Shown here: piece by piece, positions 1-57,318 of the stretch
Numbering within the stretch: position 1 is the first letter of the stretch
Layout of the letters: each line of letters begins with the position of its first letter
Source: Minisyncoccota bacterium
GTDB taxonomy: Bacteria; Patescibacteriota; Microgenomatia; UBA1400; PJMF01
NCBI GenBank assembly: GCA_003173865.1
Contig: PJMF01000032.1
Coordinates: forward strand, 1-57,318
Length of the DNA: 57,318 bases
Direction of reading: 5' to 3'
Notes under the pieces: model-generated
What the model saw: only the letters and a program-made list of their open reading frames with translations
The model's database searches: none
Told to the model about the DNA's origin: nothing
Position numbers and translations under genes: made by a program

Positions 1-74
1 CGGGGCGTAGTTCAGATGGCTAGAATACACGCATGGGGTGCGTGAGGTCGCACGTTCGAGTCGTGTCGCCCCGA
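1..74 (+). tRNA. tRNA-Pro (anticodon GGG)
   Basis: 7-bp acceptor stem CGGGGCG/CGCCCCG, D arm, anticodon stem CACGC/GCGTG with 7-nt loop ATGGGGT (anticodon GGG), T arm GCACG-TTCGAGT-CGTGT. Confidence 0.9.
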
Positions 75-148
75 CATTGATAGCGAGATGGCTAGAATAC
101 CCCGCCGGGGCGGGGAGGTCGCACGTTCGAGTCGTGTCGCCCCGACAT
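44..148 (+). repeat. Direct repeat: 34-bp identical copies at 44-77 and 115-148 (period 71)
   Basis: GAGGTCGCACGTTCGAGTCGTGTCGCCCCGACAT present twice. Confidence 0.95.
86..147 (+). pseudogene. Truncated tandem copy of the tRNA-Pro gene (5' acceptor strand and first half of D stem missing)
   Basis: AGATGGCTAGAATAC and GAGGTCGCACGTTCGAGTCGTGTCGCCCCGACAT repeat the upstream tRNA; the 5' acceptor segment is replaced by unrelated sequence and the anticodon arm is altered (CCCCG-CCGGGG-CGGGG, 6-nt loop). Confidence 0.75.
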
Positions 149-210
149 AGAGACCTACTTCAAATTTTTATTGTATAATAATAGCTCAAATATTATCATT
201 TAACTAAAGC

Positions 211-804
211 ATGATGCCAGAAAAAAACCTGCCTTTATATCAACCGTACCAAGAAGCTTTTTGGGACTCCTTGTCCAAGAAGAACGACCGCCAACCTTTG
301 GGAGATATCTCTTCCAAGAGACAGTATCGCGCAGAATTAAGAACTACCGAAAAGCTATATCTCCAAGATTCCTTAACCATGACCGAATTACGAAAGTGGC
401 GAAAAAACAACCCAGTTGCACAAGGAATTATTTTAGGAATATTGGATCAAATGAAGTTGACGCTGAGAGTTGCGCAAGAACTTGGTTTCACGCATTATAA
501 AGAAATATGGTCTAACCCCAAACCTCTATGGTTCACAGGATCAGCTGATGATTTTGCGGAATGGATGATATGTGATCACTTGAAAAAAGGTTATTTCATT
601 GTGGTTGTTATTCCCACACAGGCAATGACCTTTGTGCTTAAGCATAGAGAATGTACAAAAGTATTTTCATTTGAGATGTCTCTGTTCAAAGATATTCTTG
701 AAGGGACCGGTGAAATGAAAAAGTATAGTGATCAAATCATTTTTGTTGATAGCCGTTCGGTCCTGGAAAATGGACCCACCTCGGTCTTCCCTACAGATCT
801 GTAA
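211..804 (+). CDS. Hypothetical protein (197 aa)
   Basis: Open ORF with ATG; no recognised family. Confidence 0.65.
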   Translation: MMPEKNLPLYQPYQEAFWDSLSKKNDRQPLGDISSKRQYRAELRTTEKLYLQDSLTMTELRKWRKNNPVAQGIILGILDQMKLTLRVAQELGFTHYKEIWSNPKPLWFTGSADDFAEWMICDHLKKGYFIVVVIPTQAMTFVLKHRECTKVFSFEMSLFKDILEGTGEMKKYSDQIIFVDSRSVLENGPTSVFPTDL

Positions 805-1022
805 TATAGTGGTTTGGTTCACGAACTTTGTTGAAGTTGAACAACACTTCGTGAGCACCACATCGCACACTGCGCTATTATCCAGTTCGAGATGTCGTAG
901 TCCCGAGCAATTTCCTCTCACTGCACAACTCTTCAATCTCAACAAAAATTGATCTCTTTATAAAAAAATGTTTTAATGTGTTTTAGTAAAAATAAAAAGT
1001 TTACTCAATTGGAGGCTCATTT

Positions 1023-1424
1023 ATGTCAAACAGTACAAAAAATCCAGTGGTTCATTTTGAGATGCCGTATAAAGATCAGAAGCGTGTATCGCAATTTTAC
1101 CAAGATGTGATTGGATGGGAGATGAATGATACAGGTCCAGCAATGGGCAACTATGTCGTCGCTCATACCGCGCAGACTGACCAAAACAATATGGTGCAGA
1201 CTCCAGGTACTATTAATGGTGGGTTTTATCCATTTAAACAGGATTCTCCTGAACCTTCAGTCGTTATTTCAGTTGATGATTTGAATGCGAGTATCGAAAT
1301 GGTGAAAAAGGCTGGCGGACAAATTTTGGGTGAACCTCAAGATATTCCGGGTATTGGCATGTGGGTTTCTTTCAGAGATACGGAAGGGAATAGAGTGAGT
1401 ATGCTGCAACCAGCGCGCAAATAA
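1023..1424 (+). CDS. VOC (glyoxalase/bleomycin-resistance) family protein
   Basis: VHFEMPYKDQKRVSQFYQDVIGWEM...SFRDTEGNRVSMLQP; Shine-Dalgarno-like GGAGG upstream. Confidence 0.88.
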   Translation: MSNSTKNPVVHFEMPYKDQKRVSQFYQDVIGWEMNDTGPAMGNYVVAHTAQTDQNNMVQTPGTINGGFYPFKQDSPEPSVVISVDDLNASIEMVKKAGGQILGEPQDIPGIGMWVSFRDTEGNRVSMLQPARK

Positions 1425-1499
1425 AAAGTTTTCCTTACACACTTCTTACTGCTCGCATTCTTACAAAGTGGTACACTACAATCAAACAAAAAGGAATCT

Positions 1500-1811
1500 A
1501 TGCTTGAAGTTATTCTCGTGCTTTTAGTTCTTCTTTGGTTAACCGGAAATCTCCATATTAATGGAATTACTTTTCCAAATGCGGTGTTATTTTCGATTAA
1601 TGGTCAGGCAATTACATTGATTAATGTCTTGATTTTCTTCATTATTGTGTCGGCAATTGGTTTACTCCCAACTCCTTTTAGAGAAGTAGCTGGAGTACTT
1701 TTTGTACTGTGGTTGCTCTCTATTTTAGGTTTTTTAGCAATTGCTGGTTTGTCCAACATTATCGTGATTGCCATTATTATTGGGGTGGTGATTGCAGTGC
1801 TTGGCAAGTAA
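1500..1811 (+). CDS. Small integral membrane protein
   Basis: 103 aa, almost entirely hydrophobic, AAGGA upstream of ATG. Confidence 0.7.
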   Translation: MLEVILVLLVLLWLTGNLHINGITFPNAVLFSINGQAITLINVLIFFIIVSAIGLLPTPFREVAGVLFVLWLLSILGFLAIAGLSNIIVIAIIIGVVIAVLGK

Positions 1812-1820
1812 AATAAGGAC

Positions 1821-4808
1821 ATGGCACTCAAGTCCTCTTCGGCGTTTGAGAGCGCGTATGCGGCGCTTAATTCTCAACAAAAAATTGCGGTAGATACTCT
1901 GGAAGGTCCGGTGATGGTGCTTGCGGGTCCTGGAACTGGTAAGACTCAGATTTTAGCTGCGCGCATTGCTAATATTTTGCGCAAGACAGACACAAATCCA
2001 TACAACATTTTGGCGTTAACGTTTACAGAGTCTGCGGCAAAAAATATGCGCGAGCGTTTGATTCAGTTAATTGGCCCCACGGCGTATGCAGTTCATGTTC
2101 AGACGTTTCATGCATTTTGTGAAGAAGTGATTCGCAGTTATCCTGAGTTTTTTCCGATCAATCGTGAGAGTCAAGTATTGAGCGATCTAGAGCGCTATGA
2201 GCTCATGGAAGAACTTCTTCAAAGCCCTCGTTTAAAAGCCCTGCGGACAGTGAACTCGCCATTTCATTACTTAAAAGCAGTGATTAAAGCAATTTCGGAC
2301 TTAAAACGCGAAGGCGTCACGGTCAAAAAATTTGACATTCTTGTCGCTGCTGAAGAAGCAAAATTTGAAACTCAAAAAGCTGATCTCAGAAAAACCGAAC
2401 TTTTGCGACGGCAACGCGCTCTTGAAAAACAAAAGGAACTGGCTTTGATTTATACCCAATATCAGGAAGAACTCCAAAAGCGACTGCGCTACGACTATGA
2501 TGACATGATCACGTTAGTCACAGAAGCATTTCAAAAAGAAGAGTCACTCCTTTTAGACTATCAAGAAAAACTAACGTACTTTCTGGTTGATGAGTATCAA
2601 GATACAAATACAGTTCAAAACACTGTAGTCGATCTCTTAGCTTCTTTTTGGGGAGAACGCGCAAATATTTTTGTGGTTGGTGATCCACACCAATCTATTT
2701 ATCGTTTTCAAGGTGCCTCGCTAGAAAACACGATGAACTTCATCGAGCGTTACTCCACCGCGACGGTGATTACATTGGAGACTGGATATCGTTGCCCACA
2801 AGCAGTCTACGACGTTGCCGCAGAGATTATTCACAGTGAGTCTGGTCCGCTTCATAGTATCCACTCGGATGGTGAGAAAGTGCAGGTGTATAAAGCAGCA
2901 ACTTCTCCGCTCGAAACAATTTTTATTGCTGAAGAAATCCAAAGTCTAATTAAAAAAGGTGTCAAACCAAGTGAAGTTGCGGTGTTGTATCGCAATAATG
3001 CTGATGCGGTTGAGCTGCAAACGGCTTTAAGTAAATGGCAAATTCCTTACGCGGTGGATGGCGGGAACGATGTTTTGCATAGCGAGGTAGTGTTGCAGTT
3101 TTTGACGTTGTGTAAAGTGATTGCGGACATTGGCACTGCGACTGAAGGACATGAATTATTCGAAGTGATGAGCTATCCGTGGTTACATTTAGATCATGCA
3201 GTTGTGATTGCGGTGGCACGTGCAGCAGGGAAGACGAATATGTCACTGTTTGAACGCATCACGAAAGGGTACGTGAACTTAAGTAAACTGCAGTTTTGTG
3301 AGCAGATTACCGCGATAGATTTTGCCATAATCGAAGACTTCATGAATAAACTACAAGTGTGGGTGCAGCAAGATGCAGAGCTGCCTTTCCCACTGTGGTT
3401 TGAAACGATTCTGACGGAATCGGGTTTTTTAGATTGGGTGCTGGCGCAGCCTGAAAAAATTCTTTTCTTACATCAAATCAATGCCCTTTTTCGAGAAGTG
3501 AAAAATTTTGCACAGCAAGATCATCAAATGAATCTTCAACGTTTTTTACAAAGGATCGAAGTGATGCGTCAACATGGGATTCAGATTGCGTCAGAAGAAG
3601 TAAAACAAAGTGAAGAAACAGTGACGTTATCAACTGTACATAAAGCAAAAGGTCAGGAATGGGAGTATGTGTTTCTGGCAAAGTGTATTGATGGCAAGTG
3701 GGGAAATACGCGGATGCCAACGGAGTTGCCGTTACCAGAGGGAATTTTGCAGCACCAACATCAAGATGTCACACGAGAAGATCGTGACGATGACGATCGG
3801 CGTTTATTTTATGTTGCTCTCACGCGTGCCAAAAAACGTTTTACAGTGAGTTATCCCGAAGCAGTCATCGGAAGTATGTTTATTGAAGAAATTCCCGAAA
3901 ACTTAAAAGTAATCGTCAACAAACCCGAACTGCAAGATAACTCTGATGAACATTTACAGAAGCTTCTTCAGCCAGCGCCGCCGCGCCTAGTTGGCCAGAG
4001 CGAAGAAGTTTTCTTTAAAAAAGTAGTGAGCGATTTTTCTCTCTCGGTTTCTTCGTTAAATACGTATTTACGATCACCGGAAGATTTTGTCGAAAATGTT
4101 TTACTCAAAGTTCCGCGTGCCAAAGAGCCGTTTATGGCATTTGGGACTGCAGTGCATACAGCGCTGGAAAAAATGTTTCGCTCCTTTGAAGAAAACAAAA
4201 AATACCCCGATGCAGATCTAGTGTTAGATACTTTTGAAGCTGCGCTGAAACGAGAAGTGTTGGCCGAAAATGAGTTTGAACTGCGCTTAGAGTATGGTCG
4301 ACAAATGCTCTCCCAGTATATTCAGCACTATGCATATGATATGAAGGAAGTTCCACATCCCGTATTTATTGAAAGATTTTTTGGCGGCAACTGGAGTAAA
4401 GCAATGCTTGGAGATATTTCATTGACAGGAAGAGTTGATCGCATTGATCTCATTGACGCTGAAAAAAAATTAGGACGAGTGATTGATTACAAAACCGGAC
4501 GTGCGCGCACAATCAACGAGATCGAAGGTAAAGTTGCGACGGCTGAATTTTCTGAGCGAGAACTACAATTACCAGAAAATATTCGCGGGCCGTATAAACG
4601 GCAGTTACTGTTTTATAAATTACTTACACACCTCGATCACACCTTTCCGCTCACAATTACAGAAGGGATGTTTGATTTTGTGGAACCCGATCGCGATGGA
4701 AAATTTGTGCGGCGTCATTTTGCTTTATTGGATGAAGACGTAGAAACACTTAAAGAATTAATTCAAGAAGTTATTTCTGAGATTCGTGATTTACGATTCT
4801 TAGTATAA
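1821..4808 (+). CDS. UvrD/PcrA-family ATP-dependent helicase with C-terminal PD-(D/E)XK nuclease-like domain
   Basis: Walker A AGPGTGKTQ, DEYQDTN, VVGDPHQSIYRFQGA, HKAKGQEW, FYVALTRAKK; C-terminal GRVDRIDLI...GRVIDYKTGRA. Confidence 0.93.
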   Translation: MALKSSSAFESAYAALNSQQKIAVDTLEGPVMVLAGPGTGKTQILAARIANILRKTDTNPYNILALTFTESAAKNMRERLIQLIGPTAYAVHVQTFHAFCEEVIRSYPEFFPINRESQVLSDLERYELMEELLQSPRLKALRTVNSPFHYLKAVIKAISDLKREGVTVKKFDILVAAEEAKFETQKADLRKTELLRRQRALEKQKELALIYTQYQEELQKRLRYDYDDMITLVTEAFQKEESLLLDYQEKLTYFLVDEYQDTNTVQNTVVDLLASFWGERANIFVVGDPHQSIYRFQGASLENTMNFIERYSTATVITLETGYRCPQAVYDVAAEIIHSESGPLHSIHSDGEKVQVYKAATSPLETIFIAEEIQSLIKKGVKPSEVAVLYRNNADAVELQTALSKWQIPYAVDGGNDVLHSEVVLQFLTLCKVIADIGTATEGHELFEVMSYPWLHLDHAVVIAVARAAGKTNMSLFERITKGYVNLSKLQFCEQITAIDFAIIEDFMNKLQVWVQQDAELPFPLWFETILTESGFLDWVLAQPEKILFLHQINALFREVKNFAQQDHQMNLQRFLQRIEVMRQHGIQIASEEVKQSEETVTLSTVHKAKGQEWEYVFLAKCIDGKWGNTRMPTELPLPEGILQHQHQDVTREDRDDDDRRLFYVALTRAKKRFTVSYPEAVIGSMFIEEIPENLKVIVNKPELQDNSDEHLQKLLQPAPPRLVGQSEEVFFKKVVSDFSLSVSSLNTYLRSPEDFVENVLLKVPRAKEPFMAFGTAVHTALEKMFRSFEENKKYPDADLVLDTFEAALKREVLAENEFELRLEYGRQMLSQYIQHYAYDMKEVPHPVFIERFFGGNWSKAMLGDISLTGRVDRIDLIDAEKKLGRVIDYKTGRARTINEIEGKVATAEFSERELQLPENIRGPYKRQLLFYKLLTHLDHTFPLTITEGMFDFVEPDRDGKFVRRHFALLDEDVETLKELIQEVISEIRDLRFLV

Positions 4809-4818
4809 AATATATTTT

Positions 4819-5802
4819 ATGCCAGGAACATGGAGTTCTGAACATTATCACGATTTGCGGGACATACCTGATCTAGATGTCATGGATCGAGCAGAAAGAG
4901 AGCTCATAAAAAATGAAGTGATTCAGGGAATGCCTAAAGAAGAGTTGCTGAAAAAACATGAGAAGAAAAAAATTATTTACGCGCTAAAAGAAGTTATTTT
5001 TACCCAAGTAGTCAAACAATTGGTTACAAGACACTATCAGAATGGAGAATCTCTCAATACACAACGTGATTTGCAAGATGATCAGGGAAGTCCGAACTTT
5101 CATGAAATTGAAGCATATTTAAAGGAAGTTATTCGGAACGAAGCGGTAGGTGTCATGAATAATTTGTTGGCAATGCCACCAGATCATTCACGCATAGTAA
5201 ACATGTTAATGGAAATTACGGAAAAGAAAGAACCCGTGGATCTAGTAATATCGGTTGATTTAGGGATTGAAAACATCGTTGCTGCCGGCGTTACACTTTA
5301 TTCTGACACTGAAGTTCCCCGAGCAGAATTAGCTGAATACATGGAACATTCTTTAGCGACTTTATATTTGCTCGCCGCACAAAACATTCAAGGAGTTGGT
5401 GATCCTAAATTAATGGATCAGTATGGTCTGGTTCATTCAGATCCTAACGACCAAAACTCGCCGAGGAAACTTTCTCCTGAATATTTTGCAATTGATAGAG
5501 AAAGGAAAGCAATTGTACTTAGAACCACCATGAATGAAATAGAGATCGAGGGTGAAAAGTATCCTGAGGGAACGCCGCTTCTATTTTTAGTTATTGATAC
5601 ACATACTTTTGGTCAACCTTACATACAAAGAGAGAACGATTACTCGAAATTAGATCCCATACTCCGATGTGTAGGAATGACCTCACAATTTGCTTTACCG
5701 AGCGAAGAGAAAATTCCTTTTCCTTTTTCTAAAAGTAAAGTGGATGTGATTGCCCTTGTTGCTGCTCTGATGGTTGAAATTTTGAAACAAGAAAAAAAGT
5801 AA
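4819..5802 (+). CDS. Hypothetical protein (327 aa)
   Basis: Long ORF immediately after the helicase gene; no recognised domain. Confidence 0.7.
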   Translation: MPGTWSSEHYHDLRDIPDLDVMDRAERELIKNEVIQGMPKEELLKKHEKKKIIYALKEVIFTQVVKQLVTRHYQNGESLNTQRDLQDDQGSPNFHEIEAYLKEVIRNEAVGVMNNLLAMPPDHSRIVNMLMEITEKKEPVDLVISVDLGIENIVAAGVTLYSDTEVPRAELAEYMEHSLATLYLLAAQNIQGVGDPKLMDQYGLVHSDPNDQNSPRKLSPEYFAIDRERKAIVLRTTMNEIEIEGEKYPEGTPLLFLVIDTHTFGQPYIQRENDYSKLDPILRCVGMTSQFALPSEEKIPFPFSKSKVDVIALVAALMVEILKQEKK

Positions 5803-7266
5803 CTACTTCCAACTTGGCACAGCAAAATAGACGGCATCAGCAAACTTTGTTGGAACTTCAATTCCAGTCCAGTTCGGATAAAAAATTACAAAACAAATAA
5901 AAATGAGTAGTACTGAGATGAGAAGTAATATGAGACCCCAATCTAAACCTCGTTTTTCTTGATAAGCTTTGTTTAAAGTAACGAGCCAATACGAAAGAAT
6001 AATCGCTAGGAGTGGCACTGCCGGCGTGTAGTGATAGAAAAACATAATGCGGGGCGAAAGTTGCCAGGGTAGCCAAACCATAAAGTACGCAAAAAGAAGA
6101 AAAAATAATGGAAACGTTTTTTTGCGCTTTGCGATGCATGCAATGCAGTAAATAATTGATGCGACGACTGCGACATCGCCGAACCAAAACAATACTGGAT
6201 TTCCTTGTGCATATATATTTGCTTCGGTGTCACCATCATAATGTGCATAAAACCACACTGGTCGCAGATCTAAAAACCATTGCCACGGTCGCGATTGAAA
6301 AGAGTGTGTAGCTTTCAAGTTAGTTTGGTACCACCAGATTTGGTGATGAAGCTCCGCGAAGTGGGAAATGAGTTGTTTGCAGCCGCCGCGTGCTTCCATT
6401 GCTTCCCACTCCGCACTTCGTGACGGCCAAATTTTTTTCAATACATCTACACCAAAAGAAGAATCTTGTGAGCAGTAACACTTTCCTTGTTCAACTTCAT
6501 TACCTTCACAGATTAAGGTTTTTCCTTGTAAAAACATATGCGTGTAACTTAAAACGTAGATGCAGGAGGGTAAGGCTGCGAGTAAAAGTACACGTGGCAG
6601 CCAGTGTCTTATACTCAAAAAAGTTTTGCGCGAAGAGAGAAAAAGTTCAAATGCCCAAATGACCACTAACCCAAAAATTCCTGACCATTTACTGCCCATT
6701 GCTAAACCTGCACACACGCCAGTTAAAAATAAAAACCAACGCGCTGCAGGATTTTTTTCGCTTAACGCATGGCGCAACTTTACATAAAACAACAGTGTTA
6801 ACAAGATAAAAAAAGTGACGTGAATGTCATTCATCGCAATGCGCGATTGGGTGAGCAAAAGTCCATCGCACGCAGCCAGAAATGCAGCAAGCAACGCAAT
6901 TTTTTTACTCTTAAATAACTCATCGGCGAGAAAAGCAGTTGCGATGATGACGAACGTGCCAAAGATAGCACTGCTGAAACGCCAGCCAAAACTATTTTCA
7001 CCAAAAATATCCATGCTTAACGCTTGTGTGTATTTTGCGAACGGGGGATGCAGCCAATCAACAGCAGTATCTGGTTCAACTGGTGGATTCCACCACTCAT
7101 ATGCCCGGGGATCATTTCGGCGAATGAGTTTGGCAGTTACTGCGTGATATACCTCATCAAAAATATATTCTTTTGGTACACCGATCCGATATATCCGAGT
7201 GATAAAAGCGAAAACCACAATCACTGACAACCAAAACCAGTAGTTGCTTTTCAGTTTAGAGAACAT
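5803..7266 (-). CDS. Dolichyl-phosphate-mannose-protein mannosyltransferase-like (GT39/PMT) membrane protein
   Basis: IGVPKEYIFDEVYHAVTAK...AVDWLHPPFAKY and many TM helices; start taken at internal Met (MFSKLKSNYW), overlapping the upstream UbiA gene by 11 bp. Confidence 0.85.
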   Translation of the reverse strand: MFSKLKSNYWFWLSVIVVFAFITRIYRIGVPKEYIFDEVYHAVTAKLIRRNDPRAYEWWNPPVEPDTAVDWLHPPFAKYTQALSMDIFGENSFGWRFSSAIFGTFVIIATAFLADELFKSKKIALLAAFLAACDGLLLTQSRIAMNDIHVTFFILLTLLFYVKLRHALSEKNPAARWFLFLTGVCAGLAMGSKWSGIFGLVVIWAFELFLSSRKTFLSIRHWLPRVLLLAALPSCIYVLSYTHMFLQGKTLICEGNEVEQGKCYCSQDSSFGVDVLKKIWPSRSAEWEAMEARGGCKQLISHFAELHHQIWWYQTNLKATHSFQSRPWQWFLDLRPVWFYAHYDGDTEANIYAQGNPVLFWFGDVAVVASIIYCIACIAKRKKTFPLFFLLFAYFMVWLPWQLSPRIMFFYHYTPAVPLLAIILSYWLVTLNKAYQEKRGLDWGLILLLISVLLIFICFVIFYPNWTGIEVPTKFADAVYFAVPSWK

Positions 7267-8206
7267 AAATGACAACCATGATAATGACGCCCAACAGACA
7301 CGTGGCAGTAAGAAGTGGACGATCACGAAGTAAAACTTTTTCAGGAGACTCACCTTTATTATCTTCGTACACTAACTGTAAGTAACGCATCACACCGAAG
7401 ATGACGAACGGCACACTTAACATCAGTAACTTTTGTGATTGTAACGTTTTTGGCAGTACGGTGAAGACGCGCAAAAAACTGCCTTCTGGTTGGACACTCT
7501 CACGTTCGAAAGTAAAAATGGCATATGTCAACCAAGTTGCATTTGCAAACATGCCCGTATATTGATCGAGAAGACGTTCACTGTAGCGTTTCAACGTGCG
7601 ACGCGTCTCACCAATTTCTTTCCCTTTTAACAAAGTCCGTTCACTTTGTCTTTTACCCACCGCCAAGAAAAGTGACGCGGAAATAACGGTTAATAAAAAC
7701 CACACACTTAAGTGCAAATTCACTACGACTGCTCCCGCGTAAATGCGCAGTAAAAATCCAGTTGCAATCGAAAGCAGATCCAAAATCGCAATGTTTTTTG
7801 TTTGCGTGGCGTACAAAATTTGTAAAGCAAAATAGGCAATGATCGTTAACGCGAAAAACGGATTACCCACTAAAAATAAACCAAGCACAACACATCCCAA
7901 AGAGATACACACAGCAGAAACCGCTGTGTTTACAGAGAGCTTTCCCGATGCAATTGGGCGGCGGCTTTTAAATGGATGAAGTTGGTCTTCTCTACGATCG
8001 ATGATGTCATTAATAATGTAAATTGATGACGTTAAAAAACAAAAAATAATAAAAGCAATTGTCACCGTGACAAAGTAAGGTAACTCACCACTTGGTGCAT
8101 AAAAAAAGAAACCAGAAAAAACCAGTGCAGCATAAAGAGCAATATTTTTTAGCCACTGACGGGGGCGGGCCGATTTAAAAAGCAAATAAAGTGTGTTATT
8201 TTCCAT
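7256..8206 (-). CDS. UbiA-family prenyltransferase, decaprenyl-phosphate phosphoribosyltransferase-like
   Basis: SARPRQWLKN...IINDIIDRREDQLHPFKSRRPIASG motif typical of DPPR synthases. Confidence 0.85.
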   Translation of the reverse strand: MENNTLYLLFKSARPRQWLKNIALYAALVFSGFFFYAPSGELPYFVTVTIAFIIFCFLTSSIYIINDIIDRREDQLHPFKSRRPIASGKLSVNTAVSAVCISLGCVVLGLFLVGNPFFALTIIAYFALQILYATQTKNIAILDLLSIATGFLLRIYAGAVVVNLHLSVWFLLTVISASLFLAVGKRQSERTLLKGKEIGETRRTLKRYSERLLDQYTGMFANATWLTYAIFTFERESVQPEGSFLRVFTVLPKTLQSQKLLMLSVPFVIFGVMRYLQLVYEDNKGESPEKVLLRDRPLLTATCLLGVIIMVVIYVL

Positions 8207-9266
8207 AATCTGCTGATGACTTTAATTTGGCCCAAATTAAAAAACCAAACACCAAAATCATGACTATGCCCATTGTAACGACCTTACCCAATGTATTCAA
8301 ATACAAAGAGAGCATGCCCATCAACAACGTCGTTGACCAATAAAAGATGGCGATACGTCGGCGTCCCCAGCCAAGCACATCCATTAGTTTATGATGCAAG
8401 TGACCGCGATCTCCCCATAATGGAGATTTTCCCGCAGCAAGACGTCGAAAAATCGTAAAAATGGCGTCTGCGGTGGGAATAGCTAAAACCATCACGGTGG
8501 TTGCAATTTTTGCGCCGGATAAGATTGAAAGAACTGCCAAAAAATAACCGGCTAAAGAACCGGCACCGTATCCAGCCATGATTTTTTGCGGATAAAAATT
8601 CCAAAATAAAAATCCAATAAAAGCGCCGGCCACGATGAATGCGAGCGTCGTTGTATTGAACTGCGTTGGATCATCGATAAATCGCTCAGCTAAAATACCT
8701 ACAAAAACTAACGCAATCGCCACGAACCCCGGCATTTGGCCATCAACTCCTTTTGACCAGTTCACGATGTTCATGTTCCACAAAATAAACACAACCGCCA
8801 GCGCATCTGCGAGCACCCACACTTGATGAGTTTCGCCATTCCATTGCAGGGTTAAACGCGGTTGATCCAAGTTAATAACTCCCGGATGAAATGGATTGGT
8901 GACATACGCAATTCCCACACCACTTCCTACCACGATCATGGCAGCAATCAAACCAGTGATCAAGCGAATGACTGGATGAATGTCCCAAATATCATCGACA
9001 AATCCAATGGCTGCTAGTAATCCCGCCCCAATGAGCACACCCACAGCATAGTGATCAAAGTGCAAGAAAAAAAGACTCGTAAGAAAAACTGCACCAAAAA
9101 TAACTACGCCTCCTCCACGAGGAACGGTTTGAGTATGAGTAACCTTGACGTGCTTTTGCTCGTGGGGATTTTCTAACCAGTGATGGCGCAGATAAAGACG
9201 AATGACGAAAGGCGTAATACCTGCGGCTAAAAACAAAGCAAAAAGAAATGGCGTAATGAATGACAT
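8196..9266 (-). CDS. Glycosyl transferase family 4 (MraY/WecA-like UDP-HexNAc-1-P:polyprenyl-P transferase)
   Basis: PRGGGVVIF, GFVDDIWDI, NMNIVNWSKGVDGQMPG, PTADAIFTIFRRLAAGKSPLWGDRGHLHHKL. Confidence 0.92.
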   Translation of the reverse strand: MSFITPFLFALFLAAGITPFVIRLYLRHHWLENPHEQKHVKVTHTQTVPRGGGVVIFGAVFLTSLFFLHFDHYAVGVLIGAGLLAAIGFVDDIWDIHPVIRLITGLIAAMIVVGSGVGIAYVTNPFHPGVINLDQPRLTLQWNGETHQVWVLADALAVVFILWNMNIVNWSKGVDGQMPGFVAIALVFVGILAERFIDDPTQFNTTTLAFIVAGAFIGFLFWNFYPQKIMAGYGAGSLAGYFLAVLSILSGAKIATTVMVLAIPTADAIFTIFRRLAAGKSPLWGDRGHLHHKLMDVLGWGRRRIAIFYWSTTLLMGMLSLYLNTLGKVVTMGIVMILVFGFLIWAKLKSSADYGK

Positions 9267-9269
9267 ATC

Positions 9270-9626
9270 TTAACTCACAATAAAAATGATTCTAAAAAAA
9301 GCAATCATGAGCAGCACTTGCATGAGCACAGTCATCCATGCAAAGAGTTGTTGAATGACTTTTTCATATTGCCGTAAGTAATGGAGAAGATACAGATGGA
9401 CGAAAGTAATCAGAAATGAAGTGACGGGAAAAACGAGAAGCCACTCTTTGGGAGCGAGATAATTCTCTGGTTGCGAGAGCGAGTAAAAAATTGGCACGAC
9501 TGGCTGCAAGATAACGTAAAAAATCAAAAATGATAAAAACACGACACACGTACACAAAAAGGAGAGTAAAAAAGGGGTTCGCAAAAAGCGAGGGATACTT
9601 TTCTGCCAATGTAAAAAGCGCTTCAT
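9270..9626 (-). CDS. Hypothetical membrane protein (118 aa)
   Basis: Hydrophobic ORF, 3 bp upstream of the GT4 gene. Confidence 0.6.
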   Translation of the reverse strand: MKRFLHWQKSIPRFLRTPFLLSFLCTCVVFLSFLIFYVILQPVVPIFYSLSQPENYLAPKEWLLVFPVTSFLITFVHLYLLHYLRQYEKVIQQLFAWMTVLMQVLLMIAFFRIIFIVS

Positions 9627-9653
9627 TAAGGGATAATTATAACGATAAACTTC

Positions 9654-11135
9654 ATGAGTAGCAAACTAACTTCCTTTTATCGTTACTTTCTTCTCTTGCT
9701 CTGCATGTGTGTGTTTTTGGGCTTGAGTTATCACCTGGGACGTCCCAATCTGTGGCGCGATGAGTCTTTTACGGTCAATGTCGCAAAACAATCATTTGGT
9801 CGCATTACCCAAGTCAATACACAAGACTTTAATCCTCCCCTACACATGTACTTACTCCACGTATGGATGATGATTTTTGGTGACAGTGAAGTGGCAGTCA
9901 GAATGCCATCTGTTCTTTTTCACTTACTAACGATCGTCTTGAGTTTCTGGCTCGGCAAAGCAGTATTTAAAAAATTGCCGTATCAACTTTTATTCACCGG
10001 ATTTGTGGCGACGACGCCGTTATTACTTTACTACGCTACCGAAGCGAGGCAGTATAGTATGTTGGTCGCCTTTACGACTGGCGCACTTCTTTGCAGTGTC
10101 CATTTGCTTCGGAAGTTTTCTTTTCCATGGGCGCTGGGTTTTATTCTTTTTGCAGTGCTGGGATTGTACACGCATACGATTTTCGTCTTAATTCTCGCAA
10201 GTCTTTTTTTCTGGCAACTGGGAGTAGTTGTTCGGCGAAAACACTTGACGTTTCAAACGGTTATCCAGTTTTTTGGTATGTATGCCGTGATTGGCTTTTT
10301 GTTTGCGCCGTGGCTGTTTGAGTTAGTTGGACAACTGACCCATCGAGTGAACGAGGGTACGTGGCTGCAGTTTCATCCAGTTGAGGATGTTGCCCAAAGT
10401 GTGAAACAGTTTTTTGTAAGTGACCGCATTGATCCAAATTTAACCCCTTTCACGCAACCAATTGCGAAGTATGTGTACTTAGTGGGATTAGGAATGACTC
10501 TCATCGGAATTGTATGCACTAAACTCAAGTCGCGAGAAGAGTTATTCTGGCCGATTTTGTTAGGTTTATTTTTGCTAAGTGTGATTGTTATTTCGTTTAA
10601 GACACCCCTCTACTATATTCGTTACTTAATTTTTGTCTTACCTGTCATTGGTATTCTTTTTACAAAAGGAGTGGAAGCATGTAATGAAAAGACACAACAC
10701 AAACTGTGTGACATATTGATTGTCATTGTGGGTTTGTTTTTATGGGGAAATCTTTATCTTTTTGTTGGCAATATTTTGCAAAATCCAAATTTAAAATCAA
10801 ATTATGTTGACGAAATGCGTTACATTAATGCGCACTGGAAACAGGGTGACTTGATTTTGCATTCACACGCTTATACCTTGCATAGCTTTATCTATTACTC
10901 AAATCATCCAGGAGTACTTTATGATCCGCCGCACAAGTTGCCAGAATACGAAGGTATTGCGGCGTTATCTCCTCGAGATTACTTTCATGGAAACTTAATG
11001 GACTATAGACGTATTTGGGTACCATATCACTGGGCAGATAACGACTTCGATCAAGTGCTCATCAACCGTCATTTTCGCAAAATCCAACAAACGAGTTTTG
11101 CTGGTGATGTAAGTTTAGATTTGTGGGTCCAGTGA
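9654..11135 (+). CDS. GT39/ArnT-like membrane glycosyltransferase
   Basis: LGRPNLWRDESFTVNVAKQSF...DFNPPLHMYLLHVWM; multiple TM helices. Confidence 0.85.
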   Translation: MSSKLTSFYRYFLLLLCMCVFLGLSYHLGRPNLWRDESFTVNVAKQSFGRITQVNTQDFNPPLHMYLLHVWMMIFGDSEVAVRMPSVLFHLLTIVLSFWLGKAVFKKLPYQLLFTGFVATTPLLLYYATEARQYSMLVAFTTGALLCSVHLLRKFSFPWALGFILFAVLGLYTHTIFVLILASLFFWQLGVVVRRKHLTFQTVIQFFGMYAVIGFLFAPWLFELVGQLTHRVNEGTWLQFHPVEDVAQSVKQFFVSDRIDPNLTPFTQPIAKYVYLVGLGMTLIGIVCTKLKSREELFWPILLGLFLLSVIVISFKTPLYYIRYLIFVLPVIGILFTKGVEACNEKTQHKLCDILIVIVGLFLWGNLYLFVGNILQNPNLKSNYVDEMRYINAHWKQGDLILHSHAYTLHSFIYYSNHPGVLYDPPHKLPEYEGIAALSPRDYFHGNLMDYRRIWVPYHWADNDFDQVLINRHFRKIQQTSFAGDVSLDLWVQ

Positions 11136-11137
11136 GT

Positions 11138-12634
11138 TCAGACTTTCTCAGTCACTTTATACTCAATATACTTTCCCAACATCAACCGTGTGTGGGCATC
11201 AATGCCCGGTAATGCAGAAAAGAAAAATCCAATAATTGGCAGTAACAAAAACTCCAAGGGTTGGAAAATATACGAAAAAATGTTTCGACGATGTGGACGG
11301 GGGGGACGATTAATCGCATCGATAATGAAAATGACCACCATCGAAATGAGTGAGAGCGTGAGTAAAATGGACGTCGTTTGAGGTAAAGTTTTTCCAATTG
11401 TTGTGCGGCCAAATTGTGAGTTTAAAAGCGGCGGTAAAATGGCAGAAGTTGTAATCGCGAACCAGTTCACAGGCCATAAAAAATGATCTTCGATAGTCTT
11501 GAAAACGCGAATGGTTTTGTCCCAAAAAGGTACGCCTTCGGCCAAGATGTATTGTTTAATAATGTATGCATCGTCACTTGCACCCCATGCCCAGCGTTGG
11601 AGTTGTTGATATTGATTATGCATCGAACCAAAAAAACTTTTTGCCTCAGGAGCATCCGCGTAAATTGGTAAGAAAATTGGTTCCACTTCAAAGTCTCCTT
11701 TTTTGGCAAAGTATGACTTAAAAAATAAGCGGTAATCTTCTGGAATTACATCTGTATCCCAGTACCCAATTTCGTCGACGTGTTTAAGTGAAGTTGAGTA
11801 CGTAGAGAAATTCACTAAACGATCTTTGCGCATTAAAATATAAATTTGTGTCACTGAAAAAACCGAAGCGAGTACACGAATTGGGGGAGGAACTTTCCAA
11901 ATGTTGTTATAAAACACAATCCCGCCTTGCCAAATTGTGTTGTACGGTTTTGCAATTGACAGAAATGACTCTGTTAAAGCCGCGAAGTAGTGATGATGAA
12001 ATAATGCATCGGCGTCTTCACTCGTAATTGTCACTGATTCAATTGGAAGTCCTTTTTCATCGATCAACAGTTTTTTTGCTTGTTTGGCTCCCCAACTGGT
12101 GTTTGACGATTTGCCTTTTACTTCACCGTGAATATCGGGATGAAGGGTTGTCCAGAGATCACCAAAGATGCCGGCAAACTCTGTTTTGAGTTGAGTAGAT
12201 TTTTCGAGAGCAGCTTCACCCTCGCGCTCTTCAAACGACAACATAATATGTAAGTTACTCAACGGGTACGATTGTTTGGTCAATGAAGTCAGTGTGCGTT
12301 GTAAAGTAGAAAGAGGTTCTTGATATGTCGGAATTACAATAATGTGGTGAAGCGAGTCCCACTTTTGTGGAAAGTCTTTCTTGATATCAGCAACCCAGTC
12401 AAACTTCATGGAAGCTTTAATTTTAAAGTGAGCAACTGTTGAGAGAACCGCGATGGAGAGTGAGCGATAAAGCCAATACACAGCAAATGTAATGACGTAG
12501 TAGGCCACAAGTTCAGGAAAGAGAAATGAGCCCCAAAAAGGAAATAAAATCAGCGACCACGACACAAATCCAGGGAGGATTTCTAAAAAGCGTTGCGTTT
12601 TGACCGGATGCCGACGGATGTAGGTTCTAATCAT
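11138..12634 (-). CDS. Membrane glycosyltransferase family 2
   Basis: HHIIVIPTYQEPLSTLQRTLTSL...TSEDADALFHHHYF...QLQRWAWGASD with TM segments at both ends. Confidence 0.85.
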   Translation of the reverse strand: MIRTYIRRHPVKTQRFLEILPGFVSWSLILFPFWGSFLFPELVAYYVITFAVYWLYRSLSIAVLSTVAHFKIKASMKFDWVADIKKDFPQKWDSLHHIIVIPTYQEPLSTLQRTLTSLTKQSYPLSNLHIMLSFEEREGEAALEKSTQLKTEFAGIFGDLWTTLHPDIHGEVKGKSSNTSWGAKQAKKLLIDEKGLPIESVTITSEDADALFHHHYFAALTESFLSIAKPYNTIWQGGIVFYNNIWKVPPPIRVLASVFSVTQIYILMRKDRLVNFSTYSTSLKHVDEIGYWDTDVIPEDYRLFFKSYFAKKGDFEVEPIFLPIYADAPEAKSFFGSMHNQYQQLQRWAWGASDDAYIIKQYILAEGVPFWDKTIRVFKTIEDHFLWPVNWFAITTSAILPPLLNSQFGRTTIGKTLPQTTSILLTLSLISMVVIFIIDAINRPPRPHRRNIFSYIFQPLEFLLLPIIGFFFSALPGIDAHTRLMLGKYIEYKVTEKV

Positions 12635-12646
12635 GGCAGAATTTTA

Positions 12647-13453
12647 TTATATCAGCTTAAAAAGCGAAGAAGCATTGAGTGCGAGTTGTTCACTTTCAAT
12701 CGAAAGTTCCTTTTGTAAAAACGCAGCAGTTTGCGAGATCATCCACGGTTCACATACTTGGCCCCGATATTGAGTGGGTGGAAGGTAGGGAGCATCGGTC
12801 TCGAGTAAAAGATGATCGAATGAAGTTGCTCGTACTAAATTGCGGATTGCTTCGGCGCTTTTATATGTGACGTTTCCAGCGACGCCGACGTAGGCGCCCC
12901 TATGAAGCGCTTCTTTAAGGTAAGCAATTGGTCCAAAAACGCAGTGCAATACAAAAGTGCCAGAAAATTTTTCTTCTTTAAGTATGCCGAGGATATCCCA
13001 ATATGCTTGTTCGGATTTGTCGCGGACATGAAGAATGAGGATTTTTTGAAATTTCTTTGCCAAAGAAATTTGCATACGCAAGCCACTTTTTTGCAATTCG
13101 ATAATTTCGTTGCGCCGCGAAGTATTTTCTAAATGAAAGTAATCCAAACCTGCTTCGCCGATGGCAACTATTTTGGGTTGAGACATCAGTGATTCTAATT
13201 GGCTGTACTGCTCAGTAATATCAGTGAGTGAACCTTCTTCTATCGCATCTTGGTAAACATGTGGATGAATGCCAATTGTGCAAAAAAGATTTTTTTCTTG
13301 TTGCGCAATATGAATGGCTAATTGGCTCGTCTCAACACTTGTTCCAACGACGATCGATTTCTTTACACCAAACTCTTGTGCCTTTTTCCAGTGTGATTGC
13401 CAATTTTCGGAAAGTGGCGGTAGATTGTAGTGACAGTGAGTGTCGATGATCAT
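12647..13453 (-). CDS. tatD: TatD family DNase / metal-dependent hydrolase
   Basis: IIDTHCHYNLP, GIHPHVY, AIGEAGLDY, HVRDK, LLETDAPYLPP. Confidence 0.93.
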   Translation of the reverse strand: MIIDTHCHYNLPPLSENWQSHWKKAQEFGVKKSIVVGTSVETSQLAIHIAQQEKNLFCTIGIHPHVYQDAIEEGSLTDITEQYSQLESLMSQPKIVAIGEAGLDYFHLENTSRRNEIIELQKSGLRMQISLAKKFQKILILHVRDKSEQAYWDILGILKEEKFSGTFVLHCVFGPIAYLKEALHRGAYVGVAGNVTYKSAEAIRNLVRATSFDHLLLETDAPYLPPTQYRGQVCEPWMISQTAAFLQKELSIESEQLALNASSLFKLI

Positions 13454-13460
13454 GATTACT

Positions 13461-14903
13461 TCATTCGGGCAATCTGGGAAATAAAGGCTGCATCGAGGTA
13501 ATTTTAGGTTCTGAAAAATGTTTCAAAATATGTGCCGCTGTCTGTGGCATAAATGGTTGAAGTAGCCATGCAATTTCCGTAATTTTTTCTACCGCCGACT
13601 GTAAAATTGAGATCTGCGCTTCACCAATTTTTTGCCATGGTTTTTGATCACTCAGATACTGGTCAGCATCGGATATCGCTTGTGTCACTTGTCGTAGCGC
13701 GGTACTCAAATTAAAGTTATTCATTTTTTTCGTAAATGCACTGGGAAAACTTCTTCCCTTAGCAGGAGAAAAAGAAACATCAGTATTTGCTTGCAGCTTT
13801 TCGCACATCTTTGCGACGCGTGAACATAAATTTCCTAAACCGTTACTGAGATCAGCTGTGTACTGCGCATCTAAGCGTTTCTTACTCACATCCATGTCTT
13901 CGCCGAAACTACCGAGTCCTACCAGTAAGTAGCGTGTAGCATCAATTCCATATCGATCAACCAATTCCTTAGGGCTAATTACATTTCCCAAACTTTTGCT
14001 CATTTTTTGACCGTCGACGCTAATAAAACCGTTAATCAAAATTTGTTTAGAGTTTGGCAAACCTGCAGAAAACAGCATCGCTTGCCACATTGCAGACTGC
14101 TGACGCAGGTTATCTTTGCCGGCAAGTTGGATGACTGGCCAAAATTTCTCAAAGTTTTCAATATCATTTGGCCAGCCAAGTGTTGAAATATAATTGACGA
14201 GTGCGTCAAACCAGACGTACATCACATGGTCAGGGTCATGTGGGACAGCAACGCCCCAAGGCATTTTGCTCTTGAGACGAGAAATACTAAAATCTTCTAA
14301 ACCGTTTTGCACAAAACTTTGAATTTCTTTGAGTTTGGTTGGAGGTTTTACAAAATCAGGGTTATCTTTATATAACTTAAGCAATTGATCTTGAAATGCT
14401 GAAAACTTGAAGAAATAATTTTCTTCGTCAATGAGTTCAATTTCAAGATTTGGATGGAGTGGACATTTGCCATTGACTAAATCAGACTCGGTTTTTTCGA
14501 GTTCACAACCGACGCAGTACTTTACTTGATAATTTTTTTTATAAATATGGCCGTTTTGCAAACAACGATTCCAAAACTCTTGAGCAGCTGCCTTATGTTT
14601 AGGATCAGTGGTGCGGATAAAGTGATCGTAACTGAGATTGAGAAGGGACTTGAGTTCCGAAAACTTGGCAGCATATTCATCGCAATACGCTTGTGGATCA
14701 ACGCCTTTTTCCAAAGCTTTGCGATAAATTTTTAAACCATGCTCATCTGTGCCAGTATTAAATATGACTTCCTTTTTCATGAGTCGCTGGTAACGAGCGA
14801 TCACGTCGGCCTCGACAATTTCGAGTGCAAAGCCAATATGAGGTTCGGCGTTCACGTATGGTAAAGTGGTGGTGATGTAGAAGGTGTTTTGAGATTTGGG
14901 CAC
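13461..14903 (-). CDS. metG: Methionyl-tRNA synthetase
   Basis: TTTLPYVNAEPHIGFALEIVEADV, GTDEHGLKI, CVGCELEKTESDLVNGKCPLH, GQKMSKSLGNVISP; GTG start. Confidence 0.96.
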   Translation of the reverse strand: MPKSQNTFYITTTLPYVNAEPHIGFALEIVEADVIARYQRLMKKEVIFNTGTDEHGLKIYRKALEKGVDPQAYCDEYAAKFSELKSLLNLSYDHFIRTTDPKHKAAAQEFWNRCLQNGHIYKKNYQVKYCVGCELEKTESDLVNGKCPLHPNLEIELIDEENYFFKFSAFQDQLLKLYKDNPDFVKPPTKLKEIQSFVQNGLEDFSISRLKSKMPWGVAVPHDPDHVMYVWFDALVNYISTLGWPNDIENFEKFWPVIQLAGKDNLRQQSAMWQAMLFSAGLPNSKQILINGFISVDGQKMSKSLGNVISPKELVDRYGIDATRYLLVGLGSFGEDMDVSKKRLDAQYTADLSNGLGNLCSRVAKMCEKLQANTDVSFSPAKGRSFPSAFTKKMNNFNLSTALRQVTQAISDADQYLSDQKPWQKIGEAQISILQSAVEKITEIAWLLQPFMPQTAAHILKHFSEPKITSMQPLFPRLPE

Positions 14904-14936
14904 AGGGAGATTATAACAGCTAAGAAAATACTTATA

Positions 14937-15728
14937 TTATATTCTCTTTAGAATGACTACTTTTCTGTTTATTTGACCAGGGTACCAATCGAGTTTACTC
15001 TCTTCTTGGCTAGGTGACCAATTTTTTTCTTCAATAATCGTAAATTTTCCCTGAACAGCGTGTTTTACATCTTCTTCTGAAATCTTGAAAAAAGGTGGGC
15101 CAAATCTAACTGGCACACCACTATCCGCTATCGCAGACAACTGTAAGATATCGTGAAGATACTGAGCAAAATTATCAATTTTAACTGCAGACATAGCACC
15201 ATAAGCATATTTATAGTACTCGCTTTTTGATCGGGGATTGTAAGTTACTACACATAAACCATCATGTTTGACCACGCGATGCAGTTCATTAAAAAAACGT
15301 TCTAAATTTGGGAAATGCATGATTGCATCTTTACAATGGACAAAATCCACACTCCCATTAGCGTAAGGCATTTGATCTGCAGAATGCAGAATGGGTAACA
15401 TTTTATGTGGTTGTTCCGTGACAGAATGAAGTGCTGCAGCACTAATGTCGTTGACAAGTATTTTTGCTGAAGGAAGATTATCTAGTATATATTTCGAAGT
15501 TTCACCACGGCCTGCTGCAATATCTAAAATAATGGGTGACTCACTATCGCGCGATTGTATTTCTGAGATAAAAGATTTAAGGACTTGATCAATATAACTC
15601 TGAGGTAATGGGACAGATAATTCGTGTTTAGTTGTCGTTCCTTTATAGTCGTACATATCTGCTACTGAAACAGGAAAATTTTGTTTATTGATATTGGTCA
15701 AAGATTGTTCTCTCACATCTTTTTGCAT
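14937..15728 (-). CDS. Class I SAM-dependent methyltransferase
   Basis: ILDIAAGRGETSKYI...VDFVHCKDAIMHFPNLERFFNELHRVVKHDG. Confidence 0.88.
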   Translation of the reverse strand: MQKDVREQSLTNINKQNFPVSVADMYDYKGTTTKHELSVPLPQSYIDQVLKSFISEIQSRDSESPIILDIAAGRGETSKYILDNLPSAKILVNDISAAALHSVTEQPHKMLPILHSADQMPYANGSVDFVHCKDAIMHFPNLERFFNELHRVVKHDGLCVVTYNPRSKSEYYKYAYGAMSAVKIDNFAQYLHDILQLSAIADSGVPVRFGPPFFKISEEDVKHAVQGKFTIIEEKNWSPSQEESKLDWYPGQINRKVVILKRI

Positions 15729-15954
15729 ACGCTCATTTTACTTAATTTTTTGAAAATTGAAGCGGTCAATAAGTTTGCTGTACATTTAGCAGATATCCAC
15801 ATCCTCGAGTTGGCAAGTAGCTCTTTTGGGCCCTATATACATCCTGATTTCCAGCGAGTATACTCTCCGGTTGACAAATTTTGATCTACTTTGAGATACA
15901 ACTTCTCTCTAGTCGATTGACAGTTTTGTCAGCTCATTAACAAGCGAAGATTCT

Positions 15955-16026
15955 TACTGGACAGAGAGTATGGCTCGAGAATAGGCCCAAAAAGGCATTA
16001 TCGCGTGTCATATTCTCTGTCCAGTA
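15955..16026. repeat. Long imperfect inverted repeat (18-nt arms, one G/T mismatch) in an intergenic region
   Basis: TACTGGACAGAGAGTATG (15955-15972) versus CATATTCTCTGTCCAGTA (16009-16026). Confidence 0.85.
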
Positions 16027-16101
16027 TTTTTTACTTCTTGAGGGAGGAGTAAAAAGTGTTGGTTGGGAAATCGTTGGAATGTAAGTTAAAGGCAAAAAAT
16101 C

Positions 16102-17403
16102 ATGAGACGGGTAATTCAAACAATCTTGTCCCACAAGTGGGTGGTTTTTGGGACAGTAGTGGTTTTTGTGATTCAGTCGGTTTTTGTAAGTTCGTTTGTG
16201 TACTTTACGTACCACCCAGAGCAAAAACCGTCATTTTTCCCAAAATTAGCGGTTGATTTGGAAACTCTTGTAGAGTGTAACAAAAATGTAAAGGCAGGTA
16301 AATCCCCCTACATTCCAAAGGGAGAATATTGGACTGAGTATAAACCTGATCAACCATACCTGAATTGCAGGTATGATCTAAGCTTAATCGAGTTGTATGG
16401 GTTAATCCCAATGAATTCATCGGGATATAAAGCTTTTCAAGCTCTAAGCTTCGTAGTGCTTTGGTTAATTTACGTCTCTGTGTGCCTGCTCTTGGTCCAA
16501 GTTGCAATAGTCAGTTTGAAACGCAAAAGCGCCATAAACTATTTGCCCCTTCTGATAGGGGCAACACCACCTATTGGTGCAACATTGTTTATCAACACTG
16601 ACGTGGTTATGTTTGCTGCTGTGGTCGTCATGCTTTGGGCGACGTTGAGGGAAAAACCTCTTGTGACAGTTATAGCGTTAACGGCGGCCGTGGTGATTGG
16701 AACAAAGGAGCCACAGTATATGGTGCTGTGGATTATTCCATTGGGCGTATTAGGCATTCAGCCATTTCTCAGAATGGTTTTTCTGACAATAGCATTTTAC
16801 TCTCTACGCTTTGGGCTTGGTTGCTTGTTCTTTCCGGAGGGGCCAGTGGCAGGTTTTGAGGTTAACATGGACCGCTTTCGTTTTGGCCGGGAAGCATTTT
16901 CCCACATGCCATGGGGGTTAGTACCTCACCACGAACAAGAAAATGCAATTCTGCAAGTTTTGTTAAACTGGTTTGGGCCAGTATGGTGGGTTCCAGGTCT
17001 GATGGCAACAGTGACCGCGATTACTGTTGTGGTGCCAAGTGTCCTATTAAGAAAGCTTACAAGACAATTCCGAGGTAAATTACTGTGGATTCTTATTGGA
17101 TTGTTGTTGTATGCAATCGTCAATACCAGTTTGCCTCAGATAGAATATGCTGCTGGCGTAATCTTAATCTACTTTTTCCTGTCTTTAGCAGGAGACTACC
17201 CGCGTCGGTTGGGGAGATATTTGATGCTCATCTACATCGTATCCCAGATTTTGATTCTAATGTATCAACCGGGAATGCCAGCATGGCTGAACGTGGTAAA
17301 TCAGCCTACTGTATTATTTGCACTACTGATTTCAGTTTGGCAAATAACAGAGGCCATCTTGTGGATGGCAAAACACACCGATCAAATTGAATCTCTTGCT
17401 TAG
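16102..17403 (+). CDS. Polytopic membrane protein (GT87/DUF2029-like glycosyltransferase possible)
   Basis: 433 aa, about 10 hydrophobic segments; family not firmly recognised. Confidence 0.7.
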   Translation: MRRVIQTILSHKWVVFGTVVVFVIQSVFVSSFVYFTYHPEQKPSFFPKLAVDLETLVECNKNVKAGKSPYIPKGEYWTEYKPDQPYLNCRYDLSLIELYGLIPMNSSGYKAFQALSFVVLWLIYVSVCLLLVQVAIVSLKRKSAINYLPLLIGATPPIGATLFINTDVVMFAAVVVMLWATLREKPLVTVIALTAAVVIGTKEPQYMVLWIIPLGVLGIQPFLRMVFLTIAFYSLRFGLGCLFFPEGPVAGFEVNMDRFRFGREAFSHMPWGLVPHHEQENAILQVLLNWFGPVWWVPGLMATVTAITVVVPSVLLRKLTRQFRGKLLWILIGLLLYAIVNTSLPQIEYAAGVILIYFFLSLAGDYPRRLGRYLMLIYIVSQILILMYQPGMPAWLNVVNQPTVLFALLISVWQITEAILWMAKHTDQIESLA

Positions 17404-17550
17404 TTTTTTATGCACCTTCTTCTCCCTCAAAAGGAGGTGCAAATCTTTTCTCAATACACATCAAAAATATTTCTTTGTGGACAAAGTATATACAAGGGTG
17501 TAGCATCGCTTTTACCTTTTTATATTTAGAAACGAAGTTAAAGGATTCTT

Positions 17551-18315
17551 ATGCAACCAGAACTACGTTCGCCACAATCAAGTCAAACGGAAGTAACACA
17601 TAGAGTGATTGTGGTTGATGACAATCCAGACTTTTTTCCCCAAGTTGAGCTTTATATTCTTGCTGCCTATGCTGCTATCGGTATATCTGATACTCAGGTA
17701 AAAATAAAAAATTATGATAAACCAGTAAAAGCAATGCAGAGTTTTCTTGCAGATTCGGCCATTCCAGATGTAGTTATTTCTGATGTACAGATGCCTCTCG
17801 TTGATGGAACAGCTGTGGTTGATGTGGCGCTTAGTCAATACACTAGGCTCAATGATCCCCAGTCTAGTGCAATAATTCTTGCTGTTTCGTCTGCAAACAG
17901 ACCTGAAGAGCTTAGAGAAAGTGTTTCTTTCGTGTGCAAAAGTCAATTAAATGAAGAACTTCTGCCTAAGTTAACAGACCAATTAAGGAAAAAATATCCT
18001 CCCCAATCAGAGCAATTTCCTGCGGCAACACCAGAAAAAGCAATGCTGAGTAGAGCAAAAGAAGCAATCGAGAAAATTGACTATCGTGGCGATCAGGTTG
18101 CACGCGCATTGGCAATAAATATTGTGCAAGTGTTAAGTGAGTCTCCTAATTTCTCGATGACATCACAAGCAATTAAAGGAAAACTTGATGAATCAAGAGA
18201 AGAACAAGGAAAAACTCTACTCCTTGCAGTAGATGACGAACTTTCTAGGCTAGTAAGTGCAGGAGTTCTTGTGCGCGATAAACAAATAACAGGTTCCAGC
18301 TACAGCTTAGTTTAA
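17551..18315 (+). CDS. Response regulator (REC domain) with C-terminal winged-helix-like region
   Basis: VIVVDDNPDF...IPDVVISDVQMPLVDGTA...VCKSQ conserve the acidic pair, phospho-acceptor Asp and Lys. Confidence 0.83.
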   Translation: MQPELRSPQSSQTEVTHRVIVVDDNPDFFPQVELYILAAYAAIGISDTQVKIKNYDKPVKAMQSFLADSAIPDVVISDVQMPLVDGTAVVDVALSQYTRLNDPQSSAIILAVSSANRPEELRESVSFVCKSQLNEELLPKLTDQLRKKYPPQSEQFPAATPEKAMLSRAKEAIEKIDYRGDQVARALAINIVQVLSESPNFSMTSQAIKGKLDESREEQGKTLLLAVDDELSRLVSAGVLVRDKQITGSSYSLV

Positions 18316-18324
18316 AATAATTAT

Positions 18325-18660
18325 ATGATTATTAACAATTCATCATCTGAAGGAACAGGACTAGATTGGGCAGCAATTGGTCGGGAAGCAATTGAAGCTT
18401 CTGATCGTAAGGAAGAAGAAAGAGTTGAGAGAGCATTTGAAGAACAAATTCTAGCAGTACTAAAAAAGTCTGATCAACCAATGAAATCATCGGATATCAT
18501 GATAGAAGTAAATCAATTGAGATCAAAATTGAGGTTAGATGAGGTCACTTTGATAAAAGTAATCATGAAACTGCAAAGTCTTGTGCAGTTAGATGGGGCG
18601 CCAGGAGAAAAAATTGTACGCAGTGGAAGTCCGGATGAATTTAAGTATAGCCTTGAATAA
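18325..18660 (+). CDS. Small hypothetical protein, possible winged-helix
   Basis: Follows the response regulator by 9 bp; EEQILAVLKKSDQPMKSSDIMIEVNQL...VTLIKVIMKLQSLVQLDG resembles the regulator's C-terminal region. Confidence 0.6.
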   Translation: MIINNSSSEGTGLDWAAIGREAIEASDRKEEERVERAFEEQILAVLKKSDQPMKSSDIMIEVNQLRSKLRLDEVTLIKVIMKLQSLVQLDGAPGEKIVRSGSPDEFKYSLE

Positions 18661-18679
18661 TTTTACTTAGGTCTTGTCC

Positions 18680-19036
18680 TTACACGCGAGCTCCGAACAT
18701 CCTACTCACTTTACTCGCCCACTTCTCCGCCCACTCGTCTTCTTGAATTTTTTGTAAGGCCGTAACTATGCCTGGTTTGATGAGCATTTCGGCTACTGCA
18801 GAAATGGTCGCACTTGAAACGTTCAGTGACTTTGCTATTTCGCCATACGGTTTTCCTTTGTGAAGTAGTATTGCTATAGCCAATCTTTTTGCCAAGACTA
18901 CTTTTTCTGTTTCACTAAAAAAATCTTCAAAAAAGGTAGTTGCATCACTATGACCAAGATCTGCGAGCAACTGCACGAACTGTGATTGAATTTTTGCTGT
19001 TTCAACTTTAGAGAGATTTTGTGAGGAAATTTGCAT
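18680..19036 (-). CDS. TrpR-like / YerC-YecD family transcriptional repressor
   Basis: SETEKVVLAKRLAIAILLHKGKPYGEIAKSLNVSSATISAVAEML. Confidence 0.85.
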   Translation of the reverse strand: MQISSQNLSKVETAKIQSQFVQLLADLGHSDATTFFEDFFSETEKVVLAKRLAIAILLHKGKPYGEIAKSLNVSSATISAVAEMLIKPGIVTALQKIQEDEWAEKWASKVSRMFGARV

Positions 19037-19042
19037 ACTGCA

Positions 19043-19501
19043 TTATCCTTTTCTTTCCATGAAGGTCAAGGGGAGTTCGATCATCAGTGGAGGAATGGCA
19101 CAGAGTAATACAATCGACCAAGTGAGAACCTCTTGAAGTTGCAAAAAAAGCAGCAGTGTCAAGTATAAACTCACTAATATCCCTCGCCGCGACTTGAGAA
19201 ACAAAAATGAAAAGAAAAAATAATGAGCGACTGCTGTGGCAATGAGGAGTGGCAAATACGTGTTCGGCACTACAACATCTTTTATTTTTTCAGGCTCAAT
19301 TCGCTGCATGAGATAAAAAATCACTCCATATAAGCAGACACTGATAATCAGTAATCCAATCCTGGAAAGATGAGAAGGTGTATGTGCAGCGGCTTTTACT
19401 GATTGAAATGAGGTGCTGTTATTTTTATGTGTAGTAACATACTTTTCAGACAACCAATCAGTTTTGACAGAGTGAGAATGTTTCTTTAAAAGATTTTGCA
19501 T
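19043..19501 (-). CDS. Hypothetical membrane protein
   Basis: Hydrophobic C-terminal half; start placed at MQNLLKKHSH to avoid overlap with rmuC. Confidence 0.65.
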   Translation of the reverse strand: MQNLLKKHSHSVKTDWLSEKYVTTHKNNSTSFQSVKAAAHTPSHLSRIGLLIISVCLYGVIFYLMQRIEPEKIKDVVVPNTYLPLLIATAVAHYFFFSFLFLKSRRGILVSLYLTLLLFLQLQEVLTWSIVLLCAIPPLMIELPLTFMERKG

Positions 19502-19525
19502 GACTTTTCCAGTATACTTTACTGT

Positions 19526-20623
19526 ATGACGCAAGAGCTAATGATTATTCTCGTTACATTAATTGCAGGTTTTGGAGTGCTGTTTGTGCTGCTTAAAAAA
19601 GCAGTTACTCCTCAAGCAAATCAGCGACAGCTCGAAGATACGGTAAATAAAATTTTTGGGATGACCACGCAAAAAATTGCTGAACAGAGTCGCGAAATTT
19701 TACAAGCTGAGAAAGCTGTCATTCATAATGATTTAAATAACAAGCAACAAGCAATCGAAAAATTAGTTGATAACTTACAGCGTGACTTGCGAGAACGACA
19801 ACAAGAACTCCGTAACTTAGAGCAAGATAGAACCAAAAAGTTTAGTGAACTTACTGCAGCTCTAGATCAGCATCGTCAACTTTCCGATGAGTTGAGAATT
19901 TCAACTCAGCAACTCGCAAGTGTGCTCTCAAATAATCAAGCTCGCGGTGGCTGGGGTGAACGCATTATTGAAGATCTTTTGCAGTCGAATGGACTGATTG
20001 AGGGTGTGCACTACGCGAAACAAACAGCGCTTCATGCAACCACACTTCGGCCGGATATTACATTGCTTCTGCCAAATAATCGTAACGTGCCTGTTGATGT
20101 GAAGTTTCCTTATGCCGAAATTCAAAAAATGTCAGTCGCGGAAACAAAGTCCGCAAAAGATATGCACTTCAAACAGTTTGCAATTGACTTGCGTACGAAA
20201 GTCAATAAAGTTGCTGAGTATATTAATCCTGAGTTTCATACGCTTGATTACGCGATTTTATTTGTCCCAAACGAAATGATTTTTTCATTTATTAATCAAA
20301 AATTTCCTGATATTGTCGATGAAGCAATTGGGAAACGAGTCATGATTGTGTCGCCGTTTACATTTTTGATCGTGGCGCGCACGGTGATAGAAAGTTATCG
20401 CAACTTCATGATGGAAGATCGGTTGAAAGAAATTATTCAGTTTGTTCAGGAGTTTACTAATGAGTGGAGTGTTTTCAATGAAGAATTTTTAAAGTTTGGC
20501 AGGTCTCTTGATACTCTTAAAGTTGGCTACGATAAGTTAACGACCACACGTGCTCTCCAAATGAATCGAAAAATTAAGAAAATCGAAGGTTACACTCAGG
20601 GGACTTTAGGAAAAGGAAAATAG
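19526..20623 (+). CDS. rmuC: RmuC family DNA recombination protein
   Basis: NNQARGGWGERIIEDLLQSNGLIEGVHYAKQ...RPDITLLLPNNRNVPVDVKFPYAEI. Confidence 0.92.
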   Translation: MTQELMIILVTLIAGFGVLFVLLKKAVTPQANQRQLEDTVNKIFGMTTQKIAEQSREILQAEKAVIHNDLNNKQQAIEKLVDNLQRDLRERQQELRNLEQDRTKKFSELTAALDQHRQLSDELRISTQQLASVLSNNQARGGWGERIIEDLLQSNGLIEGVHYAKQTALHATTLRPDITLLLPNNRNVPVDVKFPYAEIQKMSVAETKSAKDMHFKQFAIDLRTKVNKVAEYINPEFHTLDYAILFVPNEMIFSFINQKFPDIVDEAIGKRVMIVSPFTFLIVARTVIESYRNFMMEDRLKEIIQFVQEFTNEWSVFNEEFLKFGRSLDTLKVGYDKLTTTRALQMNRKIKKIEGYTQGTLGKGK

Positions 20624-20669
20624 ATACATATAGATTTTATTAGCTAATAGTTTATAATATATTTATAAG

Positions 20670-20722
20670 AAATCTTCGGCCCGAGATCTTTGAATCTCCA
20701 CTTGGCGGAAGATTTTTTTATT
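20670..20722 (+). terminator. Rho-independent terminator-like hairpin after rmuC (possibly bidirectional)
   Basis: AAATCTTC ... GAAGATTT enclosing GAGAT-CTTTGA-ATCTC and GCC/GGC, followed by a T-run. Confidence 0.7.
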
Positions 20723-21131
20723 TGACAGGAAACACCGAAATACATGGAAGAGTTTTGTTACGAATAATTTGTTTAATCTGGACAATAAAGATGAAATCAT
20801 CGACCGTACGACCATAAAATCGATAAAACATTTCTTTTTTATTCTTAGGATTGATTTTGACTTCTGGTTTATATTTGGATTTTTGAATAACTTCAATTGC
20901 ACAAGGTAATAAGCGAAGTCGCCTCACTCTATCCGGTTGTCTTTTCTCCAACAAATGCGGCCAAAAATAATCAAAAAATACCTTCTGTTTTTTGAAGTAG
21001 GCAGATTTGAGATGAATTTTTCTTTTTGTTGTGCTCTTCATCTCTACAAAAATTTGCCGAGCGTATTTACTAACATCTTTATAGCTTGTTCCTGATAATG
21101 GTAATCTTTTATATAGATATATAAATAACAA
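20718..21131 (-). CDS. Conserved-looking hypothetical protein (137 aa from TTG; internal Met starts possible)
   Basis: C-terminus KEMFYRFYGRTVDDFIFIVQIKQ...CISVFPVK; start uncertain. Confidence 0.6.
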   Translation of the reverse strand: MLFIYLYKRLPLSGTSYKDVSKYARQIFVEMKSTTKRKIHLKSAYFKKQKVFFDYFWPHLLEKRQPDRVRRLRLLPCAIEVIQKSKYKPEVKINPKNKKEMFYRFYGRTVDDFIFIVQIKQIIRNKTLPCISVFPVK

Positions 21132-21151
21132 CGCCCCTCACGGGGCGTTGT
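21128..21151 (-). terminator. Perfect 10-bp GC-rich hairpin, terminator-like
   Basis: ACAACGCCCC-TCAC-GGGGCGTTGT between two minus-strand genes. Confidence 0.65.
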
Positions 21152-21176
21152 AGCTATCTCTATGAAGAGAACTTTT

Positions 21177-21680
21177 TTATTTCTTTTCTTTTACCACTTC
21201 ACCTTCAATGATACCTGCACCCTTGTACAGTGGTTTCATTTCAAAAAGAACATACAAACCGATCACTGCGCCAAGGACCATGCCAAAAATTGAAGTTGGA
21301 TTGCCTCCAAATAATGATAAGACTCCAGAAACAATACTAAGCATATTGACCCAGAAAAGGTAGATCCATCCAACCATTTCCTGTTTTTGGAGTGGGCCAA
21401 ATGCTTTCAGCAAAAGCACAGCATTTACGAGTGTAATAATTGCCATTACCACCGTTGAGATGACTAACAGAGGATTTAAAGTAATTAAACTTAAAACACT
21501 TACTAAAGCGATGACTGGTCCAGCAATTAAACTCAGGATGATCTCTAAAAGTGCGACCCAAGGGGCAATTTTAACTAAGAATGCTGGAATACCTTTAGGC
21601 AAATGAGGGAGATCTTTAAACAACGCCTCAACTTTTGCAATAAACTCCATTGCATCTTTATCTGTAAGCTTATCGAACAT
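21177..21680 (-). CDS. Hypothetical polytopic membrane protein
   Basis: Four hydrophobic segments; AAGGAG upstream of ATG at 21680 (MFDKLTDKDAMEF). Confidence 0.72.
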   Translation of the reverse strand: MFDKLTDKDAMEFIAKVEALFKDLPHLPKGIPAFLVKIAPWVALLEIILSLIAGPVIALVSVLSLITLNPLLVISTVVMAIITLVNAVLLLKAFGPLQKQEMVGWIYLFWVNMLSIVSGVLSLFGGNPTSIFGMVLGAVIGLYVLFEMKPLYKGAGIIEGEVVKEKK

Positions 21681-21729
21681 ACGACTCCTTTTTGCTGTAT
21701 TTAACAAGATAAATTGAGTATAACACCTT

Positions 21730-22221
21730 TTAAGGTTTTTCTAACTGGAAATACCCAAGCGCAAAAGAAACACTAAAAGGAAACGCTCGCACATTCAAAA
21801 TTCCTAGATAGTGATTTGGTGTAACTTCAACGATCTCATCAACCACAGGACGAAGCCAAAGCGGATTCTGTTTGACATTGTAATCAATTTTAATAACCTG
21901 CAGATGCTGGTCCTGGAGACTCACGTCGACTGAAGTTTTAAATGGATATAACTTGACTGGAGAGCTATTGACTTCAAAAAGATTAATACCCGTAGCACTT
22001 GGTGCATCAAATTCTTTTCCTTGCCATGAGTGTTGCTGGCTACCAGGAACTTTTCCCTGATAAAAACCGTTTGGCATCGCTTCTGGTACATGACCTCCAA
22101 GAAAAGATCGGTATAGCGGGCTTTTCTGTGTTTTGTATGTGAAATAGGTCAATACACTTAACATAACAACTAACCCTACAACTAAAAAAAGAATCAAAAT
22201 TTTCACCAAAGAAAATATCAT
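21730..22221 (-). CDS. Hypothetical protein with N-terminal TM/signal anchor (163 aa)
   Basis: MIFSLVKILILFLVVGLVVMLSVLTYFTY then soluble region. Confidence 0.68.
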   Translation of the reverse strand: MIFSLVKILILFLVVGLVVMLSVLTYFTYKTQKSPLYRSFLGGHVPEAMPNGFYQGKVPGSQQHSWQGKEFDAPSATGINLFEVNSSPVKLYPFKTSVDVSLQDQHLQVIKIDYNVKQNPLWLRPVVDEIVEVTPNHYLGILNVRAFPFSVSFALGYFQLEKP

Positions 22222-22246
22222 TTCTTCAGTATAATACTTCGCAGTT

Positions 22247-24214
22247 ATGAAAGAACGCTTAAAATCACTCGATGGTTTACGCGGACTCGCAGCTTTAGGT
22301 GTGTTTCTTTCTCATACTGGTTTTGAAGTTTCTTTATTAACGCATTCTGCAGCTTTGATTGCTGCGTATCACACCTTGGCAGTTGGCCCAAACTCTGTCC
22401 AAATTTTGTTTGTGTTAAGTGGATTCTTAATGGCCTATTTATATCCGATCATTCCTTTTCCATGGCAGTTTATTCAAAAGAGATATGCCAGAGTTATTCC
22501 CGTCTACAGTGTTGTAGTGATCTATTTATGGTTGACGGTTTTAGAGAAGTTTGTGCGAGTGTGGTATTTGCAGGTTGTGTTACTTTTTGTGCTCGCGTTG
22601 GGTTTTAGACTCATCTGGTTGCTTCTACAACGAGTTTCACCAAAAAGTGGCAAGTTCCTTTTTTCTTGTTTTCTTTTTCTGCAAATTATCATGTTTCTGA
22701 TCAATTTTTTCTTCGTCCCACACGTAGTGCAAAATGATCAAATAATTCTCCCTTTGCATATTAAAAATGTGATTATTGGGTTATCAAATCTGACTCTCAC
22801 AACTCCTTTTGCCAAAGACATTATTCGCATGGGTGGAGTGTTTTGGAGTCTAGCACCAGAAGTGTTGTTTTATCTGCTTTATCCTTTTCTCGTAATTCCG
22901 TTAGTGAGATTGGGAAAAAAATGGGGAGTGCTGGCCACCATTTTAATTGCGATTGGCGTCATTAAAATGTTATTTGATCTTGATCATGTATTTATGTCAT
23001 TGGCAGGCTTCCAAAGTATGAACGTTGCTCGGGCAAGTGGGTTTGTGGTGGGAGTGATCATTGGCTCACTGTATCAAGAACGTGGCCAAATTTGGCAAAA
23101 AGTGGAGCGCTTATTTCAGTTGCCACTCATGAATATCTTATTGATCACGGCATTTTTATTTGTACAGTGGGCTGATTGGGGAATCAAAAATGGTCAAAGT
23201 GTGATATTTCAAAATTACTACTACTTAACTTCAAGTGTAATTATTGGACTCGTGGTGGTGGCTGCAATTATTCCGGTCAGCTTACTCAGTCGGCTTCTGA
23301 GCCACAAATGGCTCACATTTTTAGGTCTCATCAGTTACTCTCTGTACTTGATTCATGCGGAAGTCATGGACTGGATTCCGGGAGTACTGTCGCCGGTGAT
23401 GCCATTTCTGCCGACGCCACAACTTGCGGCAGTTGTAGTGTTAATTGTGACAATCGTCGCTGTTATCGCCACTTCATATATGCTTTATCAACTTGTTGAG
23501 TCACTTTATTTTGCTCACAAACATCTTGCGAAGAAAAAAAAGAAAGTTTTGCCACTTCGTTTTCCCCCAAAAAATTCGTTGATTGGAGTGGGTGTGGTGA
23601 TTGTATTCTTGGTGATGGTATATGCTGGGAGCTATGCACCTTCTTTATCCGTAGTGAGACATCCATTCGAAGGAATCAACTCGTTTAACTCGCATGAAGT
23701 GTCAATCTTGCAACAGCCATTACAGGTGCCATTTCAAGCTAAGTATGACCGTTTGAGTATCATTGCAATGAATTTACGTTATGCTCAAGATGCCCAGACC
23801 ACTCTTCAAACAAAACAACATCCAGCTCAACTTGTCTTCAAGCTTTACGACGCGCAAACAAAACAAAAATTGTTTGAGTCTTCGCGAAATGCGTATATAG
23901 TGGAAGGACAAACGGCTTTTCCTTTTGGCTTTCCCACAATTGCTGACTCATCGGGAAAGAATTATGTAGCAGAAGTTTCTCTGGAAAATGGTTCTGAGAA
24001 TGATCAAATCTTCGTAGATACATCTTCCACCAGTTTAGTGAGTGAGTATATTAATCCCAAATCACTTTCGGTTTCGAATATAATTCGATTACTAGGAAAT
24101 CGTCTTATTTTCGCTTTTACCAACCCGAGTTTGTGGTTCGCACTGGGATTTATCGGTTTATTATGTGGTCTAATGATTAAACAACCAAAGCATGATAGAC
24201 TTACAACATTATGA
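22247..24214 (+). CDS. Acyltransferase family 3 (OafA/YrhL-like)
   Basis: MKERLKSLDGLRGLAALGVFLSHTG...VLSGFLMAYLYP...FWSLAPEVLFYLLYP. Confidence 0.9.
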   Translation: MKERLKSLDGLRGLAALGVFLSHTGFEVSLLTHSAALIAAYHTLAVGPNSVQILFVLSGFLMAYLYPIIPFPWQFIQKRYARVIPVYSVVVIYLWLTVLEKFVRVWYLQVVLLFVLALGFRLIWLLLQRVSPKSGKFLFSCFLFLQIIMFLINFFFVPHVVQNDQIILPLHIKNVIIGLSNLTLTTPFAKDIIRMGGVFWSLAPEVLFYLLYPFLVIPLVRLGKKWGVLATILIAIGVIKMLFDLDHVFMSLAGFQSMNVARASGFVVGVIIGSLYQERGQIWQKVERLFQLPLMNILLITAFLFVQWADWGIKNGQSVIFQNYYYLTSSVIIGLVVVAAIIPVSLLSRLLSHKWLTFLGLISYSLYLIHAEVMDWIPGVLSPVMPFLPTPQLAAVVVLIVTIVAVIATSYMLYQLVESLYFAHKHLAKKKKKVLPLRFPPKNSLIGVGVVIVFLVMVYAGSYAPSLSVVRHPFEGINSFNSHEVSILQQPLQVPFQAKYDRLSIIAMNLRYAQDAQTTLQTKQHPAQLVFKLYDAQTKQKLFESSRNAYIVEGQTAFPFGFPTIADSSGKNYVAEVSLENGSENDQIFVDTSSTSLVSEYINPKSLSVSNIIRLLGNRLIFAFTNPSLWFALGFIGLLCGLMIKQPKHDRLTTL

Positions 24215-25047
24215 AACATACTTTCTTCAACAAACACAAAGTCTTGATTATTTCTTTTGCAGCAGCAGTGGTTTTAGCAGGGTGTGCTGGCCAAAAAATG
24301 GCAACACCGACGCCAACACCAAGTACTTCCCTGAGTGCAAAGGATATTCGAACTGCAATTGATACAGGAGCGGCGGCTCGCGAAAAAGGCGACTACCAAA
24401 CGGGTGAAACCCAACTCGCCCAAGCATTTGAGTCTGCTATTAATCTCAAGGATAAGGCTCTCAGTATTGAGGCAGGAAATAATCTATCAATTCAATACCG
24501 CTTAAGCGCAGGTCGCGCGAACCGGAACGGCAAACTTGCTAATGCTCAAAACTTTAGTACTCAATCTTTGGGTGTATACAAACGTTTGAAAGATCTTGGT
24601 TGGTTCGACGAAAAAGATCCAAACATCGCGCGAAATTGGGCACATGCCTTACTGTATGCCGGAAAAGTAGATCAAGCTATTCCTGCTTTGAAGGCATCTT
24701 TGGCATTGCAAACGAATGCAGCTGCAAAAGGTGATGAGATGGATCACTTAGCTGCGGCAGCGTTGAGTCAAAACAGAATTAAAGATGCACAAAATTTCTC
24801 TAATCAAGGTATTCGGTTAATTGAGCAGAACAAAGGTTCTAAAGTCTGGGAAACTTTTGGCTTGATGGTTCAAGCCACTTTACTCTCAAAAGGGAATAAT
24901 GGTGCACAAGCAAAAATGTTACTCCAACACGCACTCGATATTGCAACACAAAACGCCCTCGCAGTACGCCAAGAGGAGTTAAAGTACTTGATCGCACAAC
25001 CAGTCAACAACATTAATGTACTGCAATCTGTTGGGACACCGAGCTAA
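24211..25047 (+). CDS. Putative TPR-type lipoprotein
   Basis: Lipobox VVLAGCAG; Ala-rich helical repeats (KVDQAIPALKASLALQ..., NGAQAKMLLQHALDIA). Confidence 0.75.
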   Translation: MKHTFFNKHKVLIISFAAAVVLAGCAGQKMATPTPTPSTSLSAKDIRTAIDTGAAAREKGDYQTGETQLAQAFESAINLKDKALSIEAGNNLSIQYRLSAGRANRNGKLANAQNFSTQSLGVYKRLKDLGWFDEKDPNIARNWAHALLYAGKVDQAIPALKASLALQTNAAAKGDEMDHLAAAALSQNRIKDAQNFSNQGIRLIEQNKGSKVWETFGLMVQATLLSKGNNGAQAKMLLQHALDIATQNALAVRQEELKYLIAQPVNNINVLQSVGTPS

Positions 25048-25050
25048 ATG

Positions 25051-25458
25051 CTAAAATGAGAGACCGAGACGGTCTTCAATCCGGTCGAGTCGTTTCCACT
25101 GATTCATTTGTTCTCCATCAAGTAACTCTAACATAACGGATTGATCTTTTTTGAGAGACCTAAGAGATCGAGTGTGGTTCTTGAGTATTTTCTCGTGTTG
25201 TTGAAACTCTTGGGTAAGATTACCCAGAGCCCTCGTGTGATTCTGGAGTATTTGTGTATGTGCATCCAGTCTTTGTGTTACATCGTTCAAAATCTTAGTG
25301 TGAATGTCTAGTGTTTTTTCATGATTATGAAGAATTTGTGTATGCCCGTTGAGAATTTTCTTATGTTCATTGAGTTCCAAGTGAATCGGAGCGAGTTTCT
25401 GATCCAGCTTTTCATCCAGCATGTGCGAGAGTAATTGTACATCCGATTGAGTGAGCAT
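25051..25458 (-). CDS. Coiled-coil protein with heptad HTQILxN-like repeats
   Basis: ILNGHTQILHNHEKTLDIHTKILNDVTQRLDAHTQILQNHTRALGNLTQEF. Confidence 0.7.
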   Translation of the reverse strand: MLTQSDVQLLSHMLDEKLDQKLAPIHLELNEHKKILNGHTQILHNHEKTLDIHTKILNDVTQRLDAHTQILQNHTRALGNLTQEFQQHEKILKNHTRSLRSLKKDQSVMLELLDGEQMNQWKRLDRIEDRLGLSF

Positions 25459-25470
25459 GAGCGCTTTATA

Positions 25471-27021
25471 TCACAAATTTGAATGTGATTGCAAATGTAA
25501 CCATAACTGCACTATAGGGTCTCCAAAATCAAATCTGCGCCAATAATTGACGAGTTTTGGTACTGTTGGATAAGGACCAGACGCTGCACTCAACTTGTAA
25601 ATAATCAAGTGAGATGAAGGATCTACTTCTTTGTATTCGGTAAAGGAATACTTGGATAGAAGCGGCTGTAAAATAAATGGTTTTTGGTATGACAACGAAA
25701 GCGTATGGAGGTACGGTCCGGCATATAGAGCATAAGGCTCTGAAAGTGCTTGCGAAGTTACAAATACTTTATTTCCCTTCGCTAAAAAAACATCAATTTG
25801 TTGCGTCAAGTGATCGACTTGCCAACCGGGTTCGTCGACGTAAATTAATGTGCGCCCCGTAACTTTTTGAGTTTGTGGTCGAGCAAAGTGTGACTCAATT
25901 ATCAGTGAATTTTCTGGAAGAGATTGCAACTGAGTGCTTTCTGTAACATCTGGAATCGGTAAACGAAGTAAGAGCATCGCGTATAAACTTACAAAAAGCA
26001 CGTAACCAATGGTCAGACACTTTAATTTATTCCCCTCTGCCAGGGAAACGCTTGCCGTAAAACAAATGCCAATGCCAGCAATCAACGCATGTCGTCCGTA
26101 CCAGAGAGAATCCCACCATTGATTAACAAAAAATGCTGGAATGATCCACACAATCTTGAGTAAGAAAAGCGTACGATTTTTTCGCCACAAACTCCATATG
26201 CCAACACAGGCGAGAGCGCATACTCCGATCGTGTTATTTCGTAGTAAAGGTATAAAGGCGTTGCGACTCCAAATAGCTAAGCCTTTCAGAGAAATATTGA
26301 AAGCAGACTGTTCACCGAGTTTAGAAAGTAAAAGAGTTCGGGAACTCTCCCAAAATGAGTTTTGCAGAGAAATATGAATGAAAAAAGTTGACAACAAAAA
26401 ACTTGCCAAGAAGCTTACCCCATAAACGAGCAAAACTACTAGAAACTGCTTTTTATTTTTCAAAAGAACCGTTGAGAGAAGAAGCGGAATCCACAAAAGG
26501 ACAAAAACGTGTGTCAAAGTCGCTAGAGCCAAAAAAATTCCACTGTAACAAAGATAAACAACTTTATTTTTTCGTAAAAAAAGTAACAAAGAGTACCACG
26601 CTGCCACGAAACTAAAAAGATATGTGGTCTCCATCATGATCGTCTCGTTACTTAACCAGAATAAGGGATTGATGGACCAAAGAAGAGCTGTGGTTTGAGC
26701 CACTTGTTGATTTTCTGTAATCCAGAAAATGATCCAATAGAGCATCCAAACAATGAAAAGTGCAAGTGCGATTTGCACCATGAGCACTGTCATAAGAGGT
26801 GGTAAAGACATCACGCTCGCAGCATGATATATCGGCCAAAAAAGAAGTATGTAACCGCTATGTAAGGGAACGTGTCCCCGTGTCAGTGCTGCAATAAACT
26901 GAGGATTCTGTAGCCGCTCAATATACTCAGGAGAATCAAAAAACACTGGTTGAGAGTTTAAAAAAATGAGCCGAGAAAAGCCAAATAAAACGGCAATGAA
27001 CAAGAAAGAACGCCTGCGCAT
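25471..27021 (-). CDS. Polytopic membrane protein, putative GT39-like glycosyltransferase
   Basis: About 9-10 TM segments; FDSPEYIERLQNPQF near N-terminus; start taken at MRRRSF with GGAG upstream. Confidence 0.7.
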   Translation of the reverse strand: MRRRSFLFIAVLFGFSRLIFLNSQPVFFDSPEYIERLQNPQFIAALTRGHVPLHSGYILLFWPIYHAASVMSLPPLMTVLMVQIALALFIVWMLYWIIFWITENQQVAQTTALLWSINPLFWLSNETIMMETTYLFSFVAAWYSLLLFLRKNKVVYLCYSGIFLALATLTHVFVLLWIPLLLSTVLLKNKKQFLVVLLVYGVSFLASFLLSTFFIHISLQNSFWESSRTLLLSKLGEQSAFNISLKGLAIWSRNAFIPLLRNNTIGVCALACVGIWSLWRKNRTLFLLKIVWIIPAFFVNQWWDSLWYGRHALIAGIGICFTASVSLAEGNKLKCLTIGYVLFVSLYAMLLLRLPIPDVTESTQLQSLPENSLIIESHFARPQTQKVTGRTLIYVDEPGWQVDHLTQQIDVFLAKGNKVFVTSQALSEPYALYAGPYLHTLSLSYQKPFILQPLLSKYSFTEYKEVDPSSHLIIYKLSAASGPYPTVPKLVNYWRRFDFGDPIVQLWLHLQSHSNL

Positions 27022-27046
27022 TATCTCCAAAGTATATCAGGGAAGA

Positions 27047-27643
27047 TTACTCAACTTCAGCTACGAGTTGCTTTTCAGAAGAACGTCGTGATTTTGAGAC
27101 CAAAAATACGCCGGCGATGATAAAGCTAAGTCCAGCAGCGGCAATCAAATTTTGGCGCGCTGTCCCAGTGTCAGCCAATCCAAGTACTTCACCACCAGGA
27201 TCAGAAATGCCCAATACTGCACCACCGGTACCGCATGTATAGTTTGAGTTGTGTGTCATGTACGGACCAGAGTCTAATCCCCAGAGTTTACCGTCAGGGA
27301 TAAAGACCCAGCCGCTGCGACGTAAGAAGTCAAGGTCTCCATCGCTGTACCCAGTTACATTGAGCCAGTCGGTTTGAATACCGTGACTGTCAGTACCACA
27401 GAAACATTGAGTTGCTTGAGCTTTACCAGAAACACTATAGACAATATCTGTGCCTGTGTGATCTGAGTTACTGCCGGCAATACCGTGATTTCCTTGGCCA
27501 TTAGACGCTAACACTGAGCCATGGGGGGTTTCACACGCTGGAAAGGTAGGAAGAGTCAATGCAAAAGCCGAAGTTGTACTCGCAAGTAACGACACCACTA
27601 AAGTAGCGGAAAAAAGGCTGGTGCGAAGGACTTTATTTCTCAT
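27047..27643 (-). CDS. Secreted protein with C-terminal sortase sorting signal (LADTG)
   Basis: Signal peptide (LRTSLFSATLVVSLLASTTSAFA), LADTG at 27164-27178, hydrophobic helix, basic tail KSRRSSEK. Confidence 0.8.
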   Translation of the reverse strand: MRNKVLRTSLFSATLVVSLLASTTSAFALTLPTFPACETPHGSVLASNGQGNHGIAGSNSDHTGTDIVYSVSGKAQATQCFCGTDSHGIQTDWLNVTGYSDGDLDFLRRSGWVFIPDGKLWGLDSGPYMTHNSNYTCGTGGAVLGISDPGGEVLGLADTGTARQNLIAAAGLSFIIAGVFLVSKSRRSSEKQLVAEVE

Positions 27644-27773
27644 CTTAGGTAACTAATATCCTTCAAGATATAGTTATCGGCCTATTATACGCCCAGAGCG
27701 GCCTATTTGCAACAATCTGTATCATTACTATATATTCAGGCGAATTTGGTTGTCAACTAGGCGTTATACCTTT

Positions 27774-30557
27774 TTAGGCATTAGGATTTGGGGAAGGTTG
27801 TCTTGATTGGAGCTCGGCTTGGGGGATGGCTAAATTTGCATCCATCATGGCTCGTAGCAGATCTGCTTCTGCCGACTCATATCTTGCGTCTAGTCGATTT
27901 CTTTTTGCGGTGAGTTTGTTAAAAAGCTCACGATCAGTCAAAAGTTGATCAATTTCTCTTAAACCTTGTAAAGCTTCAAGCGACTTTTTCTCCTCATCGA
28001 TGAGTGCGGGTAAGTCAAGCAAGGCACGTCCGACGTCCACACGTTGTTGAATCGCACTTATGAAACGGTGAACTGTGAGACCTTGGGAATATTCCCAGGG
28101 AATAAATATATTCGGAAAAGAAAGAGTTCCTTGTAGCCTATCAAAAAAATCTTTTCGTTGTGGGTAATGTCTTCTAACTTTTTGACCTTCTAAAAATTCG
28201 GCAAGATGTTCCTGATCGGGAATTTGCGTTCCTCCTAAACTCCCTATGTGTACTCGACGTATAGAGAGTAATTCCTTCGCTTCTTCGAGTTCACGTTTGT
28301 AAAGCTCAATGTCTGTCGTAACATCCTTAGGAAGGACACTCATTAACATGATCTTTTTTTCTTTTTCTAATAAATTTACATCGTTAGAAAAAAGCTCTGA
28401 AAAAATAGTTTTATCGTCTTGAGTTTGAAGTGCTTTTAGCTCGTCTAACTCTTGTTCAAGATTTAGGACAGTATCTTTACTACGCTTGAATCTACGCAAA
28501 ATTTTTACTCTTCTAGAGAGGTCATTACGAATATAAATGGCATATTTGGTGATTGTATCTTGAGGGTAATGAGCCAGAATGTGTCCTAGTTCCACTTGAC
28601 TTCTGAGGTCGAGTTCCCACTTTGGCTTCGGAAGTGTTCGATCATGGGTGCGAGCAAGTTCTTGCAGATGAGTAAGTTCTTTTAGCACTTCTTTAGATTT
28701 AGAGTTTAGTTTAGCGAGAGCGGGAATACTGTGACCAAATCCGTCCAGAAATTCAAGAGGAGTATCTGGAGTAAGAAAAAGATTCCTGATAAGTGATTCT
28801 AACTTCTTAATTTTCTCTTCCAGCATTCCAATACTGTTATCGTCTTTTGTGTAATCAGAGAATTCGAAGTACTCAGCGTATTCTGGAAATAGACCACTCA
28901 TAATATCGAGAAGGTCCGTGCCATGCTCAGCTTCGCCCCGACTTTGGTTTAAATAATCTCTCTCTTTATCAAGTGACGATTCAACACTGTTAATTCGATT
29001 TCGCAGAGCGACATGAAGGAATTCATGGTAAGTACCTGTACCATCACCGCCTAATATACGCTGCATTTCAGTATTGAGAGCAAAAGCCGTTCTAAGCTGA
29101 TTTATTTGGAACTGAGTTTTTCTTAGTTTCTTCCTTGCCAACAATCTATTCTGATAGACTTCGTTTTTGGATGGTGTCCGAGGAGGAAGTTCCGTTTTGT
29201 CGAGTGACGCAATTTTTGCTTCTAACAAACCTCTCTTCTCTTGATAAGTTGATTTTAAGTTCAAGTAAGAAGTCCATGCTGAGAGGCCATTGAATAAACT
29301 TTTGTTTCTTATTTCTGAATAATCGATTTGCTTAGACTGTTGGACAAGCGTTCGCGCAATAACGAGATCGCGAGGAGAAGGAATACACCACTCTACGTTA
29401 TTACTCGTTAAGACCTTTCCGAAAGTCCATATATGCGCTCTATCAGTAAGAGGTATACCGTGAGGGAGTTCTCGTAATTCTTTACCACTAAACACAAACT
29501 GTGCCCCAAGAACCAAGGGATCAAGTGGCAATAAATCGAAGTTATTTCTCTTTATGACCCAGAAGTCTGGATCTTCTTCTGTGTACTTAGGCAATTGTTC
29601 GATGCTTAACCAAGTTTTGATTTGATTCATAATCTGAGTGACATAGCTGGTTAGGAGTTCTGTCAATACTTTGACTTCTTCGGCTGAATATAAACCTAAC
29701 GCTTGAATAAAAGAGGTTATTCTTTTTTCTACTTTTCCAAGCATTTGTGGATCACGAATGTTTTCTCGACCGAAAGAAATGAGTTGTTGCAATTCTTGGT
29801 CTGAGACAATGAGGGGATTAAAAGTTGGACTCTCTGCTACAAACGAAAGCAGAATTTCTTTGCACAAACCACGTAATACGATGGATTGTTCATGAAGATG
29901 TCGCATATGTTCATCAATGAGTCTTCTATTTGTAATGTCTCCGACGGTGGTATCCACAACTTTGGTAGCGAGATTATATAAAAGAAACTGACGACTTTGA
30001 AATGAGTGTACGACCGCTTTTACTTGAGGAAAAGTAATTTGTAGTGATGTGTATTTCATTTCTTCCAATGCGGCATTCACTTCTTGTAGCGATATGCCCA
30101 AATCATACGCTACTGTTGTGGGCCAAAAGCTTTCTCTTCTCCTCACAACAAGATCTGAAGACGAATCAGAATAATCCGAGTATGTATTCACAGGAAAAAC
30201 TGCGCCTTTACTATATGATCTAAGAATCTGTAGTATCAAACGAGATTGAGTGAGAAAATTGGCGCGAAGTTCTTTTCCTGTTGTGATAGCTTTTTGAGTA
30301 GTATGTTGATTAAGTTTTAGATTTTTTTTTGATAGCGTTGTCCATCCTTCTACAAACATTTGCCAGGTGATTTGTTGTGCGATCTCAAATTTTTTTATAG
30401 TGATGTCGTTTTTAGAAGCATAACTTACTGCAGCGGAGAGAATTACTGCTTTGATATCTTCAGGAAGATTATCGAAATCAAATGTCTCCGATTCTGTATG
30501 AGGATCGGGAGGACTTTGGGGTACAGGTAGCTTTTCGTTACTATTTTTTTTAGGCAT
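27774..30557 (-). CDS. Large soluble hypothetical protein (927 aa), helical/coiled-coil rich
   Basis: Uninterrupted ORF, start adjacent to the stop of the 530-aa gene; no recognised domain. Confidence 0.8.
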   Translation of the reverse strand: MPKKNSNEKLPVPQSPPDPHTESETFDFDNLPEDIKAVILSAAVSYASKNDITIKKFEIAQQITWQMFVEGWTTLSKKNLKLNQHTTQKAITTGKELRANFLTQSRLILQILRSYSKGAVFPVNTYSDYSDSSSDLVVRRRESFWPTTVAYDLGISLQEVNAALEEMKYTSLQITFPQVKAVVHSFQSRQFLLYNLATKVVDTTVGDITNRRLIDEHMRHLHEQSIVLRGLCKEILLSFVAESPTFNPLIVSDQELQQLISFGRENIRDPQMLGKVEKRITSFIQALGLYSAEEVKVLTELLTSYVTQIMNQIKTWLSIEQLPKYTEEDPDFWVIKRNNFDLLPLDPLVLGAQFVFSGKELRELPHGIPLTDRAHIWTFGKVLTSNNVEWCIPSPRDLVIARTLVQQSKQIDYSEIRNKSLFNGLSAWTSYLNLKSTYQEKRGLLEAKIASLDKTELPPRTPSKNEVYQNRLLARKKLRKTQFQINQLRTAFALNTEMQRILGGDGTGTYHEFLHVALRNRINSVESSLDKERDYLNQSRGEAEHGTDLLDIMSGLFPEYAEYFEFSDYTKDDNSIGMLEEKIKKLESLIRNLFLTPDTPLEFLDGFGHSIPALAKLNSKSKEVLKELTHLQELARTHDRTLPKPKWELDLRSQVELGHILAHYPQDTITKYAIYIRNDLSRRVKILRRFKRSKDTVLNLEQELDELKALQTQDDKTIFSELFSNDVNLLEKEKKIMLMSVLPKDVTTDIELYKRELEEAKELLSIRRVHIGSLGGTQIPDQEHLAEFLEGQKVRRHYPQRKDFFDRLQGTLSFPNIFIPWEYSQGLTVHRFISAIQQRVDVGRALLDLPALIDEEKKSLEALQGLREIDQLLTDRELFNKLTAKRNRLDARYESAEADLLRAMMDANLAIPQAELQSRQPSPNPNA

Positions 30558-32149
30558 TAGTCGTCGGTATCAACGCGATAATTGTCTTCTCTGTAATCGA
30601 AGTAATCTTCATCCTCATCGGGTCTTTCAAACCAAGTATCCATTAGCTGCAGGAATAGTGATGCGTTCTCCCAGCCTTTTTTGGCCATCCATTCTAATGT
30701 CGCTTTATTATCCGCAAAAAAATCTTGCTCTTTTATTGCTTTTTTCATCTGTTCAGAAAAATCATCCTCAATGGAGCTTGTGTCCACTTCCTCTAGCCTT
30801 TCCACAATGGTTCCTAAAAGGTAATCAGTCTCTTCTAATAGGCCATGTAGAGTGACAGTTGCTTTCTCTGATTGAGTGTCTTGATTCACTGAAATTCTTT
30901 TTTGTTTGTCTTGTCTAAGATCAGTGATTGCTTTTTTCTTTAAAAATATTTGAAAACAATAAGACTCTAAGTAAGCTAGAGCTTTTTCACCATGGCAAAC
31001 ATCTATATCCGAATTGTAAATGTCAAAGTTTTTTAATGTTGCGTTTACACTAAGTAAATCGCTCATTCTTAGTGCTCGTTGTTGTTCGTGAGGATCTTCT
31101 GAAATCAAGTATTCTGTGACCATTGCCACAATGAAATTTTCCCCATCACTTGAAAAAAGGTTGCCTAACTCGAAGAGTTTTGTCATTCGTAAATTAAAAA
31201 TAGTTTGCGTTATTTCATTAGCATCACGAGCAGTAATAAGTGCACTGATACTAGAGTCGAGAATAACTTGAATTTGGGTGGGATTCTCTCTAAGAAAAGC
31301 AAGAAGAAATAAATGTCCTTGAGGTTTCTGGACAAATCTTCCTGTTACTGCTTCCAACCGAGATGGAAATCCCAATGCATCTTTGGCAGGAGCGAGTTTA
31401 TTTTGTTCTTGAGTTCGGATAACAGCTTTTTTCTTCTTTGGTTGTCTTTCTCTTACAGCTGGCAAATTGTCTGCACTTGTGGGCCGATTTTCATCGGGTA
31501 CATCTTTAATAAGCTGTCGAAAATCAAGCTCTGGAGTTTCAACGATTGTTTGATAAGCTAATGCTACTGATTGAAGTGCGAGTTCTCGCTCAGCTTCACG
31601 CGCTGAAGGGAAATTCCCCTGTCTAGGAAGCCGATCGCGAAAACCATTTTTGACTGCTAAATAAATTAATCTTGCCCTATAACCTCCAAATAAAAGAATG
31701 TTAATTTCTTCTGAATTCTCTGGGAACATTTCCCCTGCACGCTTTATTGCCTCAAAAAGTGTCTGTGGTACATTTTCTTTCTTACTTATTTTTGACTGAT
31801 GCTGCATCATGATGTCGCAATACACAATTGCTGCTAACACTCTACTCATGAAGGTCATTTCTTTAACAGGACTTTGAATAATTGCACAGAGTTGATCTAA
31901 GTGAGCTAATATCTCTTGGCTACTGGATTCTGGAGAAGGATCTAATTCGGTCATAATCCCTTGGAGTTGTAATAACTCAGAATTAACTTGTCCTTGTTCT
32001 TGATCATTAGTAGGTTCGAAAATTTTGGTGGCACGATCAAAATATTTTGAACGTATGTCTTGAATTCTTTGAGGATTCAAATAGGCTTGAAATTGCGCCT
32101 CGAGATTAAGCATGTGCGATCGATGTTCATTTTGATGTGGTGTTGACAT
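30557..32149 (-). CDS. Soluble hypothetical protein (530 aa), very acidic C-terminus
   Basis: Uninterrupted ORF; tail WFERPDEDEDYFDYREDNYRVDTDD; no recognised domain. Confidence 0.8.
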   Translation of the reverse strand: MSTPHQNEHRSHMLNLEAQFQAYLNPQRIQDIRSKYFDRATKIFEPTNDQEQGQVNSELLQLQGIMTELDPSPESSSQEILAHLDQLCAIIQSPVKEMTFMSRVLAAIVYCDIMMQHQSKISKKENVPQTLFEAIKRAGEMFPENSEEINILLFGGYRARLIYLAVKNGFRDRLPRQGNFPSAREAERELALQSVALAYQTIVETPELDFRQLIKDVPDENRPTSADNLPAVRERQPKKKKAVIRTQEQNKLAPAKDALGFPSRLEAVTGRFVQKPQGHLFLLAFLRENPTQIQVILDSSISALITARDANEITQTIFNLRMTKLFELGNLFSSDGENFIVAMVTEYLISEDPHEQQRALRMSDLLSVNATLKNFDIYNSDIDVCHGEKALAYLESYCFQIFLKKKAITDLRQDKQKRISVNQDTQSEKATVTLHGLLEETDYLLGTIVERLEEVDTSSIEDDFSEQMKKAIKEQDFFADNKATLEWMAKKGWENASLFLQLMDTWFERPDEDEDYFDYREDNYRVDTDD

Positions 32150-32152
32150 AAT

Positions 32153-32194
32153 TAAGAGATTCTCTTATCTATTTAAACATAGTATGATATCATA
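32153..32194. promoter_or_regulatory. Divergent promoter/operator candidate with two palindromes
   Basis: TAAGAGATTCTCTTA (32153-32167) and TATGATATCATA (32183-32194) between divergent genes. Confidence 0.5.
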
Positions 32195-32224
32195 GTGGGC
32201 AACATTTAGGCAAAAAAGGAATAT

Positions 32225-33499
32225 ATGCTGAATCGCTTTCCAGATAAAGAAGGATTACGTGACTTCATTCAAGACTCTTTACCAAATATCTCAATAGAGA
32301 AACTTGAATTTACGTTAAAGATTGTAGACGCATATCTCAATCATGCACCACTCACATTAGTAGGATTGGATTTACTAATCACTTTACTGAATGCAGCTGA
32401 GCAAGCACCACAGTTAGTAAGTGAATACGAAGAAGTAAAAAATAAACTAGACTTAATGTGGGCTGAGTTTGAACAAAAGGAACGGAGATATCACGAGTTA
32501 AGTGATCAACGTGATGAAGAACTTCAGAAGAGGAAAAAGAATGAGAAGAATGCTTTCAGTGTGGGTATTCAGGGAATTCCCGCAAACGAAGACCCTGTCG
32601 ATATTGTTGTAATTCAACAACAAATAGATGCATTAACAGCAGAAGCACCGGTATTAAGAACAAAGCTACAGGAATTACAGCAAAAACTTAGCGATATTGA
32701 AGCAAAAATCACGAGGTTAGGACATAATGGCCAATTTGACCAGGAAGAATTTTCTTTAGCAAATTCACCGATTATTAATGATGCTCTCTTAAGAGCAATA
32801 TTGGGTGAGTTCGGAAGAGATGATTTAGAAGAAATGTTCGGAAATCAGTTTTCGATAGCTGCCGATTTTCAACAAAAGATTGGAGGAGGAACACCAGAAA
32901 GCCCTTCAGAGGATAATGGTAATTTGGGAGATAATGAAGATGGAAGTTTAGATGAAAATCCCATCGTTTCCACAACTGCAAATGAGGCGAGCGAGAATCC
33001 ATTTTCAGGAAAAAAAATAAGAGAAGGAGTTCATAGATTTCATAGTTGGAATGAATTATTTAATAGAACTGAAGAAGCTGAGTCATTAGACAAAGATGAT
33101 AGTTTACCGCTAAAAGTGAGACAAGTTTTGACAATGTTAAGACAAAATGAAGACTTTAACCAAGAAGTAATGAGTCGCTTTCCTACTGCAGAAGGAAAGC
33201 CGAATAAAAAACTAAATCCATTTGATCAGGTCCTTTTTGCAACTACACTGACAATGGAGGAACTGAAGGATATTTTCAGTAAAAAAAGTATTACTTCTTT
33301 TGCGACAACTTTATTTTTGATGTACCGTTCTTTCTTTCCAGAATCAGGATATTTTAATCCTGAAGAATTTGAGCCATTGGCTCTCAGCCTAGTAGATAAT
33401 GAAGCTGAAATTGCAAATGGAGTAAAATTATCACTTATTGATAATCCCAACGATCCATATTCGGTTTTGGAGGCGTGGTGGATTTATAGAGAAAATTAA
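32225..33499 (+). CDS. Soluble hypothetical protein (424 aa), coiled-coil plus acidic linker
   Basis: LTAEAPVLRTKLQELQQKLSDIEAKITRL coiled coil; SPSEDNGNLGDNEDGSLDEN linker; SD-like AAGGAA. Confidence 0.78.
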   Translation: MLNRFPDKEGLRDFIQDSLPNISIEKLEFTLKIVDAYLNHAPLTLVGLDLLITLLNAAEQAPQLVSEYEEVKNKLDLMWAEFEQKERRYHELSDQRDEELQKRKKNEKNAFSVGIQGIPANEDPVDIVVIQQQIDALTAEAPVLRTKLQELQQKLSDIEAKITRLGHNGQFDQEEFSLANSPIINDALLRAILGEFGRDDLEEMFGNQFSIAADFQQKIGGGTPESPSEDNGNLGDNEDGSLDENPIVSTTANEASENPFSGKKIREGVHRFHSWNELFNRTEEAESLDKDDSLPLKVRQVLTMLRQNEDFNQEVMSRFPTAEGKPNKKLNPFDQVLFATTLTMEELKDIFSKKSITSFATTLFLMYRSFFPESGYFNPEEFEPLALSLVDNEAEIANGVKLSLIDNPNDPYSVLEAWWIYREN

Positions 33500-34755
33500 T
33501 TGTCTCTATGATGCCAAAACAGATTGAGAAAGAACTCTTTTATCCTAGAAAACAGGCTTTGATTGGAGGATTGTAACGTTACAGTCAAAATTTGCTGATT
33601 TGCTGAGATGCCCGTCAAGTCTGCCGAGATATATCCAGGTGCAGTAATGTGGAGAGTTGTTTCATCGCTGAGATGAGGCAGATGGAAAATACCATTTCCA
33701 TCGGTAGTGGTTTCACGACTATCGGTCTTAATAGTGGCGTTTTGAATAATTTGGTTGCTTTGATCAACGACTATGCCACTGTACAGTTTGGGTGCAAAAA
33801 AACTGTGAATTGTGTCTACTGCCAAGTGAGGTTTACCATTTGCGCTCCAAATCTCTGTTGAGCCCCCCACATTTGTCCAGTAGTTAAGCCCAATTAATTC
33901 GGGAGTTTTAGTGAGTCCTTCAAGGGCATCGTGGATCCACTGCGCCTGCTCGCTATCCGTCATTTTGCCGTGGAGATCAGGGAGCGGTACGCCAAACTCG
34001 CCGAGTACTACTTTGCCGCCACTTTGCTGAGCAATGTCTTTGACATCGCTGATCAATTGATCCGTGGTTGGAACATAATGATCGATAACGACGATTCCTC
34101 CTAAGGACTGAGTGGTTGCGGGATCCATAATCAGTCGAGCTACGTCACCATTCATGGAGTTGTAGTTTGCGTGAACGTTTTTGCCAATTTTTAAGAATTC
34201 GTTCCGCATAATTGCGTACTCATCAATCAAAAATTGACGATGTCCCGCCACATCGTGTGTGTGGCGCGGGTCACCTGGCCCACCGTTTTCGCACTCTGGA
34301 CAAGCACTGAAAATATCTCCATCTTCAAAAAGATCGGGATGAGCGGGAATAAATGCTTTTAAAAGCTCCTTGTGCTGGTCGCGAGTGATTTTAGGAAAGC
34401 TATACCAACCTTCCCAACCACTAAAGTTACCGCGGAACCAGACTTTCAAACCGTGTGCACGTGCAGATTTTACCCAACGTTTCAAAAAGGGAATGAACAT
34501 TTCATCGTACGGAGTTGCGATAGCAATGTGGGTTGCTCCAGTCTGTGCGATTTCGGAAACTTGCTGATTAATTATGGCATCGAATTCCGGTTTCGTTAAC
34601 ATCTCACCAGCTGTGTCACGTGAGTACTTCATGGTATCGATTGATTGGACTTTCCACCACGCGGTGGAAGTGTCTGCGAAAACCCTACTTGGAGAAACAC
34701 AGAAGACGAAGAATGCGATGACTATGGTTGTAAAAATAAAAAAAGTAGTCTTCAT
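33496..34755 (-). CDS. Secreted putative glycoside hydrolase with C-terminal carboxypeptidase-regulatory-like domain
   Basis: Signal peptide; TIM-barrel-like LKVWFRGNFSGWEGW, GKVVLGEFGVPLPD, LIGLNYWTNVGG; C-terminal YSGIVVDQSNQIIQNATIKTDSRETTTDGNGIFHLPHL. Confidence 0.7.
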   Translation of the reverse strand: MKTTFFIFTTIVIAFFVFCVSPSRVFADTSTAWWKVQSIDTMKYSRDTAGEMLTKPEFDAIINQQVSEIAQTGATHIAIATPYDEMFIPFLKRWVKSARAHGLKVWFRGNFSGWEGWYSFPKITRDQHKELLKAFIPAHPDLFEDGDIFSACPECENGGPGDPRHTHDVAGHRQFLIDEYAIMRNEFLKIGKNVHANYNSMNGDVARLIMDPATTQSLGGIVVIDHYVPTTDQLISDVKDIAQQSGGKVVLGEFGVPLPDLHGKMTDSEQAQWIHDALEGLTKTPELIGLNYWTNVGGSTEIWSANGKPHLAVDTIHSFFAPKLYSGIVVDQSNQIIQNATIKTDSRETTTDGNGIFHLPHLSDETTLHITAPGYISADLTGISANQQILTVTLQSSNQSLFSRIKEFFLNLFWHHRDN

Positions 34756-35849
34756 GAAGTAATTTTATCGATAACTTGTTGATAACGAGCAGCCATTGTG
34801 TCCCAATTAAAATTTTTTGTTACATCCTGCATGTTTTTACTCATCGTTGTGAGGAGCGCTGGTTTTTTATCTAACTCAATTATTTTTTGAGCAAATTTTT
34901 CAATAGAAAATGCTGGAACCTTCACTGCTATCTTATCATCAATCCACGACAAACCAGGAGCACGAAAACACAAAATTGGTGTACATAGCGACATTGCTTC
35001 TAGGGCAGTCATTCCAAGTGTTTCGTATCGCGACGGCAAAACAAAAAAGGCAGCATGACAGTAGAGCTGAGTTTTCATTTTTCTCTCAACTCTGCCTAGG
35101 AGTTTTACTCGGTTTTCTAAGTGAAGTTCAGTAATCATTTGCTTCACTTTTTTTTCAGCTGCCGGAATGCCATTACCGCCAATGTATAACTGAAGCGACG
35201 TTTTGGGAGCAGCAAGGGCAAAGGCTTTAAGGAGAAGATCGATGCCTTTTTGTTCGATTTCTAAGCGGCCAAGAAAAAACATGTACTTTTCTTTTGGTTT
35301 AGGTGTCACTGGACATTTCTGTATAGTAACTCCATTAGGGATGATCGCGACATCGGCCGTCGGATTACAGGAAAGGACGTACTCTTTAGTTTCTTTGATT
35401 AAAACAATAATATGTTTGTAAAGCTTTAATCCAATTTTTTCCACAATATCAAAAGGGAGTTTGTATTCTTTCGCTTTTTCTTTTGCGAGTAAAAAATGTG
35501 TAATGCCAACTACTGGTTTGCGCGTAAAAAGTGGAATGCATGTTGTTGAAAATGGGGGCGTAAAACACTCAAACCAAACGTCAAATTTTTTGGTTACTGC
35601 ATAAAAAGGCAGAAAACTGACAAATAAAAGTTGACCAAGTTTTGGGTGGACGTGAGCTGGGCCAATTCGTTGGTACTCGACTCCCTGAAATGTACCAGTT
35701 TGAGCACCTGGATAATTTCCGGTGAGCACGATAACGCGATTTTTCTTTGCTAAACGGCGTGCCACTTCGTGTACAGCAATCGCGCCTCCACCTGCATAGT
35801 AAGGATTTTTCGGATCGTCGTAGTTGGAAAAAATGAGCGTTTTTTTCAT
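34752..35849 (-). CDS. Glycosyltransferase family 4
   Basis: YAGGGAIAVHEVARRLAKK...MFFLGRLEIEQKGIDLLLKAF...FVLPSRYETLGMTALEAMSLCTPI. Confidence 0.92.
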   Translation of the reverse strand: MKKTLIFSNYDDPKNPYYAGGGAIAVHEVARRLAKKNRVIVLTGNYPGAQTGTFQGVEYQRIGPAHVHPKLGQLLFVSFLPFYAVTKKFDVWFECFTPPFSTTCIPLFTRKPVVGITHFLLAKEKAKEYKLPFDIVEKIGLKLYKHIIVLIKETKEYVLSCNPTADVAIIPNGVTIQKCPVTPKPKEKYMFFLGRLEIEQKGIDLLLKAFALAAPKTSLQLYIGGNGIPAAEKKVKQMITELHLENRVKLLGRVERKMKTQLYCHAAFFVLPSRYETLGMTALEAMSLCTPILCFRAPGLSWIDDKIAVKVPAFSIEKFAQKIIELDKKPALLTTMSKNMQDVTKNFNWDTMAARYQQVIDKITS

Positions 35850-36767
35850 TTATAACTTCGTTGAAGAAATGACGTCCCACGTTGGTGAGTTTGACGTATG
35901 TGTCGTGAGTGCTTTGTAATGTGAGTACACACCGAGTAAAAAAATAATGATGCATCCCGAAGGATTCTTGAGTGTTTCGATGATAATCGCTTTGAGGTAC
36001 ACAAGTGATGGTTTCCGAAAGTGTTTATCTACGAGTGTGCCAAATTTTTTTCTTAAAATAAAAATGTCTGAGTTATTGCGTGAGTTCCAGTTCACGTAGT
36101 CTTTCACTGTGCGTGGGAAGTGAAAGTAAACTTGGGCCGACCGTACGTGTTTGTACAGAAAGTGATTTTGCACACACGAAAAAAAGAGAAAGGCATCAAC
36201 ATTTGCCATTTCTTTGTAATCGTTTGGGAAGTGAATACTTTGAATGAAGTCACGGGAAAAAACTAAAAACTTCCCATCACAGCTCCATTTATTATTCCCT
36301 TCATCAATTGAGTAGCGTACGCGTTCATATGCACGAAACGTTGACACTCCAGCTGCTTCGATGAGTGTTTGTGGATGAGTGGGCTGAGGATTTCCACTGA
36401 CTAAGCCGACTTTTTTGTTCTGAAATGGTTTAATAACTTTTTGTAAAAGCGAGTGATCACTAATCTTAATATCATCATTCAGTAAAACGAATAACTCACT
36501 TTTTGAGTGATGCAGCATTTCCACTAAACCTCTTGCCATTCCACCACGCACACGATTATCAATGACGTTGACGCGTGGATCTTTGAGAGAACGTGCAGTT
36601 TGCACGGTGTTATCACTGCACGCGTCGCAGTACACAATCACTTCTTTGAGTACATACCCAACTTCCTTCTGAGCAAGAACTGCTTTTAAAAGTTCGGCAA
36701 TGTAACTGCCCGAGTTATATGCGGGAATGCCGACCGAAAGTGTGAGCGGTTTTGTTTGTGCTGTCAT
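35850..36767 (-). CDS. Glycosyltransferase family 2
   Basis: LSVGIPAYNSGSYIAELLKAVLAQ...LNDDIKISD. Confidence 0.88.
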   Translation of the reverse strand: MTAQTKPLTLSVGIPAYNSGSYIAELLKAVLAQKEVGYVLKEVIVYCDACSDNTVQTARSLKDPRVNVIDNRVRGGMARGLVEMLHHSKSELFVLLNDDIKISDHSLLQKVIKPFQNKKVGLVSGNPQPTHPQTLIEAAGVSTFRAYERVRYSIDEGNNKWSCDGKFLVFSRDFIQSIHFPNDYKEMANVDAFLFFSCVQNHFLYKHVRSAQVYFHFPRTVKDYVNWNSRNNSDIFILRKKFGTLVDKHFRKPSLVYLKAIIIETLKNPSGCIIIFLLGVYSHYKALTTHTSNSPTWDVISSTKL

Positions 36768-38392
36768 AGACTTTTATCAATAAAAAGAGGTTTGGTTTGC
36801 AGTTGCGGGACGTACTCTGGTTTTAATTCGTAGATGTCAGCGAATGGATAAGAATCCACTAAATTATATTTATCAATCGCTTCCGATTTTTTAACGAGCT
36901 TAAATGTTTGATCGTTGAGGTCATTGGTACGCATGACAATCCAACGTGCCCAACGGTCAGGATCTGAAGTAGCACTCAGCCAGTACGTACCGGTTCCTTC
37001 ATGAATGAATTTTTTCATTGGAAGACCTGAAGAAAAAATGATTGCATCATGCGAAGCAGCAGAGATGAGAATAAAGCCATTTTTGTCCGCAGTATTATTA
37101 TGTAACCACGTACTGACTTCGGTCACATTTTTTTGACTTGACCCCACACGACCGTCATCAATCGTAACGGCATCCTTACTCACAAACTGAAACACAGTGA
37201 CAAAAATAAAAATTCCAATAATCGTCCATTGCAACGGTTTCAACCGTTTCAATAAATAGCCCGCAAATACAGCAAATGACGGAATCATCATAATTCCATA
37301 CCTCACGTTAAACCACGTATTTCCATTAATATTTTGAACGAAAAGTACAGAGTGTCCCAAATACAATGCCAGAATATTGAAAATCAGTGGTGCAGTCAGC
37401 GCAGTTGTGGCAACCCGAACTCTCAGTGGAATTTTTTTATCTAACCAAAGAACAACGGCTCCAATCATGCCCGCTGTTAAAGGAAACATGCCACTGTTAA
37501 ACACCATTGCGTACCAATAGGTTTGTAACGAAATCCATAAATTGTGTTTGGTGAGCAAGACCCCGGCTTCGGCGAGTTGATCTTGCTGAGCATGAGCGGA
37601 GTATGGCCCAAATGCGAAGTACAACGGGTCTTTAAAAATTGCTGCATTCCATAAAAACCATAAGAAAATACCAAATCCACCGAGCGTGCAAAATAAAATA
37701 AAAACCCCTTCACTCATTTTGTACCCTTTTCGACTCCACGCACGAATCACGACTAAAAGAGCGGTATACAGAAATAAAAACCATCCATCGTAGCGCACTA
37801 AGGTAGATAGCATGATCCAAAATGCAGATTTAATTAAGCTGAGAATGTCCTCTTTTTCGTGATAATTAATGAGTTCAAAAACACCTGCCGTAGTTGTGGC
37901 AATGAGGAGAAGTTCAGTCATGGCAGTTGACTGCAAATATAAAATATTTAAGTTCAAAACAAACACAGCCACACCAAACACACGGCCCAACATTCCGACT
38001 TTGAGTTTTTCCAAAATTTTGTAAATTAAGATGCCAGTGACCACAAATGAGATCATTGACTCTAGTGCACCAGCCAGGCCAGAATGCCACATAAAGTCAT
38101 TCCAAATGGTGAATGCCATTAAAATGTGGGGAAGGGGAAGCCAGACACTTCCCAGCTGTGCTAGTCCCGGCTTCAAGCCTTCGACAACACGTCGACCAAT
38201 ATCTAAATGTGAACGGGCGTCGTTGTAGGCAAGTCCTAAACCATTTTGGTAAAAATAAATCCAGTAACGAATGGAGATGGCAACCAGCACCAGCGTAATA
38301 ATAAGCAACGCATGACGTTCCAAAAACGTTTGTGCTTTTCGCAGCGGAGCGCTGGGAAGAGAAAATGAAAGTTTAAACGTTGGTATGTTCAT
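36764..38392 (-). CDS. Polytopic GT39-like membrane glycosyltransferase
   Basis: LAYNDARSHLDIGRRVVEGLKPGLAQLGSVWLPLPHILM; many TM helices. Confidence 0.78.
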   Translation of the reverse strand: MNIPTFKLSFSLPSAPLRKAQTFLERHALLIITLVLVAISIRYWIYFYQNGLGLAYNDARSHLDIGRRVVEGLKPGLAQLGSVWLPLPHILMAFTIWNDFMWHSGLAGALESMISFVVTGILIYKILEKLKVGMLGRVFGVAVFVLNLNILYLQSTAMTELLLIATTTAGVFELINYHEKEDILSLIKSAFWIMLSTLVRYDGWFLFLYTALLVVIRAWSRKGYKMSEGVFILFCTLGGFGIFLWFLWNAAIFKDPLYFAFGPYSAHAQQDQLAEAGVLLTKHNLWISLQTYWYAMVFNSGMFPLTAGMIGAVVLWLDKKIPLRVRVATTALTAPLIFNILALYLGHSVLFVQNINGNTWFNVRYGIMMIPSFAVFAGYLLKRLKPLQWTIIGIFIFVTVFQFVSKDAVTIDDGRVGSSQKNVTEVSTWLHNNTADKNGFILISAASHDAIIFSSGLPMKKFIHEGTGTYWLSATSDPDRWARWIVMRTNDLNDQTFKLVKKSEAIDKYNLVDSYPFADIYELKPEYVPQLQTKPLFIDKSL

Positions 38393-39920
38393 AGATGATC
38401 AGAGCGAGAAGTCCGAGCGCAATAACGCCGGTGACTCCATAGAAAAAATTAAGGTATTCTTGAACGTTCATGTACTTTGCAGCAAAGAGATGATAAATGA
38501 GCGAGCTTGATGTTCCTTGTTCCACGAGGCCAATATTGTAGGTATACGTGAAAGGAATTGGTTTATTTAAACTCTCGGCTTCTACTTTTGGTGGAATCGA
38601 GTTCGTGGTCATGACACCTAAACCATTCACATACACGCTATACGCGGCAAGGATGATGAAAGCTGCCAGTACCAAGAAGTCTCGTCGGAAGTGTGTGACT
38701 GCTTTGCCAATCCCAGCACATGCAACTGCAGTTGCTGGGATCAAGTAACGTGGCCCAAACGCCCAACCACCCCAAGGATCACTAAACATCGAGTACGTCA
38801 TGAGATCAACTAAAATGATCGCAATCAAGTTGACTGCAAGAGGTTGGGTTTCTTTTTGTCGAAATGCAAGCCATAGCCCAATAAGTCCAATAATGACTAC
38901 CGGACTGTAGTAAAACCATCCGCGTTCATCACTGATAAGCAGTAGGTAGAGACCTAAAAGTTGTCGCCTCGTACTAAAAGGTGAAGCAACTGATGACTCT
39001 TTTTGATTTTTATCCACATTTTGCTGCTCTTCTCTGCGCTGCTCCGCGGCGTCAATTTGTTTTGCAAGATCGGATTGAAATGCATCTGCCCGGCCAATGG
39101 TCTGCCCAAGCATGGTAAATGAGTGAGTTGTCAAATAATTATAGTAACCAAAAAGCGCAACCATTGGTAACAATCCGATTGCTAAACCAATGACACTGAG
39201 TGATAGCGAAAACTTGATTTTTTCTCCAATATGGTGGAGCTCAAAGTGTTTCCACGTTACATATATCACGAGTGGAAAGGCGAGAAAAATATTTGGAATG
39301 TCAAGTAAAATGCCCACACCAAACAACACGCCGAACATGATATTTCGCAGGAAACTTCGTTTTTCAATGCTATTCAATACCATCAATAAAATAAACGTCA
39401 CGCTCATGTGATGTTGAGTAAATGTCATTGAGTACGGTAATGCATTTGTGGCAAATAAGAAAAGAAAGCCACTTAGTAAACTCGTATAAAAACTTGCTCC
39501 TAAACGGTACGCAACTCTCGCAATTAAAAATACATTGAAAATTGCAAATAGATTAATCGTGAAGTAAGCAAATAATTGTGGAAATCCGACTACTTTACCC
39601 AATGCATAAAAAGGTGCCGCAATGACTGAAACTCCAGGAGTAAAAATCGTAAAGTACTTGCCATTAAACTGCACTAAATCAGGTGACGCGAAAGCGGCCA
39701 ACTCATCGTTGAGAAATATCGTGTGATTATCGACAAGTGCTTCGGTTAGGGCATAGCGAGAAGTTGAGTTAGAAGCTTCGTACGGTCCACTGACCTGAGT
39801 GTTGTGACCAGTTTGATACGCGATGCCGGTGCCTGTGGCACTTTTATCACCTTTCACGGCGAGACCAAGCAAAAGGACCAGGCTTACGAAAAAGATGAGA
39901 CAGAAAATGCGTTTGATCAT
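38373..39920 (-). CDS. Polytopic membrane protein, GT39-like
   Basis: Signal anchor and about 10 TM helices; overlaps the next gene by 20 bp. Confidence 0.75.
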   Translation of the reverse strand: MIKRIFCLIFFVSLVLLLGLAVKGDKSATGTGIAYQTGHNTQVSGPYEASNSTSRYALTEALVDNHTIFLNDELAAFASPDLVQFNGKYFTIFTPGVSVIAAPFYALGKVVGFPQLFAYFTINLFAIFNVFLIARVAYRLGASFYTSLLSGFLFLFATNALPYSMTFTQHHMSVTFILLMVLNSIEKRSFLRNIMFGVLFGVGILLDIPNIFLAFPLVIYVTWKHFELHHIGEKIKFSLSLSVIGLAIGLLPMVALFGYYNYLTTHSFTMLGQTIGRADAFQSDLAKQIDAAEQRREEQQNVDKNQKESSVASPFSTRRQLLGLYLLLISDERGWFYYSPVVIIGLIGLWLAFRQKETQPLAVNLIAIILVDLMTYSMFSDPWGGWAFGPRYLIPATAVACAGIGKAVTHFRRDFLVLAAFIILAAYSVYVNGLGVMTTNSIPPKVEAESLNKPIPFTYTYNIGLVEQGTSSSLIYHLFAAKYMNVQEYLNFFYGVTGVIALGLLALIIYEHTNV

Positions 39921-39926
39921 AACGAG

Positions 39927-40856
39927 TTATTTCATCCTTTTCTTAAAATTCTTAGTGCTGTACGCCATTGGCCACTGTGCAGTGAGTTCTTTTTCGCGGC
40001 GTTTTGCGAGCAAACGGCAGTACGCGTTTACGCCGAAGATGTACCCCGTTAAGATTGGGTGACGGAGTGCTTGCCACAGCATACTTTTAATGAGCAAAAA
40101 TTTAGGAACTTCTCTAGTTTGTGCCACTAACTCAGCTGGAAAATGTTTGGTCATGCGAATGGGTGCTGCGAGGAAACGAGTGTTTTGTCGGACTTGATCA
40201 CTAAACGTTTGAGGAGAGCGGAAAAGAACGACCGCAGTGGGGACGTACTTATACTTATATCCGTTCATCAAACACGTGTAGTAAGTAAATGCATCATTGG
40301 CAATCATGTTGGAGGGAACATGAATTTTCTTCACTAACTCACGACGGTACGCCAAAATTCGGCCATCTACCGAATAAATATTACTTCCGTGATTTAAAGA
40401 ACGCAGTGGCGCATATACTTCAAAAGTCAGATTCACTGCTTTTTCTGTGAACGTCGTGGCTTTGATGGGTTGTGGGTGTCCACCACACATGCCGATCTTT
40501 TTATTTTTTAAGAGAGGTTGAATAATATCGTGAATTACTCGAGGATGTGCAAAAACTACATCGGCATCTGATTGAACGAGAATGTCACTTTCTAAACGTT
40601 GATAAATTTCATTAAGTCGACTTGATTTACCTGCGCGTTGTTTGGCAACCACGACCTCAATTTTCGGTGAACCAAGTGAGCGTGCTGCTTGTGCTGTCCC
40701 ATCTGTCGACCCGTCAGAATATACCCAAATATGTTCGAGAGTGAAACCATCTTCTTTTTGCATTAAAACTGATTTCAAGAAATCAATAATATTTTGTTCT
40801 TCATTGAGTGCACTGAGTGCAACTGTAACGGTTGGTTTTTTCATACTCTTTTTCAT
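39927..40856 (-). CDS. Glycosyltransferase family 2
   Basis: VTVALSALNEEQNIIDFLKSVLMQ...LVQSDADVVFAHP. Confidence 0.88.
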   Translation of the reverse strand: MKKSMKKPTVTVALSALNEEQNIIDFLKSVLMQKEDGFTLEHIWVYSDGSTDGTAQAARSLGSPKIEVVVAKQRAGKSSRLNEIYQRLESDILVQSDADVVFAHPRVIHDIIQPLLKNKKIGMCGGHPQPIKATTFTEKAVNLTFEVYAPLRSLNHGSNIYSVDGRILAYRRELVKKIHVPSNMIANDAFTYYTCLMNGYKYKYVPTAVVLFRSPQTFSDQVRQNTRFLAAPIRMTKHFPAELVAQTREVPKFLLIKSMLWQALRHPILTGYIFGVNAYCRLLAKRREKELTAQWPMAYSTKNFKKRMK

Positions 40857-40859
40857 ATA

Positions 40860-41774
40860 TTATGAGATCACTTTCTTTGATGATGTCGCAATTTGCCATT
40901 TCTGTTGATACTCTTTCATTCCCAAAGCTTTTATTTTCACACCTGCGAAAATAAAAAGATAGGCAAATGTAGAAAAAGGTTTCATGATGGCATATTGAAT
41001 GAAGGTGAGCAAAACGATGCCGAGTGGCAACTCATACTGTTTGCGCACAAACTCAGCAGAAAAAAGTTCTTCAAGTTTTTTCTTTCCGGCTAAGAAACGC
41101 ATGCTTTGACGCGCATGATCTTTTAAATATGCGGGTGAGCGAAACATAATCGTAGCTTGAGGTACATACACGAACTCAAAACCTTGCTGGATACAAAAAA
41201 GATACGAGTATGCGTCTTCAGGATAGCCTTCTGGCCACTTTAAAAGTAAGTAAAACTTTTTTGAAAGTGCTTGAATTCGTCCGTGACACAAGTAGATAGT
41301 ATTACCGTGATTCATTTTGCGATAAATTGATTTTTTGAGTTCATGACTGTCAGCAATGATGCGTTCCAAAAATGTTTCGGGAGGAGCACTGACTGTATCG
41401 GCACTCACTAAGCCCACATGAGGATTTGCTAAAAAGGGGGCGATGATTTTTTCTAGAAATCCACTGCCAGTGGGAATGACATCAGCATCTAAAATCACTA
41501 AAATATCACCAGTTGCTTCTGCAAGAACTTGATTTTGAGTTGCTACTTTACCTAATCGCTCTTTGCGATCAATGGTATGAATTCGTACATCTTTGGTTTG
41601 TTGGGAAAGCTGAACGGTATTGTCAGTACTTCCATCGGAGATAATAATAATTTGACTCAGAGTAGCGTGCTGCAAATCTTGACCCATCAGCGCCGTTACC
41701 AGATAAGGAATATTTCGCTCTTCGTTGTACGCAGGGATGCCGATCGTGATCGTGAGTAACGTTTGATTTTTCAT
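40860..41774 (-). CDS. Glycosyltransferase family 2
   Basis: ITIGIPAYNEERNIPYLVTALMGQ...LVILDADVIPTG. Confidence 0.9.
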   Translation of the reverse strand: MKNQTLLTITIGIPAYNEERNIPYLVTALMGQDLQHATLSQIIIISDGSTDNTVQLSQQTKDVRIHTIDRKERLGKVATQNQVLAEATGDILVILDADVIPTGSGFLEKIIAPFLANPHVGLVSADTVSAPPETFLERIIADSHELKKSIYRKMNHGNTIYLCHGRIQALSKKFYLLLKWPEGYPEDAYSYLFCIQQGFEFVYVPQATIMFRSPAYLKDHARQSMRFLAGKKKLEELFSAEFVRKQYELPLGIVLLTFIQYAIMKPFSTFAYLFIFAGVKIKALGMKEYQQKWQIATSSKKVIS

Positions 41775-42781
41775 TGTTGTTCAATCATACACTGGAGGAA
41801 ATCCTTCCAGTACTGAATTTTTTGTTGAGGAAAGCGCATACCAGTTAAACCATGCGTTGCTGATATAACTGCTAATGCTCTAAACACTTGTCGGAATTGC
41901 GGAAGATCACCGTACAGTTGTTTTATTTGAGTAAGTAATTTTTTATGTAGATCGTCTTCTTCCCACCGATAACGTAACGTCGTAATGACTTCATATATCT
42001 GAATTGTGCGCACACATAACTGCAAATCGATGACTGTGGTTTGAGATGGAGAAAGTAAGATATTTTTGAAGTGGAGATCGCGGTGCGTAAATGTATTATA
42101 GTTTTGCTGCAACAGTCCAGGAATTCCAGACATGACAACCCCAATGCCTTTTATTAAAAGCGGTCGAATATCTGGTCGTTTCCAAAAAGTAATGGGCCAC
42201 ACCACAACGAAAAGCAACAGGTAGTCAAATACGCCGCGCTGCGCGATGTATTTTTTTTCTTCCAGAGTGAATTCATCACCGAGGAACGTTAAAAACTCGA
42301 CAACTTGCCAGTAGGCATTGAGTTTTTCCGAAGTACTGTGTGTGTTGGCAATATCGCCATCAACAAACTCAATTAACTCTAAAAGCGATGAACGTGTTTC
42401 TTGCCACGTAATCAATTTTGGAAGGTGGCAATGTTGGAGTCTTGATGGAAGTTTGTTGGCACAACGTGCAAGCACTGTATTCAAGACGCTATACACCGTG
42501 ATTTCATTTTTCAGTGAGTGATATGAGAATGAGTGAAACGAACCGCGCCATAACTTGGCAAAAGCTTTTTGGCCTTTATCATTTTGGTAAATAGCAAGAT
42601 CAAAGTGACATGCAGTGCCAATTTTTTCAACCTGTTGAACAAATGTGTACTCAGTAATGTGTTGTGGAAAAGGCTGACTCGGGAGCGGAGTAGGACGAAG
42701 CATTTGATGCAACTTATCCATTGCTTCTACAAAAAGCAGTTGGGTCATAGAGAGTGGTTGTGAGAGAGCAGTTTTTTGCAT
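41771..42781 (-). CDS. Kinase-like phosphotransferase (APH/LPS-kinase fold)
   Basis: YNTFTHRDLHFKNILLSPSQTTVIDLQLC matches HRDxxxxN...D catalytic loop. Confidence 0.75.
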   Translation of the reverse strand: MQKTALSQPLSMTQLLFVEAMDKLHQMLRPTPLPSQPFPQHITEYTFVQQVEKIGTACHFDLAIYQNDKGQKAFAKLWRGSFHSFSYHSLKNEITVYSVLNTVLARCANKLPSRLQHCHLPKLITWQETRSSLLELIEFVDGDIANTHSTSEKLNAYWQVVEFLTFLGDEFTLEEKKYIAQRGVFDYLLLFVVVWPITFWKRPDIRPLLIKGIGVVMSGIPGLLQQNYNTFTHRDLHFKNILLSPSQTTVIDLQLCVRTIQIYEVITTLRYRWEEDDLHKKLLTQIKQLYGDLPQFRQVFRALAVISATHGLTGMRFPQQKIQYWKDFLQCMIEQQ

Positions 42782-45216
42782 TACTTGGTCGTGACCTCCT
42801 CAACCACATGACTGACTTGCTGCGCCGAAATGTCCCATGAAAATTCTTCGGACCATGCTTTTGCTCCCCGCTCCAAAGCATGTCGGAGTTCGTGATCTTT
42901 TAAAATGAGAAGAATTTTTGCGGCAAACTCTTCTTCATTTCCCCACTGAACTAAAAATCCCGTATGTGGCGTGCGGACGGAATCTCTTAATCCGGCCACA
43001 TCTGCGGCGACCACTGGAGTTCCGCTCGCATTTGCTTCAATATTCGTAATACCCCAACCTTCAATGAGTGATGGGTGAATCACTACCCACGCTTTGGCCA
43101 TTAGCTCTGCACGTTTACTTTCACTCACTTTGCCAGTGAAGAGAACGTGGTCTGTAACGCCTAAGCGACGCACCAGTTTCTCCAAAAATACACGACTTTC
43201 TCCTTCACCTGCGATGATGAGTGTACAGTTGGGTACTTCGGGAAGAATTTTCTTCAGTGCACGCACTGCAGTATCAACGGATTTGTATGGCTTTAATCGG
43301 CCAAAGTAGAGAATACTTGGCTGAGCAGTTTTCTCCAGAGCCGTAAATTTGGATTTATCGATTCCCGGTGTGATGACAGAAACTACTTGCTCAGATGTCA
43401 CGAGACCAGCCTTTTTCATGCCCATTTTTGTCGATTCGGAAATCGTAATTACCTGACTTTTTTTGTAGACCAGCGGCGCAACTTTGGCTTCTAAAAACAT
43501 CGCAAGTTGGGCAAAAGGAAAAATTAAGTGCTTATTAAATACTTCTTGGTGCACGTGATAGATGAGCGCAATGATCGGAACACGCACGTAAAAAGGAGTA
43601 AAAAAAGGAATGCCATTTTGAGAGTCAATGACCACATCAAAGAGACCACGAAAACGCAGAATGTAGTACAGAGCAGCCCAAATATACACAGTGTAAAAAC
43701 CACCTCGGCGAATAACTTGCACACCATCAACAACTTCATTACGTGGACAACGACCGTCGTTCCCGCAAAACAGTGTGACTTGATATCCTTGTAAAACCAG
43801 ACGTTTGGCAATTTCGTGAATATAAACTTCTGCACCACCGGCCCAGATATGCCGCGTATCTCGCCAATTGAAAATTAAAATACGCTTTGTTTTCCGAGTG
43901 CCCGAAAAACTTTTGTTACTCCATAAGAGATCCCAAAAATCTTGTAAGTTACGCGTTACAGTTTCGACCTGATCATTAAAAAGATGCATCACGAACACAG
44001 TCACAGCATACAGAGATGCCACAATAGTCATGACCCAGACAATTTGGGTCGGAGTGTTATGAAAAACTGCGATACCAGTAATTTGCAAGGTAGAGAAAAG
44101 GACACTCACTAATGGATAAATATTTTTCTTGTGAATTTGGTAAAAAGAAGTGACATTATTTGCAATGGTGTAACTTAACATTGCTAAACCATAGATTGGC
44201 AGCAAAAACAAAATCGGTCGTGTGTGTTCCCCAAACAAAATTGGAACGGTGATAAACCCAAAAATTCCAACGCCAATATAGGCAATCGTACTGACCGTGA
44301 TAGAAGCAAGGAGCAAGATATAAAAGCTCCGCTTACTATTTTTTGCCGCACCCAATTCTTTCGAAATCACCGGCGTCATGAACTGACCAAAAAGATCACC
44401 GATGTAGTAAATGATGTTTCCGACTAAACAAATGAAGGCATACAGTCCTGCTTCCGCAGGTGTTAAAAAGTGCTTTGCTAAAATTAAGTCCATACTTAAA
44501 AATGTAACGCCAGAAATTTTTGTTAATACTGAGCTGAAGAAAAAATGTTTGGAAAACCGTGTGTGTGAAACTTCAATTTCCGAGACGTGAAGTTGCGATT
44601 TTTTACTTAAATGACGAGCAAACATCCACGCTGCGATACTGCAGCACGCAGTTGAAAGTGGAACCGCGGCGTAGACATAGTGAATATTTCCTGAAGAAAC
44701 AAACATCCACGCAAACAGTAATTTAAAAAGTGGCTCAAGCACAGCAATTGCAGCGATAATAAAAAATTTATGACTGCCGGCTAAAAAGCCTTTATCCACG
44801 GCCGTTAATGTCGCAACGACCCAAATTGGGGCAAAAAGCAGAAATGGAGTAATCGATGAAGACTGAAAAAAGATGGCTAGTAAAGGACTAGAGAGTACCC
44901 AGATGATCGTGACGACACACGCAATGATAGCACTCTTATGGCGGACCCGCGCCCAGTACTCATGGGCCACCGTTTTATGTTTGCCTAGAATAAAAGCTGT
45001 TTGGTGAATGACTGTTTTGGAAAGCGAACCTAAAGGAATTGAAGTTAAAAAAAGAAAACTACTAATTAAACTAATTAAACCAAACTCTTCTAAAGATCCC
45101 CGACCAAGATACGCTGTATACAAAAAATTGAGTACATTGGCAACAAGAGATGATCCAATTAAGGCGCCAGCGCTAAACATCTCAACGGTGAGGAAAGGTG
45201 ATAACTTCTTTTTCAT
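42781..45216 (-). CDS. Fusion: Wzx/PST-type polysaccharide flippase (N-term) + GT4 glycosyltransferase (C-term)
   Basis: N-terminal ~430 aa polytopic; C-terminal IFNWRDTRHIWAGGAEVYIHEIAKRL...ILYFGRLKPYKSVDTAVRAL...HPSLIEGWGITNIEANASGTPVVA. Confidence 0.88.
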   Translation of the reverse strand: MKKKLSPFLTVEMFSAGALIGSSLVANVLNFLYTAYLGRGSLEEFGLISLISSFLFLTSIPLGSLSKTVIHQTAFILGKHKTVAHEYWARVRHKSAIIACVVTIIWVLSSPLLAIFFQSSSITPFLLFAPIWVVATLTAVDKGFLAGSHKFFIIAAIAVLEPLFKLLFAWMFVSSGNIHYVYAAVPLSTACCSIAAWMFARHLSKKSQLHVSEIEVSHTRFSKHFFFSSVLTKISGVTFLSMDLILAKHFLTPAEAGLYAFICLVGNIIYYIGDLFGQFMTPVISKELGAAKNSKRSFYILLLASITVSTIAYIGVGIFGFITVPILFGEHTRPILFLLPIYGLAMLSYTIANNVTSFYQIHKKNIYPLVSVLFSTLQITGIAVFHNTPTQIVWVMTIVASLYAVTVFVMHLFNDQVETVTRNLQDFWDLLWSNKSFSGTRKTKRILIFNWRDTRHIWAGGAEVYIHEIAKRLVLQGYQVTLFCGNDGRCPRNEVVDGVQVIRRGGFYTVYIWAALYYILRFRGLFDVVIDSQNGIPFFTPFYVRVPIIALIYHVHQEVFNKHLIFPFAQLAMFLEAKVAPLVYKKSQVITISESTKMGMKKAGLVTSEQVVSVITPGIDKSKFTALEKTAQPSILYFGRLKPYKSVDTAVRALKKILPEVPNCTLIIAGEGESRVFLEKLVRRLGVTDHVLFTGKVSESKRAELMAKAWVVIHPSLIEGWGITNIEANASGTPVVAADVAGLRDSVRTPHTGFLVQWGNEEEFAAKILLILKDHELRHALERGAKAWSEEFSWDISAQQVSHVVEEVTTK

Positions 45217-47375
45217 AGAAAGGCGGCATTTTTCTTGATGTGGAGACCGTGATTAGTTTTTTCCCAATAGTGAGGCTTAACGATGAGCTGATACAGGGCC
45301 ATTAATGCAGCGATACTGACCATCAGCCAGTAAAGAGGGACAAGATAAATCCACTTAATGAGAGTCCAGTGTCCTCGCTTCGCACATCCAATCATGTAGT
45401 AGTAGATGTACATGAAGTTACCAAAAACAAGCGAAGTGACGGCCATGTAAAAGACTGCACTTGGATAAAGAGACTCGATGGTCGCACCGAAGTAGGGATT
45501 ATACGCAAAGTAGAGAATGGTCATCAGCCAAAGGAACGGATTGATCAAAATAAAGGCAAGCTTTCCACCAACTGTTAATTGAAAGAAAACTGCGTGAATG
45601 CCCTGCTCTTTAGCAAACTCGACCGGGTCACGCATGTGAATTAAGTACGTCTGCATGTACCCTTTAATCCAGCGCGAGCGTTGGCGAATCCAGTTTTTGA
45701 GGTTACTATTTGCTTCTTCAAGAGTGGTGGAGTCGATGATGGCAGTTTTGTACCCTTTTTTGAAAAGACGGACGCCTAAATCACAGTCTTCAGTGACGTT
45801 GAAAGGATCCCAGCCTTCAATTTCTAACAAATCTGTCGTACGGAAGTGATTACTCGTACCCCCAAGTGGAATCGTAGTCTCGATTGACTGCAAACCTGTC
45901 AAAATGACGTCAAACCAGAGTGAGTACTCGGCTGTAAAAAAGCGCGTCAACCAGTTTTGGTGAGGATTATAGTAATTAAGTTTGGCTTGCAAACAGCGCA
46001 CTTGTGGGCCGACTTTGTGAAAGCCAAGATAGGCTTTTTTCAATTGAAATGGATCTGGCTGGTCTTCCGCATCATAAATCACCACGTACTCGCCTTTAGC
46101 TAAGGAAAGACCATAGTTACATGCTTTTGGCTTCGTTTTTGGCATCGAGTGTGGCACGATAATTGTGCGCACATATGCTGGAAGCTTCATGTGTTTCACA
46201 GCATCGATACTGGCAGTGTCGTCTTCTTCGAAAAGGAGTAATACATCAAGTTTTTCTTTTGGCCACTCAATCTTGTCAATTGCTTTCAAAAAGTGAGGTA
46301 ACACATGCGCCTCTTTATACAAAGGGCAGAGAATGCTGTAGATTGGCAGTTCATTATCTTGGAGAGCAGAGAGTTCTTCAGGTGTAGCAGTAATTTCAGG
46401 TGGCGAGTGTAAACTTTTTAAGATGAGGAAAAAGTTAAAAATAACGTCAATAAAGTAGACTAAACTCAGGATACCCACGATGATCTGAACAGTCAAAAGA
46501 GCATTGAGTAACAAACCGGCGACGATGATTGTCGCGATGGAAGCAATAAATACTTTCTGACCAGATGTGAACGTTTTCATTGCAGAGTGCTTATCGTGCA
46601 AAGTAGTATGAGTAATAAAACGCTGTCTTTTGTGAATGACACCTGCACCTAACATGTTACTTGGTTCTACTGGTTGAATATAATGAGGTCTGCTGGGTGT
46701 AAGTTTGAGCTTGACCGCGCCTTTGGCAATTTGCAAAGTAGGGCTGGTAAACGATAGCTTTGAAGTTCCATGTTCTCTTTTTTGATAAACTACATCAACT
46801 TCCCCGATGGTGTATCCCATTTCCAGAGCAGCATGCAGCAATGGCAAGTCCAGAGCCCAAGGACCAATGTCTTTGGGTTGAATAAAGTTTAAAAGGCTTT
46901 TATGAAAAACCTTCAAACCTGACTGCATGTCACAGTGAATTCCTAAAAGCAGTCTGCCGAAGAAAAACGCCAATGATCGGCTACCAATTTTTCTGATAAA
47001 TGAGCCGTTATAATTTTTGCGGTTTGCCACTACCACGCCGTGGTCGGCTATTTTTGCCACCATTTCTGGGATTACCTCAGGAGGATATTGACCATCAGCA
47101 TCGATCATACAGAGAATGTCACTTTTAGTATGTTTCGCAGCTTCTAAGACGGAGTATGCCTTTCCCGGTTTTCCCTTTTTTGTGAGCACTTGAATAGGGT
47201 AGGAGTCGCGCAGGGTGTTCAATATTGATAAAGATTTATCAGTGGAGTGGTCATCTACCGCTATGATCGAGTAGGGAATGTGAGCCCGCTTTAAAGCTTT
47301 ATCAATGTGTGCCACCAGGCTAGCAAGGCTACCTTCTTCATTAAAAACTGGGAGTATAATAGCGATAGGTTGCAT
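45213..47375 (-). CDS. Fusion: DPM1-like GT2 (N-term) + cellulose-synthase-like GT2 with TM helices (C-term)
   Basis: IAIILPVFNEEGSLASLV...CMIDADGQYPPEVIPEM; then YSILCPLYKEAHVLPHFLKAI...VIYDAEDQPDP...VTEDCDLGVRLFKKGY...RQRSRWIKGYMQT. Confidence 0.9.
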   Translation of the reverse strand: MQPIAIILPVFNEEGSLASLVAHIDKALKRAHIPYSIIAVDDHSTDKSLSILNTLRDSYPIQVLTKKGKPGKAYSVLEAAKHTKSDILCMIDADGQYPPEVIPEMVAKIADHGVVVANRKNYNGSFIRKIGSRSLAFFFGRLLLGIHCDMQSGLKVFHKSLLNFIQPKDIGPWALDLPLLHAALEMGYTIGEVDVVYQKREHGTSKLSFTSPTLQIAKGAVKLKLTPSRPHYIQPVEPSNMLGAGVIHKRQRFITHTTLHDKHSAMKTFTSGQKVFIASIATIIVAGLLLNALLTVQIIVGILSLVYFIDVIFNFFLILKSLHSPPEITATPEELSALQDNELPIYSILCPLYKEAHVLPHFLKAIDKIEWPKEKLDVLLLFEEDDTASIDAVKHMKLPAYVRTIIVPHSMPKTKPKACNYGLSLAKGEYVVIYDAEDQPDPFQLKKAYLGFHKVGPQVRCLQAKLNYYNPHQNWLTRFFTAEYSLWFDVILTGLQSIETTIPLGGTSNHFRTTDLLEIEGWDPFNVTEDCDLGVRLFKKGYKTAIIDSTTLEEANSNLKNWIRQRSRWIKGYMQTYLIHMRDPVEFAKEQGIHAVFFQLTVGGKLAFILINPFLWLMTILYFAYNPYFGATIESLYPSAVFYMAVTSLVFGNFMYIYYYMIGCAKRGHWTLIKWIYLVPLYWLMVSIAALMALYQLIVKPHYWEKTNHGLHIKKNAAFL

Positions 47376-47409
47376 GAATGGTTCTGGTTAGAGTGTAAGC
47401 CTGATATTA

Positions 47410-47429
47410 TATAGGAAAGGGGTCCTATA
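47410..47429. promoter_or_regulatory. Hairpin/palindrome in the divergent GT2-fusion/sortase intergenic region
   Basis: TATAGGA-AAGGGG-TCCTATA. Confidence 0.4.
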
Positions 47430-47454
47430 GTCAAAGAATATAAGACCTATAATA

Positions 47455-47997
47455 ATGAAAAAACTTCCCCTGATCCTCGGTATTATCTGCATCGTTGCTG
47501 GCATCAGTTTACTGGCCTATCTGGCTGTGGATCAGTACTTTGTCCAGCAGACGCTGACACTCTCTCAAGCGGAGGTGGCTCAGTTATCTTTAAATAAGCT
47601 TAGCATCGCCCCTTTGCCGAGCCATGTTTTTATTGATAAATATGTGAATGTCGACGTCGAGCCACTTATAATTAAAAATCAAAAATGGGCAATTTCGAAG
47701 GATAAAGCCACGTATCTTTACCAGTCAGCTCGACCAGGTGAGCCAGGAAATATTATTATTTACGGCCATAACTTGCGCAATATTTTTGGTCCTATGAGAT
47801 ATGTTCATCTGGGGGATGTGGTGATCGTGACTACTGCAGATGGAAGAGAACATCAATATAAGATTGTTTTACTCAAGGAAGTTTCGCCGCGAGACACCAC
47901 ATTTTTATTGCCAACGCGCACTGAGACTTTAACAATGTATACCTGTAGTGGCTTTCTCGATAGTCGACGGTTTATTGTTCGGGCTGAGGCGTTGTAG
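47455..47997 (+). CDS. Sortase (class E/D-like)
   Basis: N-terminal TM, IIIYGHNLRNIFGPM (His), TLTMYTCSG (Cys), RRFIVRAE (Arg). Confidence 0.88.
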   Translation: MKKLPLILGIICIVAGISLLAYLAVDQYFVQQTLTLSQAEVAQLSLNKLSIAPLPSHVFIDKYVNVDVEPLIIKNQKWAISKDKATYLYQSARPGEPGNIIIYGHNLRNIFGPMRYVHLGDVVIVTTADGREHQYKIVLLKEVSPRDTTFLLPTRTETLTMYTCSGFLDSRRFIVRAEAL

Positions 47998-48931
47998 GTG
48001 GGACGGCTTTGCCAAATGTTTGCTCTAAAATTTCCCTGGCGCGTGGAACATCGACGGTTCTCATAAAGTAGTAATTTTGGACGCCTTTTTGTTCTCCTTC
48101 ATGCACGGTTACAGTGGCGATGCCCACAGCAATTTGGGCTTCTGCAAGCGTTTTAGCAAAGACTCGGATGTTGCCAGCGAAACGCTCGCCTTTAATGCCA
48201 GTGTATGCATTGGAAAATTGAGTAATTATGGGTGGGTTTTGCTTTATGAGTGTTTGGTACCAGCCATAGTCGATCTGGGTAAAAAGTTCGATTATCTTTT
48301 CATAATCTGTTTCGTCATAAAGTTCTTTTAGGAATGTTTGCATCTCATACTTACTTCTTTTCTCGAGTGTTGGGATGACAATTCCGTGTTTTGTTCTCAT
48401 TTCTCGTCTCCTATGTCTGAGAGCCATAGAGGTCAAGTTGAGTTTTTTGAGGATTTCTGTGGGAGATTTATCTGCATACCGTAACTCTAGAATAACTCGA
48501 GCAATTTGTCTGTTTTCAGCAATAGATCGTGCTTTCCGAGTATCCATTTCAATTGCTTTAACATTGGGAGGAAGTTCTTTTTGTGTATCTTCAGGAAGTG
48601 AACCACTTCGAGAAAGTGCAGTAAGCATTGACCACAAAGTACTGCGAATTCTGACTTTAATTGTTTCATTGGGTGGTACTTTTTCTAAGGTTTGAGCAGC
48701 TTGATGAAGTGACTCGTTGCCGAAAAAATAATGAAAAAACATTTCAAGACTCGTTCGCCAATATTCTTCAGAAATACTCGAAGGAACTTCTTGCCAAGCC
48801 GAGTAAGCAATGCATAAGAGCAACAACCTTTGAGTAGTATCATCCAGACCGTCTAGCGCTTCAAATGTGGCCAGATTCGAAAAATCGAATGGAGGCTTGT
48901 AATCAGTAAATTTCTTTTCCTTTTTTGACAT
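47972..48931 (-). CDS. Putative DNA-binding regulator, paralog A (319 aa)
   Basis: Sigma-4-like segment ESLHQAAQTLEKVPPNETIKVRIRSTLWSML; C-terminal AVGIATVTVHEGEQKGVQNYYFMRTVDVPRAREILEQTF shared with paralog B. Confidence 0.75.
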   Translation of the reverse strand: MSKKEKKFTDYKPPFDFSNLATFEALDGLDDTTQRLLLLCIAYSAWQEVPSSISEEYWRTSLEMFFHYFFGNESLHQAAQTLEKVPPNETIKVRIRSTLWSMLTALSRSGSLPEDTQKELPPNVKAIEMDTRKARSIAENRQIARVILELRYADKSPTEILKKLNLTSMALRHRRREMRTKHGIVIPTLEKRSKYEMQTFLKELYDETDYEKIIELFTQIDYGWYQTLIKQNPPIITQFSNAYTGIKGERFAGNIRVFAKTLAEAQIAVGIATVTVHEGEQKGVQNYYFMRTVDVPRAREILEQTFGKAVPPTTPQPEQ

Positions 48932-48947
48932 AGATTGATTTATTTTA

Positions 48948-49889
48948 TCAGAAGCAAAAAGTCGACTTTAGAATTTTTCTAGCATCCTCTATATCATCAG
49001 TTCTGATGAAGTAATAGTTTTTCACACCTTTTTGTGATCCGGTATGAACGGTCATTGGGGCAATTCCCACACAAATTCGTCCATCCAAAACCTGAATTGC
49101 GTATGTGATGTTTTTTTTACTTGGTGTGATGATCTCATCATAGGCGGCTTTGAACGAAGAAATAACTGGATCTTTCTTTCGCTGCATTAAAGCAAGATAA
49201 TATCTATAATCGATTTGTTTAAAAAGTTTTGCTACTTCAGCAAAGCTTTCGCTGCTTCGTAATGCAGTAATCAATTCTCCGATTTCCAATCGATCTAGTC
49301 TTTCAAATTTGGGGATTTCGACCTCAAATTCAGGGTGCATTTCCATTTTTCGCGTAGTACTTCTCAATTGTCCAGGGTTCATATCGAGTGCTTTATATAT
49401 ATCTTTTGGAGTAGTGTCACGAGCAAGCATTTCTTTTACTGTTTGTTCAATTTTTCTTCCCTTTCCTATTTTTCGTGATAAGCGAGTATTTATATCGAGC
49501 AGCTGGTCAGAATACTTGTCTTGATCTACTTGGGACAGCGTTCGCCGCATGTGGTGTAAAGTATTACGAATTCGATGGGAAATTGCTTCCTTCGAAGGAG
49601 GCTTTGTTAAACGTCGTCCGGCTTCTTCTAGTGTCTCGTGACCAAAAAAATAATAAAAAAGGATTTCTAAGTTGATCCGCCACCGTTCTTCCGTAGTAGT
49701 TTTTGGAATCTTCTTCCATGATTCATTCTGAATACAAAGCAGTAGAAATTCACGGATAAATGGATTTAATCCATCTAGAGCTTTAAGCGTTTCGGGAGAG
49801 TTAAGATCAAAAGGAGGAGAGTAATCTGTAAAGCAAGTTTCCTTCGGCACTTCATTTCCAAGCCTTTGGGATTCTTTTGGTTTTGTCAT
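48948..49889 (-). CDS. Putative DNA-binding regulator, paralog B
   Basis: ETLEEAGRRLTKPPSKEAISHRIRNTLHHMRRTL; CVGIAPMTVHTGSQKGVKNYYFIRTDDIEDARKILKSTF; start placed at MTKPKESQ. Confidence 0.75.
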   Translation of the reverse strand: MTKPKESQRLGNEVPKETCFTDYSPPFDLNSPETLKALDGLNPFIREFLLLCIQNESWKKIPKTTTEERWRINLEILFYYFFGHETLEEAGRRLTKPPSKEAISHRIRNTLHHMRRTLSQVDQDKYSDQLLDINTRLSRKIGKGRKIEQTVKEMLARDTTPKDIYKALDMNPGQLRSTTRKMEMHPEFEVEIPKFERLDRLEIGELITALRSSESFAEVAKLFKQIDYRYYLALMQRKKDPVISSFKAAYDEIITPSKKNITYAIQVLDGRICVGIAPMTVHTGSQKGVKNYYFIRTDDIEDARKILKSTFCF

Positions 49890-49933
49890 TTCTGAATTAT
49901 ACCCAATTACAGCTCTTGACCTATGATTCAGAA
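49890..49933. promoter_or_regulatory. Divergent promoter with 8-bp inverted repeat overlapping a TATAAT box
   Basis: TTCTGAAT (49890-49897) and ATTCAGAA (49926-49933); minus-strand TATAAT at 49896-49901. Confidence 0.5.
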
Positions 49934-49950
49934 CAATTGACAATGAGTAG

Positions 49951-51174
49951 ATGATTCGCTCTCAGCTCCAAAAAATCTGGCAGATGTCTCTCAAAAAAAA
50001 GTTGCTACTTGGTGGGATTGTGGTTGCAGTAGTTCTTTTTTTCTTTTTTCGCTCGCGAGGTCAGAAATCGAGCGTCACGCTTGAGCCGGTGATGCGCCAA
50101 GATCTAGCGAACGTGGTTTCCGAAAGCGGTAATGTCCAGTCAACTGGTCAGTTTGAAGTATACTCGCCAACAACTGGATACATCGAGAAAATCTACGTGC
50201 GAAATGGCGATACGGTCAAAGTTGGCCAGGATCTTTTTCGGGTGAAAAGTACAGCCACGAAGCAAGAAAAAGCGGCGGCCAGTGCGAATTATCTACAAGC
50301 AAAGACTGCGTATCAGTCGGCGCAAGCGACTGCACTTACTTTGCGCTCGAGCATGTACACCAAGTGGCGCAAGTTCATGGATCTAGCCACGAACGCGACG
50401 TACCAAAATGCCGACCTCACACCAAATACTGGAAATCGGTCTGCAGCTGAGTTTCAAGTGGCTCAGGACGACTGGAATGCGGCGCAAGCAAACTACAACA
50501 ACCAAGTGGTGGCAATTCAGCAAGCGCAGTCTGCGCTGAACAATGCCTTACTACTCAACCAAGCTACTCAAGATATTACCGTGACCGCGCCAGCTGCCGG
50601 TCAAGTTGCCAATTTTTCGTATGCACTGAATGACAAAGTAACTGGGTCATCGGCTACTGCGGTGGCACCGTCACCAGTGTTAGTAATCGGTGATTTTTCG
50701 AAAATAATTGTCAAAATTCCGCTTAATGAAGTTGATGTGAACTCAATTAAGCCAGGACAAACTGCAACGTTAACGTTTGATGCGATGCGAGAGAAAACAT
50801 ACAAAGGACATGTTGTGAACGTCGACCTCGCGGGGACAAACACAGCAGGAGTTATTACGTTTGGAGCATACATTGTGCTAGATAATCCTGATGCGTATGT
50901 CAAACCTGCCATGACGGTCACTGTGGCAATTGAGACAGCAAAACACATGCACACTCTTACCGTTCCGAACGCTGCCATTAGACCATATAAAGGCAACAAA
51001 GCAGTAATCGTTACTGGTCCAGATAAAGAAGCGCAAGTGAAAGATAAAACCGGTAAACTTCTTCCATTTCACTACGTGCCTGTGACAATTGGCATCAAAG
51101 GTGTGAGCTATACAGAAGTTACGAGTGGAGTGAGTGAAGGGACGCAAGTGGTGACGAGTGGCATTACGCTATAA
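49951..51174 (+). CDS. MacA/HlyD-type periplasmic adaptor (membrane fusion) protein
   Basis: N-terminal TM, VVSESGNVQSTGQFEVYSPTTGYIEKIYVRNGDTVKVGQDLF biotinyl-lipoyl-like domain, coiled-coil hairpin, beta-barrel region. Confidence 0.88.
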   Translation: MIRSQLQKIWQMSLKKKLLLGGIVVAVVLFFFFRSRGQKSSVTLEPVMRQDLANVVSESGNVQSTGQFEVYSPTTGYIEKIYVRNGDTVKVGQDLFRVKSTATKQEKAAASANYLQAKTAYQSAQATALTLRSSMYTKWRKFMDLATNATYQNADLTPNTGNRSAAEFQVAQDDWNAAQANYNNQVVAIQQAQSALNNALLLNQATQDITVTAPAAGQVANFSYALNDKVTGSSATAVAPSPVLVIGDFSKIIVKIPLNEVDVNSIKPGQTATLTFDAMREKTYKGHVVNVDLAGTNTAGVITFGAYIVLDNPDAYVKPAMTVTVAIETAKHMHTLTVPNAAIRPYKGNKAVIVTGPDKEAQVKDKTGKLLPFHYVPVTIGIKGVSYTEVTSGVSEGTQVVTSGITL

Positions 51175-51193
51175 ACAGAAACGCAATACACGC

Positions 51194-51901
51194 ATGCAGA
51201 AACGTCTCGTTATTTCTCTCAAAAATATTACCAAAACATATGTATTGGGGAACTCCGATACGTATCAAGCACTCAAGGGAATTTCACTGGATATTTATGA
51301 AGGCGAGTTTGTCGCAATTATGGGACCCTCAGGATCTGGAAAATCGACTACGATGCACATTATGGGTGCTCTCGATACGCCAACTTCTGGTACGTACATT
51401 TTAAATGATAACGACATTAGTACGTATAGTGACGATCAATTGGCACGCATTCGTAACAAAGAAATTGGTTTTGTGTTTCAGTCATTTAATTTGTTGCCGC
51501 GCACGACTGTTTTAAAAAATGTGGAGCGGCCGATGATGTATGCGAATATTTCGTCTGCTGAGCGCACGCGGCGTGCGATGGAGTCACTGGAACGCGTGCA
51601 TATCGCCGAAAAAGCGCACAACTTATCAAATCAAATTTCTGGTGGGCAAATTCAGCGCGTGGCGATTGCGAGGGCGCTGGTGATGAATCCCGCGATGATT
51701 TTGGCTGATGAACCAACAGGGAATCTCGATAGTAAAACCTCGCACGAGGTGATGGAGTTTTTTCAAGAATTGAATCGGCAAGGTCACACGATTGTCGTGA
51801 TTACTCATGAACCTGATATTGCGGCGTATGCACAGCGCATTATTCACTTAAAAGATGGCTTAATTATTTCGGATAAAAAAAATACATCGGTCGCAAAGTA
51901 A
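51194..51901 (+). CDS. MacB/LolD-type ABC transporter ATP-binding protein
   Basis: GPSGSGKSTTMHIMGALD, QISGGQIQRVAIARAL, LADEPTGNLD. Confidence 0.95.
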   Translation: MQKRLVISLKNITKTYVLGNSDTYQALKGISLDIYEGEFVAIMGPSGSGKSTTMHIMGALDTPTSGTYILNDNDISTYSDDQLARIRNKEIGFVFQSFNLLPRTTVLKNVERPMMYANISSAERTRRAMESLERVHIAEKAHNLSNQISGGQIQRVAIARALVMNPAMILADEPTGNLDSKTSHEVMEFFQELNRQGHTIVVITHEPDIAAYAQRIIHLKDGLIISDKKNTSVAK

Positions 51902-51903
51902 AC

Positions 51904-53115
51904 ATGAATTATCTTGAACTTTTTATCTCTGCAATTACGGCACTGCGCGGCAATATGTTGCGTACTGCATTGACGATGCTTGGTATAGTGATTGGAATCG
52001 CATCAGTCATTTTAATTGTTTCGCTTGGCCAAGGTGCAAGTGAATCAATTACTTCCCAAGTTTCTTCGTTGGGAACAAACTTAATTTTCGTGATTCCCGG
52101 TACGCAGACGCCCGGTCGTGTTTCTGCAACGAATACGCTGACTTATGCTGACGCGCAAGTGTTGGCTGATAAAAATCGTCTCGGAAACGTGAGTGATGTT
52201 TCTCCCCAAGTGAATGTCACTGCCGAGGTGGTTGCGAATGGTCAGAGCAAACGGACTGCGATTCAAGGTGTAAGTTCAGCGTATCAAGCAATTGGTTCGT
52301 TAGAAATGGATCAAGGAGAGTTTATTACTCCGGAAGATGAAAATGTGTATGCGCGCGTCGCGGTACTTGGGCCACAAGTTGTGACTGATCTCTTTGGTGA
52401 AAACTTTAATCCGATTGGCCAAACAGTGACAATTAAATCTCTCTCGTTTCGTGTGGTTGGAGTGACCAAAGTGAAAGGCAGTACGACGTTTTCAAATCCT
52501 GATGAAACAGTGTATGTCCCAGTGACGACGGCAATGAAGATGCTTGCTGGGCAAAATTTTGTGCAAGCGATTAGTGTGGAAGCAAAAGATGGTCAAAAAA
52601 TTGATCAGACGATGGATGATATTAAAAATATTTTACTCGATCAACATAAAATCACTGATCCCGCGTTAGCAGATTTTACGATTAGAAGTTCCAAAGATGC
52701 GTTATCGATTTTAAGTGGCATTACGGGAGTGCTCACGGCCATGCTCGCAGGTATTGCGGCAATTTCTCTGGTAGTAGGTGGGATAGGCATCATGAACATT
52801 ATGTTGGTGACTGTGACTGAGCGCACGAAAGAAATCGGTTTGCTGAAAGCAATTGGAGCGCGCCACAGTGATATCTTGATGCAGTTTTTAATTGAGGCCG
52901 TAGTGTTGACAATTTTAGGTGGATTGGCCGGGATTATATTGGGAATCTCGTTGGCTTTTTTGGTGACACGCTTTGCACCTATTCCATTTTTGGTGCAACC
53001 TATGTCGATTCTAGTTGCAGTTGGTGTGTCCACGATCGTGGGAATTGTTTTTGGTCTGTATCCAGCGCAGCGCGCGGCGAAACTTTCACCGATCGATGCG
53101 CTGAGGTATGAATAA
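51904..53115 (+). CDS. MacB/FtsX-type ABC transporter permease
   Basis: ALRGNMLRTALTMLGIVIGIASVILIVSLGQGA...GGIGIMNIMLVTVTERTKEIGLLKAIGA. Confidence 0.95.
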   Translation: MNYLELFISAITALRGNMLRTALTMLGIVIGIASVILIVSLGQGASESITSQVSSLGTNLIFVIPGTQTPGRVSATNTLTYADAQVLADKNRLGNVSDVSPQVNVTAEVVANGQSKRTAIQGVSSAYQAIGSLEMDQGEFITPEDENVYARVAVLGPQVVTDLFGENFNPIGQTVTIKSLSFRVVGVTKVKGSTTFSNPDETVYVPVTTAMKMLAGQNFVQAISVEAKDGQKIDQTMDDIKNILLDQHKITDPALADFTIRSSKDALSILSGITGVLTAMLAGIAAISLVVGGIGIMNIMLVTVTERTKEIGLLKAIGARHSDILMQFLIEAVVLTILGGLAGIILGISLAFLVTRFAPIPFLVQPMSILVAVGVSTIVGIVFGLYPAQRAAKLSPIDALRYE

Positions 53116-53133
53116 TCAGAAATAAAAAAACGA

Positions 53134-53346
53134 TTAGCTCTTCGCCACAAATGCATACAAGTGACCAAGCACACTCAACACGATAAAAAACACGGCCCAT
53201 CGAACTGGGTGAGGATTGGCAAATGGTGATGCAATTAAAATACCAACTCCAATGCCACCAGTTGCGTGCACCAGTGCATTGATTTCGGTATGCTTACTAA
53301 AGTACTTCATCGCTTTTTTGCGAGATTGAACAATGAATTTTTTCAT
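53134..53346 (-). CDS. Small membrane protein (70 aa)
   Basis: HATGGIGVGILIASPFANPHPVRWAVFFIVLSVLGHLYAFV. Confidence 0.6.
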   Translation of the reverse strand: MKKFIVQSRKKAMKYFSKHTEINALVHATGGIGVGILIASPFANPHPVRWAVFFIVLSVLGHLYAFVAKS

Positions 53347-53371
53347 ATATTCATTATGGTATACTCGCGAT

Positions 53372-54967
53372 ATGAAGTCTACAGCATTAATAATTTCTAT
53401 TACATGTTTCTTACTTTTTATTTTGTATATTTTTTTTCCAACAACACAAATTCAAGCCGCGAGTTCTACCTCCACACCACTTTCAACTCAAAACGAAAAA
53501 ATTATTGATGCGCAAGGAAATCGAGTGCTGCTCCGAGGAGTTAATTGGTTTGGTTTTGAAACTGACACGCATATCCCACACGGTTTGTGGGCACGCGACT
53601 ACAAAAGTATGATTGCGCAAATGAAACAGCTTGGATACAACACCATTCGTTTGCCGTACTCAGTTCAAGCACTCAAATCTTCCAACATTTCGAGTGTTGC
53701 TTACTCAATTGGTAGTAATAATGACTTTAATGGTAAAACGCCGTTGCAGGCAATGGACTTGATTATTCAGGAAGCAGCCAATCAGGGACTGTATGTGATA
53801 CTTGATAATCATGGTTTGAATGACAACAACATCCCTGAACTTTGGTACAACACTTCCTATACTGAGCAAGATTGGATCAATACTTGGACTCTGTTGGCAA
53901 GTCGCTATAAAAATCAATGGAATGTCATCGGTGCAGATTTGAAAAATGAACCGCATGGCAAAGCAAGCTGGGGAACAGATGATGTGACAACTGATTGGCG
54001 ATTAGCTGCGGGGAGAGCAGGAAATGCAATTCTGCAAGTGAACCCAAATTGGCTGATTGTTGTGGAAGGTGTTGATGGGAATGTTAAAAACGGACAGCTT
54101 GGCGCTGACTGGTGGGGTGGTAATTTAGAAGGTGCACGAAACTTTCCTGTAGTACTGAGTAATATTCACAAACTTGTTTATTCTACTCATGAGTATGGTC
54201 CTGGTGTTTACAACCAACCATGGTTCTCAGATCCGACTTTTCCCCAAAACATGCCAGCTCGCTGGGAAAAAGGTTTTAATTACTTAAATACAGAACATAT
54301 CGCGCCAGTATTCATCGGCGAATTTGGTGGGCGACTCGTTGATTCAATTTCGAAAGAAGGAATTTGGCAGAGAGCATTTGTTGATTTTATTAAAAAAAAT
54401 AACTTATCATTTACTTATTGGAGTTGGAATCCAAATAGTGGAGACACGGGTGGAATTTTGAATGATGACTGGATAACAATAAATACCGCGAAGCAGCAGA
54501 TGTTGTCTGTGTTACTTAGTTCGCCTGCTCCGAATGTGACTCCATCACCAACTATGAAACCTTCTCCAAGTGCAACGAGTCCTATCCTCGCACCAACCGC
54601 TACACCAAAGCCAACACCTACGCCAACTCCCAAGCCGGGTGTTACTCCCACACCTGCCCCAACAACTGGGAAAGTTACAGCCGCATTTGTCATCAATTCT
54701 GACGTTGGCTTAAGATATTGTGGCTTTTTTGATGTAAAAAATACCTCGAATCAACCAATTTCTAACTGGAAGATTACTTTTCAGATGACACAGTTTCAAA
54801 TGGATGGCAGTTGGAACGGAGTATACAAGTTAAGTGCAGGTCAATTTACGGTAACTGTGCCGAATTGGGCACAAACGCTCAGTCCTCAACAATCGATGGG
54901 TGCAATTGGTTTTTGTGCGAAGAAAACTGGGGTTAACTTCGCTCCAACAAATGTTCACGTTGAGTAA
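53372..54967 (+). CDS. Secreted GH5 cellulase (endoglucanase-like) with Pro/Thr linker and C-terminal CBM2-like module
   Basis: Signal peptide; IIDAQGNRVLLRGVNWFGFET, VIGADLKNEPHGKASWG, PVFIGEFGGR; PTPTPTPKP linker; AAFVINSDVGLRYCGFFDVKNTSNQPISNWKITFQM. Confidence 0.93.
   Translation: MKSTALIISITCFLLFILYIFFPTTQIQAASSTSTPLSTQNEKIIDAQGNRVLLRGVNWFGFETDTHIPHGLWARDYKSMIAQMKQLGYNTIRLPYSVQALKSSNISSVAYSIGSNNDFNGKTPLQAMDLIIQEAANQGLYVILDNHGLNDNNIPELWYNTSYTEQDWINTWTLLASRYKNQWNVIGADLKNEPHGKASWGTDDVTTDWRLAAGRAGNAILQVNPNWLIVVEGVDGNVKNGQLGADWWGGNLEGARNFPVVLSNIHKLVYSTHEYGPGVYNQPWFSDPTFPQNMPARWEKGFNYLNTEHIAPVFIGEFGGRLVDSISKEGIWQRAFVDFIKKNNLSFTYWSWNPNSGDTGGILNDDWITINTAKQQMLSVLLSSPAPNVTPSPTMKPSPSATSPILAPTATPKPTPTPTPKPGVTPTPAPTTGKVTAAFVINSDVGLRYCGFFDVKNTSNQPISNWKITFQMTQFQMDGSWNGVYKLSAGQFTVTVPNWAQTLSPQQSMGAIGFCAKKTGVNFAPTNVHVE
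54524..54669 (+). repeat. Low-complexity Pro/Thr/Ser linker-coding sequence
   Basis: PAPNVTPSPTMKPSPSATSPILAPTATPKPTPTPTPKPGVTPTPAPTTG. Confidence 0.85.
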
Positions 54968-55084
54968 TTACTTTTTCTGATTTTTTTGCCGACTTTGAAT
55001 GTGTCGTTGGATAATTTCTTGCCTCTGAGTCTCTGCTAAATTCGCTTTCGCTGCAGCTTTTTTTTCTGCTTGTCCTATATAAAT
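54968..55084 (-). pseudogene. Short ORF/possible gene remnant encoding a charged helix
   Basis: Minus-strand reading frame ...GQAEKKAAAKANLAETQRQEIIQRHIQSRQKNQKK* without a clear ATG start; not in the ORF track. Confidence 0.3.
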
Positions 55085-55168
55085 TCGACATTATAACACT
55101 TGCCTTTGGCAACTTATCAAAAGAGGACTATAATGAAGCAAGTTAGTCAATTAAAAAAAAGGAGGCAC

Positions 55169-55531
55169 ATGCTCAACTTGAACTCCATGATCATCGGTTC
55201 TCAAAATCCAAAGGCACTTGCAGATTTTTATGAGAAAGTATTAGAAAAGAAACCCGACATGTCAGAAGAAGGCTGGTTTGGTTTCATGGCGGGCAGTTGC
55301 TTTATTGGTATCGGAGCACACGATAAAGTCAAAGGAAAATCCGCTCAACCTGAACGTCTAATTTTTAACTTCGAAACCAAAGAAGTCGAAAAAGAATTTG
55401 CACGCATCGAAGCATTAGGAGCAGAAGTTATTGCCAAACCATATAAGCCTGGTGAGGGCGATATGATGATCGCAACATTTGCTGATCCGGATGGCAATTA
55501 CTTTCAATTGATGTCACCGTGGGAAGGGTAA
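55169..55531 (+). CDS. VOC (glyoxalase/bleomycin-resistance-like) family protein
   Basis: MLNLNSMIIGSQNPKALADFYEKVL...ATFADPDGNYFQLMSPW; GGAGG 5 nt upstream. Confidence 0.88.
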   Translation: MLNLNSMIIGSQNPKALADFYEKVLEKKPDMSEEGWFGFMAGSCFIGIGAHDKVKGKSAQPERLIFNFETKEVEKEFARIEALGAEVIAKPYKPGEGDMMIATFADPDGNYFQLMSPWEG

Positions 55532-56343
55532 TGAGCACTACGCCTCCAGAATTAGCAATTTCAGTCAAAAATCTTGTTAAGAAATTCGGCGATTTCGCCG
55601 CCGTGAATGATATTTCTTTTGAAATTCCAAGTGGAGAAATCTTTGCTTTTCTTGGTCCCAATGGTGCGGGAAAAACGACTACGATCAAAATGTTAACGAC
55701 TCTCTTGCATCAAACTGCTGGAGAGATTGCTGTGTATGGATTTAGTACAGTTACTCAACAGGCCGACGTGCGCAAATCTTTTGGCATTGTTTTTCAAGAT
55801 CCAAGTTTGGATGAAGAACTGACTGCGTACGAAAACATGGAGTTTCATGGTGTGCTCTATGGTGTCGAAAAATCAATTCGCAAAACGCGAATCCAAGAGT
55901 TGCTGACAATTGTTGAGTTGTGGGAACGAAAAGATCACTTAGTCAAGACATTTTCCGGAGGAATGCGGCGTCGTCTGGAAATTGCTCGTGGTTTACTGCA
56001 TCATCCGAAGATTTTCTTTTTGGATGAGCCTACAATTGGACTTGATCCGCAAACGCGCAACCAAATTTGGGCATACATTCAAAACTTAAATACAACTGAG
56101 AAAATTACGATTTTTTTCACGACACATTACATGGAAGAAGCTGAGAAATTTGCGCAGCAAATCGCGATTATCGATCATGGTCAAATTGTGGCGCAAGGTA
56201 CCAGTGAAGAACTCAAAGCGAGGACACAAAAATCTACGCTTGAAGACGCATTTTTAGCTTTGACTGGCACAGCGATTCGCGAAGAAGAGGCCAGTGGTTC
56301 TGATCATCTGAGAATGCATCGAAAAATGTGGAGAGGCAGATAA
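55531..56343 (+). CDS. DrrA-like ABC-2 transporter ATP-binding protein
   Basis: GPNGAGKTTTIKMLTTLL, FSGGMRRRLEIARGLLHHPKIFFLDEPTIGLDPQTRN; start overlaps the preceding stop (TAATG). Confidence 0.94.
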   Translation: MSTTPPELAISVKNLVKKFGDFAAVNDISFEIPSGEIFAFLGPNGAGKTTTIKMLTTLLHQTAGEIAVYGFSTVTQQADVRKSFGIVFQDPSLDEELTAYENMEFHGVLYGVEKSIRKTRIQELLTIVELWERKDHLVKTFSGGMRRRLEIARGLLHHPKIFFLDEPTIGLDPQTRNQIWAYIQNLNTTEKITIFFTTHYMEEAEKFAQQIAIIDHGQIVAQGTSEELKARTQKSTLEDAFLALTGTAIREEEASGSDHLRMHRKMWRGR

Positions 56344-56349
56344 AATATC

Positions 56350-57108
56350 TTGAGGAAAAGTATGAGAACGATTTATATTTTGTGGCTAAGACAGTTAAAA
56401 CGTTACAGTCGTTCGCGATCGCGAATTTTTGGATCGCTTGGTCAGCCACTGCTTTTTTTAATCGCGTTTGGTTTCGGATTTGGTCCAATTTTCCAACGTG
56501 CGGGTGGAGGGAATTATATTAATTTCCTAGTACCAGGAGTTATTTCGCAGGGAATTTTGTTTACTGCCATTTTTTCTGGCATTGAACTTATTTGGGATCG
56601 TCAATTTGGATTTCTAAAGGAAACGTTAGTCGCTCCTGTCTCACGTTTAGAAATTATGGTTGGTCGTACACTTGGCGGCGCAACGATTGCCACGTTTCAA
56701 GGTCTGATTATTTTCTTCTTAACTTTACTTGTGGGTTTTCGTCCGTATAGTTTTGCAGCACTGCTTCCAGCGCTGGTGATTATGTTTTTAATCGCGTTGC
56801 TTTTTACAGCACTGGGCACAGCAATTGCGTCGACGTTGCAAGACTTTCAAGGATTTCAATTGATCATGAATTTTTTGGTGATGCCGCTCTTTTTTCTCTC
56901 TGGAGCGTTATTTCCACTGGAAGGAATCCCCGATGCACTAAAAACCATTGCATCTCTCAATCCACTGAGTTATGGTGTAGATGGTTTGCGAACAACACTT
57001 GTCAATACATCACACTTTGGTCTGCTTCAGGATATGAGTATTTTGGTTATTCTGATGGTAATCATGATGGCAATTGGCAGTTATCTTTTTTCAAAAGTTG
57101 AGATTTAA
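56350..57108 (+). CDS. ABC-2 type transporter permease (DrrB-like)
   Basis: LVPGVISQGILFTAIFSGIELIWDRQFGFLKETLVAPVSRLEIMVGRTLGGAT...NFLVMPLFFLSGALFPLEGIPDALKTIASLNPLSYGVDGLR. Confidence 0.93.
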   Translation: MRKSMRTIYILWLRQLKRYSRSRSRIFGSLGQPLLFLIAFGFGFGPIFQRAGGGNYINFLVPGVISQGILFTAIFSGIELIWDRQFGFLKETLVAPVSRLEIMVGRTLGGATIATFQGLIIFFLTLLVGFRPYSFAALLPALVIMFLIALLFTALGTAIASTLQDFQGFQLIMNFLVMPLFFLSGALFPLEGIPDALKTIASLNPLSYGVDGLRTTLVNTSHFGLLQDMSILVILMVIMMAIGSYLFSKVEI

Positions 57109-57114
57109 ACTTCT

Positions 57115-57318
57115 ATGGATCTAGTGATTCCACAACCTCTGCAGGATTTAATGTTGTCAAAAGGTGATATCGGGAGGAATTGGCTTGATAAGCTTCCTGA
57201 ATTAATTAAGAAAATAGAGATTGAATGGCAAATTCAAGTAGGCTCAGTTTTTCCTGAATGTTACTGCAATTATGTTGCACCAGCAAAAATGACAGATGGT
57301 CAAAACGTCGTGATGAAA
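57115..57318 (+). CDS. Partial CDS, aminoglycoside/streptomycin 6-phosphotransferase-like (APH_6_hur type), truncated by window end
   Basis: My translation: MDLVIPQPLQDLMLSKGDIGRNWLDKLPELIKKIEIEWQIQVGSVFPECYCNYVAPAKMTDGQNVVMK..., with LP..W.L..G..F....YVAPA...G..VV(M)K layout. Confidence 0.65.
   Translation, partial: MDLVIPQPLQDLMLSKGDIGRNWLDKLPELIKKIEIEWQIQVGSVFPECYCNYVAPAKMTDGQNVVMK

What the first reader, a model, noticed from the sequence alone, without database searches (positions are those of the whole stretch)
27774..33499. Three-gene block of large soluble orphan proteins (927 + 530 / 424 aa) around a compact divergent promoter
Three consecutive long ORFs show no motif I can assign. 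All lack obvious TM or signal segments, are rich in charged helices or coiled coils, and have acidic linkers or tails. The 530 and 927 genes are translationally coupled (the stop of one adjoins the start of the other); the 424 gene is divergent with only 75 bp between. The block (about 5.7 kb) sits between cell-surface/glycan genes, and its architecture suggests a multi-protein cytoplasmic complex of unknown function. This is the strongest candidate in the window for an undescribed system, but no function is demonstrated by the sequence.
Basis: partly seen in the sequence, partly recalled or inferred. Interest (0 to 1): 0.75.

Follow-up and report, generated by a model that had tools for sequence, protein, structure and literature searches.

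The report
Orphan three-gene insert in surface operon
In one small-genome bacterium, a 5.7-kb block of three real but unrecognisable cytoplasmic protein genes sits between two cell-surface genes that are direct neighbours in its relatives, so it is a lineage-specific inserted gene set whose job cannot be read from the sequence.

Summary
Three long intact ORFs exist: A927 (27774-30557, -), B530 (30557-32149, -) and C424 (32225-33499, +). B530's stop and A927's start overlap (TAATG), and the divergent gap is 75 bp. None has a TM segment or a credible family match.

The main new result is synteny. In all nine relatives that carry both flanking genes on one contig, the glycosidase-like gene (33496-34755) is followed within 0-145 bp by the LAxTG surface-protein gene (27047-27643). 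In the window those two genes are 5,852 bp apart, and the gap holds the block plus the surface gene's own ~130-bp upstream region. The block is therefore best read as a lineage-specific insertion into a conserved surface-glycan operon.

No homologue was found in several hundred genomes of the phylum, or in viral, phage or plasmid collections; the sub-threshold hits I followed up were chance. That refutes a conserved system, not an accessory cassette. Two perfect palindromes in the 75-bp gap suggest shared regulation.

I commit to an accessory cassette encoding a cytoplasmic complex, most likely of the conflict/defence/mobile-element class. That functional class is weakly supported (about 0.3).

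The parts
27774..30557 (-). A927: 927-aa orphan soluble protein, start overlapping the B530 stop; single HExxH (HEFLH, residues 511-515)
   Evidence: no family match
30557..32149 (-). B530: 530-aa orphan soluble protein with an acidic C-terminal tail; first gene of the B530-A927 operon
   Evidence: no family match
32150..32224 (.). 75-bp divergent promoter region with two perfect palindromes, TAAGAGATTCTCTTA (32153-32167) and TATGATATCATA (32183-32194)
   Evidence: the only one of 70 divergent gaps in the held genome with two separate palindromes of arm >=6
32225..33499 (+). C424: 424-aa acidic protein with a coiled-coil stretch, acidic linker and C-terminal domain
   Evidence: only coiled-coil matches
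33496..34755 (-). Right flank: glycosidase-like gene with CarboxypepD_reg tail, conserved in relatives (insert boundary)
27047..27643 (-). Left flank: LAxTG-type surface protein gene, directly next to the glycosidase-like gene in nine relatives (insert boundary)
27644..27773 (-). Upstream region of the surface-protein gene, with promoter-like sequences, retained on the left side of the insert
27771..27784 (.). 14-bp direct repeat (TTTTTAGGCATTAG) over the A927 stop; identical copy at 30547-30560 over the B530 stop/A927 start
   Evidence: some 14-mer repeat occurs in 16.5% of shuffles, so possibly chance

Best explanation
The block is an accessory three-gene cassette, unique among the genomes searched, inserted between two genes of a conserved surface-glycan/sortase operon. 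SHOWN: three intact coupled/divergent ORFs; flanking genes adjacent in relatives; no detectable homologues; no recombinase, terminal repeats or target-site duplication. INFERRED: B530 and A927 are made together and probably bind each other, and C424 is co-regulated through the shared palindromic promoter region, so the three form one cytoplasmic assembly. INFERRED AND WEAK: the cassette belongs to the conflict/defence/mobile-element class of sporadic, fast-evolving cargo genes, with A927 as the large (possibly metal-dependent, HExxH) component and C424 as a coiled-coil partner or sensor.
For: Empty-site synteny in nine of nine informative relatives, with intergenic gaps of 0-145 bp against 5,852 bp here. 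No homologue in 88 relatives, 380 genomes across the phylum or, for A927 and B530, 177 of the class, nor in viral, phage or plasmid collections. GC3 of the block is at the 12.5, 5.4 and 2.8 percentiles of the genome, like other low-GC3 stretches whose genes read as accessory. TAATG coupling. Two palindromes in the divergent gap, seen in 1 of 70 such gaps.
Against: Codon usage is ordinary (percentiles 16, 35, 53), so composition does not itself prove recent acquisition. No transposase, integrase, terminal repeat or target duplication was found. No enzymatic or defence domain is detectable, and the surroundings are glycan genes, not a defence island. The sortase that follows the surface gene in relatives lies elsewhere here (47455), so the locus is generally rearranged. 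Complex formation is untested.
Confidence: 0.5

Rival explanations
1. Native but very fast-evolving lineage-specific genes with a structural or housekeeping role (for example a cytoplasmic scaffold) that were relocated into this operon by rearrangement; homologues exist in relatives but have diverged beyond recognition.
For: Codon usage fits the genome. The locus is rearranged in other ways (sortase at 47455). The proteins are helical and charged without enzymatic motifs.
Against: Neighbouring operon genes keep 30-66% identity over the same distances, so divergence beyond detection would need to be exceptional for all three genes at once. No trace in 41 genomes of the same family.
Confidence: 0.22
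2. Remnant or cargo of an unknown virus or mobile element of these bacteria, so the genes serve the element and not the cell.
For: Insert at a site empty in relatives. Orphan proteins. Weak PHROG coiled-coil matches of C424.
Against: No capsid, terminase, replication or integration gene; no hit in viral, phage or plasmid collections. Genes are intact, not decaying.
Confidence: 0.15
3. A regulator or assembly factor set working with the adjacent surface-glycan/sortase genes.
For: Position inside the surface operon.
Against: Nine relatives run the same operon without it. The block has its own divergent promoter region, and the surface gene keeps its own upstream region. No signal or TM segment.
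Confidence: 0.08
4. Assembly or binning artefact: foreign DNA joined into the contig.
For: The block is absent from all relatives; the genome is a 32-contig draft.
Against: Codon usage is that of the genome; both junctions leave complete flanking genes and a complete upstream region.
Confidence: 0.04

Closest known systems
Accessory ORFan islands / cargo cassettes in variable loci of bacterial genomes
   Same: Sporadic, intact, operon-organised genes of unknown family at a site that is empty in relatives; slightly low GC3
   Different: No mobility gene or repeat found; only three large genes, with a divergent promoter layout
Multi-gene anti-phage systems with large helical components (Lamassu LmuB, Druantia DruC in PADLOC)
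   Same: Weak coiled-coil-only profile matches for C424 (E about 6e-4 to 8e-4); sporadic occurrence
   Different: No Walker A, nuclease, helicase or other defining domain in any of the three
Type I-F Cas8f
   Same: A927 residues 679-765 match 89 positions of the Cas8f profile at E 1e-4
   Different: Charged helical segment only; no Cas protein was recognised among the scanned neighbours; treated as chance
Zincin metallopeptidases (HExxH)
   Same: A927 has one HEFLH at 511-515, with Glu at 542 and 544 as possible third ligands (spacing compared from memory with M2/M3/M32)
   Different: No peptidase family hit even at E 10 on the fragment; chance occurrence 0.03

Membership tests
Lineage-specific genomic insert | Empty site in relatives | tested here: met
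   9 of 9 relatives with both flanks on one contig have them adjacent
Lineage-specific genomic insert | Atypical composition | tested here: inconclusive
   GC3 low (percentiles 12.5, 5.4, 2.8) but codon usage ordinary; 19 of 558 gene triples have all three genes at GC3 <= 0.32
Lineage-specific genomic insert | Mobility gene, terminal repeats or target duplication | tested here: not met
   many genomic islands lack these, so this does not exclude insertion
Known anti-phage defence system | Match to system-defining proteins (PADLOC) | tested here: not met
   only coiled-coil or charged-helix matches at E 1e-4 to 1e-3; no defence island among the neighbours scanned
Lamassu / SMC-type complexes | Walker A ATPase | tested here: not met
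   no [AG]xxxxGK[ST] in any of the three
Zincin metallopeptidase | HExxH motif | tested here: met
   HEFLH at A927 511-515, chance about 0.03
Zincin metallopeptidase | Family-level sequence or fold similarity | tested here: not met
   sequence; the fold could not be tested without an alignment
Phage or plasmid module | Homologues in phage, viral or plasmid records | tested here: not met
Conserved three-protein system of this phylum | Co-occurrence and synteny in relatives | tested here: not met
Multi-protein complex | Physical interaction of A927, B530 and C424 | not testable with these tools
   no multimer prediction; single-sequence models fail

The most novel reading that the evidence does not exclude
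A previously undescribed three-protein cytoplasmic conflict system (HExxH-bearing large subunit A927, partner B530, divergently expressed coiled-coil C424 under a shared palindromic operator), carried as a portable cassette by small-genome bacteria and placed next to surface-glycan genes.
Probability: 0.1. Interest if true: 0.75.

Novelty: new member of a known kind. Interest (0 to 1): 0.33.

Why it matters
Large intact orphan gene sets that drop into otherwise conserved loci are where unknown defence, mobile or host-interaction systems tend to be found. Showing the empty site turns 'three unknown proteins' into a defined insertion with known boundaries that can be traced in other strains. On present evidence it is still an ORFan island, a common thing in such genomes, with no mechanism shown.

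Tried and rejected
(1) Weak relatives: G072 is the C-terminal part of an ORF reading as DnaG; G448 is an ORF reading as phenylalanyl-tRNA synthetase beta; G121 is a short frame beside ribosomal-protein and EF-G genes; G096 is a low-complexity coiled-coil protein; G523 lies over an unrelated ORF. All rejected as chance: hundreds of genomes were searched at a per-genome E-value limit of 0.01. (2) Paralogues in the own genome: none. (3) Single-sequence AlphaFold2 of the C424 C-terminal domain (pLDDT 53) and of a possible winged-helix segment, A927 88-205 (pLDDT 48): uninformative, so the helix-turn-helix idea is not supported. (4) Cas8f, LmuB, DruC, Taxilin, SMC and ClpB matches: confined to charged or coiled-coil helices. 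(5) Target duplication or terminal repeats at the insert ends: none. A 14-bp repeat like the one around A927 arises in 16.5% of shuffles. (6) RNA families in the block: none. (8) Literature searches gave nothing on such a block.

Full report
What is there. The ORF listing reproduces the three genes exactly: A927 27774-30557 (-), B530 30557-32149 (-), C424 32225-33499 (+). The B530 stop and A927 start share one base (GACGACTAATGCC). The divergent gap is 75 bp. C424 and the next gene (33496-34755, -) end tail to tail with overlapping stop codons. None of the three proteins has a hydrophobic segment that could span a membrane. C424 has a coiled-coil stretch around 60-177, an acidic linker and a separate C-terminal domain; B530 has an acidic tail; A927 has several short coiled-coil-like stretches.

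Not a known family. Pfam, NCBIfam, PHROGs, PADLOC and PDB sequences give only sub-threshold matches, mostly on coiled-coil or charged helical stretches. No Walker A motif is present; A927 has one HExxH motif, HEFLH, at 511-515. Such a motif appears in 3% of shuffled A927 sequences, and no peptidase family matches even at E 10, so it is a lead and not a finding.

No relatives. The proteins were searched in 88 relatives, of which 41 are of the same family, 380 genomes spread over the phylum and, for A927 and B530, 177 of the class. These sets overlap. Only chance-level matches came back. The wide pattern scans of viral contigs and of about 85,000 prokaryote genomes would find close relatives only, and C424 was not scanned in the genome collection. 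tblastn against phage and plasmid records found nothing. There is no paralogue in the 1.06 Mb of the own genome that was fetched.

The block is an insert. I located the homologue of the glycosidase-like gene 33496-34755 in relatives and read its neighbourhood. In all nine relatives that hold both genes on one contig, it is followed directly (0-145 bp) by a homologue of the LAxTG surface protein 27047-27643, and then by a sortase. In the window the same two genes have the same order and orientation but are 5,852 bp apart, and the gap is the three-gene block plus the surface gene's own upstream region of about 130 bp. Insertion into an existing operon is the simplest reading. One further relative (G066, 7% contaminated) has other genes after the glycosidase. 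In the window the sortase sits at 47455, so this locus has been rearranged more than once.

How old, and how it came. GC3 of the three genes is low (0.31, 0.28, 0.26; percentiles 12.5, 5.4, 2.8) but codon usage given amino acids is ordinary for the genome. This fits acquisition some time ago, or a donor of similar composition, and argues against contamination. I found no recombinase, terminal repeats or target duplication. A 14-bp exact direct repeat brackets A927 precisely (27771-27784, 30547-30560). Some such repeat occurs in 16.5% of shuffles, so only its placement is striking, and that was noticed after the fact.

Regulation. The 75-bp gap has two perfect palindromes, TAAGAGATTCTCTTA at 32153 and TATGATATCATA at 32183; the latter carries a -10-like TATGAT on each strand. 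Of 70 divergent gaps of 30-250 bp in the held genome this is the only one with two separate perfect palindromes of arm six or more. A shared operator and coordinated, possibly autoregulated expression is a reasonable inference; no binding has been shown.

Mechanism. Shown: an intact three-gene insert, one operon plus one divergent gene, orphan in sequence. Inferred: a cytoplasmic assembly of B530 with A927, co-regulated with C424. Weakly inferred: membership in the broad class of conflict, defence or mobile-element cargo, because such genes are typically sporadic, fast-evolving and placed in variable loci (general knowledge, not tested here). No catalytic part is demonstrated. Structure prediction, which might have been decisive, failed for lack of an alignment.

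Verdict. The useful outcome is the defined empty site.

Noticed in passing
27047-27643, 33496-34755, 36764-39920, 47455-47997; relatives L021-L026, L028-L030: A conserved surface module: glycosyltransferase-type genes, a glycosidase-like protein with a CarboxypepD_reg tail, a small secreted protein ending in a VLG...LA[DSTA]TG-TM-basic tail, and a sortase next to it in nine relatives; in the window the sortase is separated from its likely substrate gene.
   Followed up: partly
36764-38392: 542-aa protein with no Pfam match but 55-66% identical in most relatives that carry the glycan operon (35% in the most distant one): a conserved unknown of this surface locus, and a better candidate for a shared function than the orphan block.
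   Followed up: no
14-148: A 71-base unit repeated 1.9 times (89% match) over and just beyond the tRNA-Pro gene (1-75) at the contig start, which may be a second tRNA copy or fragment.
   Followed up: no
51904-53115: 403-aa protein with a match (E 1e-13) to a PADLOC CARF-LolE-TM fusion model, beside an HlyD-type membrane-fusion gene (49951): most simply a MacB/LolE-type export permease.
   Followed up: no
L029:9801-10808 and L030:8741-9727: In two relatives the glycosidase-like gene ends early, before the carboxypeptidase-regulatory-like tail; a stop codon lies inside the matched stretch (TAA and TAG).
   Followed up: no
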